Shown here piece after piece: positions 1 to 64,000 of a stretch of DNA of 64,000 bases. The notes below the pieces were generated by a model that had not been told where the DNA came from, did not search any database, and worked only from the letters and a program-made list of their open reading frames with translations. Source of the stretch: Nitrosomonas ureae (GTDB lineage: Bacteria > Pseudomonadota > Gammaproteobacteria > Burkholderiales > Nitrosomonadaceae); the NCBI RefSeq assembly GCF_900206265.1, contig NZ_LT907782.1:558001-622000 (forward strand), written 5' to 3'. How positions within the stretch are numbered: the stretch's first letter is position 1; each line of letters begins with the position of its first letter. Position numbers and translations under genes: made by a program.

Positions 1-270
1 CTGCAACTCGAAAAAATTGCATTGGAAGACGATTATTTCATTTCGCGTAAGCTCTATCCTAACGTTGATTTTTATTCCGGCATTGTGCAGCGCGCATTAG
101 GTATTCCAACCAGTATGTTTACCGCGATTTTTGCGATGGCAAGAACAGTTGGCTGGGTAGCGCAATGGAGCGAGATGGTCTCAGATCCGGATTATAAAAT
201 CGGGCGCCCTCGTCAACTCTATACCGGTGCAGCCATGCGGGATATTGCCAGCTCGTTTTCTCAAAAATAG
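1..270 (+). CDS. gltA: Citrate synthase, C-terminal part (5' end outside window)
   Basis: This is the last 89 codons of citrate synthase, which condenses acetyl-CoA with oxaloacetate at the entry to the TCA cycle in the cytoplasm. The frame is open from base 1, so the gene starts before the window. The diagnostic stretch [12 protein letters not shown] carries the catalytic aspartate (Asp362 in the E. coli enzyme). It is followed by [15 protein letters not shown] and IGRPRQLY, which hold the conserved substrate-binding arginines. The stop lies 26 bases before sucA on the same strand, so the three TCA genes probably form one transcription unit. Confidence 0.97.
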
Positions 271-296
271 CCATCCTTGATAAAAGCTGCCATTTT

Positions 297-3128
297 ATGA
301 ACAAGCCGTTGATGGAAGAAACTCTTTTGTCTGGAACTAACGCAAGTTTTATAGAAGCGGTTTATGAGGAATATTTGCATAACCCTAACTCTGTCGCATT
401 GGTCTGGCGTGAATACTTCGATAAATGGGCCAGGCAGCCGGATTCTATTGCCGGTAAATCATCAGTGAACAGCGTTGCCATTGCTCCGGTCACAAAATCT
501 TCCGGCTTAGAAATTCAAGCCGCGCTCCCGGAAGTGATGCCAATTGATTCTGATGACCGTAAGCAAGTGGCCGTACTGCAACTGATCAACATGTATCGAA
601 GTCTCGGATTGAATCAAGCCAATCTTGATCCTCTCGGACTCAAACAACAATTGACCATCCCCGAATTAAATCCGGCGCATTTTGGGTTTACCGATGCGGA
701 TATGGATAAAGTATTTAATACCGGTTCATTAGTCGGGCCTGATCATGCTGCGTTACGTGAAATTTTGCAAATCCTGCGCGAGACATACTGCGGCTCGATT
801 GGTGCCGAATATATGTATATTTCATCAGTCGAACAGAAACGCTGGATACAGGCTCGACTAGAAGGACAGCGTTCCAATCCGGATTTCTCCATTGAAGTCA
901 AGCATCATATTCTTGAACGACTCACAGCGGCAGAGGGACTGGAGAATTATCTGCATACCCGCTATGTAGGGCAGAAGCGTTTTTCGGGAGAAGGTAATGA
1001 GAGCCTGATTCCACTGTTGGATAGCTTGATTCATCGTGCGGGGAAAGCGGGCATTCAGCAAATTGTAATGGGAATGGCGCACCGTGCTCGGCTCAATGTG
1101 CTGGTAAATACTCTGGGGAAAATGCCCGCCGATTTGTTTCGCGAATTTGAAGAAAAACAACCGCAACACTTGCCATCAGGCGATGTGAAATATCACCAGG
1201 GTTTTTCTTCCGCTATTAAAACATCAGAAGGTATTGTGCGCTTGGCATTGGCTTTTAATCCTTCGCATCTGGAAATTGTTAATCCGGTTGTCGAGGGCTC
1301 GGTGCGTGCCCGTCAACATCTATTAAACGATAAGCTGGGGGATCGCGTATTGCCTGTATTGATTCATGGCGATGCGGCGTTTGCTGGACAGGGTGTAGTA
1401 ATGGAAACGTTGAACTTGTCTCAAACTCGCGGGTATGGCACTGGTGGGACGGTGCATATCATCATTAATAACCAGATCGGATTTACCACTTCAGATCCGC
1501 GTGATAGCCGTTCCACGTTGTACTGCACCGATGTCGTCAAAATGATTGAAGCGCCGATTTTTCATGTCAATGGTGATGATCCGGAAGCGGTCGTGATGGT
1601 GACTGAATTGGCGTTTGATTTCCGTATGCGGTTTCATAAGGATGTCGTGATCGATATGGTGTGTTTCCGTCGCCTCGGCCACAATGAGCAGGATGAGCCG
1701 ATGGTGACGCAACCTAAAATGTACCGGATCATTAACCAGCACAACGGTACACGCAAGTGCTACGCCGATAAACTGATTGCCGAGGGCATAATCCGACCGG
1801 AAGAGGCGGATAATCTTATTAAATCTTATCGTGATGCGATGGATGAAGGTGTGAATCCTAATAAGGCTGTTTGTTATGATTATAAATCTCCGTATTCCAT
1901 CAACTGGGAACCTTTTTTAAAACCATTTAAATGGAATAAGCGCATTAGAGCCGGTGTTGCGATACAAACGCTGAAACAGCTTGCCATAAGGTTGACGGAT
2001 ATTCCTGAAGGGTTCAAGCTGCATTCGCGCGTGGAAAAGATCATTGCGGATCGGAGCCTGATGGGTAAGGGTGAGTTGCCTCTGGATTGGGGAATGGCGG
2101 AGAACCTGGCTTACGCCACCCTGCTGAAGGAAGGGTATCCGGTAAGATTGTCCGGTCAGGATTCCGGTCGTGGTACATTCTTTCACCGTCACGCTGTATT
2201 GCATGATCAGGTAGCAGCGGATCAGAACGAACGTATTTATGTGCCATTACGACATCTTTATCCCGAGCAACCGGATTTTGTCGTGATTGATTCAATGCTA
2301 TCGGAGGAGGCGGTGCTGGGGTTTGAGTATGGTTATGCAACGACGCAGCCCAATGAATTGATAATCTGGGAGGCGCAGTTTGGTGATTTTGCCAATGGCG
2401 CGCAGGTGGTAATCGATCAATTTATCGCCTCGGGTGAAGCTAAGTGGGGGCGAGTGTGTGGTTTGGTGATGATGTTGCCGCACGGCTATGAAGGACAGGG
2501 CCCCGAGCATTCTTCCGCTCGGTTGGAACGTTTCTTGCAGTTATGCGCGGACTATAATATTCAGGTTTGCATACCTTCAACGCCGGCACAAATGTATCAT
2601 TTGCTTCGTCGGCAAATGATCAGACCGATACGCAAACCGTTGATCATCATGAGCCCCAAGAGTATGTTGCGTCATAAAGAATCGGTGTCGAGCCTGGATG
2701 AGCTGGCGCATGGATATTTTTACCCGGTTATTTCCGAAGCCGATAGCCTGGATCCAAGAACCATCAGGAGAATTATTGTTTGTAGTGGGAAAATATACTA
2801 TGAATTATTGGCTTACCGTAAAGAACAACGCATCAAAGACATGGCAATTATTCGATTGGAACAATTATATCCATTCCCGCACGAGGAATTTCAAGCTGAG
2901 ATTGATCGCTTTTGCAAGGCCAAGGAGGTCATTTGGTGTCAGGAAGAACCAGGCAACCAGGGAGCATGGCATCGCATTCAACATTATCTTCTGCGCCATA
3001 TGCGATCCGATCAAGTGTTGGGTTATGCACTGCGTGCTTCTGCAGCCTCACCGGCCGTTGGTTATATGGCAAGGCATAAATTTACGCAGAATGAATTAAT
3101 TGTGGCAGCATTCAGGGATAAAATATAA
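297..3128 (+). CDS. sucA: 2-oxoglutarate dehydrogenase E1 component
   Basis: This thiamine-diphosphate-dependent E1 subunit decarboxylates 2-oxoglutarate and passes the succinyl group to the lipoyl arm of SucB. At 943 aa it is close to the usual 930-950. An N-terminal E2-docking helix (about residues 17-40) is present. Active-site stretches are GMAHRARLNVL near residue 258, IHGDAAFAGQG near 356 (ThDP/Mg site), NNQIGFTTS near 392 and GHNEQDEP near 460. The family usually has GMAHRGRLNVL, so one glycine is alanine here. The ATG at 297 has no strong ribosome-binding site; a second ATG lies at 312. sucB follows 12 bases downstream. Ammonia oxidisers were long debated as having an incomplete TCA cycle, but this gene looks intact. 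Confidence 0.97.
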   Translation: MNKPLMEETLLSGTNASFIEAVYEEYLHNPNSVALVWREYFDKWARQPDSIAGKSSVNSVAIAPVTKSSGLEIQAALPEVMPIDSDDRKQVAVLQLINMYRSLGLNQANLDPLGLKQQLTIPELNPAHFGFTDADMDKVFNTGSLVGPDHAALREILQILRETYCGSIGAEYMYISSVEQKRWIQARLEGQRSNPDFSIEVKHHILERLTAAEGLENYLHTRYVGQKRFSGEGNESLIPLLDSLIHRAGKAGIQQIVMGMAHRARLNVLVNTLGKMPADLFREFEEKQPQHLPSGDVKYHQGFSSAIKTSEGIVRLALAFNPSHLEIVNPVVEGSVRARQHLLNDKLGDRVLPVLIHGDAAFAGQGVVMETLNLSQTRGYGTGGTVHIIINNQIGFTTSDPRDSRSTLYCTDVVKMIEAPIFHVNGDDPEAVVMVTELAFDFRMRFHKDVVIDMVCFRRLGHNEQDEPMVTQPKMYRIINQHNGTRKCYADKLIAEGIIRPEEADNLIKSYRDAMDEGVNPNKAVCYDYKSPYSINWEPFLKPFKWNKRIRAGVAIQTLKQLAIRLTDIPEGFKLHSRVEKIIADRSLMGKGELPLDWGMAENLAYATLLKEGYPVRLSGQDSGRGTFFHRHAVLHDQVAADQNERIYVPLRHLYPEQPDFVVIDSMLSEEAVLGFEYGYATTQPNELIIWEAQFGDFANGAQVVIDQFIASGEAKWGRVCGLVMMLPHGYEGQGPEHSSARLERFLQLCADYNIQVCIPSTPAQMYHLLRRQMIRPIRKPLIIMSPKSMLRHKESVSSLDELAHGYFYPVISEADSLDPRTIRRIIVCSGKIYYELLAYRKEQRIKDMAIIRLEQLYPFPHEEFQAEIDRFCKAKEVIWCQEEPGNQGAWHRIQHYLLRHMRSDQVLGYALRASAASPAVGYMARHKFTQNELIVAAFRDKI

Positions 3129-3140
3129 AAAGAGGGCACC

Positions 3141-4406
3141 ATGTTAGTTGAAGTCAAAGTACCCGTGTTATCTGAATCTGTAGCTGATGCTACACTCATT
3201 TCCTGGCATAAAAAAACAGGAGATCAAGTCAATCGATCGGAAAACTTGATCGATATAGAAACCGACAAGGTCGTGCTGGAATTACCTGCTCCTAGTGCGG
3301 GTGTATTGACCAAAGTGCTGAAAAATGATGGGGCTACCGTTATCAGCGGTGAAGTGATTGCAATGATTGAAACCGAGGCTACTGGAGTTGCCGACGTTCA
3401 ACCGCCTCAACCGGATAGTCAGTCGGTTACCGTCACTGAAAAAGAAACATCAATTGCTGCCGAGAAAAATACAGAAAATTCTGATATTGAAGATAGCAAT
3501 CAAGCAATACCCATGTTGATGCCGGCGGCGCGTAAACTAGCGGAAGAAAACAATTTGAAAACTACGGAAACTTCTGCAATTAAAGGCAGTGGTTTGGGAG
3601 GGCGTATAATCAAGGAGGATGTGCAAGCCTATATGGACCGAAAATCCAGCACATCCCTAGAAATTGAATCCGAACCTGAAGCCACCATTACATCTAAGGC
3701 TGGGAGGCGTACTGAACGCAGAGTCACCATGTCACGGCTGCGGCAACGTATTGCGGAACGTTTAATAGAATCACAATCTACCGCAGCGATTTTGACCACC
3801 TTCAATGAAGTTAACATGCAGGCGATCATAGATTTGCGTACCCGCTATAGAGCTGAATTTGAGAAGGAATATGGCGTAAAACTGGGTTTTATGTCGTTCT
3901 TCATCAAAGCGGTTATTGCTGCGCTTAAGAAATATCCGGTTATCAACGCCTCGATCGAGGGCAATGAAATTATCTATCACGATTTCTACGATATCGGCAT
4001 CGCTGTCGGCAGCCCACGGGGGCTGGTGGTACCGATCATCCGCGATGCAGATCGTTTGACACTGGCGGAAATTGAGTTGCAGATTGCTGATTTTGCCAAG
4101 CGTGCTCAGGATGGTAAATTGACCATTGAAGAACTTAGCGGCGGCACTTTTTCGATCACCAATGGTGGTGTGTTTGGCTCCATGCTATCAACGCCTATCA
4201 TTAATCCGCCACAAAGCGCTATTCTTGGTATTCATGCCACAAAGGAAAGACCAGTGGTAGAGAATGGGCAAATTGTGATCCGCCCAATGAATTACCTCGC
4301 GTTGTCCTACGATCATCGAATTATCGACGGCAGGGAAGCGGTATTATCGCTGGTAGCAATGAAAGAGGCGTTGGAATATCCGATGAGTCCATTACTGGAA
4401 AAATAA
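3141..4406 (+). CDS. sucB: Dihydrolipoyllysine succinyltransferase (2-oxoglutarate dehydrogenase E2)
   Basis: This is the core E2 enzyme of the 2-oxoglutarate dehydrogenase complex, which transfers succinyl from lipoamide to CoA. The order of parts is a lipoyl domain (about 2-76) with the lipoylated Lys43 in IETDKVVLEL, an acidic linker, a peripheral-subunit-binding domain (about 128-168, ending GLGGRIIKEDV) and the catalytic domain (about 190-421). The catalytic stretch SYDHRIIDGREA holds His392. It starts 12 bases after sucA, with a GAGGGCACC stretch just upstream of the ATG as ribosome-binding site. No lpd (E3) gene follows; the next gene is on the other strand, so E3 must be encoded elsewhere. 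Confidence 0.96.
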   Translation: MLVEVKVPVLSESVADATLISWHKKTGDQVNRSENLIDIETDKVVLELPAPSAGVLTKVLKNDGATVISGEVIAMIETEATGVADVQPPQPDSQSVTVTEKETSIAAEKNTENSDIEDSNQAIPMLMPAARKLAEENNLKTTETSAIKGSGLGGRIIKEDVQAYMDRKSSTSLEIESEPEATITSKAGRRTERRVTMSRLRQRIAERLIESQSTAAILTTFNEVNMQAIIDLRTRYRAEFEKEYGVKLGFMSFFIKAVIAALKKYPVINASIEGNEIIYHDFYDIGIAVGSPRGLVVPIIRDADRLTLAEIELQIADFAKRAQDGKLTIEELSGGTFSITNGGVFGSMLSTPIINPPQSAILGIHATKERPVVENGQIVIRPMNYLALSYDHRIIDGREAVLSLVAMKEALEYPMSPLLEK

Positions 4407-4411
4407 ACCGA

Positions 4412-4933
4412 TTATTGTAATGGATTAATCGCGACACAGCGTTCACCGATCCAGCGGCCTGACGTTTCGGCTAATACATGCACCGGGTTGCCACCGATAG
4501 TGCTGTCGAATTCGGTATTTCCCGTAAAACTTTCCGGATTGGTAAAGCTACCTTGGGCAAAGCCACTTCCTTGAAAATGTTGATTGGAGCATGCCAGATC
4601 AAGCTGATAACGATTGCCCGTGCGGGAGGCATTTTGCACCGTGCAGCCGGATCGACCTTCATAAAAATAAGTGGGAATTTCCTGCTTTGCCATTTCCTCG
4701 GTAATACAAATCTTTGACGTGGCTGAGCCATTTTCGATTTCAGGTAATTTAAGCCCATAGCGGCGAGCAAGGGTGCTGAGTTGCTGCATTTGTTCTGATG
4801 GAATATGCGGTACCAACGCTAAAAGTTCGGAGCGAGTGGTAACCTCCCATAAGCCTGGACGAATGTGCTCATGTGCAAAACTAGGCACAATGAAGATAAG
4901 TGTTAACAAACTTGCAATAAGAATTATTCGCAT
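4412..4933 (-). CDS. DUF3617-type exported protein
   Basis: This 173-aa protein has a clear Sec signal peptide (residues 1-20, basic start, hydrophobic core, cleavage after SFA). The mature part begins with the family hallmark HIRPGLWEVTTR. It also has a cysteine-containing middle (KICITEEMA and SGCTVQNA) and a repeated EFDSTIGG/GRWIGERC end, the pattern of DUF3617 periplasmic proteins. Their function is unknown; several are small beta-rich proteins stabilised by disulfides. It converges tail-to-tail with sucB, with only 5 bases between the stops. Confidence 0.8.
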   Translation of the reverse strand: MRIILIASLLTLIFIVPSFAHEHIRPGLWEVTTRSELLALVPHIPSEQMQQLSTLARRYGLKLPEIENGSATSKICITEEMAKQEIPTYFYEGRSGCTVQNASRTGNRYQLDLACSNQHFQGSGFAQGSFTNPESFTGNTEFDSTIGGNPVHVLAETSGRWIGERCVAINPLQ

Positions 4934-5182
4934 GAAATGTCTGTAGTGGGTTTCTTGATATCAAAGTCCGGCAAAAGTTTCGTTAAATCGCGCCGATAAA
5001 TAGCGGGTTTGATAATGAAAATTGATTTCGGTTTTTTATAACCTCCCAGAGTAAAAAGGAAATCTTAATTACTTGGTGCATGACGGCATATAAGTTGTGA
5101 TCATATCTTTATAATAATTGATTATTTATATTCCTACTATCATCTGCTGTATATTTCAAACTTTCTTTGAGGTGTAGAACAT
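4934..5182. other. Divergent intergenic region upstream of DUF3617 gene and permease
   Basis: About 250 AT-rich bases lie between two divergently transcribed genes, so promoters for both should lie here. A purine-rich TTGAGGTG about 11 bases before the ATG at 5183 is a plausible ribosome-binding site for the permease. I see no strong palindrome or terminator. Confidence 0.5.
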
Positions 5183-6958
5183 ATGGAATGGCAAGGCTGG
5201 TTTACGTTAGGGCTATGTATTGCGGTACTGGTAACACTCATTTCTACTCGAATTGGTCCTCATTTGATCATGATTGGAGCGTTGACGCTATTGAGTGCAC
5301 TCGGAATTCTAAGCAGTTCCGATGCATTGAGTGGCTTTAGTAATTCTGGTCTGATTACGGTTGCTGGCATGTTTGTGGTAGCGACCGGCATGCATGCCTC
5401 CGGTGCGATTGATCTGCTTGTCAACACGTTATTGGGTAGGCCTGCGACTCCACGTGCAGCGCTAAATCGCATGTTTTGGCCGGTTGCATTTTTGAGCAGC
5501 TTTCTTAACAACACGCCAGTGGTTGCTACGATGATTCCGGCAATTTATAGTTGGTCGAGGAAGATCGGAATTTCACCTTCCAAACTAATGATCCCATTGA
5601 GTTATGCGGCAATTTTAGGTGGTACGGTAACGCTGATCGGAACCAGCACCAATCTGATTGTCAATGGACAATATCAGGCATTGACTGGTGAGCCTGGATT
5701 TTCTTTGTTTTCGATCACTGCAGTAGGAATACCCGTAGCGATAGCTGGTTTTTTATTTATGTGGTTATTTTTCCCTAAGCTATTGCCGGATCGCACTCAA
5801 GGTCAAGCTTTTTCCAATCTGCGGGAGTTTACACTGGAAGTTTCTATCGCACCTGACGGTCCTTTAGTTGGGAAAACGATCGAGCAAGCCGGACTAAGAC
5901 ATTTGCAACGTGTATATTTGATTGAAATTGAGCGCAACGGAATAGTACTGACTGTTGTTACCGCCGATGAAGTGCTTCAAGGGGGGGATCGGCTTGTATT
6001 CGCCGGCGATACCGATGCAATTTCTGATTTGTTGCGTATTAAGGGAATCGTACCATCCGCTGAGAAGGGGCAAACGCAAACATTTGCCGAACGGCATCCT
6101 GAGCGGCGCCTGGTAGAAGCAGTGGTATCACCCCATTGTACTGCGGTGGGATATGCCATCCGCGATGCGCGCTTCCGTGCTCGCTATGGTGCAGCGGTTC
6201 TGGCTGTGGCACGACATGGCGAACGTATCAAGGGTAATCTCGGTAGCATTATTTTGCAAGCAGGAGATACACTACTGCTGGAAGCCAGACCGGCCTTTGT
6301 CACTCGGCAACGCTATAACAAGGATTTTTTGCTGGTGAATGACCTGAACACAGAAGCGCCGCGTCATGAAAGGGCTTATATTGCCTGGATGATTTTATTG
6401 GGTGTGATCACAGCCGCCAGCTTTGAGATAATCACTATGCTCAATGCTGCATTAATTGGTGCCGGATTAATGATTATTAGCGGTTGTTGCACTGCCAATC
6501 AAGCGGAGAGAAGTCTCGATTTAAAGGTCATTATCACGATTGCGGCATCCTTTTCGCTAGGTATGGCACTGGAAAAAACCGGAGTTGCCAAATACCTTGC
6601 AGTAAACATCGTTGATCTGAGCGGAGGCACGCCGTGGCTGTTACTGATTTTGACATATATAACCATTTCGTTGTTAACTGAAGTCATTACCAATAATGCT
6701 GCAGCGCTTTTAATGTTGCCGATTGTGTTGGAGATCACCGAAAAAGCCGATTTGAACAATGTTCCTTTTGTATTTGCCATCATGATGGCAGCCTCCGCCA
6801 GCTTTGCGACACCTCTAGGATATCAAACCAATATGATGGTGTATGGGCCTGGCGAATATCGTTTTATTGACTTTCTCCAAGCGGGTATTCCAATGAATAT
6901 CATTGCAGGCGTGGTCACTATCACGGTTTTATTGATTGGATGGCCGTTGACTAAATAA
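5183..6958 (+). CDS. SLC13/DASS-type permease with two TrkA-C domains
   Basis: This 591-aa inner-membrane transporter has about five N-terminal membrane segments, a soluble insert (about 210-385) and a second membrane half (about 395-591). The first half carries the substrate/sodium-binding signature TLIGTSTNLIVNG near residue 150. The second half carries EVITNNAAALLMLP and ASFATPLGYQTNMMVYGPG. The insert contains two RCK_C (TrkA-C) modules, for example LVGKTIEQAGL and GDTLLLEARP. Relatives with this architecture are annotated as putative sulfate, citrate or dicarboxylate transporters; the substrate cannot be told from sequence. It stands alone in its orientation. Confidence 0.88.
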   Translation: MEWQGWFTLGLCIAVLVTLISTRIGPHLIMIGALTLLSALGILSSSDALSGFSNSGLITVAGMFVVATGMHASGAIDLLVNTLLGRPATPRAALNRMFWPVAFLSSFLNNTPVVATMIPAIYSWSRKIGISPSKLMIPLSYAAILGGTVTLIGTSTNLIVNGQYQALTGEPGFSLFSITAVGIPVAIAGFLFMWLFFPKLLPDRTQGQAFSNLREFTLEVSIAPDGPLVGKTIEQAGLRHLQRVYLIEIERNGIVLTVVTADEVLQGGDRLVFAGDTDAISDLLRIKGIVPSAEKGQTQTFAERHPERRLVEAVVSPHCTAVGYAIRDARFRARYGAAVLAVARHGERIKGNLGSIILQAGDTLLLEARPAFVTRQRYNKDFLLVNDLNTEAPRHERAYIAWMILLGVITAASFEIITMLNAALIGAGLMIISGCCTANQAERSLDLKVIITIAASFSLGMALEKTGVAKYLAVNIVDLSGGTPWLLLILTYITISLLTEVITNNAAALLMLPIVLEITEKADLNNVPFVFAIMMAASASFATPLGYQTNMMVYGPGEYRFIDFLQAGIPMNIIAGVVTITVLLIGWPLTK

Positions 6959-7079
6959 TTGAGGTGAATCAATTAAAGAATGAAATAAAGCATATATTCT
7001 TTTTCTTTTCATTTGATTCTGATGAATGATTACCTTCTATCATAGTTGCAATTGATTAAATCACCGGAGAAAACTGTAC

Positions 7080-7346
7080 ATGTCATTAAAAAAATCAATT
7101 AATGAATTTGGAGATCATCTAGGTGATAAAGAATCTTTGTTAGAAAAGAATTACCCAAGAATTGCTGAGATAATCCAATTACACTGGGGATATAAAGAGA
7201 TTTATCAATATATTAATAAATTGCTTGTGGTTGATAAGAATCGAGACCGACAAGGATTCCCAGTGCAGGTATTGCAGGAAATCTATAAATTACAAGAGAT
7301 ACATGAGAAGCTATTTCCTAACTTAAAAGCATTATCAAAGGGCTAA
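7080..7346 (+). CDS. Small hypothetical protein
   Basis: I do not recognise this 88-aa protein. It is charged and mostly helical in appearance, with no signal peptide or membrane segment. A stretch near the middle reads IQLHWGYKEIYQYINKLLV, followed by QGFPVQVLQEIYKLQEIHEKLF. Proteins of this size ending in a VLQEIYxLQEIH-type helix occur next to chromosomal genes in nitrifiers, but I can assign no function. A CACCGGAGAAAA stretch about 13 bases upstream of the ATG gives a moderate ribosome-binding site. It is the last gene before the mobile-DNA region and may be the boundary of the conserved backbone. Confidence 0.6.
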   Translation: MSLKKSINEFGDHLGDKESLLEKNYPRIAEIIQLHWGYKEIYQYINKLLVVDKNRDRQGFPVQVLQEIYKLQEIHEKLFPNLKALSKG

Positions 7347-7762
7347 TTGCAAGATGGCTCCTGAAGTTATAAACAAAAACTCAGTTTTTTACTTCCCTTT
7401 CTACTCATATCAAGCGCGATAGAGGATCTCCTAATGGTAGGCTTACTTTTCTTGTTGCACAGGATGAGATTTTTGCAAAAATACGCGATTTTTTATTTTG
7501 CCGATTCAAAATTGAGGGGGTGTCTTATTTTGAAACATCCTAAGGAAGAGAAAATTGGAAGTAAGCTTCTATTAATAAAATAGATTTATAAAATTAGATC
7601 GAAATTTAGGTTTGAAACAATTTGGAAAAAAACGCTACAAATGGCAGATAAAATGAAACAAAAATGCGACTAAAATGCGTCACTTTTGATAAAAAATGAT
7701 TTTTTATGAATTCATATATATTGCGGACAATAGTTATAAGCTAGGCATGTTTTGAACATAGC
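7347..7762. other. AT-rich gene-free stretch at prophage remnant edge
   Basis: I see no supported gene here. The stretch is AT-rich and includes TGTCTTATTTTGAAACATC near 7520, which recalls part of the tandem motif in the inverted repeat at 11417-11745, but only partly. It lies on the left (repressor-side) flank of the first prophage remnant, so the end of that prophage may be here. Confidence 0.4.
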
Positions 7763-7894
7763 GGCAACTATAGAGGAGGGCGCTATATCTTCCGTAAAGT
7801 GGGTAAACACTATGAAATCCACCTTACCAGCCTACCCGAATCCATCCAAGCTGAATATTGGCTTAAACACTACAAACCAGATAATTCCACATGA
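7763..7894 (+). pseudogene. Fragment of MuA-like transposase N-terminal domain
   Basis: This frame reads GNYRGGRYIFRKVGKHYEIH and on to EYWLKHYKPDNST before a stop. It matches, with about 75-80 percent identity by eye, the N-terminal part of the larger MuA-like pseudogene at 13528-14428 (GNYRGGRYIFRKIGKRYEIL and EYWIKHHKP). It has no start and no downstream continuation, so it is a short orphan fragment. It points toward the repressor gene from the wrong side, so it is not the transposase of the adjacent remnant in its normal place. It may be from a third insertion or a rearrangement. Confidence 0.7.
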
Positions 7895-7936
7895 AATAAG
7901 TGAATTGGAAAATTAACGAATCAAAACCGAAAGGCA

Positions 7937-8338
7937 TTATTCAGCAAGATTAATCACTTCTTTCACCATTTTTTCACTTACTTCCTTACCGGGATAAGCA
8001 AGGCGATAAAGAATTACAACTACCTGGGCTTTCTTTTGTGGTGACAATACTTGCTTGTTTTCATTAAGAACTATTTCTAACTGCTCAATAATCATTGAAA
8101 TTATTGGGCATTCAAAATCTGGAGAGGACTCTCTATATACAGATTTTTCCCCAGTTATGATGTAATCAATATCTGCACCTATGCTATCAATGGCTACCAA
8201 ATATTCAACGTTTGGCGAACCTTCTCCCTTTTCATATTTTACTTGCGTATTTCTATGAATTCCGCAGACCGAAGTCCACTGCTCTTGAGAGTGTCCGAGG
8301 CGTTCTCGTTCCGATCTTATCCTATCACCGATTTCCAT
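7937..8338 (-). CDS. Phage-type XRE repressor (BcepMu-like remnant 1)
   Basis: This 133-aa protein has an N-terminal helix-turn-helix of the XRE/Cro-CI type (about residues 3-60). It is followed by a helical tail ending KKAQVVVILYRLAYPGKEV, which is shared with the second remnant's repressor at 14786-15464 (KKARAVVMLYRSF). It has no peptidase domain. It is divergent from a gp16-like gene at 8415, the layout of the control region in BcepMu-type transposable phages. Its likely role is to repress the early lytic genes by binding the palindromes in the 76-base gap. The reading frame is intact although its partner is broken. Confidence 0.8.
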   Translation of the reverse strand: MEIGDRIRSERERLGHSQEQWTSVCGIHRNTQVKYEKGEGSPNVEYLVAIDSIGADIDYIITGEKSVYRESSPDFECPIISMIIEQLEIVLNENKQVLSPQKKAQVVVILYRLAYPGKEVSEKMVKEVINLAE

Positions 8339-8414
8339 TGCACATAATTATATTTATTTGTTGCAATAAGTGTGCATAATGCACATATATTGTTAAGTAT
8401 TCGTTGGAATTGAT
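8339..8414. promoter_or_regulatory. Divergent operator region with GTGCAT-A-ATGCAC palindrome
   Basis: The gap between the divergent repressor and gp16-like genes contains a perfect 13-base palindrome, GTGCATAATGCAC, near 8372. A related half-site, GCACATAATT, lies right at the repressor start codon. Palindromes in this position are typical repressor operators. That this repressor binds them is inference. Confidence 0.55.
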
Positions 8415-8624
8415 AATGAAAGCACGAAAAACACTATCTTTGCAAGAAGCTAAGGAAAATCTTGATAGAAACGGGATGAGTATCCGTTCTTGGGCTTTGA
8501 AAAATAATTTTACTCCTTCGCTTGTTAACAACTTCTGAAAGGTAAAGTTAGCTGTCGCATCGGAATGTCTCACAAAATTGCTGTTTTGTTAGGTATTAAA
8601 GATGGTGAAATCATTGAAGATTAA
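8415..8624 (+). pseudogene. BcepMu gp16-like DNA-binding protein, frameshifted
   Basis: The frame from ATG 8415 reads KENLDRNGMSIRSWALKNNF then TPSLVNNF and hits TGA at 8536. Shifting one base continues LKGKVSCRIGMSHKIAVLLG and ends IKDGEIIED. Together this is the BcepMu_gp16 family pattern (G-[IM]-[ST]-xx-W-A-xx-x-GF-[ST]-P then GxxHKIAxxLGIKDG). A single-base frameshift near 8535 has inactivated it. The family is found beside the repressor of BcepMu-like transposable prophages. The same gene, inactivated differently, recurs at 14525-14725. Confidence 0.75.
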
Positions 8625-8654
8625 GTTGCTACCTTTGCAGTTAAAGGTAGCAAC
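8625..8654. repeat. Perfect 12-bp stem hairpin after gp16-like gene
   Basis: GTTGCTACCTTT (8625-8636) pairs perfectly with AAAGGTAGCAAC (8643-8654) around a 6-base loop, starting immediately after the gp16-like stop. No T-run follows, so it may be an operator or attachment-type site rather than a rho-independent terminator. The IS21 element begins 14 bases further on. Confidence 0.6.
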
Positions 8655-8774
8655 ATGGGTTGCAACCTGTTGACACCGGTCGAAAATTGACCAGAAAAGG
8701 CTAGTTGTAACGGTTGAAAATTGACCAGGTAATTTCCGTATCCTGCTTAAATTTTAGGCAGGAGAATTTAAGAG

Positions 8775-10283
8775 GTGATTACCATGGTTATGTATGCAAA
8801 GATACGACGGATGTTTTACCGTGAACATCTGTCAATTAATGAGATTCAACGAAGAACGAGTTTGTCGCGGAACACGGTCAAGAAGTGGTTGAAAGTGCCA
8901 AGCGACAGCGCGGTTAAATATCAAAGGGCGAAGAAGCCTGGCAAGTTGACACCGTTTGAATCCAGGTTAATGTTAGCGCTGGAAGCGGATGCGCGTCGTC
9001 CGAAGAAGGACCGGCGCACGGCGTTGATGTTGTTCAAAGAGATATTGAACGAGGGTTATACAGGCGGTTATACGATTGTATGTGACTTTGTTCGCAACTG
9101 GCGCAATCGAGGGAATCAGAGTAAAGCGGCGTATGTGCCGCTGAAGTTTGCGCTGGGTGAAGCATTCCAGTTTGACTGGAGCGAAGAATGGCTGGTGATC
9201 GGCGGCATCCACCGCAAGGTACTGGCAGCCCATACCAAGCTATGCGCCAGCCGTACTTTCATGTTGTCGGCTTATCCGTCACAAAGTCACGAAATGCTGT
9301 TTGATGCGCATACCCGGGCATTCACTACTTTTGGTGGTGTGCCGAAACGCGGCATTTACGACAACATGAAGACCGCCGTGGACAAGGTGTCTAAGGGCAA
9401 TGGACGTGTGGTGAATACGCGCTTCTTTGCGATGACGGCACATTACCTGTTCGATCCTGATTTCTGCAATGTGGCTTCCGGCTGGGAAAAGGGTGTTGTC
9501 GAGAAGAATGTTCAGGATATGCGCCGCCGCATATGGAATGAAGCCAAGCAACAACAGTTTGGCTCATTCGATGACTTAAACAGATGGCTTGGAACGCGCT
9601 GTCGCGGACTGTGGTCTGAAATCGAGCATCCGGATTATGCGGGCATTACCCTTGCCGATGCACTGGAACAAGAACAACTGTACCTGATGCCGATGCCAGC
9701 ACCGTTCGATGGCTATATCGAAGTATTGGCGCGGGTATCCAGCACGTGTCTGGTTACATTACTGCGCAACCGGTATTCCGTTCCCTGTCGTCTGGTCAAT
9801 CAGGTGGTGGCCGTTCATCAGTATGCCGACCGTATCGAGATCGTCCATGACAATGCCGTAGCAGCCTGTCATAGTCGTCTGATGGATAGCGACCAGGTCA
9901 GCTATAACTGGCAGCACTATATCCCGGTCATTGAGAAGAAACCGGGGGCCTTGCGCAACGGTGCGCCATTCGCCGAACTACCGGCACCTTTGCTGCAACT
10001 GCAGATTGCACTGAGGCGCAGAGAACGTCAGCAGGCCGATCGAATCATGGCAAAAGTGCTCAGCCTGGTGCCGACGCATGGGCTGGAAGCTGTGCTGGTC
10101 GCTGTTGAACTGGTGCTGGAATCCGGCGTGCCCAGTGCCGAGCATGTTGCCAATGTATTGGCACGGCTGAAATACACCGACGTACCAGCGTCAGTGGAAA
10201 CAACACTGAAACTCAATGAAGAACCGCAGGCCGATACGGCGCGCTATGATCGTTTGAACACCAAAGAGGTGCCGCATGTCTGA
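8775..10283 (+). CDS. istA: IS21 transposase IstA
   Basis: This 502-aa DDE transposase starts with a helix-turn-helix ([21 protein letters not shown], about 18-38). The integrase core follows: FQFDWSEEW near residue 135 gives the first catalytic aspartate, [10 protein letters not shown] near 194 the second, and a glutamate in the [13 protein letters not shown] segment near 238-243 the third. It overlaps istB by 8 bases, a translational-coupling arrangement typical of IS21. The product cuts and joins the IS ends with IstB. No frameshift is visible, so the element may be active. Confidence 0.93.
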
Positions 10284-11085
10284 CATACTTGCGCAATTCA
10301 AAGCGCTGAAATTATATGGCATGGCCAGCTCCTATGCTGAACTGAGGCAACAGAATACGCCCGATGTCGCTGACAGTTTTAATTTCGCAGACACACTGCT
10401 AAACCAGTTACTCCAGGCTGAAACAACCGAGCGCAACCTCCGTTCCATTCGCTATCAGACACAAGCTGCCAGATTCCCGGTGCAGCGCCACTTACAGGGC
10501 TTCGACTTCAGTCAGTCCAAAGTCGATCAGCAACTGATTCATCAGCTGGCTACAATGGAATTTACAGCCGCTGCACAGAACCTGGTGTTGGTCGGCGGCA
10601 CCGGTACTGGCAAAACACACCTGGCCATTGCCATCGGCACTTCAGGCATCCAGCATCACAATAAAAAGGTACGCTTCTTCAGCGCCATCGATCTGGCCAA
10701 TAGTCTGGAACAAGAAAAATCAGCGGGCAAACAAGGCAGGCTTGCCTTGCGGCTGTTGCAGATCGACCTGGTCATTCTCGACGAACTGGGCTATCTGCCA
10801 TTCTCACAAGCCGGTGGCGCACTATTGTTTCATCTACTCTCCAGGTTGTATGAACGTACCAGTATCATTATCACCACCAACCTCGCATTCGCAGAATGGA
10901 GCATCGTATTCATCGACGCCAAAATGACTACAGCGCTGCTGGATCGACTCACACACCATTGCCACATCATCGAAACCGGCAACGAGTCTTTCCGCTACAA
11001 ACAAAGTACAGCCAATGCAAAGATCAGAATACAGCAGCGGGAAAAAGAAAAATATTCTCCAGAAGAAAATCTGGTCGATTCGTAG
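10276..11085 (+). CDS. istB: IS21 helper ATPase IstB
   Basis: This 269-aa DnaA-like AAA+ ATPase forms filaments on DNA and assists IstA in target capture. The Walker A motif [11 protein letters not shown] is near residue 107, and Walker [13 protein letters not shown] is near 166. The protein ends in the arginine-rich [20 protein letters not shown] segment that is standard for IstB. Its start lies inside the end of istA. Length and motifs are normal for the family. Confidence 0.94.
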
Positions 11086-11234
11086 TCAATTACAACAAAC
11101 TAAAACATCAACAGGAGGCAAATTACCAATCCAGTCTGGTCGACTTATCCACAGATGCGTAGTATCCTGCGCTCTATTTTCCCCTGGTCAAATTTCAACC
11201 GTAATGGGTGGTCAATTTTAAACCGGTATCAACA

Positions 11235-11416
11235 CGTTAGGAGTGATTTCAGATTTCCTGGGCATTGATAGAAAAAAAGTATTAACCTAAACTAAATAAT
11301 CCATCGTTATCATTGGTTTCAAAGGATTTCAGTTATGGTTAATGACATCGTATGCAATTATTGACGGTGCATCAGAAGATTGGTTTTTTGTTACTTATTT
11401 TTAATACATTTATACA
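11235..11416. other. Gene-free flank of IS21 (prophage remnant 1)
   Basis: No intact gene is visible. The first 55 bases after the IS read in one frame as LGVISDFLGIDRKKVLT and stop, which could be the tail of a small phage gene cut by the IS, but this is weak. The remainder is AT-rich. Confidence 0.35.
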
Positions 11417-11745
11417 TTATTTGGCACTGATTTACCGCAGAAGTAGATTTAAATCTATTTCAAATCATTTGTCCCGATGTTTCAAAATAATTGTCCGCTG
11501 TCAACTCTGAAAGAAAATCGGACTTCCGGCGTAATTTTTTTCTTCGATTTAACATAATACAAATTATACGCAATAGGAAGATGCAAGAAATTTAGGAGGA
11601 AATCCGATCTTTTATCATATTGGTTAGGTAAGCTTGTAAACGCTTTTCAGCATGGACATTGACAGCGGACAATTAATTTGAAACATCGGGACAAATAATT
11701 TGAAACGAGCTAAAAGCAATTTTTATATTGATTAGTGCCAAATAA
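11417..11745. mobile_element. Inverted-repeat element with paired 22-bp-spaced motifs at each arm
   Basis: Two arms of about 88 bp (11417-11504 and 11659-11745) are imperfect inverted repeats around a 154-base centre. Each arm holds TTATTTGGCACTRA, about 28 unrelated bases, then two tandem motifs of form TTTCAAAWNATTTGTCCCG and TTTCAAAWTAATTGTCCGC, whose starts are 22 bases apart, then TGTCAA. Tandem sites of this length and spacing resemble transposase-binding sites at the ends of Mu/Tn7/Tn5053-type (DDE) transposons. No gene lies within. It could be a MITE, or two facing ends left after loss of larger elements. Family assignment is inference. Confidence 0.6.
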
Positions 11746-12208
11746 CGCGAAAATTTAACGCTCAGCAGAAATAAAACAATTAATTAGCTTTTAAGGATCT
11801 TTCGGCATTCTGTAATTAAGCATGGTAAATCGCAATTTAAATCAATTCCGCTAGGGTTATTTAAAAATTTCAAAAAATCCCTTAGCAAAGATTTAAGCTC
11901 ACCTGCATGTGTGGAATTAGCATCGCAGCTTTTGTCCTGTACTGTGGAATTGCGTCCACAGCATCTTGACAAGCTGAATGAATGGAGACAACGCGGACGC
12001 ATGTCCGCGTGAAGAAACTAAATTTGCAATCAAGCCGGTTAAATTGCTGGGTGGGAGGCCGGACGTCCCTCCATCAACGAATCAACGAAACGTCTCTGTG
12101 GACTCCGAAATTTCCACAGCTCACCCATTAAAACTTATTTTATACTCTACTTTAAATAACCTCCATTTTTATTTAAAGGATTAGCGCATTCAGTTTTTTC
12201 TTTACAGA
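11746..12208. other. Gene-free stretch with an 8-bp-stem palindrome
   Basis: I see no convincing gene. A perfect hairpin ACGCGGAC-GCAT-GTCCGCGT lies at 11991-12010, without a T-run. Short open frames here lack ribosome-binding sites and recognisable content. Its neighbours are mobile DNA, so this is probably more remnant sequence. Confidence 0.4.
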
Positions 12209-12499
12209 TCAATCCCGCTCGTTGACTGTTTTCATGCCGTTGACCTTATCGCATTGATGCACCAAATTATTGATCGCGCCGATCATGAATTTCTGCAAAA
12301 CGTCGGGTTGAAACACCATTTTGTTGTTTAGTTTGTCGAGTATTTTTTCTTCGGTGGTCAAGAACTCTTCTGGCAATATCGGTTTGAACCGTAAACCGCC
12401 ATCATAATCGAACCAGACCAGCCAGCGGCTGCCTTTCAGAGTTTCCATCATTTCATGATCAATCTGAATGTTGGAAGAAGGTTTCGCTTTAGTGGACAT
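12209..12499 (-). CDS. Small hypothetical protein of the accessory region
   Basis: I do not recognise this 96-aa protein. The start at 12499 is chosen because GGAGG lies 6 bases upstream; the frame is open further upstream but without a site. It begins MSTKAKPSSNIQIDHEMME and has a compact aromatic segment, SRWLVWFDYDGGLRFKPILP, then a helical half with KILDKLNNKMVFQPDVLQ. It has no signal peptide or membrane helix. The aromatic WLVWFDY core and size recall small phage or plasmid proteins, but no function can be given. Confidence 0.55.
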   Translation of the reverse strand: MSTKAKPSSNIQIDHEMMETLKGSRWLVWFDYDGGLRFKPILPEEFLTTEEKILDKLNNKMVFQPDVLQKFMIGAINNLVHQCDKVNGMKTVNERD

Positions 12500-13039
12500 G
12501 ATTGCCTCCGCTTGCTTTGGTAAATTTGATCGATTTATTGCACACGGATTGCCGATTCGCTTCTCTGCCGATTGGGTAATCCAATCGGGATGAGGTAGGG
12601 ATAATGATTTGTTGCATGGTATTACTCCTGTATTAGCGTTTAAACTTCCCGCCACTCTGACGCCAATCAGGGAGGCGGAACTGTGCAAGTTGGCGTACCG
12701 GATACAGGAACCGGCGAGCATGAAGCTCCCTACACAGCTCGCCCAAAAATAGGCTTGTGTATAACGGACAATAAAATAGCCGCTTTAGCGGCTTATCCGC
12801 CTGTATACGGGACGCCAATCCCGGCGCGGTATTGACCGCGGCTTTTATCACTTTAACGCGCTATAGCTAGTGCGTCAAAGTAGATTCTTGAATTCTGCGT
12901 TAAAAAAGCTGCAAACGCTCACTATCACGTTAACTTTCTATTCCTTTTTATTTTCATCAAAAATTAACGCGTATTTAATGGTGTTTCTGTATGTGCTGTT
13001 AACATTCTCTCATGCCCTACTGCATCGAGATTTTTGGAA
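12500..13039. other. Gene-free stretch with palindromes
   Basis: I see no supported gene. A hairpin AGCCGCT-TT-AGCGGCT lies at 12778-12793, and CGGGACGCCAATCCCG follows about 25 bases later. These could terminate or regulate transcription, but there is no T-run. Confidence 0.35.
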
Positions 13040-13372
13040 TCAACAACACCCTTTTTTTGCCTGGCCAGGAGGGCAATGATATCCAGGATTTACATTACCT
13101 GGATAAACTGGATAAGCATTACGCGGGTAATTATTATATTGGCTTCCAACTGGAGCATTATGCCGCTGACCTTGATCTGTAGTGATTGCAGTTCCTACCG
13201 ACGCTCCCAGTGCTCCACCAACAATTGCACCGTTACGACCCCCAAGTTCATTTCCCAGTGCAGCTCCAGCGGCTCCACCAAGCGCTCCGCCGACTGCTGC
13301 ATCAAGTGTGGAGTTTGCACTTACTTCCATAGCAACCAATATCAATATTAGTGAAAAATATTTTAAATCCAT
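13040..13372 (-). CDS. Glycine-zipper small exported protein
   Basis: This 110-aa protein has a signal peptide (about 1-19, ending VSA). It then has an alanine/glycine-rich glycine-zipper hairpin, with repeats such as AAVGGALGGAAGAALG and NGAIVGGALGASVG, typical of small outer-membrane or periplasmic glycine-zipper proteins. A proline/tyrosine-rich tail follows and ends in CPPGQAKKGCC, so four cysteines cluster at the end of the mature part. The role is unknown; such proteins are often envelope-stress or surface proteins. A GGGAACATTCC stretch before the ATG provides a modest ribosome-binding site. Confidence 0.7.
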   Translation of the reverse strand: MDLKYFSLILILVAMEVSANSTLDAAVGGALGGAAGAALGNELGGRNGAIVGGALGASVGTAITTDQGQRHNAPVGSQYNNYPRNAYPVYPGNVNPGYHCPPGQAKKGCC

Positions 13373-13527
13373 GGAATGTTCCCTTTTGAATATAGATTAA
13401 TATTAATTCACCAACGCTATTTGCCGCCAAAACTTGAGAGCACATCAGCACTCATTAATTTTTCTCTTTTTATATTTCAGCCATTTTTCCAGCCCGACAA
13501 TGACATCCGAGATCTTTTTCCGGATCA

Positions 13528-14428
13528 GAAAGCGTGGATTTTCCAACATACATCGGCTTTACGTCCGTTTGATTCCCATAATTTATGAACCCGAAGCGTT
13601 GTATAATCGCGCTTGAGGTGCGGCAAGCTTTCTTTTAACGCTGTTATGCCTTTACGTAACAGTATTTTTTCATTTTCAGACACGTCGGTTTCCCAACGTC
13701 TCAGGAACGTCCTGCAACTGGGTAATTCACCCCAGCCATTTTTTACAGCAGCTTTGACAGTTTCACGATAGATGACCGTATCAGGTTCGGACAGTTGGCC
13801 ATACTCTTTACGGAAAAAGAACTATGCATCAGGATGAATTTCCATGCGGGAACGGCCTTGATAATCGGGTGCCAGAATGACTTCCCAATATTGGCGCGGA
13901 TGTTTTTCTACTCGCTTCAACCAACCGCCATGAAGTAGCTTTAGAAACACCTTGGTAGCGTGATTTAATGATTTCTAATGCTCTTTTCTGCTTAAAGCCA
14001 CCTTCCAGTAATTTTAAATACTCATCCAGAATATAAACCCTTCGCTGTGCTTCTTCTTTAATTCCAGCGGCTTTACGGCTGTATTGATCAGCTATTGCTT
14101 CGTACACATCTAGATCAAATGGTTGATTCTCTTGATCTTGTTTGAGTGATGATAGTATGGAATTAGTTGGTTTATGGTGTTTAATCCAGTATTCGGCTTG
14201 TATTGGCTCCGGTAGACTGATTAGCAGTATTTCATAACGCTTTCCTATCTTGCGGAAGATATAACGCCCTCCTCTATAATTGCCTTCTCGTTTCGCACAC
14301 GCTTCGCGAATTGTTGCTACATTTAACCCATTCAGATAAGAAACTTCAGTAATAGTCAGCTAAATCTCACCAGCAAAACCCGCGATATTATTTTTAGCCA
14401 AAATCCTGATATTTTTATCTTTACTCAT
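13528..14428 (-). pseudogene. MuA-like transposase, N-terminal half, degraded (BcepMu-like remnant 2)
   Basis: Read from ATG at 14428, this begins with a winged-helix-like DNA-binding segment (LNVATIREACAKREGNYRGG) and a helical part (AAGIKEEAQRRVYILDEYL, then GFKQKRALEIIKSRYQGVSK). After a one-base shift near 13912 it continues with VEKHPRQYWEVILAPDYQGR, KEYGQLSEPDTVIYRETVK and KNGWGELPSCRTFLRRWE. This is the pattern of Mu/BcepMu transposase DNA-binding domains. It has in-frame stops (TAG near residue 20 and TAG in DA*FFFRKEY) and a frameshift, and it breaks off before the catalytic DDE core. It is therefore a dead remnant. A second short copy lies at 7763-7894. Confidence 0.8.
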
Positions 14429-14482
14429 TGTTCTATTTATATTTTGTTGTCAACCGCTGGTATTGATGTATCCCGCGCATAA

Positions 14483-14518
14483 CCCGCGATAATTTGATAT
14501 AGTTATCGCAGGTTTTTT
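14483..14518 (+). terminator. Rho-independent-terminator-like hairpin with T-run
   Basis: CCCGCGATAA (14483-14492) pairs with TTATCGCAGG (14503-14512) with one mismatch, and TTTTTT follows directly on the plus strand. It lies between the gp16-like and MuA-like remnants. Both of those are on the minus strand, so it would stop antisense rather than sense transcription. Confidence 0.5.
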
Positions 14519-14521
14519 ACT

Positions 14522-14725
14522 CGACAATTTCCCCATCCTTAATACCTAAAGTAACTGCAATTTTGTGACCAACTCCCCGAGTACCTGCATTAGTTCCATT
14601 TAAGACTTAGAAAACTGTGACAGGAGAAAAACCGTTATTTTTTGCCCAGCTAGCCATGCTGATACCTTTACGAAAAAAATCCTCGCGTACTTGTTGCGGT
14701 GTGCGAATGTTTTGTGTTTTCATGA
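14522..14725 (-). pseudogene. BcepMu gp16-like DNA-binding protein with in-frame stop (remnant 2)
   Basis: From ATG near 14725 the frame reads TPQQVREDFFRKGISMASWA then KNNGFSPVTVF, a TAA stop at 14611-14613, then VLNGTNAGTRGVGHKIAVTL and GIKDGEIVE. It matches the gp16-like gene at 8415 in plan and in key residues (GIS-ASWAKNNGFSP, GHKIAVxLGIKDG). The stop replaces one codon (probably tyrosine), so this copy is broken by a nonsense change, unlike the frameshift in the other copy. It is divergent from the repressor at 14786. Confidence 0.75.
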
Positions 14726-14747
14726 GCACCTCATTACTAAAATAAAT

Positions 14748-14772
14748 ACAAACGGTTCCATACGGAACCATG
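14748..14772. promoter_or_regulatory. Operator-like palindrome GGTTCC-ATAC-GGAACC
   Basis: A perfect 6-bp-arm palindrome lies in the short gap between the second repressor and gp16-like remnant. Its position matches that of a repressor operator. It differs from the GTGCATAATGCAC site of remnant 1, so the two prophages probably had different immunity specificities. Confidence 0.5.
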
Positions 14773-14785
14773 TCAAGGAATTTTT

Positions 14786-15464
14786 ATGAATATTGGCGAA
14801 CGGCTTGTACAGGAAAGAAAAAGGCTCGGGCTAAGTCAGACCGCTTTCGCTAAGCAAATTGGAGTATCACTTAGTAGTCAGAAGCGCTACGAATTGGGAG
14901 AAAGAGAGCCTAATATCGGTTACTTAGAACGTGCAATGCGCTTAGGTATGGATATTAGCTACATCCTGACCGACATCAGGCGCGAGCAAGATCATCTTAA
15001 GGAATTGGGTATAGATGAATTCCATGGGGCGCGTATTTTTGATGCAATAGCTAATTACTTAAATTTACTAAAGATGATTTGTCAGCAGTGATTCAATCTG
15101 TTGATACAGCGATGGAACATGATTTGTATAATAGAAATCTTCCGCCAGATGATAGCGTGTTTGCGAGCGAAGAATTTTTCTTAATTGCTGCTTCTGAATT
15201 ATTGAATAAAAATTACAGACTAAAGAATTTGAAAATACTAATGATAAAGTCGACTTTAAAATACTTCATGAAATTATTGAGAACCTGGAATTAATTCAAC
15301 AAAATAATAACCTCATCCTTACACCTTACAAGAAAGCCCGCGCCGTTGTGATGCTTTATCGTTCATTTAAAGCCAGCGGTAAGATTGATCCTAATATGAT
15401 TGAAGATATTGTCGCTATATCAGGGAAATCTTTAGATAACTCTAAGAATAATAATACGTTTTAA
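14786..15464 (+). pseudogene. Phage-type XRE repressor with frameshifts (BcepMu-like remnant 2)
   Basis: The intact first part (about 90 aa) is an XRE helix-turn-helix domain (LVQERKRLGLSQTAFAKQIG, then RYELGEREPNIGYLERAMRLG). After a shift near 15055 the frame continues DLSAVIQSVDTAMEHDLYNR. After another shift near 15225 it continues VDFKILHEIIENLELIQQNN and LTPYKKARAVVMLYRSF, ending at 15464. The tail corresponds to that of the intact repressor at 7937 (KKAQVVVILYRLAY). The gene is thus a full-length repressor broken twice. Its orientation shows remnant 2 is inverted relative to remnant 1. Confidence 0.75.
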
Positions 15465-15559
15465 TAGCGACTTATGAATAATTTCGCACTAAAGGATGCT
15501 ATTTCGTAATACTTGATAGCACACCTACTTTAAACAATTAGAATAAGCTCTCAAAAACC

Positions 15560-15814
15560 ATTTTTCTCAAGCTACTTTATAATGACAGGGCTCCGGGCAA
15601 AATACCTTTTACTCAAGAGGCAGTAGCACATCTTTTGAGTGTGCGGCGCGAAACTATTACTGATATAGCTAATAAGCTTCAAAAAGAAAACATCCTCTAT
15701 TATACACGTGGGTAAATTGAGATCATTGATCGGGAAGTCTTTGAAAGTCATTCGTGTGAGTGCTATCAAGCGATAAAAAATATTTTTGATCCTCAGGACA
15801 AGATTGCTGCCTAA
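15560..15814 (+). pseudogene. Crp/Fnr-family regulator, C-terminal HTH remnant
   Basis: This frame reads LLYNDRAPGKIPFTQEAVAH, LLSVRRETITDIANKLQKEN and ILYYTRG. A TAA stop follows at about 15714, then IEIIDREVFESHSCECYQAI in the same frame, stopping at 15812. It matches the C-terminal helix-turn-helix of a large group of Crp/Fnr proteins, ending in the typical CECY motif. The cyclic-nucleotide-like sensor domain is missing, and the internal stop replaces the codon after RG. It is a truncated pseudogene. Confidence 0.7.
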
Positions 15815-15890
15815 AACATAGTTGGAAAGCGTACAGACAGTGCCTTACAACCGCAGTAAATTTCAATTTTAACCATTTGAGGTCAATAAT

Positions 15891-16214
15891 ATGAAAGCTT
15901 TAAAATTAACTGCTAGTTTAATTCTGATCAGCATACTTTTTATTTCTACAATAGCCGTAGGGGAAAATTCGAGCGTTGGCGAATTTGTTAAAGATTCGGC
16001 CATTACGACTCAAATCAAATCTAAAATACTCGTAGCAAAAGATATTGACTCATTGCATATTAAAGTAGATACCGACAACAATGGTATTGTCGTGTTAACC
16101 GGCGCAGTGAAATCAGCGGAAGAAAAGGAAAGAGTGCACAACATTGCACATGATGTCGATGGTGTAAAAAAAGTTCTAAACAATTTAAAAATCGACCCTG
16201 CTCTATTTAATTAA
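15891..16214 (+). CDS. BON-domain periplasmic protein (OsmY-like)
   Basis: This 107-aa protein has a signal peptide (about 1-24, ending AVGE) and one BON domain (about 32-103). The domain motifs are AITTQIKSKILVAKDIDSLH and GIVVLTGAVKSAEEKERVHN, then a VDGVKKVLNNLKI end. BON proteins are small periplasmic, phospholipid-associated proteins often induced by osmotic or envelope stress. The gene stands alone, with TTTGAGGTCAATAAT before the ATG as a ribosome-binding site. It is intact although surrounded by mobile remnants. Confidence 0.85.
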   Translation: MKALKLTASLILISILFISTIAVGENSSVGEFVKDSAITTQIKSKILVAKDIDSLHIKVDTDNNGIVVLTGAVKSAEEKERVHNIAHDVDGVKKVLNNLKIDPALFN

Positions 16215-16283
16215 CCCGATAAGATAAGTTATTGTTGATTTATGCTAATTTATTAAACCCGTTCAGCAAAAGGGTATATCAGA

Positions 16284-16371
16284 ATGAACGACCCCGCCCC
16301 AAGGGGCGAGGTATCAGAGTTGTGAGATGTGGAAAGTTAGAAAAGTACAAGCTGCCTATCCTCGTGTAGTT
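16284..16371 (-). mobile_element. Right-end portion of an IS200/IS605-type element, with the 3' tail of its tnpA
   Basis: On the minus strand, 16371-16337 encodes (L)HEDRQLVLF then stop, the standard end of an IS200-type TnpA. The hairpin around 16288-16310 (CGCCCCAAGGGGCG core in a CCCCGCCCC..GGGGCGAGG context) would be the right-end hairpin of the element. The rest of this element is at 21577-22039. The two parts are separated by an IS3 copy and the 3.9-kb Cas1 element. The assignment rests on the reading frame being restored when both insertions are removed. Confidence 0.75.
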
Positions 16372-16433
16372 TGACCTAGTTTAATGAAACCGGACAGTCC
16401 AGTTAAGAGAAAATAGCTTAACCGGAGGAAGAA

Positions 16434-16730
16434 ATGGTAACGAGAAAACAATATGCAAAAGAATTTAAATTAGATGCTATGAGTCTGGTATTGGATCAGG
16501 ATCACACGACGTCAGAAGTATCTCGAAACCTTGAGATCACGCCTAATATGTTGAGGAGGTGGATCAGGGAATACCAAGCAGATGATGCTGATCAGTCATT
16601 CCGTGGTAATGGGAAGCTGACGCCAGAGCAGGAAGAAATCCGGCAGTTGAAAGCGCAAATCAAGCAGCTCAAGCTGGAGAGGGAAATACTAAAGGAAGCG
16701 ACGGTCTTTTTCGCGAAAGAAACGAAATGA
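16434..16730 (+). CDS. IS3-family OrfA (transposase HTH subunit), copy 1
   Basis: This 98-aa HTH_Tnp_1 protein starts MVTRKQYAKEFKLDAMSLVL and has a helix-turn-helix (SEVSRNLEITPNMLRRWI) followed by a C-terminal leucine-zipper-like coiled coil (EEIRQLKAQIKQLKLEREIL). It ends in the typical EATVFFAKET. GGAGGAAGAA is its ribosome-binding site. It overlaps orfB by 4 bases (ATGA), so the two are translationally coupled or read by frameshift. Alone it cannot transpose. Confidence 0.9.
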   Translation: MVTRKQYAKEFKLDAMSLVLDQDHTTSEVSRNLEITPNMLRRWIREYQADDADQSFRGNGKLTPEQEEIRQLKAQIKQLKLEREILKEATVFFAKETK

Positions 16731-17606
16731 AGTATTCGTTCATTAGCCAAAGGAAAAAGACCTATCCTGTTGGCTTGATGTGCCAACTCATGGGTGTAAG
16801 TCGTAGCGCCTACTATGATTACGTTCGGTGCGTTGATAATTATTCTGAACGCCAGCATCACGAGGAAAAACTTGAAGCGGTGCGGGATATAGCAAAATCC
16901 AGCAATTATAGTTATGGCAGCCGCAGAATCGGAAAAGCGCTGAATGCGCTGGGTTATCCGATTGGTCGCTGGAAAGCTCGACGCCTGATGCGGGAAGCCG
17001 GTGTGCAAGTCAAGCATCGCAGGAAATACAAAGTGACAACCCATAGCGATCACAAACAGCCGGTATTTGAGAACAAGCTGAATCGGCAGTTTGATGTTGC
17101 AGCCCCCAATCAAGTCTACGTTGGCGACATAACCTACATTTGGACTCGAGAAGGCTGGCTGTATCTGGCTGTGATCATTGATTTATTTTCCAGGAAAGTG
17201 GTCGGCTGGAGCATGAGTCCAAGAATGAAGGCCAGACTGGTTTGTGATGCATTAAGAATGGCTATCTGGCAGCGTCAGCCGCAAGCAGGACTGATAGTAC
17301 AGCAGGACTTGCGGGGCCCAATATGCCAGCAGGGAGCACCGGAAGTTTCTGGAAATACACGGTTTTGTGGGTAGTATGAGCCGCACTGGCGATTGTTTCG
17401 ATAATGCTGTGGCAGAAAGCTTTTTCGGCAGCCTCAAACAGGAGCGAATCCACTGGTGCCATTATCAAACTCGTTTCTCAGCTCAGCAAGATGTGTTGCA
17501 GTATATTTCCATGTTTTATAACAGTCATCGACTGCACTCATACTTGGGGTACAAGAGCCCAAATCAATATGAGGTAGAAATTGAAAATGTAAAGAAAGTT
17601 GCTTAA
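16727..17606 (+). pseudogene. IS3-family OrfB transposase, frameshifted, copy 1
   Basis: The first frame (to 17374) holds the HTH_21 segment and the start of the integrase core: VGDITYIWTREGWLYLAVII has the first catalytic aspartate. It then goes out of frame in a disturbed stretch near 17300-17340, where copy 2 reads [20 protein letters not shown]. The original frame resumes from about 17367 ([20 protein letters not shown], which holds the catalytic glutamate) to 17606. The region with the second aspartate is scrambled, so the enzyme is dead. Confidence 0.88.
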
Positions 17607-17621
17607 CTGAGTTGTCCGGTT

Positions 17622-17635
17622 TTACTTGACCGCGT
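17622..17635 (+). repeat. Left copy of 14-bp direct repeat flanking the Cas1 element
   Basis: TTACTTGACCGCGT here and at 21561-21574 are identical and in the same orientation. In the complete IS3 copy at 40206 this sequence occurs once, as the last bases before the terminal CA. It is therefore target sequence that was duplicated, not part of the inserted segment. Confidence 0.85.
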
Positions 17636-17731
17636 GGGGGTAGATATACCCGGGGTAGGGTGTGCCAGGAAAAAATGTCACATAATGTAATCGAGCTTGG
17701 TACCCAATATCAAGGTGGATAAGCTTAAATT

Positions 17732-17804
17732 GTAGTAACTCAGACTCGATCTAACAGGCACATCGCCAAATCGGGTAACTGTCAGATCGAGTCTGAATTA
17801 CTAC
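17732..17804. repeat. 26-bp-arm inverted repeat overlapping the DUF4062 stop codon
   Basis: Arms 17732-17757 and 17779-17804 pair with two mismatches (GTAGTAAYTCAGACTCGATC at the outer side). The TAG stop of the DUF4062 gene is formed inside the right arm. It would fold into a long hairpin in the transcript and may act as its terminator or protect the 3' end. It could equally be a short MITE that supplied the stop codon. Confidence 0.65.
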
Positions 17805-18829
17805 ACCTTATGGACTGCAAGAAGCTTTGTCATGTAGTTATCTCCATATGGGCTAAGCATCCATTTGTCACTGTCTACAATAGAAATTAACTTCAATGCT
17901 CTGAGTTGGATTTTTAGTGTATCAAACGAACTTGAGTAAATTCGAATATTGTAAATCTTTTGATTTTCATGTTTCGTTGCAAAGTATGAAGAGTTGCTTT
18001 CTTCAATGAATTGATTTAGCCGGGATATCACACGATACTCACTTGTCGGACTGATTAAATCGGGCGCAAGGTAGGTAAATAAACTATCCCAGCTAGTCTT
18101 AAATGTATGGTCAAATTCTCCATCCTTCTTCCAATACTTAGCCCCGTTCTTTGCTGTCTCTGCGTTCTTTGTCTCGAAACTAAAATCAACTGAGAATTCG
18201 TCCTTTCCTTTGGATAATTTTTCTGTACCAGCGGGTTCTACCAGTCCAACTTGCCTAAGTCTTTTTTCAAGTTCCTCAATGTGTTTTTTCATATTGAGAA
18301 CCTCCTGAGAATGGTCTTCAGGAATTTGGTTCGCTCGAATCCATCCGGGTGATGGATGATGTTTAATTAATTGAGTAATGCTACGACTCATCTTTGCGCC
18401 GAGATCAGCAGGGCTTGTAAAATACTTGCATAAGCGTTGCTCTGCGAGTTTTCTGAACTGCTCGAGTTTCTTCTTCGCCTGAGAACTCCCTTCCGTTTTC
18501 CCCGCTTCTATCTTAGATGGATCTTCGTGGAGAAAAGCAATCACAGGCTTCACGGTTTCTATAGCATAGCGATACTCCATCTCGGTGAAGCTCATGCCGG
18601 TAGCATTTGAGATCGTGCCATATCTTCCTCCAATTATTACTAAATAATAGTCTGATTCATCGATTACTTTCTTAATCCAGTTCCATTGTTCTTCGTTTGC
18701 GGCTGGAAATAATTCCATACCAGCAGGCATGCAATCGAGTTCAAGAAGCGCCTGCATGATTTCTGCCCGCTCTTCGATGAGGTCGTTGTATGTCGAGCTA
18801 ACAAAAACCTGATAGCGCTTACTGGTCAT
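17801..18829 (-). CDS. DUF4062-domain protein (putative defence or signalling protein)
   Basis: This 342-aa protein opens with the DUF4062 hallmark YQVFVSSTYNDLIEERAEIM. Then come MPAGMELFPAANEEQWNWIK, YYLVIIGGRYGTI and SFTEMEYRYAIE (domain about 4-110), a TIR-like Rossmann fold. A coiled-coil region (about 170-195, MKKHIEELEKRLRQVG) separates it from a C-terminal domain with FKTSWDSLFTYLAPDLI, resembling winged-helix ends of its relatives. DUF4062 proteins occur in bacterial immune systems and mobile islands, but the activity of this form is unknown. It looks intact and is transcribed away from cas1 toward the left terminal repeat. Confidence 0.8.
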   Translation of the reverse strand: MTSKRYQVFVSSTYNDLIEERAEIMQALLELDCMPAGMELFPAANEEQWNWIKKVIDESDYYLVIIGGRYGTISNATGMSFTEMEYRYAIETVKPVIAFLHEDPSKIEAGKTEGSSQAKKKLEQFRKLAEQRLCKYFTSPADLGAKMSRSITQLIKHHPSPGWIRANQIPEDHSQEVLNMKKHIEELEKRLRQVGLVEPAGTEKLSKGKDEFSVDFSFETKNAETAKNGAKYWKKDGEFDHTFKTSWDSLFTYLAPDLISPTSEYRVISRLNQFIEESNSSYFATKHENQKIYNIRIYSSSFDTLKIQLRALKLISIVDSDKWMLSPYGDNYMTKLLAVHKV

Positions 18830-19097
18830 AGTTTGAAGGTATAACGTAATTAAAAAATCATTTAGTCAAATAATCGGGTTGGTATAGTCACATATTTTTG
18901 GATATATAACTCTATCATATTGTATTGAATTAAAATTTTTATGAGGAAATATAGTTGGAATGACTAAAAACTACTCGATCAAGTTCGTGAGAAAAATATG
19001 ATGCATGCACTATAGCTTAATTTTTTTTAGAAATTAGTATAGTAAATTGCTTAATCTTATAATTTAAAGATTGTAATTTTTATTATAGCTTCTGCAT
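18830..19097. other. AT-rich spacer between DUF4062 gene and cas1
   Basis: There are 268 bases of very AT-rich sequence with no gene. It must hold the promoter of the DUF4062 gene on the minus strand, but no clear -35/-10 pair stands out. Confidence 0.4.
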
Positions 19098-19999
19098 TTA
19101 GTCATCTCTTTCAACCAACAATCCCGCATACCACCGAATAACTTGCTTAATCTTAGCATCAGCAATCCAACTCTTCTGAACCACAACTCTCGCAAGCTGT
19201 TGCCTGAGATAAACCGTACCCTCCTCATTCACCTCAAAATCCCGCTTACGCCACTTCTGAGTTTGTATCCAGCCAATCAACTGTTCATCTAAAGTTGGAC
19301 GTAACAATTCGATTAAATCCCAAGCCAAACTTGCTCGCCCATCCAAATGCACATGCAAGGCACCTGCTGCCGGATCATATCCATCAAATACTAACGCCCG
19401 CTCCGCTCAATGCGCCCAGCAAGGATGGTGTAGCCATAATTTAACATTGCATTAACCGGATGCACCGCTTTGCGTCCCGATCCTGTAAGTGGTGAAGTTC
19501 GATTAGAATATTGGCTCCAGTGCTCCGGAAAATCCTTATAGTGAGCTAATTCAAAATTCCATTGATTCCAATACAATTGAGCCGCTCGTCCTTCGGCAAG
19601 CCGAAGCATTTCCAAGCTATTCATCAGAGATATGTCATTTAAAATTCTTCGATAAAGCAGCGTTAATTCAGGTTTTACCCGCACAGCCCCATTTAGTTTT
19701 TCGACGACGATGCTACGAGCAATCAAAAATGAATTAGCCGTATATTGTGCTCGTCTCTGAAAAGGACGATGGGGAGGAATAGCAGGAATCAAATTCAAGC
19801 ACAGATCTCCAACCAAATCTAAGGTATAAAGTGCGATACTTTGTTGTGCTAGCCACTCAATGGCGTCTAATGTGATATATCCTGCATAACCCACGATTAT
19901 AATAGCTTTGATACCATGCACTCCTCGAGCAAGTCTACGGGCCGTATCTTTTGCAGTGAACCAACTGAAGACCAAAAAGCAGTGGGTGTTAAATATCAT
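19098..19999 (-). pseudogene. cas1: Stand-alone Cas1-family integrase, one frameshift
   Basis: Two frames joined by a one-base shift near 19395 give one Cas1-like protein. The first part has GIKAIIIVGYAGYITLDAIE (core beta region), then LRLAEGRAAQLYWNQWNFEL with the catalytic glutamate, WSQYSNRTSPLTGSGRKAVH and PVNAMLNYGYTILAG. The second frame gives ALVFDGYDPAAGALHVHLDG, with the catalytic histidine, and RASLAWDLIELLRP, with the acidic pair. All four metal-site positions known for Cas1 are therefore present. It resembles the Cas1-solo group rather than CRISPR adaptation Cas1. No cas2 or array is nearby. The upstream boundary is uncertain because it overlaps the start of the divergent gene. 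Confidence 0.82.
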
Positions 20000-20109
20000 T
20001 TCTCAGATAGCAAAAACCAAGTTTTTACTAATCTAACACTAGGAGTGTCTAGACAATTCCTTACCGATTTTCTTTCAAAACGAAATATAAGATCGTATAT
20101 TACGTCGGT

Positions 20110-21004
20110 AATGGATAAAAGAGTTGAAGAAGTAATAAAAAGACTATCCGAACGAGATGTAATTATACCTACTACCAAACGAGACTTATCAACTAAAGAT
20201 TACATTAAAAAAATAACTTCTAAAATAAATAAAAATGTTATTGATTGTATTGACAGCGAAACCATACCTCATTTATTGATTAACAAACTTGATTCTAATA
20301 TTTATAATAAAAACTTGATTTACGATGATATTATTAATCAAATTATTGATGATGAAAAAAAAATTACTATATTACGAAATTATTTTGAAAGTACTAATTT
20401 GAAAATAGATGAAAAAATTATTTTGCCTTTTGGTAAAATTTATAATTCACCAGTTGATCTAAAAAATCGTGAGCGTAGTGGCAATCTTGGTCAACTATTA
20501 TTAGCCTCAAATGTAGTATCCTCATATAGAGAGTGGAGCAAAAAAAGAACTAAATTTTCAGAATTTGCTATTTGTTTCCAGAAACCTGACAACGCTGGAA
20601 ATATTGATGGCGGGCTAACTCATATAGTTACTGATTACAAAGAAATTGGATCAAAACCAATTATAAAAAAGATTGAGGAGCTTAAACAGAAGCCGAATTT
20701 TTATTCGCATTTCAATTTTTTATCAACTAATTTTTATGTAATTGGGTTTTATCTAGATAAAATACCTAATATTTTAAAATATGATAAAGATGATACTATT
20801 GATTTTGCAAAAAGTCTTAGTCTTGAATCATATTTAGAACAGCTTCAAATTTTGATAGATATTGAGAAAATTGATTTTTTTCATAATGAGAAATTAATTT
20901 TAATCACTGCACGCTATAAAAACATTCAGAAAATAAATTTTGAAACAGGAAAAACTTCACGGAATTTACAAAGAAGCACCCCGCCGCAAGCAGCGGGGTA
21001 TTAA
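20110..21004 (+). pseudogene. Unrecognised gene of the Cas1 element, 3' end displaced by a hairpin insertion
   Basis: The frame is open from 19916, but its first 80 bases overlap cas1 on the other strand, so I place the start at ATG 20110 (MDKRVEEVIKRLSERDVIIP); starts between are possible. It is extremely AT-rich and lysine/isoleucine/asparagine-rich, unlike all neighbours. No domain is recognised. Conserved-looking parts are IYDDIINQIIDDEKKITILR, RERSGNLGQLLLASNVVSSY and FCSHFNF-like aromatic stretches. The last residues RSTPPQAAGY come from a hairpin element at 20977. Reading continues after that element to 21257 (see next entry). It was probably about 350-370 aa originally. Confidence 0.6.
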
Positions 21005-21074
21005 CTGCGCTCTACAATCTGCTGGTTTTCAACCAGCTTTCGCCCCAAGGGGGCGGGGAATTAAACCCGCAGAG
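20977..21074 (-). mobile_element. About 100-bp IS200/IS605-derived palindromic element (PATE-like)
   Basis: Three hairpins follow each other: ACCCCGCCGCAAGCAGCGGG (20978-21000), GCTGGTT-TTC-AACCAGC (21021-21037) and CGCCCC-AA-GGGGGCG (21041-21055). The last and its flank GGGGAATTAAACCCGCAGAG match the left-end region of the IS200-type element at 21998-22039. The first resembles a right-end hairpin. It therefore looks like the two ends of an IS200/IS605-type element with the transposase gene deleted. It has cut the gene at 20110. The exact ends are approximate. Confidence 0.6.
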
Positions 21075-21257
21075 ATTAAAATCCCCATTTCCCGTCCAGA
21101 TTAATGGCGAGTGCCTTGAAAATTTTGATTCATTTGTTGCTAAAAGATCATGCCTTGAATCTTTTGTAGATGCAATTCTAGTACTTAAACAACTCGGGCA
21201 AAACTTCATTACGGTTGACCAACACGCATTCGATACAACATACCTTCTGCCGTAATG
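21075..21257 (+). pseudogene. Displaced 3' end of the unrecognised gene
   Basis: After the hairpin element an open frame continues SPFPVQINGECLENFDSFVA, KRSCLESFVDAILVLKQLGQ and NFITVDQHAFDTTYLLP to a TAA at 21255. It has no start codon or ribosome-binding site, and it has a protein-like composition different from the AT-rich spacer after it. The simplest reading is the C-terminus of the gene beginning at 20110. I cannot name the family. Confidence 0.5.
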
Positions 21258-21514
21258 CGCGAGTTCCGCTCGTTATTAATTTTTCTTAGTGCAGCCATTT
21301 TCTCTAACTTCGATCATAATTCATCACGGAGGATCAATCGTGGCATAGCAATTGTTTTATTGGTGAAGTCGGAATCTCGTTTATTTTTTATTTATGAACA
21401 CGTTTCTCTAAAACGTCAAGTATTCCTTAAATTTTCATATATTTTTTTCGTTATTTACATGTTAAGCAAATATAAGATTATTTTTTTTAGTTCAACTTTA
21501 TTTTTTTTCACGTT
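21258..21514. other. AT-rich spacer inside the right end of the Cas1 element
   Basis: This is strongly T-rich on the plus strand, with runs of seven or more T near 21440-21500. I see no gene. It directly precedes the right terminal inverted repeat. Confidence 0.4.
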
Positions 21515-21560
21515 TGTGACATTTTTTCCTGGCACATCCTACCCCGGGTATATCTACCCC

Positions 21561-21576
21561 TTACTTGACCGCGTCA
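21561..21576 (+). repeat. Right copy of 14-bp duplication plus terminal CA of IS3 copy 1
   Basis: TTACTTGACCGCGT (21561-21574) repeats 17622-17635. The next two bases CA complete the IS3 right end, and GTT (21577-21579) is the second copy of the IS3 target duplication. Confidence 0.85.
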
Positions 21577-21988
21577 GTTTTTGATACTCTTTCCCTTGCC
21601 CCTTAACATAGTTCCTTATCGTGTGTTCATCGCCATGACGACCAACAGTACTCGCAAAATAGCCATCACTCCAAAACTCACCGTCCCAGAATTGTTTTTT
21701 GACATGAGGACACAAGCGAAATATCTCACTTGCTGTGATACTCTTAATCAGTGTTACCAGTTTTGTTACACTATATGAAGGAACACTTTGTACTAAAAAA
21801 TGAACATGATCTTCATCTGTTCCAATCTCCAGAAATTTCAACTAATAACGCTTCTCCAGCTCAAGACACACGTCTTGCAGTGTCTTATCTGCAGCCTCAT
21901 CGAACACAGCACGACGATATTTCGCTGGAAATACCAAGTGATAAAACAATGTTGTTACGTTATGTCGCTTATGTATATATTCGCTCAC
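21577..21988 (-). pseudogene. tnpA: IS200/IS605-type transposase TnpA, split by insertions and with one stop
   Basis: Read from GTG 21988, the sequence is SEYIHKRHNVTTLFYHLVFP, AKYRRAVFDEAADKTLQDVC and LELEKRY. A TAG stop follows at 21842-21844, then LKFLEIGTDEDHVHFLVQSV, with the HxH (HUH) metal motif, and later TIRNYVKGQGKEYQK, with the catalytic tyrosine. At 21577 the frame runs into the IS3 end. Removing the IS3 copy and the Cas1 element restores KLHEDRQLVLF at 16371-16337. The full protein would be about 146 aa, normal for this single-strand Y1 transposase. The internal stop probably replaced a glutamine codon. Confidence 0.82.
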
Positions 21989-22039
21989 GCGAATATTTTA
22001 CGCCCCAAGGGGCGAGGAATTAAACCCTGCAGAGATTAA
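21977..22039 (-). repeat. Left end of the IS200/IS605-type element with two hairpins
   Basis: ATATTCGC-TCAC-GCGAATAT (21977-21996) is a perfect hairpin whose loop contains the GTG start codon of tnpA on the minus strand. Next to it is CGCCCC-AA-GGGGCG (22001-22014), followed by a flank shared with 21056-21078. IS200 elements are known to hide the tnpA start in a 5' hairpin. Confidence 0.65.
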
Positions 22040-22066
22040 GCTACTTAAAGATTTTAAGATGAAATT

Positions 22067-22125
22067 CACCCATAATTAATAACTGCATTACATGTATCTG
22101 AAACAATATTCAAGCATTGCGCCTG
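22067..22125 (-). repeat. Degenerate copy of the zot 3' end
   Basis: The stretch starting CACCCATAATTAATAACTGC matches, at about 85 percent by eye, 22638-22700 (CACCCATAATTAATAGCCGC), which is the end of zot and its downstream flank. Both are in the same orientation. This suggests two filamentous-phage copies, or a local duplication, with the DNA between them now different. Confidence 0.5.
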
Positions 22126-22246
22126 GGTGCACATCCTTCACACTCGTCGACAACCATTTATATAATGGTTGGTATTATGGAGGGAAGGGAAGTAAAAGTG
22201 TAAAAAAAAAACAGGAACATACCTGTTTACGCAAACTTGAGAACTC

Positions 22247-22546
22247 CTACATTTTGCCCCTGGCAAAGCCTCGGAGCCTCCTTTCAAGATTTGCTACTAG
22301 AGTTAGTTTAAAAGGTTTTTCAATTCTAAAGCAGTTTTTACGATTCCGACCTTCTAGATCAACAAAAGAAAAATAATAAAGCTCCTCAGTTCCTGCTTTC
22401 ACAAAATTATTTCTTAAAGCTTTTTGCCAACAAAGATCAAAATCTTTATGTACCGTACTTTTTTCTTTTAATGGAATCGTTGAGTAGGGATAACAAGCTA
22501 CAAATTGATCATTCCGAACTGCCCGAATTAATATTGCAACTTTCAT
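22247..22546 (-). CDS. Hypothetical protein between zot-like repeats
   Basis: I do not recognise this 99-aa protein. GGAAAGACTAT before the ATG gives a usable ribosome-binding site. It begins MKVAILIRAVRNDQFVACYP and has a central DFDLCWQKALRNNF stretch and a basic C-terminus (ANLERRLRGFARGKM). It has no signal peptide or membrane helix. It lies between the two copies of the zot 3' end and might be a filamentous-phage gene or unrelated cargo. Confidence 0.4.
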   Translation of the reverse strand: MKVAILIRAVRNDQFVACYPYSTIPLKEKSTVHKDFDLCWQKALRNNFVKAGTEELYYFSFVDLEGRNRKNCFRIEKPFKLTLVANLERRLRGFARGKM

Positions 22547-22685
22547 ATAGTCTTTCCAAACATGCGGTTAGTGTCTGTTGTCAATCTAAGAAATTCATTA
22601 ACGGCATTGATTTCTCTCCTCTAAAGTTTATTTGTGGCAATCCACCCATAATTAATAGCCGCATTACAGGTATCCGGAACAATAT

Positions 22686-23488
22686 TCACTCGTTGCGCTT
22701 GATGGCCGTAGCAGATGCAATTTGATTTGCTTGAAACGCACGCTGCAACCTGCGACCAGTCGACGGCGTCAGATAACATTGAGAGCGACTTGGTAATGAA
22801 TGACCGGAATTACGCTTGAAGGCTGTATTTCGCCCTCCTGTGTTGATTTGTTGGTTTTTTCCTCTAATTTCTTGCATCGGATCAGCTAATCGGTCAGTAA
22901 TGCGTCCATAAGTGATTATGGCCATAGCCGGAACTGCGAAAAAGAGGAAAATTGCTGCATAAACCATTTTGGGAATTGGGCGCTTTGGTTTTTCTACATG
23001 CAGGCTAGCCGAGTAATACAATTCGAACGCTTTCTTTTCCAGTTTGTACGGTTTCTTGACTGCATTCGCCCGGTTGGTTTTCAGTTTTGGGTTAGCGCAG
23101 TATTTCGACCATTCATATTGCGAGGCCTTTGCACGGTTACTACGCGGCACGATAATTGCGTTAAAAATTCGCGAAAAATGCTCATTTACCCCGTGTAAAC
23201 TCCGCTTTTTCGCAAATTTTTGCCTTATTCTCGTACCGCTCATGACACCGTGCAAAGGTCTCATTGCTTGTTACCTGACCATTCCTGGCTTAAATGAATA
23301 TGCCGATCAGCATTTTCGAGTACGAACGGATGCACGAATTTGGGCGATTGCGTGATTACCAGGAAATCAAGCCCGTGCTTTCTATGTTGGGAAAGATATT
23401 TGATGTACTCTGGAGGGTCTTTCAGATCGATGGCCGGCCACGGATAAGCGGCTTCATCGACAACTATAAGGCTTCTGAGGTATGCTGA
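22686..23488 (-). pseudogene. zot: Filamentous-phage Zot/pI-like assembly ATPase, 5'-truncated and split by a MITE
   Basis: Before the MITE the frame reads SLIVVDEAAYPWPAIDLKDP (Walker B type), PEYIKYLSQHRKHGLDFLVI and TQSPKFVHPFVLENADRHIH. After it come QYEWSKYCANPKLKTNRANA, VKKPYKLEKKAFELYYSASL and the membrane helix VYAAIFLFFAVPAMAIITYG. This is the Zot family used by inoviruses for virion export. Removing the 141-bp insert and one ATTGC restores a continuous frame, so the insertion is the disabling event. The Walker A part is missing beyond about 23488, where IS3-type sequence begins. Confidence 0.82.
23122..23262. mobile_element. 141-bp MITE inserted in zot
   Basis: Its ends are inverted: GAGGCCTTTGCACGGT on the left and, read on the other strand, GAGACCTTTGCACGGT on the right (one mismatch). 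A 5-bp duplication ATTGC lies on both sides (23117-23121 and 23263-23267). It has no coding capacity; the inside has a further imperfect hairpin of TTCGCGAAAAA / TTTTTCGCAAA type. The GAGACCTTTGCA end resembles ends of some IS5-family elements, but the 5-bp duplication is not typical of them, so the parent element is uncertain. Confidence 0.82.
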
Positions 23489-23573
23489 TTTTCAAGGAGT
23501 CCAAAGTTTCATAAAATGGAGACACGAAATGGAGGGTAATCCCCCCATTATTAACCGAAGTTAAAAGTAGAGG

Positions 23574-24404
23574 TTAATGCGCTAACTGAGCGAGCTTTTG
23601 TTTTGGTGTTATTCCTCCAATGGCCGTATTAGGCCGTTCATGATTATAGGTCCACAACCATTTTGTTGCATAGTCCTGAACTTCGGCGATTGACTCAAAG
23701 CAGTGCTGGCTTAACCAGTCATAACGTACGGTTCTGTTGTAACGTTCAATGTAGGCGTTTTGCTGAGGTTTGCCGGGCTGTATGAATTCCAGCTGTATGC
23801 CGTTCTTTGCCGCCCAGGCAGAGAGTAAGCCGCTGATGTACTCAGGGCCGTTGTCACAGCGAATCCGCTTTGGCTTGCCGCGCCATTCGATCAGGCGATC
23901 CAGCGTGCGTATGACGCGCCCTGCAGGTAAGGAGAAATCCACCTCTATTCCCAATCCTTCACGATTGCAGTCGTCCAGTATATTGAGTAACCGAAAGCTG
24001 CGGCCATCTTCCAATTGGTCATACATGAAATCCATTGACCAGGTTTCATTGATGGTTAACGGTACCGCCAGCACTTCCGGCTTGTCACGTTTGAGCCGCT
24101 TTCTCGGCTTGATCCGCATGTTCAGTTCCAACTCCCGGTAAATACGATAAACACGCTTGTGGTTCCAGAAAAAACCTTTTACATTGCGTAAGTACAGAAA
24201 GCATAAACCAAACCCCCAGTTTCGCTGATTGTGCGTCAACCGCAGCAGCCAATCGGCAATGATACGGTTATCAGCATTGAGCCTGGCTTGATAACGGTAA
24301 CATGTTTCGCTGATATCATAGATCTCACACGCCAGGCGGATACTGATCCTTTTTTGCTTAACAACCTGTTTAGCCATGTCGCGCCGCTGCCAGGGCGCTA
24401 CCAC
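23574..24404 (-). CDS. IS407-group OrfB transposase, copy A
   Basis: This 276-aa rve-type integrase core has [20 protein letters not shown] with the first catalytic aspartate, [20 protein letters not shown] with the second, and [20 protein letters not shown] with the glutamate. It is therefore a complete DDE set. An HTH_21 region precedes it. The start overlaps the end of orfA by 7 bases in another frame, as expected for programmed frameshifting into an OrfAB fusion. No inactivating change is visible. Confidence 0.92.
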
Positions 24405-24664
24405 TTTTTTTCGAGGGCTTCCTTACGTAGCTCGGATTTTAACCGTTCCTCAGCATACATCTTTTTCAACCAGCGATTCTCTTCTTCAAGTTCCTTGAGT
24501 CGGGCTATCATTGATGCATCCATACCGCCGTATTTGCTGCGCCATTTGTAAAATGTCGCATTACTCATACCGTGTTCACGGCACAATTCAGGCACCGGCA
24601 CTCCTCCCTCGGCCTGTTTGAGTATCGCCATGATCTGGCTGTCACTGAATTTCGATTTCTTCAT
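24398..24664 (-). CDS. IS407-group OrfA, copy A
   Basis: This 88-aa HTH_Tnp_1 protein begins [20 protein letters not shown]. It has the helix-turn-helix [20 protein letters not shown] and a coiled-coil end ([20 protein letters not shown]). GGAGATTCTGCA lies before the ATG. It works with OrfB in transposition. Confidence 0.92.
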
Positions 24665-24741
24665 TGCAGAATCTCCTGTCTATATAAATTACAAGAAAAT
24701 TCTACTTCTGACTCCTGTTATTTTCTGGGGGGATTACCACT

Positions 24742-24917
24742 GAACTTGAGTTAGAGCTATCCAGAGTTAAACGCGAATTAGCAGAAGCGAAGATAGAGCG
24801 TGATTTTATAAAAAAGTGTGCGACGTATTTCGCCAAGGAGTCACGGTGAGATACGGTCTGATTGAGTCGATGCGGCAAAGCTATTCGGTTGGGCTCATGT
24901 GTCGAGTATTGAATTGA
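24742..24917 (+). pseudogene. Fragment of another IS3-family element (orfA tail and orfB head)
   Basis: One frame reads LELELSRVKRELAEAKIERD then FIKKCATYFAKESR and stops at 24849, a typical OrfA coiled-coil end. The next frame starts GTG at 24846 and reads RYGLIESMRQSYSVGLMCRV before a stop. The rest of both genes is gone. The IS407-group copy A lies immediately upstream, where the missing orfA start would be. It differs in sequence from the other IS3 copies in the window. Confidence 0.75.
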
Positions 24918-24974
24918 ATGTTTCCGAGAGCGGCTTTCATGCTCAAAGAACGCGCCCGCTTACGTTTACAGTCG

Positions 24975-25305
24975 CTTCCTTTAGTATTTCCCTCTCCACC
25001 CTGAGCTGCTTGATTTGCGTCTTCAACCGCCGAATTTCTTCCTGCTCCGGGGTCAGTTTCCCATTACCCCGGAATGACTGATCAGCTTCATCCGTCTGGT
25101 ATTCCCTGATCCATCTCCTCAGCATATTGGCACTGATTTCCAGGCTTCGAGATACTTCCTTCCGATGTCGTATCGGCCCTGACAATACCAGACTGACTGC
25201 ATCTAATTTGTATTCCTTTGTGTATTGCTTTCTTGCTGTCATTTTCTTCCTCCAATTAAGCTATTTTCTCTTAACTGGACTGTCCGGTTTCATTAAATCA
25301 GGTCA
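24975..25305 (-). pseudogene. Truncated IS3-family left end with orfA (third, diverged copy)
   Basis: This is orfA of the same family as 16434-16730 but diverged (MTARKQYTKEYKLDAVSLVL against MVTRKQYAKEFKLDAMSLVL). It runs from ATG 25242 to EREILKEAT, where the match ends near 24975. The left IS end, TGACCTGATTTAATGAAACC on the minus strand, is at 25305. orfB and the right end are missing. It meets unrelated sequence at 24918-24974. Confidence 0.8.
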
Positions 25306-25407
25306 AAGTTATAACAACTTCTAAGTTGAAGGCTTGTCGGGTTTCTTTTATCGAAATTGAAGTCAATTCAAATTTGTAATGATGTGTTTTTGCTTTTAGG
25401 CTGAGAA

Positions 25408-25555
25408 AATGAACGATCTAATTTATATAGATAACGAAGAAATTAAAAAATTACCGGGAAAGAGTAAAATCAACATTGAAAAGCTTCCGTCTAAACCTAA
25501 TGATTCTCAAAACTTACCTACAAATGCGGGTACACTGCGCTCCGTTTCCTCCTGA
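25408..25555 (+). pseudogene. Start of an unrecognised gene cut by an IS21-end remnant
   Basis: The frame reads MNDLIYIDNEEIKKLPGKSK then INIEKLPSKPNDSQNLPTNA and runs into sequence matching the right end of IS21, stopping at 25555. AGGCTGAG lies before the ATG. The family is unknown. It may be an accessory gene truncated by IS insertion followed by deletion. Confidence 0.4.
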
Positions 25556-25600
25556 TCAAATCTCAACCGCAACGGGTGCTCAATTTTAAACCGGTATCAG
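25530..25600. mobile_element. Remnant of an IS21-family right end
   Basis: About 70 bases, including CTCAATTTTAAACCGGTATC, closely match the right end of the IS21 element (11165-11232). No istA or istB is left. It marks a second, deleted IS21-type insertion. Confidence 0.7.
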
Positions 25601-25680
25601 CCACCCTTGAACATATAAACAATATCCTTCAATGATACGAGAGGCGACGAGAAACAAATTAATATAATTTTATTTCAAAG

Positions 25681-26178
25681 TTAGATGCGAACAGATTTCC
25701 AATAATTGGATCTCCAATAGATATGATCAAGCCTTGATATTGTGACGCCTTTCTTTTGAGATGCATGCAAGAATTTATTTTTCTCTAAATAAATTCCTAC
25801 GTGATTTGATGTTTTACCGGTTTTGAAGAACACCAAATCTCCAACCCTTAAATCATTCTGTCTAATTTCTTGTCCAATTTTTGCTTGCATCCACGTTGTT
25901 CTTGGTAAATTCATACCGAGTTTAGATTTAAACGTCAGATGCACAAAACCTGAACAATCAATTCCTTGTCGACTCAGTCCGCCATATTTATAGCGCACAC
26001 CCTGCCATTCATCATAATGAGAATAGAGCACTTTTCTCATGTTATTTGGATCTAATAATGGCTTACTGACAGTAGGGCGATAATTTTGTTTGTAAATAGA
26101 CCCTTCTTGAATTGATTCGCAACCAACCAAGAAACTTACGCCAATAAAAATTATAGATCGACCAACATATCTTTTCAT
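25681..26178 (-). CDS. NlpC/P60 peptidoglycan endopeptidase, lipoprotein
   Basis: This 165-aa protein has a lipoprotein signal (lipobox FLVGC, Cys19). The NlpC/P60 domain (about 55-162) has the catalytic cysteine in RQGIDCSGFVH, the histidine in KTSNHVGIYL and the third polar residue in KFLHASQKKGV. The family cleaves stem peptides of peptidoglycan; the closest well-known relatives are MepS/Spr-like lipoproteins. It lies 64 bases downstream of cheB on the same strand but is probably independent of chemotaxis. It marks the return to backbone genes after the mobile region. Confidence 0.9.
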   Translation of the reverse strand: MKRYVGRSIIFIGVSFLVGCESIQEGSIYKQNYRPTVSKPLLDPNNMRKVLYSHYDEWQGVRYKYGGLSRQGIDCSGFVHLTFKSKLGMNLPRTTWMQAKIGQEIRQNDLRVGDLVFFKTGKTSNHVGIYLEKNKFLHASQKKGVTISRLDHIYWRSNYWKSVRI

Positions 26179-26242
26179 TGATGAAGTACTTTCTACTTAA
26201 ATCAGTTCTTAGTTCTCAATCAAAAACCAAGGAATAAAGGAT

Positions 26243-27322
26243 CTAAATGCGGTTACTATGTGACCCTATGCTGGATAATTTTGATAGAACACACTTAGCC
26301 ATATCTTTTAATGAAACAATCTCATTAACTCCCCCTGTTGCAATGGCTTCTTTGGGCATCCCAAAAACAACACAACTCGCCTCATCTTGAGCAAAGGTAT
26401 ATGCTCCTGCTTTGTGCATTTCCAACATTCCTGCAGCGCCATCTTTTCCCATACCCGTTAAAATCACACCAATAGCATTCTTTCCTGCGCAATTTGCTGC
26501 TGAACGAAATAGTACATCAACTGACGGCCTATGTCGACTCACTGGCTCTCCATGATTTAGTTCAGTTATATAATTCGCACCACTACGTTTGAGTAATAGA
26601 TGCGAATGGCCTGGCGCGATAAAAGCATGACCCGGTAATATCCTTTCCCCCCCCTGAGCTTCAGTAACTGATATCTTACATATACTATCCATACGGTTAG
26701 CAAACGACTTGGTAAATCCTTCCGGCATATGCTGCGTTACAAGTATGCCCGGAGAATCAGGTGGCATGCGAATCAGAAATTCTTTAATCGCCTCCGTTCC
26801 ACCGGTAGAAGCACCTATTATAATTAATTTTTCGGTTGATGAAATGCGATTTAACACAACCGGTAAAACGGCATCCGCAGTAGCACTTTTTGTAACCGGT
26901 ATAGACATTTGCCGTTTAAGCCTAGCCGATTTGGCTATACGAATTTTATCTGCAATTTCGGTACCATATTCTTTCAATCCTGACACAATATCGATTTTAG
27001 GCTTAGACACAAAATCAATTGCACCTAACTCAAGTGCGCGAAAAGTTACGTCCGAACCTTTCTCGGTCAACGTTGAAACCATGACAACAGGCATAGGTCT
27101 CAATCGCATTAATTTCTCCAGAAAGTCAATTCCATCCATTTTAGGCATTTCAACATCCAATGTCAGCACATCAGGATTCATGGTTCGAATCATTTCACGT
27201 GCCGCCAAAGGGTCAGCTGCAACTCCAACGACTTCCATATCTGGTTGGCTATTAATAATTTCACTCAATAACTTACGAATAAGGGCCGAGTCATCAACGA
27301 CCAAAACTGAAATTTTTTTCAT
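26243..27322 (-). CDS. cheB: Chemotaxis methylesterase/deamidase CheB
   Basis: This 359-aa protein has a receiver domain (phosphorylated Asp56, with Asp10 and Asp11 in the acidic pocket; DVEMPKMDG) and a C-terminal methylesterase domain (about 160-350). The catalytic triad residues are Ser172 in [10 protein letters not shown], the histidine in [10 protein letters not shown] and the aspartate in [11 protein letters not shown]. It removes methyl groups from chemoreceptors after phosphorylation by CheA. It follows cheD by 35 bases and is the last che gene of the block. Length and residues are normal. Confidence 0.96.
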
Positions 27323-27357
27323 ATTATGAACTCAATGAAATACAAGAGTAGGTTCAA

Positions 27358-27969
27358 TCAAGAAAATAACTCTATTTCTCCACCATTTTCGACTTTGCGT
27401 AAGCGTTGACTATAATCTTTTTCACGCTCAGAAATAGTCATGTTACGAGTATTCCGCAATTTCTTTACCATTACCTTACTATTTTTTGGGAAAAAATAGA
27501 CTTTGCGCGGAAATATATCAACTAAATCTTGTGCTACCACTCTTATTCTTTCAGTTCGCAGAAACTTCAAAACAAAATCTGCATTCCTTTGGCCAACATT
27601 CGCAACCGTCAACCCATCCAGAACATTTCCGCCACCAAATACTTTAGCTTCAAGATTACACCTGCGGGCACCCAGTTTGAGCAACTGATTAATCAGTATT
27701 TCCATCGCATACGTGCCGTAGCGAGCTGAAGCATTCAAGGGGTTACCCATATCCGCACCACCATCTGGAAGCATAAAATGATTCATACCACCGATACCGC
27801 TATAACAGTCGCGTATGCAAGCTGCAACACATGAACCAAGTACAGTTACCAAAAGCATGTCTTTATCAGTAACGTAGTATTCGCCTGGTAACAATTTGAC
27901 AGCTTGATGATTAAAGCTTTTGTCAAAATATAAATTGCTCGCAATTTGATCATCAAGGATCTCAGTCAT
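27358..27969 (-). CDS. cheD: Chemoreceptor glutamine deamidase CheD
   Basis: This 203-aa CheD converts specific receptor glutamines to glutamates. It has the family signature TVLGSCVAACIRD with the catalytic cysteine (near residue 47), GGMNHFMLP with the catalytic histidine, and RYGTYAMEILINQLLKLGAR. It has a longer basic C-terminus than the smallest CheDs. It is 7 bases from the end of cheR, so the two are translated from one message. The order cheR-cheD-cheB is common in betaproteobacteria. Confidence 0.95.
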   Translation of the reverse strand: MTEILDDQIASNLYFDKSFNHQAVKLLPGEYYVTDKDMLLVTVLGSCVAACIRDCYSGIGGMNHFMLPDGGADMGNPLNASARYGTYAMEILINQLLKLGARRCNLEAKVFGGGNVLDGLTVANVGQRNADFVLKFLRTERIRVVAQDLVDIFPRKVYFFPKNSKVMVKKLRNTRNMTISEREKDYSQRLRKVENGGEIELFS

Positions 27970-27976
27970 ACGATTA

Positions 27977-28840
27977 TTACCTTTTCCGGTTAGCTAACTC
28001 ATAAACTGTTTTCTCACGCAACTTAAATAAATCAATAGCATGTTGAAAACTTTCAGAGTGCCCAGCAAACAACAATCCATCAGAGGCTAACAATGGCACA
28101 AATTTTTTCAAAATTTTGTATTGCGTTTTCTTATCAAAATAAATCATTACGTTACGGCAAAATATCGCATCAAATGGACCTCGAATTGGCCAATTATCAT
28201 CAAGCAAATTCAATTTGCGGAAGGTAATCATATTCCGTAACTCAGGACGAACTCTTGCCGAGCCATCATGAGAACCTTTACCTTTCAAAAAAAACTGTTT
28301 CAGCTTTTCCTTAGGTAGTTTTTCTAATTTATCCAGTGAATAAATGCCCATTTGGGCTTTTGCCAACACATTTGTATCCAAATCCGTGGCCAGAATATGT
28401 ACAGGTGGAGTATATGACTTAAATGCATGCACCATTGCCATTGCCATTGAATATGGTTCTTCACCAGTAGATGAGGCACTGCACCAAAGTTGAATTTTGT
28501 CGTGATTTTTACGTTTCTCTATATGCCTCTCGAGAATGGGAAAATGATGTTGTTCACGAAAAAAGGCAGTAAGATTTGTTGTCAAAGCATTAGTAAATGC
28601 TTCCCATTCTTCCGGATTGCCGCGCTCTAAATAGTCCAAGTATTCATCAAAACTATCAAAACCTGTCGCACGTAACCGTCTGGCAAGTCGACTATACACC
28701 ATGTTCTGCTTACTAGTTGAAAGTGAAATACCCGCATGCTTATATATCAACTTTCTAATACGTTCAAAATCAGCCTGAGTAAAATTATATTCGCGCACTT
28801 TACTATCAGAGTTATCTTCGATATTCGTTATTAACCCCAT
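27977..28840 (-). CDS. cheR: Chemoreceptor methyltransferase CheR
   Basis: This SAM-dependent methyltransferase methylates receptor glutamates, opposing CheB. I choose the ATG at 28840 (MGLITNIEDNSD; GGTGGA just upstream); an in-frame TTG lies at 28855. The protein is 287 aa. The N-terminal helical domain includes FERIRKLIYKHAGISLSTSK. The SAM-binding core has LWCSASSTGEEPYSMAM and later FDAIFCRNVMIYFD. It is the first gene of the cheR-cheD-cheB run. No receptor gene lies next to it. Confidence 0.95.
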   Translation of the reverse strand: MGLITNIEDNSDSKVREYNFTQADFERIRKLIYKHAGISLSTSKQNMVYSRLARRLRATGFDSFDEYLDYLERGNPEEWEAFTNALTTNLTAFFREQHHFPILERHIEKRKNHDKIQLWCSASSTGEEPYSMAMAMVHAFKSYTPPVHILATDLDTNVLAKAQMGIYSLDKLEKLPKEKLKQFFLKGKGSHDGSARVRPELRNMITFRKLNLLDDNWPIRGPFDAIFCRNVMIYFDKKTQYKILKKFVPLLASDGLLFAGHSESFQHAIDLFKLREKTVYELANRKR

Positions 28841-29052
28841 AATTTCCACCCACAAATAAGATAAAATGCTATTTTCCGATAACTGTCCAATATCAAACTA
28901 AAACCCAGGTACTTCTTTAACAGCGGCAGCCTCATAATCGGTCGAAGTGATACAATTTAACATATTGATAATACAAGGTAATGATATTGCGATAAAGCTC
29001 ATGCAATTTTTATATGATCTTCTCTTTTTTCATAAAGAATTAAGTATGACCC
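28841..29052. other. Gap between cheA and cheR with possible gene tail
   Basis: There is no complete gene. On the minus strand the stretch near 28892-28935 reads TDYEAAAVKEVPGF and stops, which could be the last codons of a deleted cheW or receptor gene. This is weak. In related clusters cheW and receptor genes often sit exactly here. Confidence 0.3.
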
Positions 29053-31233
29053 CTACACAAGCTCCTGCTGAGATGCCATCACCAGAGCTGCAGCATCAAG
29101 AATAAGCGCAACTTTGCCATCACCCATAATAGTCGCACCCGAAGCTCCCTGAACTCTACGATAATTACTCTCCAGACTCTTAATAACTACTTGGTGCTGT
29201 CCAACCAAATCATCCACAAATAAAGCTGCTTTATGTCCCTCAGCCTCAAGAATGACAAGAATTCCTTTATGAATCTCCGTTACGTTCGGACGCAAATTGA
29301 AGAATTCATGCAATGCGATCACAGGGAGATATTCACCTCTTACTTGCACTACACGCCCTTGTCCGCTCACTGTTTTAATATCGGTGGCCGCCGGTTGCAA
29401 TGACTCGGTTATATAATTTAACGGGACAATAAACATTTGATCTCCCACAACCACAGATAATCCATCAAGTATCGCGAGCGTTAGTGGTAAGCGGATAGAT
29501 ATGCGCGTACCAGATCCAAATGTCGATTCAATATCGATACGCCCTCCCATACTCTGTATATTGCGTTTCACTACATCCATGCCAACACCACGACCTGACA
29601 CGTCTGTAACTTGATCCGCTGTTGAGAAACCAGCTTCAAATATTAATAACCAGACCTCCTGGTCAGTCATTGCATCATGTGCAGGTAAACCACGTTCTTT
29701 TGCTTTGGCAAGAATTTTCCCTCTATTTAGTCCTGCGCCATCATCACTGACCTCGATAACAATGCTTCCCCCTTGGTGGAAGGCTCGAAGGGTAATTGTG
29801 CCTTGCGCCGGTTTCCCAGCAGCAATACGTTTTTCAGCTACTTCTACACCGTGATCCAAGCTATTTCTAACTAGGTGTGTTAAAGGGTCAGCAATTTTCT
29901 CGATTAACCCCTTATCAAGTTCTGTATTCTCACCAACAGTCCTCAACTCCACGTGCTTATTCAGTTTCGCCGCCAAATCACGCACAACTCGTGGATATCG
30001 GCTGAATACAAAACTGATTGGCATCATGCGAATTGACATCACGGATTCTTGCAAATCTCGTGTATTTCGTTCCAATTGACTCATTCCACTATACAATTTC
30101 TCGAACAACACCGGATCATACTGAGAAGCTGTTTGCGCAAGCATTGCTTGAGTAATTACCAATTCCCCAACTAAATTAATCATTTGATCAACTTTCTCTA
30201 TACTGACTCGAATAGATGACGTTTCACTAACAGAGGCTGCTGTATTAGTTTTTCCAGAAGATTTATTTGTAACTTGGGATTCATTTTTGGTGCTACATGT
30301 ATTCGGCAACTGTGCCTGATCCAGGTTAATTTCGGAATCTTCTATATTCCGCGGTGCAGCGGGTGCTCCTGGGAAGAATCCATATCCTGGTGTAGAAGGC
30401 GTCTTACACGCCAATTCATCTTCCTCTGCTAAAACTTCTGCATCACGGACTGATTCATTTAGGATCTCAATTTCTGCAACCTTGGTTGAAGTAATTGTCG
30501 TTGCTTTAATTTTAAGACTCGCGGGATCGACCACGAATGCCAAAGTTTCCCAAATATCTTCTTCGCTACTACTTGTAGTCAGTGTTAATTTATAATGCCC
30601 CTCCGCATTTACCGGCGTAAGGTTCTCCAGATCCCCCAACCCCCTTAAATTAGAGAATAAATTCTCAAGTGCTGCACTAGTCAAATCCATACTGGAAAAC
30701 TCGATAATAAAACTAAGCCCTGTGGCAATATTTTCATGAGAAACTTTATCTATACCGGCCCCAACATCAGTCTCTTGCGACACTAACTTAGCCTTAGTTT
30801 CAAAAAAAGCTGTTTTGGTATCTACTATCGATGGGGTCTCCTGCGGATCCTCACTTAATCTTTTAAGTTCTTCACAAATGGCTTCAGCAACAGTGGGATC
30901 AGCTTGTCCTTCTCCACGATGTCCAGCCAATTGTGCTTTGATAACGTCCCCGGCCTTTAAAAAAGCATCGACCATCTCGCTACGTACCTCAAGCTCGCCC
31001 TTACGTAATCTGTCTAGCAGTGTCTCCAACATATGCGTCATCTCCGTCATATCTGTAAAACCAAATGTTCCCGCTCCACCCTTAATTGAATGAGCAGCAC
31101 GAAATATAGCGTTTAAATCTTCCAAATCTGGCGAATTCACGTCAAGTCTAAGTAAACATGCCTCCATATCCGCAAGTAACTCTGAGGATTCTTCAAAAAA
31201 TATCTCATAAAACTGTTCAAGATCTGTACTCAT
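29053..31233 (-). CDS. cheA: Chemotaxis histidine kinase CheA
   Basis: This 726-aa kinase has the five-part CheA plan: HPt (P1) with the phosphorylated His48 in RAAHSIKGGAGTFGF; a variable P2 region; the P3 dimerisation helices (about 340-400, starting SSIRVSIEKVDQMINLVGEL); the HATPase P4 (LVRNSLDHGVE N-box, DDGAGLNRGKI G1 and GRGVGMDVVK G2); and a CheW-like P5 to the end. It autophosphorylates under receptor control and passes phosphate to CheY and CheB. cheY is 128 bases upstream. Coupling to receptors needs CheW, which is not in this window. Confidence 0.96.
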   Translation of the reverse strand: MSTDLEQFYEIFFEESSELLADMEACLLRLDVNSPDLEDLNAIFRAAHSIKGGAGTFGFTDMTEMTHMLETLLDRLRKGELEVRSEMVDAFLKAGDVIKAQLAGHRGEGQADPTVAEAICEELKRLSEDPQETPSIVDTKTAFFETKAKLVSQETDVGAGIDKVSHENIATGLSFIIEFSSMDLTSAALENLFSNLRGLGDLENLTPVNAEGHYKLTLTTSSSEEDIWETLAFVVDPASLKIKATTITSTKVAEIEILNESVRDAEVLAEEDELACKTPSTPGYGFFPGAPAAPRNIEDSEINLDQAQLPNTCSTKNESQVTNKSSGKTNTAASVSETSSIRVSIEKVDQMINLVGELVITQAMLAQTASQYDPVLFEKLYSGMSQLERNTRDLQESVMSIRMMPISFVFSRYPRVVRDLAAKLNKHVELRTVGENTELDKGLIEKIADPLTHLVRNSLDHGVEVAEKRIAAGKPAQGTITLRAFHQGGSIVIEVSDDGAGLNRGKILAKAKERGLPAHDAMTDQEVWLLIFEAGFSTADQVTDVSGRGVGMDVVKRNIQSMGGRIDIESTFGSGTRISIRLPLTLAILDGLSVVVGDQMFIVPLNYITESLQPAATDIKTVSGQGRVVQVRGEYLPVIALHEFFNLRPNVTEIHKGILVILEAEGHKAALFVDDLVGQHQVVIKSLESNYRRVQGASGATIMGDGKVALILDAAALVMASQQELV

Positions 31234-31361
31234 GAGAAGCCCTATTTCAAGTTAAATTGTTTGATTGACGCTTTAAAGAAAGAAACCCAATACAACAAAA
31301 CACTTACTCTTTGAGAGTAGAGGTTATTTAAGCCAATTATTCCGCTTAAAAATATTATTTT

Positions 31362-31727
31362 CTAACCAATAACTTTACCGATTACTTCCAATAATCGTTT
31401 GGGATCAAACGGTTTCACTAACCATCCTGTTGCCCCCGCCGCTCTACCTTTTGCTTTTATTTCATCCCCAGATTCAGTGGTCAATATCAAAATAGGAGTA
31501 TTTTTGTATTGAGCTAATTTCCGCAGTAACTCAAGTAACTTTAATCCGTCCATGCGTGGCATATTGATGTCAGTTAGTATTAGATTAATCTGATGATGAC
31601 TTGCCTTATCGAATGCATCTTGACCATCAACTGCTTCAATGACCTCATAACCTGCACCTTTAAGTGTAAAAGTTACCATCTGCCGGATTGATGCAGAATC
31701 ATCCACTGCAAGTATTGTCTTAGCCAT
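31362..31727 (-). CDS. cheY: Chemotaxis response regulator CheY
   Basis: This 121-aa single-domain receiver has the phosphorylation site Asp53 in LILTDINMPRMDG, the acidic pair Asp9-Asp10, the switch threonine in LILTTES and the lysine in GWLVKPFDPKR. Phosphorylated CheY binds the flagellar motor switch. GGAGTAATAA lies before the ATG. It lies between the CheZ-like gene and cheA, consistent with one transcription unit. Non-motor CheY-like regulators look similar, but the position beside cheA makes this the likely motor regulator. Confidence 0.94.
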   Translation of the reverse strand: MAKTILAVDDSASIRQMVTFTLKGAGYEVIEAVDGQDAFDKASHHQINLILTDINMPRMDGLKLLELLRKLAQYKNTPILILTTESGDEIKAKGRAAGATGWLVKPFDPKRLLEVIGKVIG

Positions 31728-31786
31728 TTATTACTCCTTTGCTGATATTATTAAGTTGCTCGGTAGAAAATGTCCGTTAAGCATTT

Positions 31787-32371
31787 TTAAAAAAGCTCAA
31801 CATCGCCCATTTGCATCCCTTGCTGCACAACCGGTTTTTTTTTGCTTTTATTCTTCACCACCTCAACTGCTTTAGAGATTCCTGAATGTATTGAATCCAA
31901 AGCTTTCCTTTCAGTTTCTCCCTGCCAAGCACCTTGCCGATCAATACGCTGCAATTCAACATTTAACATTTCCACTTGACGTGTAGTATGAGCAAGCAAT
32001 TGCGCAACTAAATCACCAAATTGCAAAGAGGTAATTACCATCTCCAACTCTTGTTCGATTTGATTGGCAATAACCATTTGCTTCTCCAATAACTCATTAA
32101 TGGAGCTACTTGCCTCAGGAGCGGTCATTCTTTCAATAGCTAGAACCATTTCATGATGAGACTCTGTTAATTTACTTATGTACCTGAAATTAATAACTAA
32201 GTTATTAACCGCATCACTAACTAGTCTTTCAGCCTGATTCAAATCCCCTTTGATACCCATGAAATATTCATCGGCCGCGTTATTGCATATAACCTTATCG
32301 TTATCTTTCAGCGCCAATTTATCTTCAGATTTATTATCAAGTTTGTCGCTAACTGATTGCAGCTCAGTCAT
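31787..32371 (-). CDS. Helical chemotaxis-associated protein, possibly CheZ-like
   Basis: The start at 32371 (MTELQSVSDKLDNKSEDKLA) is chosen because GAGG lies 9 bases upstream; the frame is open to 32449. The 194-aa product is almost all helical, with a central four-helix-like part (INELLEKQMVIANQIEQELE, then MVITSLQFGDLVAQLLAHTT). After a basic linker it ends in a short acidic-aromatic tail, GDVELF. CheZ phosphatases have a long helical hairpin and a CheY-binding C-terminal peptide, so the plan is suggestive. I do not see the CheZ catalytic motif clearly and leave it unnamed. It is followed 59 bases later by cheY. Confidence 0.6.
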   Translation of the reverse strand: MTELQSVSDKLDNKSEDKLALKDNDKVICNNAADEYFMGIKGDLNQAERLVSDAVNNLVINFRYISKLTESHHEMVLAIERMTAPEASSSINELLEKQMVIANQIEQELEMVITSLQFGDLVAQLLAHTTRQVEMLNVELQRIDRQGAWQGETERKALDSIHSGISKAVEVVKNKSKKKPVVQQGMQMGDVELF

Positions 32372-32751
32372 AATTTTTTCCTCGCCACTTGTTTTATTCG
32401 AAGTCATTGTCGCAATCGTTTGATACAGAAGACCATTATCATGCACCATACATAAGCTTTATCATCGGCTATCACAAATGCCTTATTCAACAGAGCAAAG
32501 CCATAACGTATTTGTTGTATCAATACTTCTTTAGCATCAAAAGTTAACGTCATAACATTTACCAACTTTAATTCTGCAGCTCTGCAAAGAATCTAGTAAA
32601 TTCATAAACATAAAAAATATGAAATCAGCGTTTATGAATAGGTCAAATATGTCGTGAAAATTTTTTACGAATCAATAGGATTCATCAATTCCGATGAGTT
32701 ATATATCAATACCCAAACTGAAAAATAATCCGATACCACACTCAATCTAAT
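32372..32751. other. Gap before the CheZ-like gene; possible frameshifted upstream coding
   Basis: On the minus strand, from ATG near 32551, a frame reads MTLTFDAKEVLIQQIRYGFA then LLNKAFVIADDKAY. A one-base change would join it to MVHDNGLLYQTIATM and the CheZ-like frame. It also contains GCCGATGATAA, which resembles a flagellar sigma-28 -10 element. The two readings compete. The rest is AT-rich without features. Confidence 0.35.
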
Positions 32752-33990
32752 TTAATTGGCAACCTCATTGATTCGATTTGCCCATCCAATTGCTTGTATC
32801 TCGATATCTGCCAAGTCACTCAAACTTAGAAAATCAAGTTCAGCCAATATTAATTGAATCGCAGTAACATCCCCTTTCTCATTAGCTTCTATTAACTTCA
32901 GTTCTTGACCTAAACGCCCTTCTCGGTTTAATAGCGCTTGACTCATATCATCCGGGATTTCCAGCTTATCGACAATTTTCTGCATCTCAATACCCAGTAG
33001 TACATTGAGCAGAGATAATATTCCTACCATAAAAGCTCTTTCTTGATGATTCTTATCATGGGGTCGTTCCGCTGTTGCAATTAATTCCATTAATTTGCCC
33101 CGTGCAGCCGCTGTCTGCATTAATGCATTGGACATATTTTCATTAGACTGATCAGCCGTATAGAGCAATAATTGCACCCATCTTTGCAACTGCTTTCGCC
33201 CCATTATCATAATCGCATGCTTGATCGAATTGATTTTTTGTGGCAATCCACTTGCTACAGAATTCACCATTCGCATCAAGTTGTAACTCAGTCCAGGTTG
33301 ATGCTTAAATTCCTTCTCTATTTCTTCAATATCGTTATCCCCCATCACAAGTGTCAGCAATTTTAATAGCGACAACTTTCCAGGATCTGCCCGTTTTACT
33401 GATAACACTTCAGGTTTTGCAAAATAAAATCCCTGAAACATCTGGAATCCAAGTTTCATACAATTACTTTCCTGTTCGCGAGTCTCCACTTTTAACGCCA
33501 AAAGCAATACTGGCCAACGATTTAATTCAATTACTAATTTAGAAAGCTCATTTGTCTCCAGTTCAAGCACATTCACCTTAACCACACTGACCAATGGTAG
33601 CAATTGCTTGACTTTCTCATTTATGGCAACCACATTATCCAGTGCAAATTGATATCCTTTTTGCTTTAACTCGCTACATCGTTGCATAAAATCGGCTGTC
33701 AAAGCCGTTGTCTCTTTTATTTCGAGTATCACATGTTTACTGGGTAGCAAACTAATGATATCGCTCATCACTAATCCTGGATCCGCATTGATAAAGCCTC
33801 GTTGTTTACCCAACACATTCTGAATACCCAACTGACAATATGCATTGATGATGACATTTGCGGATGCGGATAAGTCGTTACTAATACTGATCTCCTCATC
33901 AGCTTCCTCTTGCCTAAACAGCAATTCAAAGGCCACTAAATTTTGATTGCGATCGAGAATGGGCTGCCGTCCAAGAAAGAAACCTTCCAT
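32752..33990 (-). CDS. EAL-like plus HDOD regulatory protein
   Basis: This 412-aa protein has a YuxH-type plan. The N-terminal EAL-like domain (about 1-200) begins FLGRQPILDRNQNLVAFELL, where the EAL motif is replaced by FELLFR; the other metal-binding positions are also not intact, so it should not hydrolyse c-di-GMP. The C-terminal HDOD domain (about 205-390) has LSYNLMRMVNSVASGLPQKI and SIKHAIMIMGRKQLQRWVQL. Relatives act as non-catalytic signalling proteins in motility and biofilm control. Its position upstream of the che genes on the same strand suggests a role in motility control. Confidence 0.85.
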   Translation of the reverse strand: MEGFFLGRQPILDRNQNLVAFELLFRQEEADEEISISNDLSASANVIINAYCQLGIQNVLGKQRGFINADPGLVMSDIISLLPSKHVILEIKETTALTADFMQRCSELKQKGYQFALDNVVAINEKVKQLLPLVSVVKVNVLELETNELSKLVIELNRWPVLLLALKVETREQESNCMKLGFQMFQGFYFAKPEVLSVKRADPGKLSLLKLLTLVMGDNDIEEIEKEFKHQPGLSYNLMRMVNSVASGLPQKINSIKHAIMIMGRKQLQRWVQLLLYTADQSNENMSNALMQTAAARGKLMELIATAERPHDKNHQERAFMVGILSLLNVLLGIEMQKIVDKLEIPDDMSQALLNREGRLGQELKLIEANEKGDVTAIQLILAELDFLSLSDLADIEIQAIGWANRINEVAN

Positions 33991-34140
33991 TCACTCCCCC
34001 ACACTAATCAAGCAATATAAAGAAACTTCAAGTACACCGATTCTGTTTATTTCTCTAGCTTTCTTCATATTTTTACAAATATATTTTCCTGAAATTCATA
34101 TAATGGAAAAGATGGTTCTTCATCCCGCTCTTGCTCCAAA

Positions 34141-34941
34141 CTAAGCCAAAGCAGGAATTGCTCTGTTTTTTCCTGTTCGCTTTGCTTGATAAAGCGCTCT
34201 ATCGGCACGGCTTATAACTGAATTCTGATGCTCTCCAAATGAGCGTAATGCAACACCGGCACTAAAAGTTATTGGTATTGATTCGTTATCGATTTGCAAA
34301 GAAAAATTTCTTTCCAAGTTATTTTGTAGCCTCTGAATGATAGTTAATGCATCTTCTAGCTCAACCTCGGGCAATAAAATTACAAATTCCTCTCCACCAA
34401 AACGCGCCACTATATCGGAAGGCCGTAGTGTCTCCTTGGCAACCGTAACTAAGTTAATGAGTACGCTATCCCCATATTGATGACCAAAATTGTCATTAAT
34501 TTTCTTAAAATTATCCAGATCAATTAGAACTACCCCCAATGACTGGGCATTTCTATCGGCTCGCGCTGCTTCACGCTTAAAAATATCATCAAGACCACGA
34601 CGATTGAATGCACCCGTCATTTGATCTGTCTGTACAAGTCCCCGCAGCTGTTCCAACTCATCCTTTAATAATTCAATCTTCTGCTCTGCTCGTTTCACTT
34701 GCTCCTGAGCGGCAAAAACCTCATCACTAAATTTCAACCCTCGCGTCTCGGATAACACGACATCCAGAATTCGAATGATCTCATCAGCATTATGTGTTTT
34801 ACGAATTTGTTCAGCATAATGTTCTACCTGCTTATAATAATCTTCAGAATCAATCATAGATTTCTGCTCACTTCTAATAGCATTAGTCGATTTAACCAAT
34901 CTTAATATTCTTTTTTGTTTATGATTAATAGCTTCTTGCAT
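34141..34941 (-). CDS. Diguanylate cyclase (GGDEF)
   Basis: This 266-aa protein has an N-terminal helical region (about 1-95, with a coiled coil around AAQEQVKRAEQKIELLKDEL) and a C-terminal GGDEF domain (about 105-266). The domain has the active-site motif GGEEF in VARFGGEEFVILLPE and NFGHQYGDSVL nucleotide-binding residues. It makes c-di-GMP from two GTP. The ATG at 34941 is preferred because GAGGAGG lies 5 bases upstream; a TTG in frame at 34956 overlaps that site. No membrane segment is present, so it is cytoplasmic. No RxxD inhibitory site is obvious. Confidence 0.88.
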   Translation of the reverse strand: MQEAINHKQKRILRLVKSTNAIRSEQKSMIDSEDYYKQVEHYAEQIRKTHNADEIIRILDVVLSETRGLKFSDEVFAAQEQVKRAEQKIELLKDELEQLRGLVQTDQMTGAFNRRGLDDIFKREAARADRNAQSLGVVLIDLDNFKKINDNFGHQYGDSVLINLVTVAKETLRPSDIVARFGGEEFVILLPEVELEDALTIIQRLQNNLERNFSLQIDNESIPITFSAGVALRSFGEHQNSVISRADRALYQAKRTGKNRAIPALA

Positions 34942-35272
34942 TGCTATCCTCCTCAATTGACGACATTAGATGCGGAACAAAACCAGCGGGAGATAATTCG
35001 TTGGATTGCGAAGGAGAACCCGTCCTGGTATATACTGCCATGCCAGTAAATTAACAGAATAGGGTTAGAACAGATGTAAAGAATAAAAAGGGAAATCGGG
35101 TGTTATTTACCGATAAGAGCGGCTTCTATACTGACTCAATGGTTCATCTGAAAAAGCATCGATCCATAGTTATAAGGATAAGTTACGTGAGAAACTGTGT
35201 GAGTAATACCCTAAATGAAAAACTCTATCAATCGTCCATCTCGCCATCGACATTAGGCAAAATCCAAAATAA
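34942..35272. other. Gene-free stretch between GGDEF and thioredoxin-like genes
   Basis: There are 331 bases with no supported gene on either strand. TTTACCGATAAGA near 35105 looks like a sigma-28 -10 box on the plus strand, but no fitting -35 or downstream gene exists. Confidence 0.35.
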
Positions 35273-35926
35273 TTATTTTTCTTTGATACAATGCTCCACC
35301 ATTGCTTGCTTGTAATCAATCCGACCAAATGAAACATCTTTTAATTGACCCTTGCGGTCAAACAAAATACACGAAGGTGTTCCTTGCAGTGCAAAGTTCT
35401 CGAAAGTTTCAGCCTTCATCGATTTCTGTTCCAGATAATGCCTAACTTGATGCAGCACTAATTTTCTCTGCTCGTTACTTAAGTTCTCAAAATCCGGAAG
35501 AAATTCACCAGCATACCGTAACACGCGTTTATCAGTAACCGGCTCAGTTTCCGCCACAACGCGATCCATGCCCACTGCAAAAGGAATTTTCCATGGCAAC
35601 TTACCTTCGGATAATATGCCATATTGATTCAGCGCCTTGAGTGTTTCACCGATCACTTCACCGGTGGTAATTAATTTTTGCAAATTCTCGAGCGTATTTT
35701 TGTCATAATCCTCAAATGCGGTGGCCAAACCGATGACAACCAATCCATGTTGATGATAACGTTCATGCAGATCGATAGCTTTAGGTAATGAATAAATAAA
35801 ACAGCCCGGACAATTCACCTGAAAAACCTCAATCAACACCACCGAACCCACTAGATTATTTAACACAATCGGTCCTCCCTGCACCCAAGCAGCAACCGAA
35901 ATATCAGAAAGCGAATGATTATTCAT
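35273..35926 (-). CDS. Thioredoxin-like redoxin (TlpA/AhpC type)
   Basis: This 217-aa protein has a thioredoxin fold with the redox motif NCPGC in LIEVFQVNCPGCFIYSLPKA (near residue 36). The fold is completed by the cis-proline segment LQGTPSCILFDRKGQLKDVS near the C-terminus. About 90 residues are inserted between, as in some redoxins. It has no signal peptide, so it probably acts in the cytoplasm. Its substrate cannot be told. It is divergent from the EVE gene, with 103 bases between starts. Confidence 0.8.
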   Translation of the reverse strand: MNNHSLSDISVAAWVQGGPIVLNNLVGSVVLIEVFQVNCPGCFIYSLPKAIDLHERYHQHGLVVIGLATAFEDYDKNTLENLQKLITTGEVIGETLKALNQYGILSEGKLPWKIPFAVGMDRVVAETEPVTDKRVLRYAGEFLPDFENLSNEQRKLVLHQVRHYLEQKSMKAETFENFALQGTPSCILFDRKGQLKDVSFGRIDYKQAMVEHCIKEK

Positions 35927-36029
35927 GGTTAAAATAGTTAAAATAAATAAATAGAAACTCTGGCATATTACAGAAGCTGGACACTGTCATGCATTATTTT
36001 TGATAAAAACTAATTCGAATTCGCTAGAA

Positions 36030-36485
36030 ATGCGTTACTGGTTAATGAAATCCGATCCGGATGAGTTCAATATTGACGACTTTGCAGCATTACCCAAGCA
36101 GACTGTAGCCTGGGAAGGCGTGCGCAATTATCAATCACGCAATTTTATGCGCAATCAAATGAATATCGGTGATCAAGCTTTTTTCTATCATTCCTGCTGC
36201 AAAGATCCCGGGATTATGGGTATTGCAACTGTTAGCAGACCCGCATATCCGGATGTCTCGCAATTCGATTCCAGCAGCAAATATTTTGACCTCAAGGCAT
36301 CATTGAGTAACCCGCGTTGGTTTAATGTTGAGCTTACCCTAACAAGAAGAATCCGTCTGATCTCGATCAAAGAGCTCAGGCAGCATGAGGAGTTGCGTCG
36401 TATGCGGGTACTGCAAACCGGTAACCGCTTATCGATCACCCCGATTGATCCGGCCGAATGGCAATTTATCCTGAACCTGCTATGA
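36030..36485 (+). CDS. EVE-domain protein
   Basis: This 151-aa protein is one EVE domain, the fold of human thymocyte nuclear protein 1, related to PUA and YTH modified-base readers. The start at 36030 is chosen because MRYWLMKSDPDEFNIDDFA is the conserved N-terminus; the frame is open 30 bases further. Later motifs are WEGVRNYQSRNFMRNQMN and AFFYHSCCKDPGIMGIATV. EVE proteins are thought to bind modified bases and are linked to some defence systems. Here it stands with housekeeping genes, 31 bases before the exporter gene. Confidence 0.9.
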   Translation: MRYWLMKSDPDEFNIDDFAALPKQTVAWEGVRNYQSRNFMRNQMNIGDQAFFYHSCCKDPGIMGIATVSRPAYPDVSQFDSSSKYFDLKASLSNPRWFNVELTLTRRIRLISIKELRQHEELRRMRVLQTGNRLSITPIDPAEWQFILNLL

Positions 36486-36516
36486 TCTTATTGGATCCTT
36501 TCTAAAGAAACCAAAT

Positions 36517-37314
36517 ATGGAATGGTGGCTGATTTACCTTCTGACCGGAGCATTTGTAGGTTTCTTCGCCGGTTTGCTCGGCATCGGTGGCGGACTGATC
36601 CTGGTGCCCGTGCTGATCACCGTATTTACAGCTCAGAACTTTCCCGTCGATCGCATCATGCATATGGCGCTCGGTACCACGATGGCCACCATCATTTTCA
36701 CATCAATCACCAGTTTGCGCACTCACCATCAGCATGACGCAGTAAATTGGCAAATTGTAAGAAATATTACTCCCGGTATTTTTCTCGGTACTTTCGGCGG
36801 CGCCACCCTGGCGGGATCGATGACGGGTCAGCTACTGAGCTCTATTTTTGTCATTTTTATTTTTTATGCCGCCACGCAGATGCTGCTGCAATTTCGCCCC
36901 AGCCCGATGTTTCAGTTACCTGGAAGAATCGGCTTGTTACTCGCCGGCGGAGTTATTGGCGCACTTTCCAGTCTGGTTGCTATTGGTGGCGGGTTATTGT
37001 CAACACCATTTCTTACTTTGTGCAAAATCAAACTTCAACACGCTATTGGCACAGCAGCCGCCATCGGTTTTCCCATCGCGCTGGCCGGAACCATCGGATA
37101 TGTCGTAAATGGATTGATTCAACCGGATCCACTTCCTGCCAACAGTTTAGGTTATGTTCATTTACCCGCATTAATTTGGTTGGTATCCGCCAGCATGTTG
37201 ACAGCACCTCTCGGTGCAAGACTTACGCATTCGATCCAAACCGCCATTCTAAGAACAATCTTTGTTGTATTGCTTTATAGTTTAGGTATCAGGATGTTAA
37301 TCAACTTAATTTAA
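36517..37314 (+). CDS. TauE/SafE (TSUP) family exporter
   Basis: This 265-aa membrane protein has about eight helices. It shows two TSUP signature halves: GFFAGLLGIGGGLILVPVLI at about 15-34 and GALSSLVAIGGGLLSTPFL at about 148-166. TSUP proteins export organosulfonates or sulfite, or take up sulfur compounds; the substrate here is unknown. It is 31 bases after the EVE gene and may share its transcript. No regulatory site is evident. Confidence 0.9.
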   Translation: MEWWLIYLLTGAFVGFFAGLLGIGGGLILVPVLITVFTAQNFPVDRIMHMALGTTMATIIFTSITSLRTHHQHDAVNWQIVRNITPGIFLGTFGGATLAGSMTGQLLSSIFVIFIFYAATQMLLQFRPSPMFQLPGRIGLLLAGGVIGALSSLVAIGGGLLSTPFLTLCKIKLQHAIGTAAAIGFPIALAGTIGYVVNGLIQPDPLPANSLGYVHLPALIWLVSASMLTAPLGARLTHSIQTAILRTIFVVLLYSLGIRMLINLI

Positions 37315-37499
37315 ATTAAAGGGGGAGATGTTGATTTATCTTATTGCAGTATTTCAACTGTAAGATTCCAACCCTTTTCCATCCCTGCCCCACCTAAGAA
37401 AACATACACTTAATCTCTGAGAATTCAGTTCTCCGCTTCTTAACGGCAGAACTGATGCAGTTGTGCAGTTAATAATTTCGTAGCTTGCAGTGAAGTACT

Positions 37500-38033
37500 T
37501 TACTCCGCAGCTTTAGCCATTTTGATCGCTCGCATCACCATGTCGCGCGCTTCGGCCGCATCACCCCAGCGACCGACACGCACCCATTTTTCCGGCTCAA
37601 GATCTTTATAATGCGTAAAAAAATGCTCTATCTGCTGAAATACGATATCAGGAAGATCCTTTCGCTCGGATACATGTGCGTAATAAGGGAAGGTCTTGGT
37701 ATCCGGCACACAAATAAGCTTCTCATCACCGCCATGCTCATCTTCGAGATGAAGCAGTGCAATCGGTCTTGCGCGCACTACGCATCCGGCCAGGAATGGC
37801 GAACGGGCAATAACAAGCGCATCAAACGGATCGCCGTCATCACATAAAGTATGAGGAATAAAACCATAATTAGCCGGATATCGCATCGGTGTATGTAAAA
37901 TGCGGTCTACGAATAATGCTCCGGATTGTTTATCAAACTCATATTTAACGGGTTCACCGCCTGTGGGCACTTCTATGATGACATTGACATTGTTGGGTAC
38001 ATTGGCGCCTACAGGGATTGCTCTAATATCCAT
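37500..38033 (-). CDS. ppa: Inorganic pyrophosphatase
   Basis: This 177-aa family I pyrophosphatase hydrolyses pyrophosphate to drive biosynthesis. The metal-binding signature DDGDPFDALVIA is near residues 64-75. Other active-site stretches are YEFDKQSGALFVDRILHTPM and YPANYGFIPHT. Its length matches bacterial hexameric enzymes. It lies alone on the minus strand, with its promoter in the 38034-38391 gap. Its reading frame has no unusual feature. Confidence 0.96.
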   Translation of the reverse strand: MDIRAIPVGANVPNNVNVIIEVPTGGEPVKYEFDKQSGALFVDRILHTPMRYPANYGFIPHTLCDDGDPFDALVIARSPFLAGCVVRARPIALLHLEDEHGGDEKLICVPDTKTFPYYAHVSERKDLPDIVFQQIEHFFTHYKDLEPEKWVRVGRWGDAAEARDMVMRAIKMAKAAE

Positions 38034-38391
38034 GAAACATGCCTTTCTCGCTTTTGGGGATTAGGAAGAAACAAATACTGCGACTACGCGGATCATTACT
38101 TTTGTAATTTTAGTGTACTGAAGGCTGGAACGACTGTCAAACATTCGTCCTTGGCATTCGAAGAACAAATAAAATAGAACGACTAAATGAATCACCGCTT
38201 CCGCAAACGACCCTCAAGTGCAAGTCAAATGAACAACCTCGCTCCCCTCAGGAACGAGGAATAAAACCGGTATCGATTAAACCAAATATTCCGCTCACAA
38301 ATATTTTGTTACGAGCAAATTGAGTGGACTTAACCAATACCATTGAGCAAGCTTAGCTGGCTCTGATTTTACATATTTTTGCTTACATTAC
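38034..38391. other. Gap before ppa with a strong GC hairpin
   Basis: A hairpin CCTCGCTCC-CCTCA-GGAACGAGG lies at about 38233-38255, followed by AATAAAACC. It resembles the IS200-type end hairpins at 16288 and 22001 in outline. It could instead end transcription of the OmpA-like gene on the minus strand, though no T-run follows. Nothing else is evident. Confidence 0.45.
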
Positions 38392-39225
38392 TCACAGACG
38401 TGGTGTTATGACGCCATTTTCATCGGACAAGATAATTTCTACGCGCCGATTCAGTTGACGATGTTCGGCAGTATCATTTCCGGTAATCGGCAAGGTTTCA
38501 CCATAACCGCGTGAAGCGACACGATCATTACTAATACCGCTATTCAGTAAAGCCATCTTCACAGCATTGGCACGTCGCTCGGAAAGTTCCTGATTATAAT
38601 GGTGACTACCCGTATTATCGGTATGCCCTTCAATTAATACCTTATGCTGAGTATACTGTCTGAGAAAATCTGCCAGTTTTTGCACAGTCCGAACACCATT
38701 CGCTTCGAGCTGTGCCATATTGGTACGGAACAATACATCGTTCAATGTAATCACCAAACCGCGTTCTGTTTTCTTGGCGTTTAACTCCTCCAATTCTTTC
38801 TGTTGCTGAGCAATCAGTAATTGATCAAATGCCACCTGTTGTTTGGATTCTTCAGCCTCAGCTGTTCTTGCTTCAAGCAGAATTCGATCACGTTCGACAT
38901 CGGCATTTGCCACCACTGACTCAGCGATTTTCGCTTTGGCAGTTTCTTGCGCGATGGCAACTTGTTGTTTTGCCATGTAGGCTAGATGATTAACTTTAGC
39001 ATCGTTTTCTCCTTTGTTTAGCGCAACGTCTGCTTTATCCAGAATATTACCGGCTTCTTTTAATTCCAACGCTGCCATATTGGTAACTTGCGGATTTGCT
39101 AGTGCACTGTTGTAATGGGTATGCGCTTGCGCAAGAGAAGGGTTGTGCGGAGTCGAGCCGCAACCGGAAACAGTATAAATAGCGATAACAATCAGAATAG
39201 TAGAGAAATACCAACTTTTTTGCAT
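38392..39225 (-). CDS. DUF4398/OmpA-type lipoprotein
   Basis: This 277-aa protein has a lipoprotein signal (YTVSGC, Cys about 22). A helical DUF4398 part follows (about 30-150, long coiled-coil of QQVAIAQETAKAKIAES type). The C-terminal OmpA peptidoglycan-binding domain (about 165-270) has LEANGVRTVQKLADFLRQYT, KVLIEGHTDNTGSHHYNQEL and the ELSERRANAV and GYGETLPI motifs. It probably tethers the outer membrane to the cell wall. It is 18 bases after the DUF4398 lipoprotein gene and co-transcribed. This pairing of DUF4398 lipoproteins is common in betaproteobacteria. Confidence 0.9.
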   Translation of the reverse strand: MQKSWYFSTILIVIAIYTVSGCGSTPHNPSLAQAHTHYNSALANPQVTNMAALELKEAGNILDKADVALNKGENDAKVNHLAYMAKQQVAIAQETAKAKIAESVVANADVERDRILLEARTAEAEESKQQVAFDQLLIAQQQKELEELNAKKTERGLVITLNDVLFRTNMAQLEANGVRTVQKLADFLRQYTQHKVLIEGHTDNTGSHHYNQELSERRANAVKMALLNSGISNDRVASRGYGETLPITGNDTAEHRQLNRRVEIILSDENGVITPRL

Positions 39226-39243
39226 AATAAACTCCAGTGAAGA

Positions 39244-39651
39244 TTACTGAACTTGACGATCAATTTCTTGACGTAGTGTATGGCTCGCTTCCTGTAGCGC
39301 ATCTGCCGCTTTCTGTGCTTTAGCAGTGCGCGCCATGGCTCCAGCAAGTTGGGCATCCATCTGCGCTTGTTCTGCCAGTTGGCGGGCAAGCACATAGTCT
39401 TTCTCTCCCATCGCGCGTTCGGCAGCTTCCATCTTTTCCATCGCGGACTTAAATTCCACTGGCGCGAATTCACTACCGCCCGCGCTGAGTGCATTATTTA
39501 CTGCGGTTCTGGAAGTGGCTATCTGCTCGGTAGGTGCCGGAATGCTTTCACAACCAACCATAAAGATGGCACAAATTACTGTGATATTGAATATGCGAAT
39601 CATGGGGTACGAATTTAGGGAATAAAAATTCTTCATCATTTTTTGATCCAT
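39244..39651 (-). CDS. DUF4398 lipoprotein
   Basis: This 135-aa protein is a lipoprotein by its lipobox FMVGC (Cys about 33) after a longer than usual N-region. The start at 39651 is supported by AGGAGG 7 bases upstream. The mature part is a helical DUF4398 domain with a long coiled coil (MEKMEAAERAMGEKDYVLAR, then QLAEQAQMDAQLAGAMARTA). It shares sequence style with the N-terminal half of the next gene and probably arose by duplication. The function is envelope-associated and otherwise unknown. Confidence 0.85.
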   Translation of the reverse strand: MDQKMMKNFYSLNSYPMIRIFNITVICAIFMVGCESIPAPTEQIATSRTAVNNALSAGGSEFAPVEFKSAMEKMEAAERAMGEKDYVLARQLAEQAQMDAQLAGAMARTAKAQKAADALQEASHTLRQEIDRQVQ

Positions 39652-40205
39652 TGGTAAACCTCCTAAAACAATGGTGGCAATAATTACTTGGCTTTTTGTA
39701 ATTATTGGAAATTTATTGATATCAAAATCCAGACAAGTCTATTTTAGAAATAACCTTTTTAAGACCATCGCTGATAATTAGATGCTTTCTAATGGAAAAA
39801 AACAGTACGCTAGCGCACACATCAGTTCAGACGCCGAGATGCAAACCTGTCTAGTAAGAAACTTGGATAAGCTATCTCAATCTGACAGCAGCAAAGAAAG
39901 ACTCAATTGGGAGCGGTGTTCTGGAATGCTGTCAATTCTCGACAGGATACTCATACAAATCGACATGGAGGCTTTGGTTTTAGGCCGCATTACAATGCCT
40001 CTGGAATATTTCGGACTGAATCCATTCTGTACAGTGATAAAGCGCTTGATAAGTTTTTTCTGATTTCTGTCTGCCGAATCTGTGTAAGAGATCTTTAACT
40101 TCAGATTGCAGGAAGATTAAGCAATTTTCCAATATCTTGGCAATCTATGTTCCCAACAATGTGCTGATCCGCGCCGGAGTCGCTTTGCGGTGTCCCAGCA
40201 CAATG
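39652..40205. other. Gene-poor stretch between DUF4398 operon and IS3 copy 2
   Basis: I see no confident gene. Small frames at 39782-40063 and 39907-40098 lack ribosome-binding sites and known motifs. The promoter of the DUF4398 operon should lie near 39660-39780. The last 60 bases read in one frame as LAIYVPNNVLIRAGVALRCP, which may be a gene interrupted by the IS, but this is weak. Confidence 0.35.
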
Positions 40206-40238
40206 TGACGCGGTCAAGTAAAAAACTGGACAACTCAG

Positions 40239-41117
40239 TTAAGCAACTTTCTTTACATTTTCAATTTCTACCTCATATTGATTTGGGCTCTTGTACCCCA
40301 AGTATGAGTGCAGTCGATGACTGTTATAAAACATGGAAATATACTGCAACACATCTTGCTGAGCTGAGAAACGAGTTTGATAATGGCACCAGTGGATTCG
40401 CTCCTGTTTGAGGCTGCCGAAAAAGCTTTCTGCTACAGCATTGTCGTAACAATTACCAGTACGGCTCATGCTGCCAATAAGACCATGTATCTTCAGAAGG
40501 TTTCGGTGTTGTCGGCTGGCATATTGCGATCCGCGATCCGAATGCACAATCAGTCCTCTTTGTGGTTGACGCCTCCGGATAGCCATTCTTAATGCATCAC
40601 AAACCAGTCTGGCCTTCATTCTTGGACTCATACTCCAGCCGACCACTTTCCTGGAAAATAAATCAATGATCACAGCCAGATACAGTCAGCCTTCTCGAGT
40701 CCAAATGTAGGTTATGTCGCCAACGTAGACTTGATTGGGGGCTGCAACATCAAACTGCCGATTCAGCTTGTTCTCAAATACCGGCTGTTTGTGATCGCTA
40801 TGGGTTGTCACTTTGTATTTCCTGCGATGCTTGACTTGCACACCGGCTTCCCGCATCAGGCGTCGAGCTTTCCAGCGACCAATCGGATAACCCAGCGCAT
40901 TCAGCGCTTTTCCGATTCTGCGGCTGCCATAACTATAATTGCTGGATTTTGCTATATCCCGCACCGCTTCAAGTTTTTCCTCGTGATGCTGGCGTTCAGA
41001 ACAATTATCAACGCACCGAACGTAATCATAGTAGGCGCTACGACTTACACCCATGAGTTGGCACATCAAGCCAACAGGATAGGTCTTTTTCCTTTGGCTA
41101 ATGAACGAATACTTCAT
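40239..41117 (-). pseudogene. IS3-family OrfB with an in-frame stop, copy 2
   Basis: This is the same transposase as copy 1 but with the catalytic middle intact: [20 protein letters not shown] with the second aspartate and [20 protein letters not shown] with the glutamate. The frame is interrupted by TGA at 40686-40688 where copy 1 has TGG (WTREG-W-LYLAV), removing the link to the first catalytic aspartate. A single base change is responsible, so this copy was inactivated differently from copy 1. Confidence 0.9.
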
Positions 41118-41410
41118 TTCGTTTCTTTCGCGAAAAAGACCGTCGCTTCCTTTAGTATTTCCCTCTCCAGCTTGAGCTGCTTGATTTGCGCTTTCAACTG
41201 CCGGATTTCTTCCTGCTCTGGCGTCAGCTTCCCATTACCACGGAATGACTGATCAGCATCATCTGCTTGGTATTCCCTGATCCACCTCCTCAACATATTA
41301 GGCGTGATCTCAAGGTTTCGAGATACTTCTGACGTCGTGTGATCCTGATCCAATACCAGACTCATAGCATCTAATTTAAATTCTTTTGTATATTGTTTTC
41401 TCGTTACCAT
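41114..41410 (-). CDS. IS3-family OrfA, copy 2
   Basis: This 98-aa protein is nearly identical to that of copy 1 (MVTRKQYTKEFKLDAMSLVL). The HTH and coiled-coil parts are as there. The GGAGGAAGAA ribosome-binding site is retained, but the IS407-group element is inserted just upstream of it, so the promoter in the IS end is separated from the gene by 1.2 kb. Without a working OrfB it is not useful. Confidence 0.88.
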   Translation of the reverse strand: MVTRKQYTKEFKLDAMSLVLDQDHTTSEVSRNLEITPNMLRRWIREYQADDADQSFRGNGKLTPEQEEIRQLKAQIKQLKLEREILKEATVFFAKETK

Positions 41411-41459
41411 TTCTTCCTCCGGTAATCCCCCCATTATTAACCGAAGTTAAAAGTAGAGG

Positions 41460-42290
41460 TTAATGCGCTAACTGAGCGAGCTTTTGTTTTGGTGTTATTC
41501 CTCCAATGGCCGTATTAGGCTGTTCATGATTATAGGTCCACAACCATTTTGTTGCATAGTCCTGAACTTCGGCGATTGACTCAAAGCAGTGCTGGCTTAA
41601 CCAGTCATAACGTACGGTTCTGTTGTAACGTTCAATGTAGGCGTTTTGCTGAGGTTTGCCGGGCTGTATGAATTCCAGTTGTATGCCGTTCTTTGCCGCC
41701 CAGGCAGAGAGTAAGCCGCTGATGTACTCAGGGCCGTTGTCACAGCGAATCCGCTTTGGCTTGCCGCGCCATTCGATCAGGCGATCCAGCGTGCGTATGA
41801 CGCGCCCTGCAGGTAAGGAGAAATCCACCTCTATTCCCAATCCTTCACGATTGCAGTCGTCCAGTATATTGAGTAACCGAAAGCTGCGGCCATCTTCCAA
41901 TTGGTCATACATGAAATCCATTGACCAGGTTTCATTGATGGTTAACGGTACCGCCAGCACTTCCGGCTTGTCACGTTTGAGCCGCTTTCTCGGCTTGATC
42001 CGCATGTTCAGTTCCAACTCCCGGTAAATACGATAAACACGCTTGTGGTTCCAGAAAAAACCTTTTACATTGCGTAAGTACAGAAAGCATAAACCAAACC
42101 CCCAGTTTCGCTGATTGTGCGTCAACCGCAGCAGCCAATCGGCAATGATACGGTTATCAGCATTGAGCCTGGCTTGATAACGGTAACATGTTTCGCTGAT
42201 ATCATAGATCTCACACGCCAGGCGGATACTGATCCTTTTTTGCTTAACAACCTGTTTAGCCATGTCGCGCCGCTGCCAGGGCGCTACCAC
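41460..42290 (-). CDS. IS407-group OrfB transposase, copy B
   Basis: This is a 276-aa DDE integrase-core protein with the same intact catalytic segments as copy A ([22 protein letters not shown] and [11 protein letters not shown]). It differs from copy A by NHEQPN instead of NHERPN near the C-terminus. It overlaps orfA by 7 bases, consistent with frameshift expression of OrfAB. Nothing suggests inactivation. Confidence 0.92.
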
Positions 42291-42550
42291 TTTTTTTCGA
42301 GGGCTTCCTTACGTAGCTCGGATTTTAACCGTTCCTCAGCATACATCTTTTTCAACCAGCGATTCTCTTCTTCAAGTTCCTTGAGTCGGGCTATCATTGA
42401 TGCATCCATACCGCCGTATTTGCTGCGCCATTTGTAAAATGTCGCATTACTCATACCGTGTTCACGGCACAATTCAGGCACCGGCACTCCTCCCTCGGCC
42501 TGTTTGAGTATCGCCATGATCTGGCTGTCACTGAATTTCGATTTCTTCAT
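42284..42550 (-). CDS. IS407-group OrfA, copy B
   Basis: This 88-aa HTH_Tnp_1 protein is identical to copy A as far as I can see: [20 protein letters not shown], then the helix-turn-helix and a coiled-coil end. It is expressed from the left IS end with the same GGAGATTC ribosome-binding site. Confidence 0.92.
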
Positions 42551-42818
42551 TGCAGAATCTCCTGTCTATATAAATTACAAGAAAATTCTACTTCTGACTC
42601 CTGTTATTTTCTGGGGGGATTACCCTCCCGTTAAGCTATTTTCTCTTAACTGGACTGTCCGGTTTCATTAAACCAGGTCAATGTAACCGATAGTTAATTT
42701 GAAAGAATTTTTAAGTACCCGCTTTTCTCTTATTCGTAAGAAATGACCGTAGCTCTATCAGATATCGCGCCTTGAATTTAATCCATGATTGAGGCATTGC
42801 GAAACCTGTCTTACTGCT

Positions 42819-43217
42819 TTATTCGGAAAGGTTGATACGCTTGGTCGACTTCATCTGCGCACTGCGCGACAAATAGCCTAAATAACAGCCTGCCAGCACC
42901 CCTAAAATCCAGCTGAGAACAACGAGAGCAGGCATTAAATGTGAATCGTTTGTATCGCGAAATCGGCTGATCAATACCCCCAGCGGTGCCGCACCTACCA
43001 CTATGAAAGCGCAAATTCCCAGTGCGCCTTTACTCCATCGGTACACCGCGTATGATAACAACAGAAAAGGTGATGCCATGATTAGTTGAATAGGCCAGGA
43101 AATACCACTCCAAAGTAACCCAAAACCAATAAATGACAATAGAAAACCACTGACAAGTGCGCAAAAAATAATGAATATATCGTGCCAGAAATTGCGGGTA
43201 TGCAGTTCTTTTTTCAT
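42819..43217 (-). CDS. Small membrane protein
   Basis: I do not recognise a family with confidence. The 132-aa protein (start ATG 43217, MKKELHTRNFWHDIFIIFCA; an in-frame GTG lies at 43226) has four predicted membrane helices, for example LVSGFLLSFIGFGLLWSGI, IQLIMASPFLLLSYAVY, ALGICAFIVVGAAPLGVLI and ALVVLSWILGVLAGCYLGYL. It has a short basic C-terminus. No catalytic or binding motif is visible. It is convergent with the IS3 copy and divergent from ubiJ. Confidence 0.65.
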   Translation of the reverse strand: MKKELHTRNFWHDIFIIFCALVSGFLLSFIGFGLLWSGISWPIQLIMASPFLLLSYAVYRWSKGALGICAFIVVGAAPLGVLISRFRDTNDSHLMPALVVLSWILGVLAGCYLGYLSRSAQMKSTKRINLSE

Positions 43218-43569
43218 CTTAAACACTCATTATTTCCAAACACATTGTTAAATGATTCAGCATGCGCACTTGTTCAACATCGATAACACTATCTTAAAAT
43301 TAACTTTTCCGGAAATTATAATGCCAAGTGTCAATCATTCAATACAACCGCATTGATAATCCGGTTGATCTCAACAACTTGAGAAAACTTTAAGCTATAT
43401 CGAGAACCTATAATGAATTCAAATTAAAATGCTATACTCGCAAAGCCATTGTAAGCTTGAGAAGGAAGAGGATCAATTTAAATTATAGTTAGATTCTGAA
43501 TGAGAAAACTTAACAAAATATGTGGCTATTTCTTCTGTTCCCGTTATTACGTCTACAAAATTTCATAGA
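43218..43569. other. Divergent intergenic region upstream of ubiJ
   Basis: About 350 AT-rich bases lie between divergent genes. CCTATAATG near 43410 is a possible -10 box on the plus strand, but no well-spaced -35 is clear. There is no terminator or repeat. Confidence 0.4.
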
Positions 43570-44169
43570 ATGCTGACAACCGTTGTAATCGCATCGATCA
43601 ATCATGTTTTACGCAGTGAAAGCTGGGCATCCAGGCGATTGCAATCTTTTACCGGGCAAACAGTCTGCATTCGGACTTCTCCCTTAATTAATCTCAAAAT
43701 GCTGATCAACACAGCGGGTGAATTACAGAAAGTTGATGATTCTATAAATGCAGATGCAACATTGACATTATCTCCGTTAATGTTGCCTGGATTGTTGACC
43801 CGCGAACTGAATGCATTTGCGCAGATAAAAACGGCCGGCAATCCGGTCTTGGTTGAGGAACTGATTAATATCGGTCAGCATATCGACCTTAAAGCAATCG
43901 TTGAGCACGATCTTAGCAATGCAATCGGAGACATACCAGCGCATCGAGTCGCTCATGCAGGCGAACATCTGATGCAATGGCAAACAAAAAACATTGATCG
44001 CTTTTCTCAGACATTGATCGAATATTTAACTGAAGAAAATGTTTTTCTAATCAAGCCAGACACAGTCCATCGATTTGCAGAAGAGATCAATTGCGTGCAG
44101 CTTGATATTGATCAACTGGAACGAAGGTTAAATAAATTGGCGCAACATAGCACCTTCGCAAATGAATAG
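43570..44169 (+). CDS. ubiJ: Ubiquinone biosynthesis accessory factor UbiJ
   Basis: This protein of about 199 aa (start ATG 43570, MLTTVVIASINHVLRSESWA; in-frame GTG at 43522) has the plan of UbiJ. An SCP2-like lipid-binding domain at the N-terminus (about 20-115, with GQTVCIRT and ADATLTLSPLMLPGLL) is followed by a C-terminal helical region with ERRLNKLAQ. UbiJ binds ubiquinone intermediates with UbiK and organises the Ubi complex. It directly precedes ubiB, as in many proteobacteria. Ribosome-binding sites are weak for either start. Confidence 0.85.
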   Translation: MLTTVVIASINHVLRSESWASRRLQSFTGQTVCIRTSPLINLKMLINTAGELQKVDDSINADATLTLSPLMLPGLLTRELNAFAQIKTAGNPVLVEELINIGQHIDLKAIVEHDLSNAIGDIPAHRVAHAGEHLMQWQTKNIDRFSQTLIEYLTEENVFLIKPDTVHRFAEEINCVQLDIDQLERRLNKLAQHSTFANE

Positions 44170-44289
44170 AGAACGCTATGAAGCGCATTCCCATCACCAA
44201 ATGACACCGCAGAGTAAATAATAATACCTGAAGAAGTATCCTACTAACCTTTTTAACACAATTCACCCCTACCGATTATAGATTTACTC

Positions 44290-45804
44290 ATGCGCCTATT
44301 TCGACTTCTAAAAATACAATACGTCGCTTTCCAATTCGGATTGGATGAATTTGTCTTAAATCATAGCCGCCTGCGGGTGTTAAGAATTGTTGTAAAGACC
44401 TTAACCTTCTGGAGAAAGCTGGATAAGCCGCGTGGAGAGAGATTACGGTTGGCTTTAGAAAAATTGGGCCCTATTTTTGTTAAATTTGGCCAGATGCTGT
44501 CCACCCGGCGCGATCTTTTGCCTCACGATATCGCCGATGAATTGGCTAAACTGCAAGATCAGGTTCCCCCGTTTCCTTTACCGCTCGTATTAGCAGCATT
44601 AGAAAAAGAATATGATCAAAAGATCAGTGAAGTATTTTTCGAATTTAGTGACATCCCGATAGCTAGCGCATCTGTTGCACAAGTCCATTTTGCAGTCTTG
44701 CACGATGGAACCGAAGTAGCGGTAAAAATATTACGTCCTAATTTGGAACCCATTATCATGCACGATGTTGCATTGATGGATACAGGCGCCTGGCTGGCAG
44801 AAGCACTCTGGTCGGACGGCAAGCGTCTAAAATTACGGCAGGTCGTTTCAGAATTCGCCCGCCATTTGGATGATGAGCTTGATCTGATGCGTGAAGCAGC
44901 CAACTGCAGCCAATTACGCAGAAATTTCCTGAATTCTCCATTGTTGCTGGTACCCGAAGTCTACTGGGATTATTGCCGCAATGGTGTAATGGTGATGGAA
45001 CGTGTTAAAGGTACCCCTATCAGTCATGTTGAAAGATTGCAGGCCCAAGGAATCGATATCCCGCAATTGGCACGCGTTGGAGTGGAAATATTTTTTACTC
45101 AAGTATTTCGCGATGGATATTTCCATGCCGATATGCATCCTGGAAATATCTTTGTGGGTCAAGATAGCCGGTATATTGCGGTTGATTTCGGCATCATGGG
45201 AACACTCAGCGATCAAGATAAAAATTATTTGGCACAAAACTTTCTGGCCTTCTTCCGCCGGGATTACGGGCGCGTCGCACAAGCTCATGTAGAAGCCGGC
45301 TGGGCACCTAAAAATACCCGGGTAGACGATTTTGAATCTGCCATACGGGCTGTTTGCGAACCCATCTTCGACAAGCCGCTGAAAGAAATATCCTTTGGGC
45401 GGGTTTTGTTTCAGTTGTTTCAAGCCTCGCGGCAATTCAATGTCGAAATCCAACCTCAACTGGTGTTACTGCAAAAAACATTGCTCAATATTGAAGGCCT
45501 TGGCCGTGATCTGGATCCGAATCTGGACCTCTGGAAAACCGCCAAACCGTTTCTAGAGCATTGGATGGCTGAGCAAATCGGCTTGCGTGGATTTGCCAGT
45601 CGAATACAAAAAGAAGCCCCGAACTGGGCGATTATCCTGCCGGAATTTCCTCGCCTGATACATCAAGCTTTTGCAGAAAACCGCAATCATGCTTTGGAAA
45701 AAAGAATGACCGACCTGGTCATCGAAGAAAAACGGCAAAACCGGTTGCTGTTGCTGATTGCAATCTTGCTGGCTGGATTGCTGTTCTGGCAAATATTTCA
45801 CTGA
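44290..45804 (+). CDS. ubiB: Ubiquinone biosynthesis kinase-like protein UbiB
   Basis: This 504-aa ABC1/ADCK/UbiB protein has the family KxGQ-type segment [20 protein letters not shown] near residues 58-77, then [20 protein letters not shown] with the alanine-rich loop and VAVKILRP with the ATP-binding lysine. The [14 protein letters not shown] catalytic-loop and VDFGIMG segments follow. One or two membrane helices at the C-terminus ([18 protein letters not shown]) anchor it. It is needed for ubiquinone synthesis, with ATPase rather than protein kinase activity. It follows ubiJ by 120 bases. Confidence 0.95.
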
Positions 45805-45960
45805 TTCGCTTTAATTCAATATTTCTTCGCGGAGAAAAGCATTCTTCCCGTTAAAACAGTCTTTGCCAGCATAAGTACCCTGCACATCATCAATCCGGTT
45901 TTAACAAAAAGAAATACGTTAAACTAGCAACTTATTTTTCTAACCTCATTATTCATTCTT

Positions 45961-46269
45961 ATGAGCTATTATCAATACCATGTTTTTTTCTGCACCAACC
46001 AACGTGACGGGGGTGCAAAATGCTGCAATAATTTCTGCGCCCAGGAACTGCGTGACTACGCCAAGCAGCGCATCAAATCGCTAAAACTCGATGGTAAGAA
46101 AAGAATCCGTATTAATAATGCGGGCTGCCTTGATCGCTGCAATGAAGGTCCCGTTATTGTGATTTATCCGGAGGAAACCTGGTATACCTATATCGATCAA
46201 GAAGATATTGATGAAATCATCGATGAGCACTTGCTCAAGGGAAATATTGTCGAGCGTCTTAGAATCTGA
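45961..46269 (+). CDS. Thioredoxin-like [2Fe-2S] ferredoxin
   Basis: This 102-aa protein belongs to the (2Fe-2S) ferredoxin family with a thioredoxin-like fold. It begins SYYQYHVFFCTNQRDGGAKC. Cysteines near 10 and 20 (with a neighbour), and the pair in NNAGCLDRCNEGPVIVIYPE (about 55 and 59), would hold the cluster. It ends with a helix of the IDEIIDEHLLKG type found in this family. It is likely a cytoplasmic electron carrier. The gene stands alone between ubiB and the convergent rho. Confidence 0.92.
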   Translation: MSYYQYHVFFCTNQRDGGAKCCNNFCAQELRDYAKQRIKSLKLDGKKRIRINNAGCLDRCNEGPVIVIYPEETWYTYIDQEDIDEIIDEHLLKGNIVERLRI

Positions 46270-46488
46270 TTTACTGCATCCCAATGAATGCTCACTTCCA
46301 TCCAGGAGGCTTTATTGGTACGGGATCCGCTCTCCAGGTATGAAGTTACTGCAACAATAACAAAATCTACGCGTCATCATTGTACATTCTCATCTACTAT
46401 TCAGTATCGCCCCGCTCGGAATAACAACATTATCCAAACCATCGCTAGAACTGCCCCAACACAAGTTTTTATGCCACTCAATTGAGTT

Positions 46489-47748
46489 TTATACTCGTCT
46501 CATCGAGTCAAAAAAATCAGAATTATTTTTGGTCCCTTTGATTTTATCTAACAAAAACGCCATTGCATCCATATCATCCATTGGATGCAGTAACTTACGC
46601 AGCACCCAGATTTTCTGCAGAACTTCGGCGGCAATCAATAATTCTTCACGGCGCGTGCTTGATCGATTCACGTTAATTGCAGGATATATCCGTTTCTCAG
46701 CCATACGGCGATCAAGATGGATTTCCATATTGCCGGTACCTTTAAATTCCTCATATATCACATCATCCATTCGTGAACCGGTATCAATCAGGGCAGTCGC
46801 AATAATTGTCAACGATCCACCCTCTTCGATATTCCGTGCCGCACCAAAAAACCGCTTAGGTCGTTGCAGCGCACTTGCATCCACGCCCCCTGTTAACACC
46901 TTTCCAGATGCAGGTACCACGGCATTATAAGCACGAGCCAGCCGTGTAATCGAATCAAGCAGTATTACAACATCTTTCTTGTGCTCGACCAAACGCTTAG
47001 CTTTTTCAATGACCATTTCAGCCACTTGAACATGCCTAGCAGCGGATTCATCGAAGGTGGAAGAAATCACCTCTCCCTTGACGGAGCGAATCATTTCCGT
47101 AACCTCTTCCGGACGTTCATCGATCAATAACACCATCAGAATCACATCCGGATGATTAGCCGCAATGGCATGTGCAATATGTTGCAGCATAACCGTCTTT
47201 CCTGATTTAGGGCTGGCCACCAGCAATCCGCGTTGCCCTTTGCCAATCGGAGCAATCAAATCGATAATACGACTTGTAATATTTTCTTCAGCTTTAATAT
47301 CCCGTTCAAGTACTAGCCGTTCATCAGGGAATAACGGTGTCAGGTTTTCAAAGAGAATTTTCTGCTTGGAATTTTCTGGTGGCTCATTATTAACTTTATC
47401 AACTTTCACCAGTGCAAAATAACGCTCTCCATCTTTGGGTGGACGAATCTCGCCATCGATTGAATCGCCCGTATGCAAATTAAAGCGCCGAATTTGACTC
47501 GGTGAAATATAAATGTCATCCGGACCGGCTAAATAGGAAGTGTCAGGAGAGCGTAAAAAACCAAATCCATCCTGCAGCACTTCCAGCGTCCCATGACCAT
47601 AAATATTCTCACCCTTGCGTGCCTGGTTCTTAAGCAAAGCAAAAATCAAATCCTGCTTCCGCATTCGGTTGGCACCGTCAATTTCGTTTTCGATAGCCAT
47701 TTTTACTAATTCAGTGACATGTAAATTTTTTAGATCAGATAAGCGCAT
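46489..47748 (-). CDS. rho: Transcription termination factor Rho
   Basis: This 419-aa hexameric RNA helicase ends untranslated transcripts. It has an N-terminal helix bundle ([20 protein letters not shown]), a cold-shock-like RNA-binding domain (about 50-120, [20 protein letters not shown]) and a RecA-type ATPase with Walker A ([13 protein letters not shown], about 178-190), Walker B ([17 protein letters not shown]) and the Q-loop/R-loop region ([20 protein letters not shown]). Length and motifs match proteobacterial Rho. It follows trxA on the same strand, as in many proteobacteria. Confidence 0.97.
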
Positions 47749-47892
47749 GAGAAAGCTCTTAAAAAAGAATACTTGGGAAAAAGGTAAAGGTGCTGGAAAG
47801 GAAAATGTTACAGATGGGGTAATAAAAAAAGCCGCGACGAGGTCTTTATCGGTAAATAACCCACAGATCTATCTGTTTCTAGACTAACGAGC

Positions 47893-48219
47893 TTAAATAT
47901 GACTGTCAATAAATGCTGTCAATTGCGATTTTGATAGCGCACCCACTTTGGTGGCTTCTATATTTCCGTTTTTAAAAAGCATTAATGTCGGAATACCACG
48001 GATGCCATATTTCGGCGGTGTCAACTGATTTTCGTCAATATTCAGTTTTGCCACTTTGAGTCGCTCGCCATATTCATTGGCGATTTCGTCAAGTATGGGC
48101 GCTATCATTTTACAAGGGCCACACCACTCCGCCCAATAGTCAACGAGTACGGGAGTAGTCGATTGTAAGACTTCCGTTTCAAAATTTGCATCGGTAACGT
48201 AATGAATATGCTGACTCAT
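47893..48219 (-). CDS. trxA: Thioredoxin 1
   Basis: This 108-aa thioredoxin has the active site [20 protein letters not shown]. The cysteines are about residues 33 and 36, and the cis-proline segment is [15 protein letters not shown]. The start at 48219 ([17 protein letters not shown]) is chosen by family length; GAGGGATTTTA lies 6-14 bases upstream, and the frame is open to 48270. It keeps cytoplasmic proteins reduced and serves ribonucleotide reductase and others. It precedes rho by 144 bases. Confidence 0.96.
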
Positions 48220-48452
48220 AAAATAAAATCCCTCATTAAAATTGTTCAATTCTTGGAATAATAGCCTCAATATTATCTCTGAGACCGGTTTACACGATTA
48301 TTGGGAAAAAAGCTGTAAAAGAGAGGTATAAAATACCAACCTGATTATGCTATAGAAAAAACTATTAAAAGGGAAGTAGCTGCACCGCAAAAAAATGCTT
48401 TAAAACCCAATCCTATAAAATTTTTATACAAAATTGATTCAAGAATCAAGTC

Positions 48453-49508
48453 TCAGGGCTCCAATTGTTGAAATGCCACAATATGATCAATTTCAAGCTT
48501 GATACCAATCTTTTCGCCAATGGCATGATTATGGTGACTGGATACCAATGCCAACACCCGCGCTCCACCAGCAAGACGCAACGTATATAAAATTTCTGCA
48601 CCACGAAATGCTTTGCTCACGATTGTCGCCTGCAGCGAACTCGTATCGTCATGTACGATATCATCGGGCCGTAACAACACATCCACGTTACTACCCATCA
48701 CATAGGGATGAGGAATCGCATTCTCTAAAATCCCAAGTTCGACTTCAATCCGTTGCGCACTAATCACTTTTCCGGGAAGAAATACGCCTTGCCCGATGAA
48801 GTTGGCAACAAAACGATTCGCCGGTCGATGATACAAATTAAAAGCAGTATCCAACTGTTGCATTTCACCGCGATGCATGACGCCAATTTCGTCAGCTATC
48901 GCAAACGCTTCGGCTTGATCGTGGGTAACCAATATAGCCGTGATTCCCTGACTCTTAATAATTTCACGAACTTCTATGCTTAAGCGTTCACGCAAGCTAA
49001 TATCCAGATTGGAAAAAGGCTCGTCCAATAACAATAGCTCCGGCTTGGGCGCCAATGCTCTCGCCAATGCCACGCGTTGCTGCTGCCCACCCGATAATTC
49101 ATGCGGATATTTTTGCGAGGCTTCAGTCAAATGCACCACATGCAGCAATTCATCGACACGCCGGGCACGTTCCGCCGCGGTTAAACGATGCAGACCAAAG
49201 CCGATGTTGGCAGTCACATCCAAATGTGGAAATAACGCATAATCTTGAAAAACCATGCCGATACGTCTTCGTTCCGGCGGCACAAAGACATCCGCGCTAC
49301 TGACACAAACTCCGTTTAAGAAAATTTCCCCGCCCAACACGGGCTCAAATCCTGCAATACAGCGTAATGCCGTGGTTTTGCCACAGCCACTCGGCCCTAG
49401 CAAACAACCTATTTTCCCTTTCTGCAAAGTCAGGGTTAAATCATGAATCACGCCCTGATTACCATAAGCTTGCCGAACGTTGTTTAATTGCAACAATGGG
49501 GTGCTCAT
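48453..49508 (-). CDS. fbpC: Ferric iron ABC transporter, ATP-binding subunit
   Basis: This 351-aa ABC ATPase has Walker A (LLGPSGCGKTTALRCIAG, about 36-53), the Q-loop region VFQDYALFPHLDV, signature LSGGQQQRVALARALAPKP, Walker B LLLLDEPFSNLD and the H-loop TAILVTHDQAEAFAIADE. A C-terminal TOBE-like regulatory part follows (VDVLLRPDDIVHDD). It powers iron import with FbpB and FbpA. Its ATG overlaps the fbpB stop by one base (TAATG), so the two are translationally coupled. Spermidine- or thiamine-type importers look similar, but the neighbouring binding protein indicates iron. Confidence 0.92.
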   Translation of the reverse strand: MSTPLLQLNNVRQAYGNQGVIHDLTLTLQKGKIGCLLGPSGCGKTTALRCIAGFEPVLGGEIFLNGVCVSSADVFVPPERRRIGMVFQDYALFPHLDVTANIGFGLHRLTAAERARRVDELLHVVHLTEASQKYPHELSGGQQQRVALARALAPKPELLLLDEPFSNLDISLRERLSIEVREIIKSQGITAILVTHDQAEAFAIADEIGVMHRGEMQQLDTAFNLYHRPANRFVANFIGQGVFLPGKVISAQRIEVELGILENAIPHPYVMGSNVDVLLRPDDIVHDDTSSLQATIVSKAFRGAEILYTLRLAGGARVLALVSSHHNHAIGEKIGIKLEIDHIVAFQQLEP

Positions 49509-51115
49509 TACTTTATTTCAGTTTGCCGCATAAATAAATAGATCGGTATCAATCCAGCCAGTATCAACGTAACCGCCGGCAAAGCCGCCTGCTCCCATTG
49601 GCCTTCCGAAGTCATTTCATAGATTCTGACCGCCAGCGTGTCCCAACCGAATGGACGGGTCATCAGCGTAATCGGCATCTCCTTCATGACATCAACAAAA
49701 ACCAAAGTGGCAGCGGTAAAAATGCCCGGTTTCAATATGGGAATATGCACTGTCCTGATCATTGTCCAGCCATGCACACCCAAACTCATCGCCGCCTCAT
49801 CAACGCTGTGCGTTATCCTTTGCATTGCGCTGTCAATGGGATAATGACTGACAGCCATGAAGCGTATCAAATAAGCAATCAACATGATGGCCAATGTACC
49901 CTGAATCAATCGGCCTGTTTCTATTTCAAACCAGTGTAACGCCAATTCACCAAGCTGCCCATCCAGCCAGGTCAGCGGCACGTACACGCCAATTGCCAAC
50001 ACTGCGCCCGGTAATGCATAACCAATGGTTGCGATACGCACTGCATAGCGCGTGACAGGATCAGAATAACGCCGCACCGCATAAACCATGGCAATCACAA
50101 CCAGGCAGATTAGCAAAGCCGCCAGACTGGATAATGTCAGGGAGTGCCAGAGAAATTCCAGGTAACGGTCTACATCATAATCCTGTGTAAACGACTGCAT
50201 GGCCCAATAGCACAATTGTGCAACAGGTAAAAAGAACGCAAAAAACAGCACACTCACCACAAAGCCGATGACCATCCAATTATGCCACCCGGTCAACTGA
50301 ATACGCTGAGCGCGCGCACTTCTTTTAGTTTCTGCGTAACGCATACGGGCTCTGAACTGCTGTTCCAGCACAATCGCAATAAAAACTATGATGATCAACA
50401 AAGAAGCCAGTTGAGAAGCGGCATGCAATGAAAACATGCTAAACCACGCCTTGTAAATAGCTGTGGTAAACGTATTGTAGTTAAACACCGCAACCGTTCC
50501 GAAATCCGCCAATGTTTCCATTGACACCAGCATGATACCGCCGGCTATCCAGGGGCGCGCCATAGGCAACACTACTTTGAAGAAACCCTGCCTGCGGCTG
50601 AAGCCCAGTGATTGCGCAACCTCTAACGAACGCTTGCCCTGGCTCAGGAAAGCATTCCGTGCCAGCAAATAGACATAGGGATAAAAAGCCAGGGTCATGA
50701 CGATAATAACGCCCATCCTGCCACGGATATCCGGAAACCAAGATAGATCAGAATCCAGCCAAACACGCAATGTGGTTTGTATCGGGCCGGTAAAATCAAA
50801 TAAACCCAACGCTACAAATGCGGTTACATAAGCAGGTGTCGCCATCGGCAATAACAACGCCCAGGAAAAAAAACGCCGCCCGGGAAATTCATACACCGCA
50901 GTAAACCAGGCCAGGCTGATACCCAATAGCGCAGTCCCAATGATCACGCCCAATACCAGCCAGAAGGTATTGAGTAGCAAAGGAATCAGTGTGGTTTCAA
51001 AAAGATGTTTCCAGATCTCATCCGCCGGTGCCAACATGGAAGAAAGAATTACGCCAATGGGCGCCAGTACCAGTACAGCTGCGATAAAAGGTACCCAGCG
51101 CCAATTGATCATCAA
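49508..51115 (-). CDS. fbpB: Ferric iron ABC transporter, fused permease
   Basis: This 535-aa permease has about twelve membrane helices in two BPD_transp_1 halves, the fused plan of FbpB/SfuB. EAA-type loops are visible: NAFLSQGKRSLEVAQSLGFS and GFFKVVLPMARPWIAGG in the first half, and ITHSVDEAAMSLGVHGWTMI and RTVHIPILKPGIFTAATLVF in the second. It lies between fbpA (97 bases upstream) and fbpC (1-base overlap). It moves iron across the inner membrane. Confidence 0.93.
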   Translation of the reverse strand: MMINWRWVPFIAAVLVLAPIGVILSSMLAPADEIWKHLFETTLIPLLLNTFWLVLGVIIGTALLGISLAWFTAVYEFPGRRFFSWALLLPMATPAYVTAFVALGLFDFTGPIQTTLRVWLDSDLSWFPDIRGRMGVIIVMTLAFYPYVYLLARNAFLSQGKRSLEVAQSLGFSRRQGFFKVVLPMARPWIAGGIMLVSMETLADFGTVAVFNYNTFTTAIYKAWFSMFSLHAASQLASLLIIIVFIAIVLEQQFRARMRYAETKRSARAQRIQLTGWHNWMVIGFVVSVLFFAFFLPVAQLCYWAMQSFTQDYDVDRYLEFLWHSLTLSSLAALLICLVVIAMVYAVRRYSDPVTRYAVRIATIGYALPGAVLAIGVYVPLTWLDGQLGELALHWFEIETGRLIQGTLAIMLIAYLIRFMAVSHYPIDSAMQRITHSVDEAAMSLGVHGWTMIRTVHIPILKPGIFTAATLVFVDVMKEMPITLMTRPFGWDTLAVRIYEMTSEGQWEQAALPAVTLILAGLIPIYLFMRQTEIK

Positions 51116-51212
51116 ACGTTTGAAAAAAGACAGAACAAAAAGAAACTTACGTATTCAGGAAATTGATTTTGCACCATTTCAGTCTGCATCAACTTCCTTA
51201 CTTACGCGGTTT

Positions 51213-52226
51213 TTAGCGGTATCCTGCACGATCCATCAGTTTTACTGCGGTCGTCTGCAATTCTCCGGCCTTGATCAGATTCATTGGGTTTTGCTTAAAG
51301 CTACCCCACCCCGCTACAAATGGATCTGCGGGAATTTTGGGATTGACGGGATATTCCATATTCACATCCGCGAAAAGGTTTTGTGCTTTATCGGATGATA
51401 AGAATTCCAGCAGCTTGATCGCCGCTTGTTCGTTGCGGGCATAGCGCGTGACGCCTGCGCCAGAGATATTGACATGCACGCCACTGTTATTCTGATTGGG
51501 CCAGAAAATCGCCAGCGGCAAATTGGAATCATTTTTCATTAAACGGCCAAAATAATACGTATTGACCAATGTCACATCGCATTTCCCAGCCGCAACAAAT
51601 TCCAATGCCCGGGTATCATCGGACAATGGATCGGTGGCCAAATTAGCCACCCAACCCTTAACAATCTTCTCCGTCTCAGCTTCGCCATGCTCGGCAATCA
51701 TCATTGCCACAAGCGATTGGTTGTATACTTTCTTCGAAGTACGCAAACACAACCGTTTGCTCCATTTAGGATCCGCCAGACCTTCATACGTTGATAGTTC
51801 CGCGGGATCCACTTTCTTCGTGTTATAAACCAGAGTTCTGGCACGGATGGATAGCCCGAACCACGCATTGCCCGGATCGCGCAAATGCGCCGGAATATTG
51901 CGCTCAAGCACCTCGGATTCAACAGGTTTCAACAAGCCTTTCTGCGCAGCTGCCCAGAGATTACCGACGTCCGCAGTTATCAGCATATCCGCCGGGGTAT
52001 TTTTTCCTTCCGCCTCCAACCGGGCAAGCAACGCGCCTTCATTATCCGTGGTGTATTTGACTTTAATCCCGGTTTCCTTGGTAAAAGCATCAAACATCGG
52101 CTTGATGAGCTGCTCGATCCGCGCTGAATATACAACTACCTCGTTAGCATGCGCGGGCTGAACAATCATTAACGAAAAAACAAAAGGAACGACAATAAGA
52201 AAACGGCTTAAATTTGGGCTTACCAT
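51213..52226 (-). CDS. fbpA: Ferric iron ABC transporter, periplasmic binding protein
   Basis: This 337-aa protein (start ATG 52226, MVSPNLSRFLIVVPFVFSLM; in-frame start further up at 52271) has a signal peptide to about residue 27 (PAHA). Its mature part is a type 2 periplasmic binding protein of the FbpA/FutA group: EVVVYSARIEQLIKPMFDAF, TPADMLITADVGNLWAAAQK, YNQSLVAMMIAEHGEAE and the iron-binding tyrosine pair in LVNTYYFGRL. It binds free or chelated ferric iron in the periplasm. It is the first gene of the operon; a Fur-box-like site lies about 70 bases upstream. Confidence 0.93.
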   Translation of the reverse strand: MVSPNLSRFLIVVPFVFSLMIVQPAHANEVVVYSARIEQLIKPMFDAFTKETGIKVKYTTDNEGALLARLEAEGKNTPADMLITADVGNLWAAAQKGLLKPVESEVLERNIPAHLRDPGNAWFGLSIRARTLVYNTKKVDPAELSTYEGLADPKWSKRLCLRTSKKVYNQSLVAMMIAEHGEAETEKIVKGWVANLATDPLSDDTRALEFVAAGKCDVTLVNTYYFGRLMKNDSNLPLAIFWPNQNNSGVHVNISGAGVTRYARNEQAAIKLLEFLSSDKAQNLFADVNMEYPVNPKIPADPFVAGWGSFKQNPMNLIKAGELQTTAVKLMDRAGYR

Positions 52227-52292
52227 GAAAGAAATTCCAGGAAAAAAAGTTATATCAATCGAATTAATCAATGACGAATACTATAGTATGAA

Positions 52293-52307
52293 TAAGAATA
52301 ATTATCA
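52293..52307 (-). promoter_or_regulatory. Fur-box-like site upstream of the fbp operon
   Basis: On the minus strand the sequence is TGATAATTATTCTTA, matching the Fur 7-1-7 consensus TGATAATNATTATCA at 12 of 14 informative positions. It lies 67-81 bases upstream of the fbpA start, where a promoter would be. Iron repression of the operon is therefore likely, by inference. Confidence 0.65.
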
Positions 52308-52343
52308 ATTAAATATCTATCGTGAAGAACTGCAAGATCCCGA

Positions 52344-53123
52344 TCAATTCTCGGTTAACGGCTGCGACCACGAACCTAATACCTTGCGTCCCACCAAGGG
52401 CAATTTAATGGCGAGCGGATTCCAATTCAGGCCAAAAGACAGGCCCAGAAAATTGAATTCAATGCCTTCCACCGCACTGACCAGAACGCCCAGCAGGCCA
52501 AAAAAGGAGATCTGCAAACCACTGCCGCTCGGCGCATGGGAAATAAACCGGTAACCGAGATAATCCTTGCCAATCGCGGTCGGCGGCAAATCCAGCTGCA
52601 ACTCCGGCACCGCGCGTGAAACCCAAGCGGTAAACGTATTGGAATTCGGCCCCGGCCACATGGTGTAATCTTTCATGTAAGGATAGCGATTAGCCGCCAG
52701 ATCGATTTTCTCGATCAATGCATCCACCCCGTCACCGCGTAAATCTGCCAAAATCTCGGGCGTATTGCCGTACCAGCGCCGGTCAGGCGCATTCTCATAA
52801 ACTGCCAATACCGACCTCTGGCTACGACGCAGCCATCCGATCACCTCATAAATGGTATAAGACTGAGCTCCCGTGGGTTTCACGGCAATCCAGGTATGAA
52901 TCCCGAAATAACCGCGCCAGCCAAAAGCGCGCGCACCATAAACCTGAATAATCGCCTCAGAATTCGTGGCCGGATCAGGCGCTATACCGACCGGCTCGCG
53001 GCTCGCATTCCACCAGTACTGCGCTTGCGCATGCTGCGAAAAAGACAGTCCGGCAAGCAAAACAATCACCCAACAACTCAATAAAACAGAGCGACCCACA
53101 CCCCGCGCAACTGATACTAACAT
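52344..53123 (-). CDS. DUF3750 exported protein
   Basis: This 259-aa protein has a signal peptide or N-terminal anchor (about 1-34, VLLSCWVIVLLAGLSFSQHA). A DUF3750 domain (about 55-225) follows, with AIIQVYGARAFGWRGYFGIH, TWIAVKPTGAQSYTIYEVIG and PYMKDYTMWPGPNSNTFTAW. The histidine in GIHTW and the conserved NSNTF segment recall cysteine/amidase folds, but no function is established. It ends about 35 bases from the Fur-box-like site of fbpA and is transcribed in the same direction. Confidence 0.85.
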   Translation of the reverse strand: MLVSVARGVGRSVLLSCWVIVLLAGLSFSQHAQAQYWWNASREPVGIAPDPATNSEAIIQVYGARAFGWRGYFGIHTWIAVKPTGAQSYTIYEVIGWLRRSQRSVLAVYENAPDRRWYGNTPEILADLRGDGVDALIEKIDLAANRYPYMKDYTMWPGPNSNTFTAWVSRAVPELQLDLPPTAIGKDYLGYRFISHAPSGSGLQISFFGLLGVLVSAVEGIEFNFLGLSFGLNWNPLAIKLPLVGRKVLGSWSQPLTEN

Positions 53124-53176
53124 CTTGAGAAAATCCGGTTAAGTCAATGAAAATTTAAATGCTAGATTGAGGAGCA

Positions 53177-53764
53177 CTAAAGAATTCGGCCTACTAGAGA
53201 AACTTTCTCATCCAACCAAACATCTTCTGGACTGATAAACCCTTTAGAGTTAAATTCGAACTCTTTACCTGCATGAGAAAAACACTCGTGAACCAATTCC
53301 GAGCAGATGTACTCCCGGTCCTTTTCCTTTTTTCCAATACCCAGCGTAATGCGTGCCAAAATCTTTGCGATTTCGTCTTTATCATAGGGTTGCGTCAGCT
53401 CGTCTATGCCAAATCCTGCAATCCCTTCAACCGTTGAAGAATTCACATCTTTGCAGCGTGCCAACACTACCCGTCCTTTATAAGGCTTTCCATCTTCATA
53501 ATCATCCAGGTACTTGGATAAAGGCGCAAAACGCACCCCCATGTCTTCGACACTTTCCAATAGTAAAACACGATCAATCGAATCGAGCCGAAACACTATC
53601 CCTACATGACTCCAAGGATTTTCTGTGACTTTTTGTATTGCTTTGGAAGCCCAATAATCACCGGAAGCAAAGAGAATATCTCCGGACTTCAGTTTTGCCC
53701 GTAGATCCGAATAAGGAAGAACGGGGAGTGCCTTGATGTCTTTATTTTCAATATGAGCAGCCAT
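53177..53764 (-). CDS. YiiX/YebB-type permuted papain-like amidase
   Basis: This 195-aa protein shows the permuted NlpC/P60-like order, with histidine first and cysteine last: SGDILFASGDYWASKAIQKV, NPWSHVGIVFRLDSIDRVLL with the histidine, LLESVEDMGVRF with the glutamate and EKDREYICSELVHECFSHAG with the cysteine. It has no signal peptide. Relatives are putative lipid or peptidoglycan hydrolases. AGGAGTAAATA before the ATG is a good ribosome-binding site. It lies downstream of a broken gene. Confidence 0.88.
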   Translation of the reverse strand: MAAHIENKDIKALPVLPYSDLRAKLKSGDILFASGDYWASKAIQKVTENPWSHVGIVFRLDSIDRVLLLESVEDMGVRFAPLSKYLDDYEDGKPYKGRVVLARCKDVNSSTVEGIAGFGIDELTQPYDKDEIAKILARITLGIGKKEKDREYICSELVHECFSHAGKEFEFNSKGFISPEDVWLDEKVSLVGRIL

Positions 53765-53818
53765 TATTTACTCCTTTTGTTGTTAGTGATGTAGGACGCT
53801 TGAGTTCAGCGACACCCG

Positions 53819-54370
53819 TCAAGGTGCCTGCTGAAGCGAGTCATTAACTCTTAGCGCTCGAACCTGAGCATCAAGATCGTTGAACGAAAGACGCTGAAGC
53901 GGTAATGCCTCTAGTGAAGCGAGAGAGATCGATTTTTGTGCCGGAAATTTCTTATTTAATAGTTCCGTCGTACAAGTCAAGAAGGATCACTGACGTGTAT
54001 CTAGGGGATCAGCCCCATCCCGATCTTGCGCCGCAAACACACAGAACACATACACATCAGCAGAGCGAGTGGCTTCTACATCGTAAGTATTGGTTTTCGC
54101 ATGCCACGCCTTCTTATGCGCGATATCGAAGCGGATGGGACTCAAGACTTTCTGATTCCATGCTTGCAGGTAGGCTGCCGACTTGACCTCCACCTTCAGG
54201 TCCTCTCCCGCATCCAAGTCGTATGCGTCCCATTCAATCCTCGGTGTACCGGTACATCCTAGTGCCTTTGCCACCAAGTATTCGGCCAATACTCCTCGCT
54301 GCGCGTTCGATAGAAAGTTTGAATACGCCCAGGTCCAAAATTCGTTCTCAGAGATCCCTGTCATATCCAT
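53819..54370 (-). pseudogene. PD-(D/E)XK-like hypothetical protein with a nonsense codon
   Basis: The frame opens at 54370 (MDMTGISENEFWTWAYSNFL) and includes RGVLAEYLVAKALG, RIEWDAYDLDAGEDLKVEVK and SAAYLQAWNQKVLSPIRFDI, a D..ExK pattern like restriction-endonuclease folds. It stops at 53987 (PLDTRQ then TGA). The same frame continues without change as SFLTCTTELLNKKFPAQKSI and SLASLEALPLQRLSFNDLDA to a TGA at 53819. The stop sits where a tryptophan (TGG) fits, so a single base change probably truncated a protein of about 183 aa. No methylase is nearby. Its role is unknown. Confidence 0.7.
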
Positions 54371-54562
54371 AAGGGCTAACGTAATATATACGACAACAAA
54401 TGTCTTACTATTGGGAACGGAATATCATAAACGCGGCTAAGCATATTTTAGAATTTGTTTTTTTAGGCACTTTGCAAGAAAGCATCTTCTAATACATATA
54501 CCAAACACACCATTTACTTTACCCTCGTTCAAGCAATACCGAGATAAAGAAATGCATAGTCA

Positions 54563-56116
54563 CTACTCATCCACCCGTTTACCCAGCATTTCCGGCAAAT
54601 CACGCAAGAAACGCCCCGCCCCTGCCATCTGACGCCGCAACATGATCCAGTCTTCCGCTCTTTTTTTGGCGTCCAAACAGCGCATCAAGCGGATTCTGAG
54701 CGCTTCATCCTGATGGTTCAGGATAGCCGCCCACAATGTGTCATCCACATTATAAATTTTGCCTTCTTGCAAGCTGACAGGAATGATTTGCTCAGCTGGC
54801 ACGGCCAGATCGGCAGCGACGGCTTGCACCGCGGCGCTTATATTGGCCGACTTGGTATTCGCGGTATCGGTCAAATCATAGGGTGGCTGCCATTCATTCG
54901 CCGGGCGCAGCCGATCTATAAAGCTGACGACGACCAGCAGCGGTGCCGGACGCCGGTCTATCCGCGCAGCTTGGTAGGTGCGCAAGGCATTGAGAAATTG
55001 CCGTTCAACTTGCCGATCCGGACGATTGGCTGGGGTGACCCAAAGAATCAAATCCGCATTCCCCGCTGCGACCAGCATTGACTTGCTGTCAAAAAATGAA
55101 TTATCGCAACCGGGGCTATCGAAGATCAGTGCTTGAGTGAATCCTTCGCGCGATAATACGAACGGTTCAAGCGTTTGTGTCGTACCCGTCAAAACATCGG
55201 TAGCGGTTTTAAGCTCTCCAAATAAGGCATTGATTAAACTGGATTTGCCCGAATTGGATCGGCCTAATACAAGAATCCGCAAGGGCTCGATCGCCAATGC
55301 CGCCGTTTGATCGGTCTGTTTCATATCTGCCTTGGACTCCGGTGTGGCAGACTCCACTTGATCTTCATCGCCGAGCGCCAATCGTCCGCTATACAGATCG
55401 ATGGCGTAATAACCCACTTTGCACACATAGGCACGTAGAAACCAGCGATGCAATTCATGCCTGGCCTGATCAAAACTGCGCTCGCGCAAATGCCGCCAGG
55501 CTTCGCTCAGTAAGGCATTAATCGGATTAATCAATATGCTGCCGGCGCGGTATACATTGAACATTTTTTCCGCCTTGGCTTTCCAACGCTGGATGCGAAA
55601 CAGATCGCCCACGGTCAGGCGGTTGCTGAAGGGTATTTTTTCTGCAATATCCCTGCGCAGCTCGCGACTGGCCCGCTCGATAATCAATAAAGTATGCGGC
55701 AAGGTCAGTTCATAAAGTGGCTTCTCAACCTCCGGATGATAACAATGCGCCACCGTTTCCATCGCTTTTTGCCCCAATTCCGATATCCACCGGCCATCTT
55801 CAAGCGGCCAATCCTCCGGATTACAGGTTGCGGCTAGCGCTTCAACCTGTTGCCATACCACGTCCGCACGGGGCGGCCATTCCGGATTGGGTTCGGTCGA
55901 CATATTCATCAATAACTGACGTTCCTGCCACACGAGCAATTGTTGTAAGCCATAACCCAGCACGCCGCACACCACCATCGCGATCAACCAGTACAGCAGA
56001 TTTCCGCTTTGCCACAGCCAAAGCACGCCAAAACCCAGTAAGGCCAGCACGGGCAATAACAGCAGAATGACTACCAGTAATCGTAACGGATCAACGGTTG
56101 GCAGCGGTTTTTTCAT
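54563..56116 (-). CDS. Membrane-anchored GTPase (dynamin/YcjX-like region)
   Basis: This 517-aa protein has two N-terminal membrane helices (LLVVILLLLPVLALLGFGVL and LLYWLIAMVVCGVLGYGLQ). A helical region follows, then a GTPase domain (about 285-450) with G1 GRSNSGKSSLINALFG, G3 DSPGCDNS and SFIDRLRP in the G4 position. The C-terminus is helical and basic. It overlaps the start of the coding pattern from the gene at 56113 by 4 bases (ATGA), so the two are coupled. Similar pairs occur in proteobacteria without a clear function; a role at the membrane is likely. Confidence 0.85.
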   Translation of the reverse strand: MKKPLPTVDPLRLLVVILLLLPVLALLGFGVLWLWQSGNLLYWLIAMVVCGVLGYGLQQLLVWQERQLLMNMSTEPNPEWPPRADVVWQQVEALAATCNPEDWPLEDGRWISELGQKAMETVAHCYHPEVEKPLYELTLPHTLLIIERASRELRRDIAEKIPFSNRLTVGDLFRIQRWKAKAEKMFNVYRAGSILINPINALLSEAWRHLRERSFDQARHELHRWFLRAYVCKVGYYAIDLYSGRLALGDEDQVESATPESKADMKQTDQTAALAIEPLRILVLGRSNSGKSSLINALFGELKTATDVLTGTTQTLEPFVLSREGFTQALIFDSPGCDNSFFDSKSMLVAAGNADLILWVTPANRPDRQVERQFLNALRTYQAARIDRRPAPLLVVVSFIDRLRPANEWQPPYDLTDTANTKSANISAAVQAVAADLAVPAEQIIPVSLQEGKIYNVDDTLWAAILNHQDEALRIRLMRCLDAKKRAEDWIMLRRQMAGAGRFLRDLPEMLGKRVDE

Positions 56117-57345
56117 TTGGATTGACTCCGCAACCGTTCTTTGAGCAGGGAGGTGCCCTGTTCCAGTTCCTGCGTATAAATCCTGCGTAACGTTTTTTGG
56201 TCAACCTTCAAGCCATCCTTGCGCCTGGCAAAAAAATAGATCGCCGCTTTTCCTAATGCATAAGTGGTCGCGCCGCTGGAACTGGCGCCCCATACGGCAC
56301 CTATCGTTTGCCCCCAGAAGGGAATCACCTTGACCACAGCGCGGCTCAGCACACGCGTAAGAAAACCGGACGCGATCCCTGCCCCCGCTAATCCGAGAAA
56401 TTCTGTGATTGTACTTCTATCCCAATACTGCCCATAAAGCCGCGCAAGACTGTGCAAAAGTTTGGCCTGCACCGCGGACACAGCCACCAGGTCCACCACC
56501 GGCAAAGCGCCCAATCCTGCCGCGGTGAGCGAATAACCCACAATATGCTGGTGCGCGGTGCGCGCATACAGATCATACACTTCTTTATCGCCGCTCAACT
56601 GATGTTGCAATCCTAACGAGGTCAATGACTCGATCGCCTGCCACAATGCTTCCAGCCCATAATCATGCGGTTCAAATCCATCTTCGGGCAGGGTTAAATC
56701 CACAACCACCCAGCGCATGGGTGCAAAACCGGGTAATTTTTTCAAAGCATCGCGTTGTGCCTGCAAAGCGCGACGCAGATCAAGCGGAACCGTTTCCGGC
56801 AAGGGATCATCCTCATAAGGCCAAGGATGCACATGACCCTGTCCGTTGGGATACAGTTCGTGCAAACCGGTATGCACGATCAGCACAGGCCATTCAGGGT
56901 GACGCTGACGGATGGCATGCAGCACTTCAAACACCGCAGCCTGATTGATATCAGCCACTTTCATCACGGCAACCAGTAGATGCGCCTGGGATTCGCAATA
57001 TTGAATATCGTCACCCGGATCATAAGCCACTTCGCCCAAGCCGCGCGTATCCAGAAACCTCACAATAGGGATGTCGGCGGGAAAATCATAAAAACGGGAA
57101 TTGCGCGTGCACGGCTGAAAACCATTGCCGATCTCGGCCGCTGCGCTACCGGTCAATGCCCGGATAATCGAAGTCTTGCCCGCCTGTGTTTTGCCCAACA
57201 GCCATAACACCGGTACCGGCATCTTGGCGCGTGCTTCACGCAAAGAGGCTTCCAGCAAGTTTTCGTCGACTCTGGGCTCCAGCAAAGCCGTCCGCAATTG
57301 CTCCCAGTAGCTCGTCCAGTTTTTCAGATCGCTTAATTTCATCAC
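56113..57345 (-). CDS. GTPase with DUF697 domain
   Basis: This 410-aa protein has an N-terminal GTPase domain (about 40-250) with G1 WLLGKTQAGKTSIIRALTGS, a G2-like threonine, G3 FLDTRGLGE and a G4-like HTGLHELYP. A DUF697 (YcjF-type) helical domain (about 265-370) has YSLTAAGLGALPVVDLVAVS and ASGFLTRVLSRAVVKVIPFW, with hydrophobic segments likely to sit in the membrane. It is the first gene of a two-gene operon with the GTPase at 54563. YcjF/DUF697 proteins associate with stress and envelope functions. Confidence 0.85.
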   Translation of the reverse strand: MMKLSDLKNWTSYWEQLRTALLEPRVDENLLEASLREARAKMPVPVLWLLGKTQAGKTSIIRALTGSAAAEIGNGFQPCTRNSRFYDFPADIPIVRFLDTRGLGEVAYDPGDDIQYCESQAHLLVAVMKVADINQAAVFEVLHAIRQRHPEWPVLIVHTGLHELYPNGQGHVHPWPYEDDPLPETVPLDLRRALQAQRDALKKLPGFAPMRWVVVDLTLPEDGFEPHDYGLEALWQAIESLTSLGLQHQLSGDKEVYDLYARTAHQHIVGYSLTAAGLGALPVVDLVAVSAVQAKLLHSLARLYGQYWDRSTITEFLGLAGAGIASGFLTRVLSRAVVKVIPFWGQTIGAVWGASSSGATTYALGKAAIYFFARRKDGLKVDQKTLRRIYTQELEQGTSLLKERLRSQSK

Positions 57346-57591
57346 GTTGTCATCTTATCATCAGTAAAGACGGAGTTAAGCTTGAATCATCACACATCGC
57401 GTTCAAACTCATACAATCTTTTAATCTTCTGCGAGAAAAGAAGGCATAAAAGGCGTTATTACATCATTTTTACCCCATCGCCCGGCTGTTAGAATACTTA
57501 TTATTTAAACCATAAAAGAAAAAAATTGACCTTTGATATCAAATAGGTTACTTATGCCATTTGAAGTTCAATCTTAAAAAGGGGAAGACCA
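57346..57591. other. Divergent intergenic region
   Basis: About 245 bases lie between the GTPase operon (minus) and the tail-collar gene (plus). Promoters for both must be here. AAAAAGGGGAAGACC before 57592 is the ribosome-binding site. Nothing else is clear. Confidence 0.45.
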
Positions 57592-58317
57592 ATGAAACTG
57601 AGTAAAAAAATGCAAAGCTTTTTTTCTTTGACCGCTGCCGCAATACTCATGACCACAGCGCCTGACAGCGCAAACGCCGGAACGGAACCCTTTATCGGTG
57701 AGATAAGTTATGTCGCATTCAACTTTGCACCGCAAGGATGGTATCAATGCGATGGTCAAACCCTCCCTATCAACCAGTATCAAGCGCTCTTCTCCTTGCT
57801 GGGCACTAATTACGGCGGCAACGGCACCACCACTTTCGCCCTGCCTGACATGCGCGGCAGAGTTCCGGTGCATCAGGGACAGCATCCCGGCGGTTCGATG
57901 TTCACCCTGGGCCAATCCAGTGGCGCGGAAAACATGACACTGACTGTGAACAATATGCCGGCCCATAATCATCCGGCAACGGCGACCTCGGCTTCCACCT
58001 CAGCCTTGGCACCGGGCGGTACCGCAACATCGACATTAAAAGCGGTCAATAGCGACGCGGACATAAAAACCGCAGCAGGAAATTCTCTGGCCAATGCCAA
58101 AGGATTGAACAGTGCTTATTCTGCCTCCGCGCCGAATGTCAGCATGAGTCCCGCTTCGATTGAGACCACGCTCGATGGACTCAATATCGTCACCACGACA
58201 AGCACCAACGTCGATATCGGTGTTGCGGGCAGTTCTCAACCTTTTTCGGTAATGCAGCCGTATACCGTTGTGAATTGCATTATTGCCTGGAATGGCATTT
58301 ACCCTTCGCGACCCTAG
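57592..58317 (+). CDS. Exported tail-collar-domain protein (microcystin-dependent-protein-like)
   Basis: This 241-aa protein has a signal peptide (about 1-30, ending ANA). It then has a phage tail collar domain (about 35-95) with PFIGEISYVAFNFAPQGWYQ, CDGQTLPINQYQALFSLLGT and TTFALPDMRGRVPVHQG. An alanine/threonine-rich segment and the collar-type end QPFSVMQPYTVVNCIIAWNG follow. Many bacteria carry such proteins in secreted form, unlinked to phages. The function is unknown. It is followed in the same direction by two other envelope or secreted proteins, with no phage genes nearby. Confidence 0.88.
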   Translation: MKLSKKMQSFFSLTAAAILMTTAPDSANAGTEPFIGEISYVAFNFAPQGWYQCDGQTLPINQYQALFSLLGTNYGGNGTTTFALPDMRGRVPVHQGQHPGGSMFTLGQSSGAENMTLTVNNMPAHNHPATATSASTSALAPGGTATSTLKAVNSDADIKTAAGNSLANAKGLNSAYSASAPNVSMSPASIETTLDGLNIVTTTSTNVDIGVAGSSQPFSVMQPYTVVNCIIAWNGIYPSRP

Positions 58318-58358
58318 TCTTGTTCAGTGCGGTTATTTGATATTTCTGCCGGCAGAAA

Positions 58359-59336
58359 ATGAAGAAAGCTTTGTGGGCATTGCTATGCGCCGCGACTTTT
58401 CTGTCTGAGGCTTGGGCGGATAAAGTTAGCGGCGTAAATATACAAACAACCCGCTCTTTAACTATGCAAGATGCCCAAGATGCATTGGCGTCCGGCAATT
58501 ATGAGGAAGCCTTTAACCAATATCATGATGCTGCTGTACAGGGCAACAATGCCTTAGCGCAGTTTTCACTGGGGCTTTTTTACCAGAATGGCTGGGGACG
58601 TAAAATCGACCCCGTCATTGCGTGCCGGTGGTTCGAACAAGCTGCACAAGGCGGCATTCCGGTAGCTCAACATTTGACCGGCGTGTGTTTTGACGAAGGC
58701 ATCCATCACCCGGAAAATTCGGTTACTGCGGCCCACTGGTTCCGGAAAGCAGCTCAGGCAGGACACCTCTATTCGTACTGCCACCTCGCCAATCTGCTGA
58801 TGACTGGACGAGGCTTCCCCAAGGATCCCGTAAAGGCGCTGGAACTCTGCCACCCTGCAGCGCAGCAAGGCTCGCCTCCCGCACAACTCTGGATGGGAAA
58901 ATTTTACCTGCAAGGCGATCCGGCCATTCGGAATAAACAGGAAGCTTATCGCTGGTTTGCAGCCGCCGCGCGGAAACAAGCGCCTGAAGCCTTTTATTAT
59001 CTGGGTCTGATCATGCAGAGTGATTCATCGGGAAAACATGCGCCGCCAGAAATCAGGCAAATGTTTGAACAAGCCGCTGCGTTCAAATATGTCCCCGCCT
59101 ATTTTCAGGCAGGCAAACATTTTTACGATGCGGAACCGGATCCGGAAACCGGTCAATTATCCGCAGAACATCTGGCCAAAGCTTATCTATGGCTTTCAGC
59201 AACAATACAACAATCTCAAGACTCGGAAGAAATCTCGGTTGCAAAATCGCTGTTGCAGCAGATCCTCGCCGTCATGCCGGAAACATGGCTAGCCGAGCTT
59301 GATCAGAAAATCGCACGGCATTTACAGGGAAATTAA
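58359..59336 (+). CDS. Sel1-repeat exported protein
   Basis: This 325-aa protein has a signal peptide (about 1-20, ending AWA) and about six to seven Sel1-like repeats of about 36 residues. Examples are AQFSLGLFYQNGWGRKIDPV, AQHLTGVCFDEGIHHPENSV, CHLANLLMTGRGFPKDPVKA and AQLWMGKFYLQGDPAIRNKQ. Such repeats form alpha-solenoids for protein binding, often in the periplasm. It is 41 bases downstream of the tail-collar gene and likely in the same transcript. No catalytic motif is present. Confidence 0.88.
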   Translation: MKKALWALLCAATFLSEAWADKVSGVNIQTTRSLTMQDAQDALASGNYEEAFNQYHDAAVQGNNALAQFSLGLFYQNGWGRKIDPVIACRWFEQAAQGGIPVAQHLTGVCFDEGIHHPENSVTAAHWFRKAAQAGHLYSYCHLANLLMTGRGFPKDPVKALELCHPAAQQGSPPAQLWMGKFYLQGDPAIRNKQEAYRWFAAAARKQAPEAFYYLGLIMQSDSSGKHAPPEIRQMFEQAAAFKYVPAYFQAGKHFYDAEPDPETGQLSAEHLAKAYLWLSATIQQSQDSEEISVAKSLLQQILAVMPETWLAELDQKIARHLQGN

Positions 59337-59468
59337 GCAGGGGTCGCTTGATGAAATCCAATCGCAGCGGTATCCAAGCGATCATCTCGGAAACGATCAC
59401 ACTTGAATAGTATATTTTCAGAAACAATGATTAGCCTGAAGTTTTAGAACATTCAAAGGAGTCACGCA

Positions 59469-62400
59469 ATGACCACTACAAATTTCGATAGCGATCCGCT
59501 AGTCACTAACGATAACGTTACTTCGGCCACCTACAGCGGATGGACATTTGGTGCCAGTAGCGCAGTCAATTTTGCAAATGCCAATTCTGGAGAGCTTTCG
59601 GTGCTTTTGAATCAATCCGGCGGACGATCCATTATTTCCAATTATGGCGGCGCCAGCGTAACCGATTTTTACTTCAAATCTTCGGACGGCTCCGATTTTC
59701 AGCTCAATTCATTCAAAATTGACAATGGTCCTAATGGTGCTTCAAGTTCTTTAACCATCGCCGGTTACCGGGATAACGCTCTGATCGTGAGTGCGGAATC
59801 TGTCAATTTAGCCATCAGCGATGCGGCTGGAAATATCACTTATACACAACAAGATAATTTTGCACCACTTTACAGCGGATTGCTGACGTTCAATTCCGCA
59901 TTTAACAATATTGATGAGATACGTTTTGTTTTTGGCAGTGCGGTAGAACTGACCGTCGATGATATCGACATTTCAGCAGCGGTTGTTCCTCCCACGATCA
60001 CCTCAGCCGCTTACGACGCCAGTACCAATTCGTTGATCGTCACGGGTACCAACATGGTTGCTACCGGCGGCGCAGTGAATGATATCGATGTTTCAAAACT
60101 GACCCTGACCGGACAAGGCGGCGCAACGTATACGCTCACTTCGTCCAATGTCGAAATCACTTCAGCTACTCAATTCACGGTTGCTTTAAATGCCATCGAT
60201 CAGATCAATGTGGAAGGATTGTTGAATAAAAACGGCACTTCTTCAGTAGGCGCAACCACTTATAATATCGCAGCAGCGGTTGACTGGAATCCTGCTCAAA
60301 CCGGTAACGCCGATACTACAGGTAACGCCATCACTGTCAGCAATGTGCAAACACCAACGATTACCTCTTCCACCTACGATGCCAGCACCGGAACCCTGGT
60401 CGTTACCGGATCAAATTTCGTTCAAGCGAGCGGCGCAACCAATGACATCACCGTCAACAAACTTACATTCACCGGCGAAGGCGGATCCACTTACACACTG
60501 ACAAATAGCAGCAATGTTGAAATCACCTCGGGTACGGCTTTCACGGTTACGCTCAGCGCCACCGATAAAGCCGGGATCAATCAGATTATTAACAAGAATG
60601 GCACCAGCTCCACGGGCACCACAACGTATAACTTAGCCGCCGCCGATGACTGGAACACCGTAATCGGCAATACCGATATTTCAGATGCGACCGGTAACGG
60701 CATTACCGCCTCCAACATAGCCGCACCCACGATCACATCCGCCACTTTTGACGCCAGCACCGGGGCGCTGGTGGTCACCGGCAGTAGCTTCTTAAAAGCA
60801 AACGGTGCCACGAATGACATCGATGCCTCCAAACTGACTTTTACAGGTGAAGGCGGTACCACTTACACATTGACCGATTCCCCTGATGTCGAGATCACCT
60901 CCGGCACGGCATTCACCGTAATCCTGAGCGGCACTGATAAAGCCGCGATCAATCTAATCGCCAACAAAAACGGCACAGCGTCAACCGATGGCACGACCTA
61001 TAATCTGGCTGCTGCGGAAGACTGGGCAGCGGGTGCCGATGCATCCGTCAGTGTAGTGGACACGACTGGCAACGGTATTACGGTGGCCAATGTTGCTGTG
61101 CCTGCGATCACTTCAGCTACTTACGATGCCAACAGCGGCGCGCTGACGGTTACCGGCACCGGTTTCCTGAATGCCAGCGGTGCCACCAACGACATTGTTG
61201 CCAACAAATTTACGCTCACCGGCGAAGGCGGTTCCACGTATACGCTGACCGATTCCAGTAATATCGAAATCACTTCCGGTACGGCATTCAACATTACGTT
61301 GAGCGCGACCGACAAAGCCGCGATTAATCAGATCATCAATAAAAATGGCACGTCTTCGACCGTCGGCACCACATACAATCTGGCCGCTGCGGAAGATTGG
61401 GCCGCCGGTGCCGATGCGGCGGTTACCGTAGCCGATACGACAGGCAATGGCATCACCGCATCCAATGTAGCCGCACCAGCCATGACATCGGCAACCTATG
61501 ATTACAGCAGCAATATGCTAACCGTCACCGGAACCGGTTTTCTCTCCAACGACGGTGCCAGTAACGACATTGATCTGTCCAAGCTGACTATCACCGGAGA
61601 AAGCGGTGCGACTTATACGCTGACCACCGTCACGGATGTGGAAATCACATCAGGTACGGTATTCTCGGCAACATTGACTGGCGCGGATCTGATCAATGTT
61701 GAGTCGCTGCTGAATAAGGATGGCACATCGTCGGTCAGCAGCACGACCTACAATCTCGCGGGCGCCGAAGATTGGTCAGCGGGTGCCGATGCCGCAGTAG
61801 CGGTAGCCGATCTCACCGGTAATGGCATCACGGTCAGCAACTACACCGTTCCGGCGATTACTTCCGCTACTTTTGACGCCAGCACTCATGTTCTGACCGT
61901 AACCGGAAGCAACTTTGTTGCCAACAGTGGCGCGAGCAACGACATTGCAGTTTCCCTGCTGACATTAATCGGCGAAGGCGGCAGTTACACATTAACTTCT
62001 TCGGATGTTGAAATCACCTCGGCAACCGCCTTCAGCGTCACGCTGAATGTAACCGACCAATTGGCCGTGCACGGCTTGCTGAACAAGAACGGCACCGCTT
62101 CTTCCGGCGCAACCACTTACAATATCGCGGCGACTGAAGACTGGATGGCCGGAACCGCAGCTTCCAGCACTGTCGCCGACCTGACAGGCAATGGCATCAC
62201 AGTCAGCAATGTTCAAACACCTACAATCACTTCGGCAACCTACGACTCTGATTCGGGTATCCTGGTCGTTACCGGCACCCATCTATTTAACAAGACCGGC
62301 GCTAATAATGATGTGGACATTTCCACATTAACCTTGACCGGCGGCGTTGCCAATGCCACGTATACCATCACCAGTTCGTCGGATGTGGAAATCACTTCGG

Positions 62401-64000
62401 CAACTTCTTTCAGCGTTACCCTATCCGGCGCGGACAAAACCAACGTGGATGCATTGCTGGACCAAACCGGCACGACCTCATCGGGGGGTTCTACCTATAA
62501 CCTGGCCGCTGCAGACAACTGGCTGGCGGGTGCTGATTCTGCGACTGATATTAGCGACACGATCAATGCAATAACCGTTTCAATCAATCCAAGAATCACC
62601 TCAGCGACTTATGATGCATCTTCCGGTGCTTTAGTCGTCACCGCCACTAATCTGCAAGCCAATAGCGGCGGTGCCGACATCGATGCATCACTCTTAACGT
62701 TCACCGGCGAAGACGGGACCACTTATACGCTGACCGATTCCGCCGATGTCGAAATCACTTCCGCCAGCGCATTCACCATCACGTTAAGCGCTACCGACAA
62801 GACCGTCATCAATCAGATCGTCAATAAAAATGGCACCGCTTCCACCGGGGGAACTACTTACAATCTGGCTGCAGCGGATGACTGGAACACCAATGTCACC
62901 AGCGGCGACACCGCGGATAGCACCGGCAACGGCATTACTGCTTCCAATGTGGCAGCACCAGCCATCACGTCCGCCACCTATGACGCCAGCACGGGTGCCT
63001 TGGCAGTAACCGGCACCGATTTCCTGAAAGCCGGCGGTGCAACCAATGATATTGATGCATCCAAATTCACGTTCACCGGCGAAGGCGGTGAAACCTATAC
63101 GCTGACTGATTCCGCCGATGTCGAGATCGCCTCCGGCACCGCGTTTACAATTACATTAAGTGCCACCGACAAAGCCGCCATCAACCAAATCATCAATAAA
63201 AATGGCACCGCTTCCACCGGTGGAACTACTTATAATCTGGCTGCAGCGGAAGATTGGGCGACCGGTGCCGATGCAGCCGTCAACGTGGCCGATACTACCG
63301 GCAACGGCGTAACCGTTTCCAATGTCGCCGCGCCGGAGATCACTTCGGCGACGTATAACACGGGCACCGGCATATTGGTAGTGACCGGCAGCGGCTTCCT
63401 GAAAACCAGCGGCGCTGCCAACGATATCGATGCTTCCAAATTTACTTTTACCGGCGAAGGTGGCGCTACCTACACACTCACTGATTCTGTCGATGTCGAG
63501 ATCACTTCCGGCACCACGTTCACTCTCACTTTGAGCGCAACCGACAAAGCCGCAGCTAATCTTCTTTTGAACAAAACAGGCACCACATCGACTGATGCGA
63601 CAACTTACAATCTGGCCGCTGCGGAGGATTGGGCGGCAGGCGCCGATGCCGCCGTCAATGTGGCAGATCTCGCTGGTAATGGCATTATCGTAACCGTTGC
63701 GACTTCATCTTCCGGCGGTGGCGGCAATGGCAGCTCAACGACCACAACGGTCGATGGCGTTGAAATTGCCACGACAACGCAAGCGGACGGCACCGTAATA
63801 ACCACTCTATTACCCATCACCGGAACACGGGAAGACGATCCGTCTTCGCTGCTGAATGATCGCGCAGATATTCCGCTGATTACCGGAACATCGGGCAACA
63901 CCTTACTAACTATCAGTTTACCCACTGGCGTGGGCGTGAATGCCCAGGGCTTGCCTCAGGAAATGAATTTGACCAATGCCAGAAGTGATCTGATCCAACG
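59469..64000 (+). CDS. Giant secreted repeat protein, N-terminal part (3' end outside window)
   Basis: The frame is open from ATG 59469 (AAAGGAG 7 bases upstream) to the end of the window, at least 1,510 codons. About 170 N-terminal residues are unique. Then ten tandem repeats of about 124 aa (about 371 bp) begin near 59998, 60358, 60730, 61108, 61480, 61856, 62225, 62597, 62966 and 63340. Each has ITSATYDASTGxLVVTGxxF, NDIDxSKLTFTGEGGxTYTL, VEITSGTAFTVTLSATDKA and NKNGTSSTxGTTYNLAAAED. After about 63700 a glycine/threonine linker leads to ITGTREDDPSSLLNDRADIP. There is no signal peptide, so C-terminal type I secretion is likely. No transmembrane helix is seen. Confidence 0.85.
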   Translation, partial: MTTTNFDSDPLVTNDNVTSATYSGWTFGASSAVNFANANSGELSVLLNQSGGRSIISNYGGASVTDFYFKSSDGSDFQLNSFKIDNGPNGASSSLTIAGYRDNALIVSAESVNLAISDAAGNITYTQQDNFAPLYSGLLTFNSAFNNIDEIRFVFGSAVELTVDDIDISAAVVPPTITSAAYDASTNSLIVTGTNMVATGGAVNDIDVSKLTLTGQGGATYTLTSSNVEITSATQFTVALNAIDQINVEGLLNKNGTSSVGATTYNIAAAVDWNPAQTGNADTTGNAITVSNVQTPTITSSTYDASTGTLVVTGSNFVQASGATNDITVNKLTFTGEGGSTYTLTNSSNVEITSGTAFTVTLSATDKAGINQIINKNGTSSTGTTTYNLAAADDWNTVIGNTDISDATGNGITASNIAAPTITSATFDASTGALVVTGSSFLKANGATNDIDASKLTFTGEGGTTYTLTDSPDVEITSGTAFTVILSGTDKAAINLIANKNGTASTDGTTYNLAAAEDWAAGADASVSVVDTTGNGITVANVAVPAITSATYDANSGALTVTGTGFLNASGATNDIVANKFTLTGEGGSTYTLTDSSNIEITSGTAFNITLSATDKAAINQIINKNGTSSTVGTTYNLAAAEDWAAGADAAVTVADTTGNGITASNVAAPAMTSATYDYSSNMLTVTGTGFLSNDGASNDIDLSKLTITGESGATYTLTTVTDVEITSGTVFSATLTGADLINVESLLNKDGTSSVSSTTYNLAGAEDWSAGADAAVAVADLTGNGITVSNYTVPAITSATFDASTHVLTVTGSNFVANSGASNDIAVSLLTLIGEGGSYTLTSSDVEITSATAFSVTLNVTDQLAVHGLLNKNGTASSGATTYNIAATEDWMAGTAASSTVADLTGNGITVSNVQTPTITSATYDSDSGILVVTGTHLFNKTGANNDVDISTLTLTGGVANATYTITSSSDVEITSATSFSVTLSGADKTNVDALLDQTGTTSSGGSTYNLAAADNWLAGADSATDISDTINAITVSINPRITSATYDASSGALVVTATNLQANSGGADIDASLLTFTGEDGTTYTLTDSADVEITSASAFTITLSATDKTVINQIVNKNGTASTGGTTYNLAAADDWNTNVTSGDTADSTGNGITASNVAAPAITSATYDASTGALAVTGTDFLKAGGATNDIDASKFTFTGEGGETYTLTDSADVEIASGTAFTITLSATDKAAINQIINKNGTASTGGTTYNLAAAEDWATGADAAVNVADTTGNGVTVSNVAAPEITSATYNTGTGILVVTGSGFLKTSGAANDIDASKFTFTGEGGATYTLTDSVDVEITSGTTFTLTLSATDKAAANLLLNKTGTTSTDATTYNLAAAEDWAAGADAAVNVADLAGNGIIVTVATSSSGGGGNGSSTTTTVDGVEIATTTQADGTVITTLLPITGTREDDPSSLLNDRADIPLITGTSGNTLLTISLPTGVGVNAQGLPQEMNLTNARSDLIQ
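59990..63700 (+). repeat. Ten tandem repeats of about 371 bp in the giant gene
   Basis: The repeat starts at each ATC-ACN-TCN-GCN (encoding ITSA). Spacing is 360-378 bases and a multiple of three. Repeats 2, 3, 4, 8, 9 and 10 are closest to each other, while 1, 5, 6 and 7 are more diverged, suggesting both old and recent duplications. Antisense frames in this region are by-products of the repeat codon use. Confidence 0.85.

What the first reader, a model, noticed from the sequence alone, without database searches (positions are those of the whole stretch)
17622..21576. A Cas1-bearing, casposon-like element with 46-bp TIRs and a 14-bp target duplication
Seen: inverted repeats at 17637-17682 and 21515-21560 (45 of 46 match), flanked by identical TTACTTGACCGCGT on both sides. 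In the complete IS3 copy at 40206 this 14-mer occurs once, so it was duplicated by the insertion. The only integrase-like gene inside is a stand-alone cas1 with the catalytic Glu, His and acidic pair visible. No cas2, other cas gene or CRISPR array is in the window. Known: casposon Cas1 integration duplicates 14-15 bp, and casposons have TIRs. Described ones usually carry polB and are larger. Inference: this is a small Cas1-solo transposon in a nitrifier-like bacterium, carrying a DUF4062 gene and an unknown gene as cargo.
Basis: partly seen in the sequence, partly recalled or inferred. Interest (0 to 1): 0.95.

Follow-up and report, generated by a model that had tools for sequence, protein, structure and literature searches.

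The report
Crippled casposon lodged in transposon end
This 3.9-kb segment of a Nitrosomonas-type bacterium is a crippled casposon, a mobile element predicted to be inserted by a relative of the CRISPR protein Cas1; its own Cas1 gene is broken, a relative with an intact Cas1 gene sits elsewhere in the same genome and would be needed to move it, and members of its family are found mostly at one short sequence that often lies at the ends of other transposons.

Summary
Observation confirmed: 46-bp terminal inverted repeats (45/46) flanked by a 14-bp duplication of a sequence present once in the other IS3 copy. The cas1 is not a working stand-alone gene: it lacks its first ~220 codons and its frame is broken. 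The same genome holds a 12.4-kb relative with the same kind of ends, its own 14-bp duplication, an intact 506-aa casposase and a PolB gene (one in-frame stop). So the element is a non-autonomous casposon derivative. All five complete elements of this lineage found have 14-bp duplications (one could be read as 15). Their flanks share TGGTCAA (17 of 21 distinct ends, up to one mismatch) versus 0 of 23 ends of the sister lineage. Targets include IS3 and IS21 ends; an IS21 in this window holds the exact empty site of another copy. This casposase clade has an IS21 IstA-like N-terminus where the sister clade, like the published Nitrosomonas casposon, has a zinc-binding-type one. Inferred: Cas1-catalysed insertion. 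Unresolved: movement in trans versus decay in place, and what the IstA-like domain binds. New variant of a known kind.

The parts
17622..17635 (+). 14-bp target duplication, left copy (TTACTTGACCGCGT), near the end of an IS3-family element
17637..17682 (+). terminal inverted repeat (cas1-3'-proximal end; one extra G at 17636)
17726..17810 (.). 32-bp imperfect hairpin inside the end; part of it has a counterpart near the same end of the copy in L014
17801..18829 (-). DUF4062 gene (342 aa), cargo in the place where the 12.4-kb copy carries a NACHT/Mrr-like gene; copy c5 (L063) also carries a DUF4062-containing protein
   Evidence: PF13271 E 5e-28; phrog_15411 E 5.6e-98
19098..19999 (-). cas1 remnant: codons 221 to about 501 of a 506-codon casposase gene, frame broken by a net 5-nt insertion near 19390
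19916..21004 (+). 362-aa ORF without relatives found (the only hit is its own 297-aa form); probably cargo; its start overlaps the cas1 junction and its 3' end carries a palindromic IS200-like remnant
21515..21560 (-). terminal inverted repeat (distal end)
21561..21574 (+). 14-bp target duplication, right copy; IS3 ends at 21576
16434..17621 (+). host IS3-family element into whose end the element inserted
40206..40221 (-). end of the second IS3 copy: unoccupied paralogous target site
11172..11227 (+). right end of an IS21-family element (istA 8775-10283, istB 10276-11085): exact unoccupied counterpart (14-mer at 11182-11195) of the site filled by the casposon in L014

Best explanation
The element is a gene-poor, apparently internally deleted derivative of a casposon whose insertion into the end of an IS3 element was likely catalysed by a Cas1 (casposase) with an IstA-like N-terminus. 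Shown: TIRs, a 14-bp duplication, an empty paralogous site, a broken cas1, and a 12.4-kb relative in the same genome with the same kind of ends, its own 14-bp duplication in another IS3 end, an intact casposase gene and a PolB gene with one in-frame stop. Shown: across the genus this lineage sits mostly at a TGGTCAA-type site, while its sister lineage does not. Inferred: the casposase joins the TIR ends to the two strands of the target 14 nt apart and host repair fills the gaps; the element can now move only if a casposase such as that of the 12.4-kb copy acts on its TIRs in trans; the N-terminal IstA-like domain helps recognise either the target or the TIRs.
Against: No transposition was observed. 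Whether the deletion came before or after insertion is open; the low dN/dS also fits decay in place, and the deletion junction occurs nowhere else in the 85 genomes searched. The polB of the 12.4-kb copy has an in-frame stop, so that copy may not be fully autonomous either. IS21 elements with the matching IstA type have ends of the CTGCCAC kind where ends could be seen, not TGGTCAA, and the IstA of the IS21 whose end is a target shows no similarity to the casposase N-terminus: the simple idea that the domain reads its donor's motif is not supported. 4 of 18 sites lack the motif (counted by hand). TGGTCAA was chosen from this same set, so its 17 of 21 is descriptive; the sister lineage is the control. 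In one search the reversed control pattern also had 2 matches (at up to 1 mismatch) against 3 for the real one, though the 3 real ones are exact. Long branches weaken the trees.
Confidence: 0.84

Rival explanations
1. A full-size casposon inserted here with its own intact Cas1 and then lost polB, HNH, the HTH genes and the start of cas1 in place; it was never mobile as a short element. (This shares the casposase insertion with the best explanation and differs only in the order of events, so the two confidences overlap.)
For: The cas1 remnant shows dN/dS of about 0.13, so it was maintained until recently. The orientation of the remaining cargo ORFs fits one internal deletion. The junction was found only at this one place in 85 genomes.
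Against: TSD 14 of 14 and TIRs 45 of 46 intact, so the element has the parts needed in cis; but neither order is shown.
Confidence: 0.5
2. A self-sufficient small Cas1-solo transposon.
For: Cas1 is the only integrase-like gene found inside.
Against: The cas1 lacks 220 codons and is frame-broken. The four other complete elements are 9-14 kb with polB genes.
Confidence: 0.03
3. A MITE-like element moved by a DDE transposase that merely carries a cas1 fragment.
For: Many bacterial short elements with TIRs are of this kind (general knowledge).
Against: Related TIRs bound elements with cas1 in 5 of 5 complete cases, with no DDE match among the proteins scanned (short ORFs were not scanned). The 14-bp duplication recurs in 5 of 5 complete sister casposons and is the length of the M. 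mazei casposon TSD (PMC10359463, passages).
Confidence: 0.03
4. Remnant of a CRISPR adaptation module caught between two chance repeats.
For: The gene matches Pfam Cas1.
Against: This genome's CRISPR Cas1 (beside a 1044-aa Cas9) is a separate, distant protein. No cas2 was seen among the ORFs listed for c2-c5.
Confidence: 0.01

Closest known systems
Family 3 casposons, NitAL212-C1 of Nitrosomonas sp. AL212 (Krupovic et al. 2014, PMC4046053; passages and section 7 read)
   Same: Bacterial host of the same genus name, Cas1 with an added N-terminal domain, PolB, TIRs, TSD; HNH and HTH genes are reported for most family 3 members.
   Different: That Cas1 is described with a zinc-binding domain at the N-terminus, as the Zn-type clade here seems to have. 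The casposase studied here has an IS21 IstA-like N-terminus and sits at TGGTCAA. The window copy is a short derivative without polB. Family 3 casposons are said to lie in intergenic regions (PMC6614799, passage).
Methanosarcina mazei casposon MetMaz-C1 and its synthetic mini-casposon (PMC10359463, passages read)
   Same: 14-bp TSD. A short TIR-bounded element without casposon genes was integrated in vivo using chromosomally encoded functions, the arrangement proposed here.
   Different: Archaeal; man-made, with resistance markers. Ours is natural.
IS21-family transposase IstA, N-terminal region
   Same: 30% identity over 126 aa with one IS21 subgroup, E 3e-12; PHROG 'transposase' and NCBIfam IS66 TnpA models also match this part.
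   Different: The casposase has no DDE domain, and its targets do not resemble the ends of that IS21 subgroup.
CRISPR Cas1-Cas2 adaptation modules
   Same: Cas1 fold and conserved active-site columns.
   Different: No cas2 seen in the elements; a separate clade in the trees.

Membership tests
casposon (window copy, 17637-21560) | terminal inverted repeats | tested here: met
casposon (window copy, 17637-21560) | target site duplication of about 14-15 bp | tested here: met
casposon (window copy, 17637-21560) | intact cas1 (casposase) gene | tested here: not met
   5'-truncated and frame-broken: a derivative, not a complete casposon
casposon (window copy, 17637-21560) | family B DNA polymerase gene | tested here: not met
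   no polB remnant
casposon (12.4-kb copy, same genome) | intact cas1, TIRs, TSD | tested here: met
casposon (12.4-kb copy, same genome) | family B DNA polymerase gene | tested here: met
   phrog_1907 DNA polymerase E 1.9e-5; aligns to the 1103-aa protein of L014 at 74% over 1097 columns, with one in-frame stop. The homologue in L058 reaches Pfam's cut-off for PF03175 DNA_pol_B_2 (25.9 bits against 25.8); those of L063 and L014 fall below it. No PDB sequence match.
casposon (12.4-kb copy, same genome) | HNH endonuclease gene (families 2 and 3) | tested here: inconclusive
   Cys/His pattern seen in the ORF. No Pfam match for this or the L058 and L063 homologues, no PHROG match for this copy; the L014 homologue matches phrog_119 HNH only at E 0.0053.
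casposase group of Cas1 | groups with characterised casposases, apart from CRISPR Cas1 | tested here: met
   long branches noted. The trees used 21 of the 34 homologues; 20 fall on the casposase side and P0033 on the CRISPR side. Two genus rows labelled CRISPR (L032, L034) were not checked for neighbouring cas genes.
casposase group of Cas1 | integrates TIR-ended DNA in vitro | not testable with these tools
   needs purified protein
NitAL212-C1 type (zinc domain at the N-terminus of Cas1) | N-terminal zinc-binding domain | tested here: not met
   IstA-like N-terminus instead; the Zn-type proteins L020-L023 and L025 are a separate clade (zinc binding inferred from the Cys pattern)

The most novel reading that the evidence does not exclude
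A casposase lineage replaced its zinc-binding domain with the DNA-binding module of an IS21 transposase and thereby became a site-specific invader of transposon-end sequences; copies that lost their genes, such as this one, survive as natural mini-casposons moved in trans. That would make casposons parasites of insertion sequences, with a target-choosing module swapped onto Cas1.
Probability: 0.33. Interest if true: 0.78.

Novelty: new variant of a known kind. Interest (0 to 1): 0.6.

Why it matters
Casposons are the proposed source of CRISPR adaptation, and how Cas1 chooses its target is a central open point. Two sister lineages in one genus share the Cas1 core and the 14-bp duplication but differ in N-terminal domain and in target preference: a natural domain-swap experiment that can be tested in vitro. 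A naturally gene-poor casposon in the same genome as a relative with intact cas1 would be a native counterpart of the synthetic mini-casposon. In the open-access library, of the 5 papers holding both 'casposon' and 'non-autonomous' and the 1 holding 'casposon' and 'IS21', the passages shown describe no non-autonomous or IS21-fused casposon. Subscription papers and supplements were not seen.

Tried and rejected
The TIR core is absent from IMG/VR by exact pattern. No close plasmid relative: 69 records match, all under 60% identity and none covering 80% of the query; the 15 listed are annotated CRISPR Cas1. The 362-aa ORF has no relatives found. Rfam: nothing at gathering score in 16000-23000. 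No tRNA gene in 8 of the 9 loci scanned nor in the window; one tRNA-Met in L010, about 6 kb from the site. PolB of L014 has no sequence match in the PDB at E 0.1. The cas1-ORF junction of the short form was searched in 85 genomes: the whole 301 bases match only the window itself, and the other six matches cover the cas1 side alone.

The first structure model (16 sequences, pLDDT 48) was too poor to use; the second (36 sequences, pLDDT 84) was used. The fold comparison covered residues 192-505 only, so the N-terminal fold is untested by structure; the sequence search of that part against the PDB gave nothing useful.

Idea tested and not supported: that the TGGTCAA target equals the terminal repeat of the IS21 subgroup that resembles the casposase N-terminus. 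Rejected: that all targets are IS ends. By my count, 7 of 18 distinct sites are IS-associated (c1, c2, c3, c5, G020 and G058 at IS ends; c4 inside a transposase ORF); 14 of 18 have the motif with up to 1 mismatch. Insertion direction relative to the motif is the same in the five complete copies (c5 with the variant TGGACAA), but one single-ended copy (L059) appears reversed, so no rule is claimed.

Literature seen: PMC4046053 (passages, section 7), PMC9939771, PMC10359463, PMC6452270, PMC8987985, PMC5718144, PMC7043111, PMC9816338, PMC6614799 and PMC5481204 (passages only); other titles from search listings.
Full report
OBSERVATION. The inverted repeats, the 14-bp direct repeat and its single occurrence in the second IS3 copy are real. 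The two IS3 copies are 96.5% identical over 1214 aligned bases, and both end ...CGCGTCA; the element lies 2 bp inside that end. Joining the flanks after removing one repeat gives a continuous IS3 end.

THE CAS1 IS BROKEN. Two ORFs in different frames cover Cas1 profile positions 29-204 and 219-280. Against the intact relative, codons 1-220 are absent and a net 5-nt insertion breaks the frame. The residues of the active site (Glu in AEGRAA, His in ALHVH, acidic pair in DLIE; roles recalled; E342, H420, D432 and E435 are invariant over 36 rows) are present but on two fragments. dN/dS against the intact copy is 0.042/0.310 and 0.023/0.185, against 0.060/0.959 between the two intact copies c2 and c3: the gene was maintained for most of its history.

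A FULL-SIZE RELATIVE IN THE SAME GENOME. A pattern search of the genome with part of the TIR (up to 3 mismatches) found one further site. It belongs to a 12.4-kb element, G000:C1:2837663-2850068 (L010, L005), with TSD ACCTGGTCAAGTAA on both sides, again in an IS3 end. Genes in order: an OLD/AriA-like ATPase with a TOPRIM domain (PADLOC Old E 1e-33), a PolB gene with one in-frame stop, a likely HNH protein, an HTH protein, a 244-aa protein with a weak MerR match, the 506-aa casposase, and a NACHT/Mrr-like protein. A third copy of 9.2 kb in a public MAG (JAFEEI010000069.1, L014) has an uninterrupted 1103-aa PolB-like protein and TSD CCCTGGTCAAATTT (14 bp, or 15 because of a run of C). c4 and c5 (about 14 kb each) carry uninterrupted PolB genes (1160 and 1146 aa), the same core genes and different cargo: RelA/SpoT-like and ORC-CDC6-like proteins in c4; a DUF4062/NB-ARC-like/TPR protein, a possible C92 peptidase (below cut-off) and a methyltransferase in c5. 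Compared with these, the window copy keeps the ends and the 3' part of cas1 only.

FAMILY IN THE GENUS. Six loci in five genomes (own genome, G003, G020, G033 and two in G083) match all or most of the 506-aa protein at 71-100%; G033's is the MAG copy L014, and G020's is interrupted. Shorter fragments occur too, including the window copy and G080. The TIR core (up to 2 mismatches) occurs in 13 of 85 genomes; the reversed control pattern had two matches. Five elements have both ends and all duplicate 14 bp (c1 window, c2, c3 L014, c4 L058, c5 L063). A sister lineage with 41-45% identical Cas1 and a Cys-rich N-terminus has different TIRs, and its five complete pairs also duplicate exactly 14 bp. 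The casposase was found in 2 of 399 genomes sampled across the order at E 1e-40, both in this genus.

TARGET. Outside the TIR, 17 of 21 distinct ends of the window's lineage have TGGTCAA with at most one mismatch within 20 bp (12 exact), against 0 of 23 of the sister lineage; letter shuffles give 4% (24 rows before removing 3 repeats; one row, L059, added by hand; the left end of c5 is not among the rows). Both ends of one insertion share the duplication, so by site it is 14 of 18 (my count). The motif was read off the same data, so the contrast with the sister lineage is the test. In this genome TGACSNGGTCAAGTAA (up to 1 mismatch) occurs three times, all exact: two casposon insertions and the free IS3 end at 40206; the reversed control pattern occurs twice. 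The insertion in L014 lies in the first terminal repeat of an IS21 end, and the window holds an unoccupied IS21 with the identical sequence. c4 is inside a transposase ORF (DUF772, E 2.5e-14) and c5 beside an IS3-family transposase gene. 7 of 18 sites are IS-associated; the rest are near ordinary genes or unclear.

THE ENZYME. The C-terminal part is Cas1: closest in sequence and fold to the M. mazei casposase. Trees separate it, with that casposase, from CRISPR Cas1 including this genome's Cas9-associated Cas1 (39 rows, 36 rows, with the N-termini cut off and without the Cas9-associated row and two genus rows); the tool warns of long branches. The window's lineage is one clade (100/100). Its N-terminus matches the IS21 transposase IstA of one subgroup (30% over 126 aa, E 3e-12; that protein is NF033546, E 8.8e-91), and related PHROG and NCBIfam models. 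Against a simple reading: that IS21 subgroup has other terminal repeats where they could be seen (L114, L115), and the IstA of the IS21 that serves as target shows no similarity. The domain may read the target, the TIRs, or both.

MECHANISM. Inferred by analogy with characterised casposases: two casposase-catalysed joinings of TIR 3' ends to the two strands, 14 nt apart, and host repair. The M. mazei work showed that a TIR-bounded mini-casposon is integrated with functions supplied from elsewhere (PMC10359463, passages), and that element also has a 14-bp TSD. So movement of the window copy in trans is plausible.

NOVELTY. Casposons in Nitrosomonas are known (PMC4046053). What seems new is the IstA-like/Cas1 fusion, the sequence-preferring targets that include IS ends, and a naturally gene-poor derivative. 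This rests on open-access text only.

Noticed in passing
L082:2170-2288 (G035 contig C20): The end of a sister-lineage (Zn-type) casposon abuts exactly the first base of a 29-nt type I-E-like CRISPR repeat (two repeats, one 32-nt spacer). The genome has no other copy of the repeat and no second TIR was found. Possibly a casposon inserted at a CRISPR repeat boundary.
   Followed up: partly
L062:880-980 (G020 contig C9): A TIR of the IstA-type lineage is followed within about 70 bp, further in, by a TIR of the Zn-type lineage: nested or juxtaposed casposon ends.
   Followed up: no
L011:5953-10022 (own genome, G000:C1:2345952-2350021): Separate CRISPR locus with a 1044-aa Cas9 and a 309-aa Cas1, type II-C-like by layout; unrelated to the element.
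   Followed up: partly
window 20975-21080: Palindromic sequence whose right part (21038-21079) resembles 21998-22039 beyond an IS200-like Y1 transposase ORF (21554-21841); it seems to interrupt the 3' end of the 362-aa orphan ORF.
   Followed up: no
L076:1759-15988 (G073 contig C82): Zn-type casposon with 602-bp inverted repeats (89% identical) and TSD GTTGGTAGAAGCGC.
   Followed up: no
L005:3183-5870, L010:7883-9763, L063:2236-4836: Casposon cargo looks defence-like in part: NACHT/Mrr-like protein, OLD/AriA-like ATPase with TOPRIM, and a DUF4062/NB-ARC-like/TPR protein. DUF4062 recurs in the window copy.
   Followed up: partly
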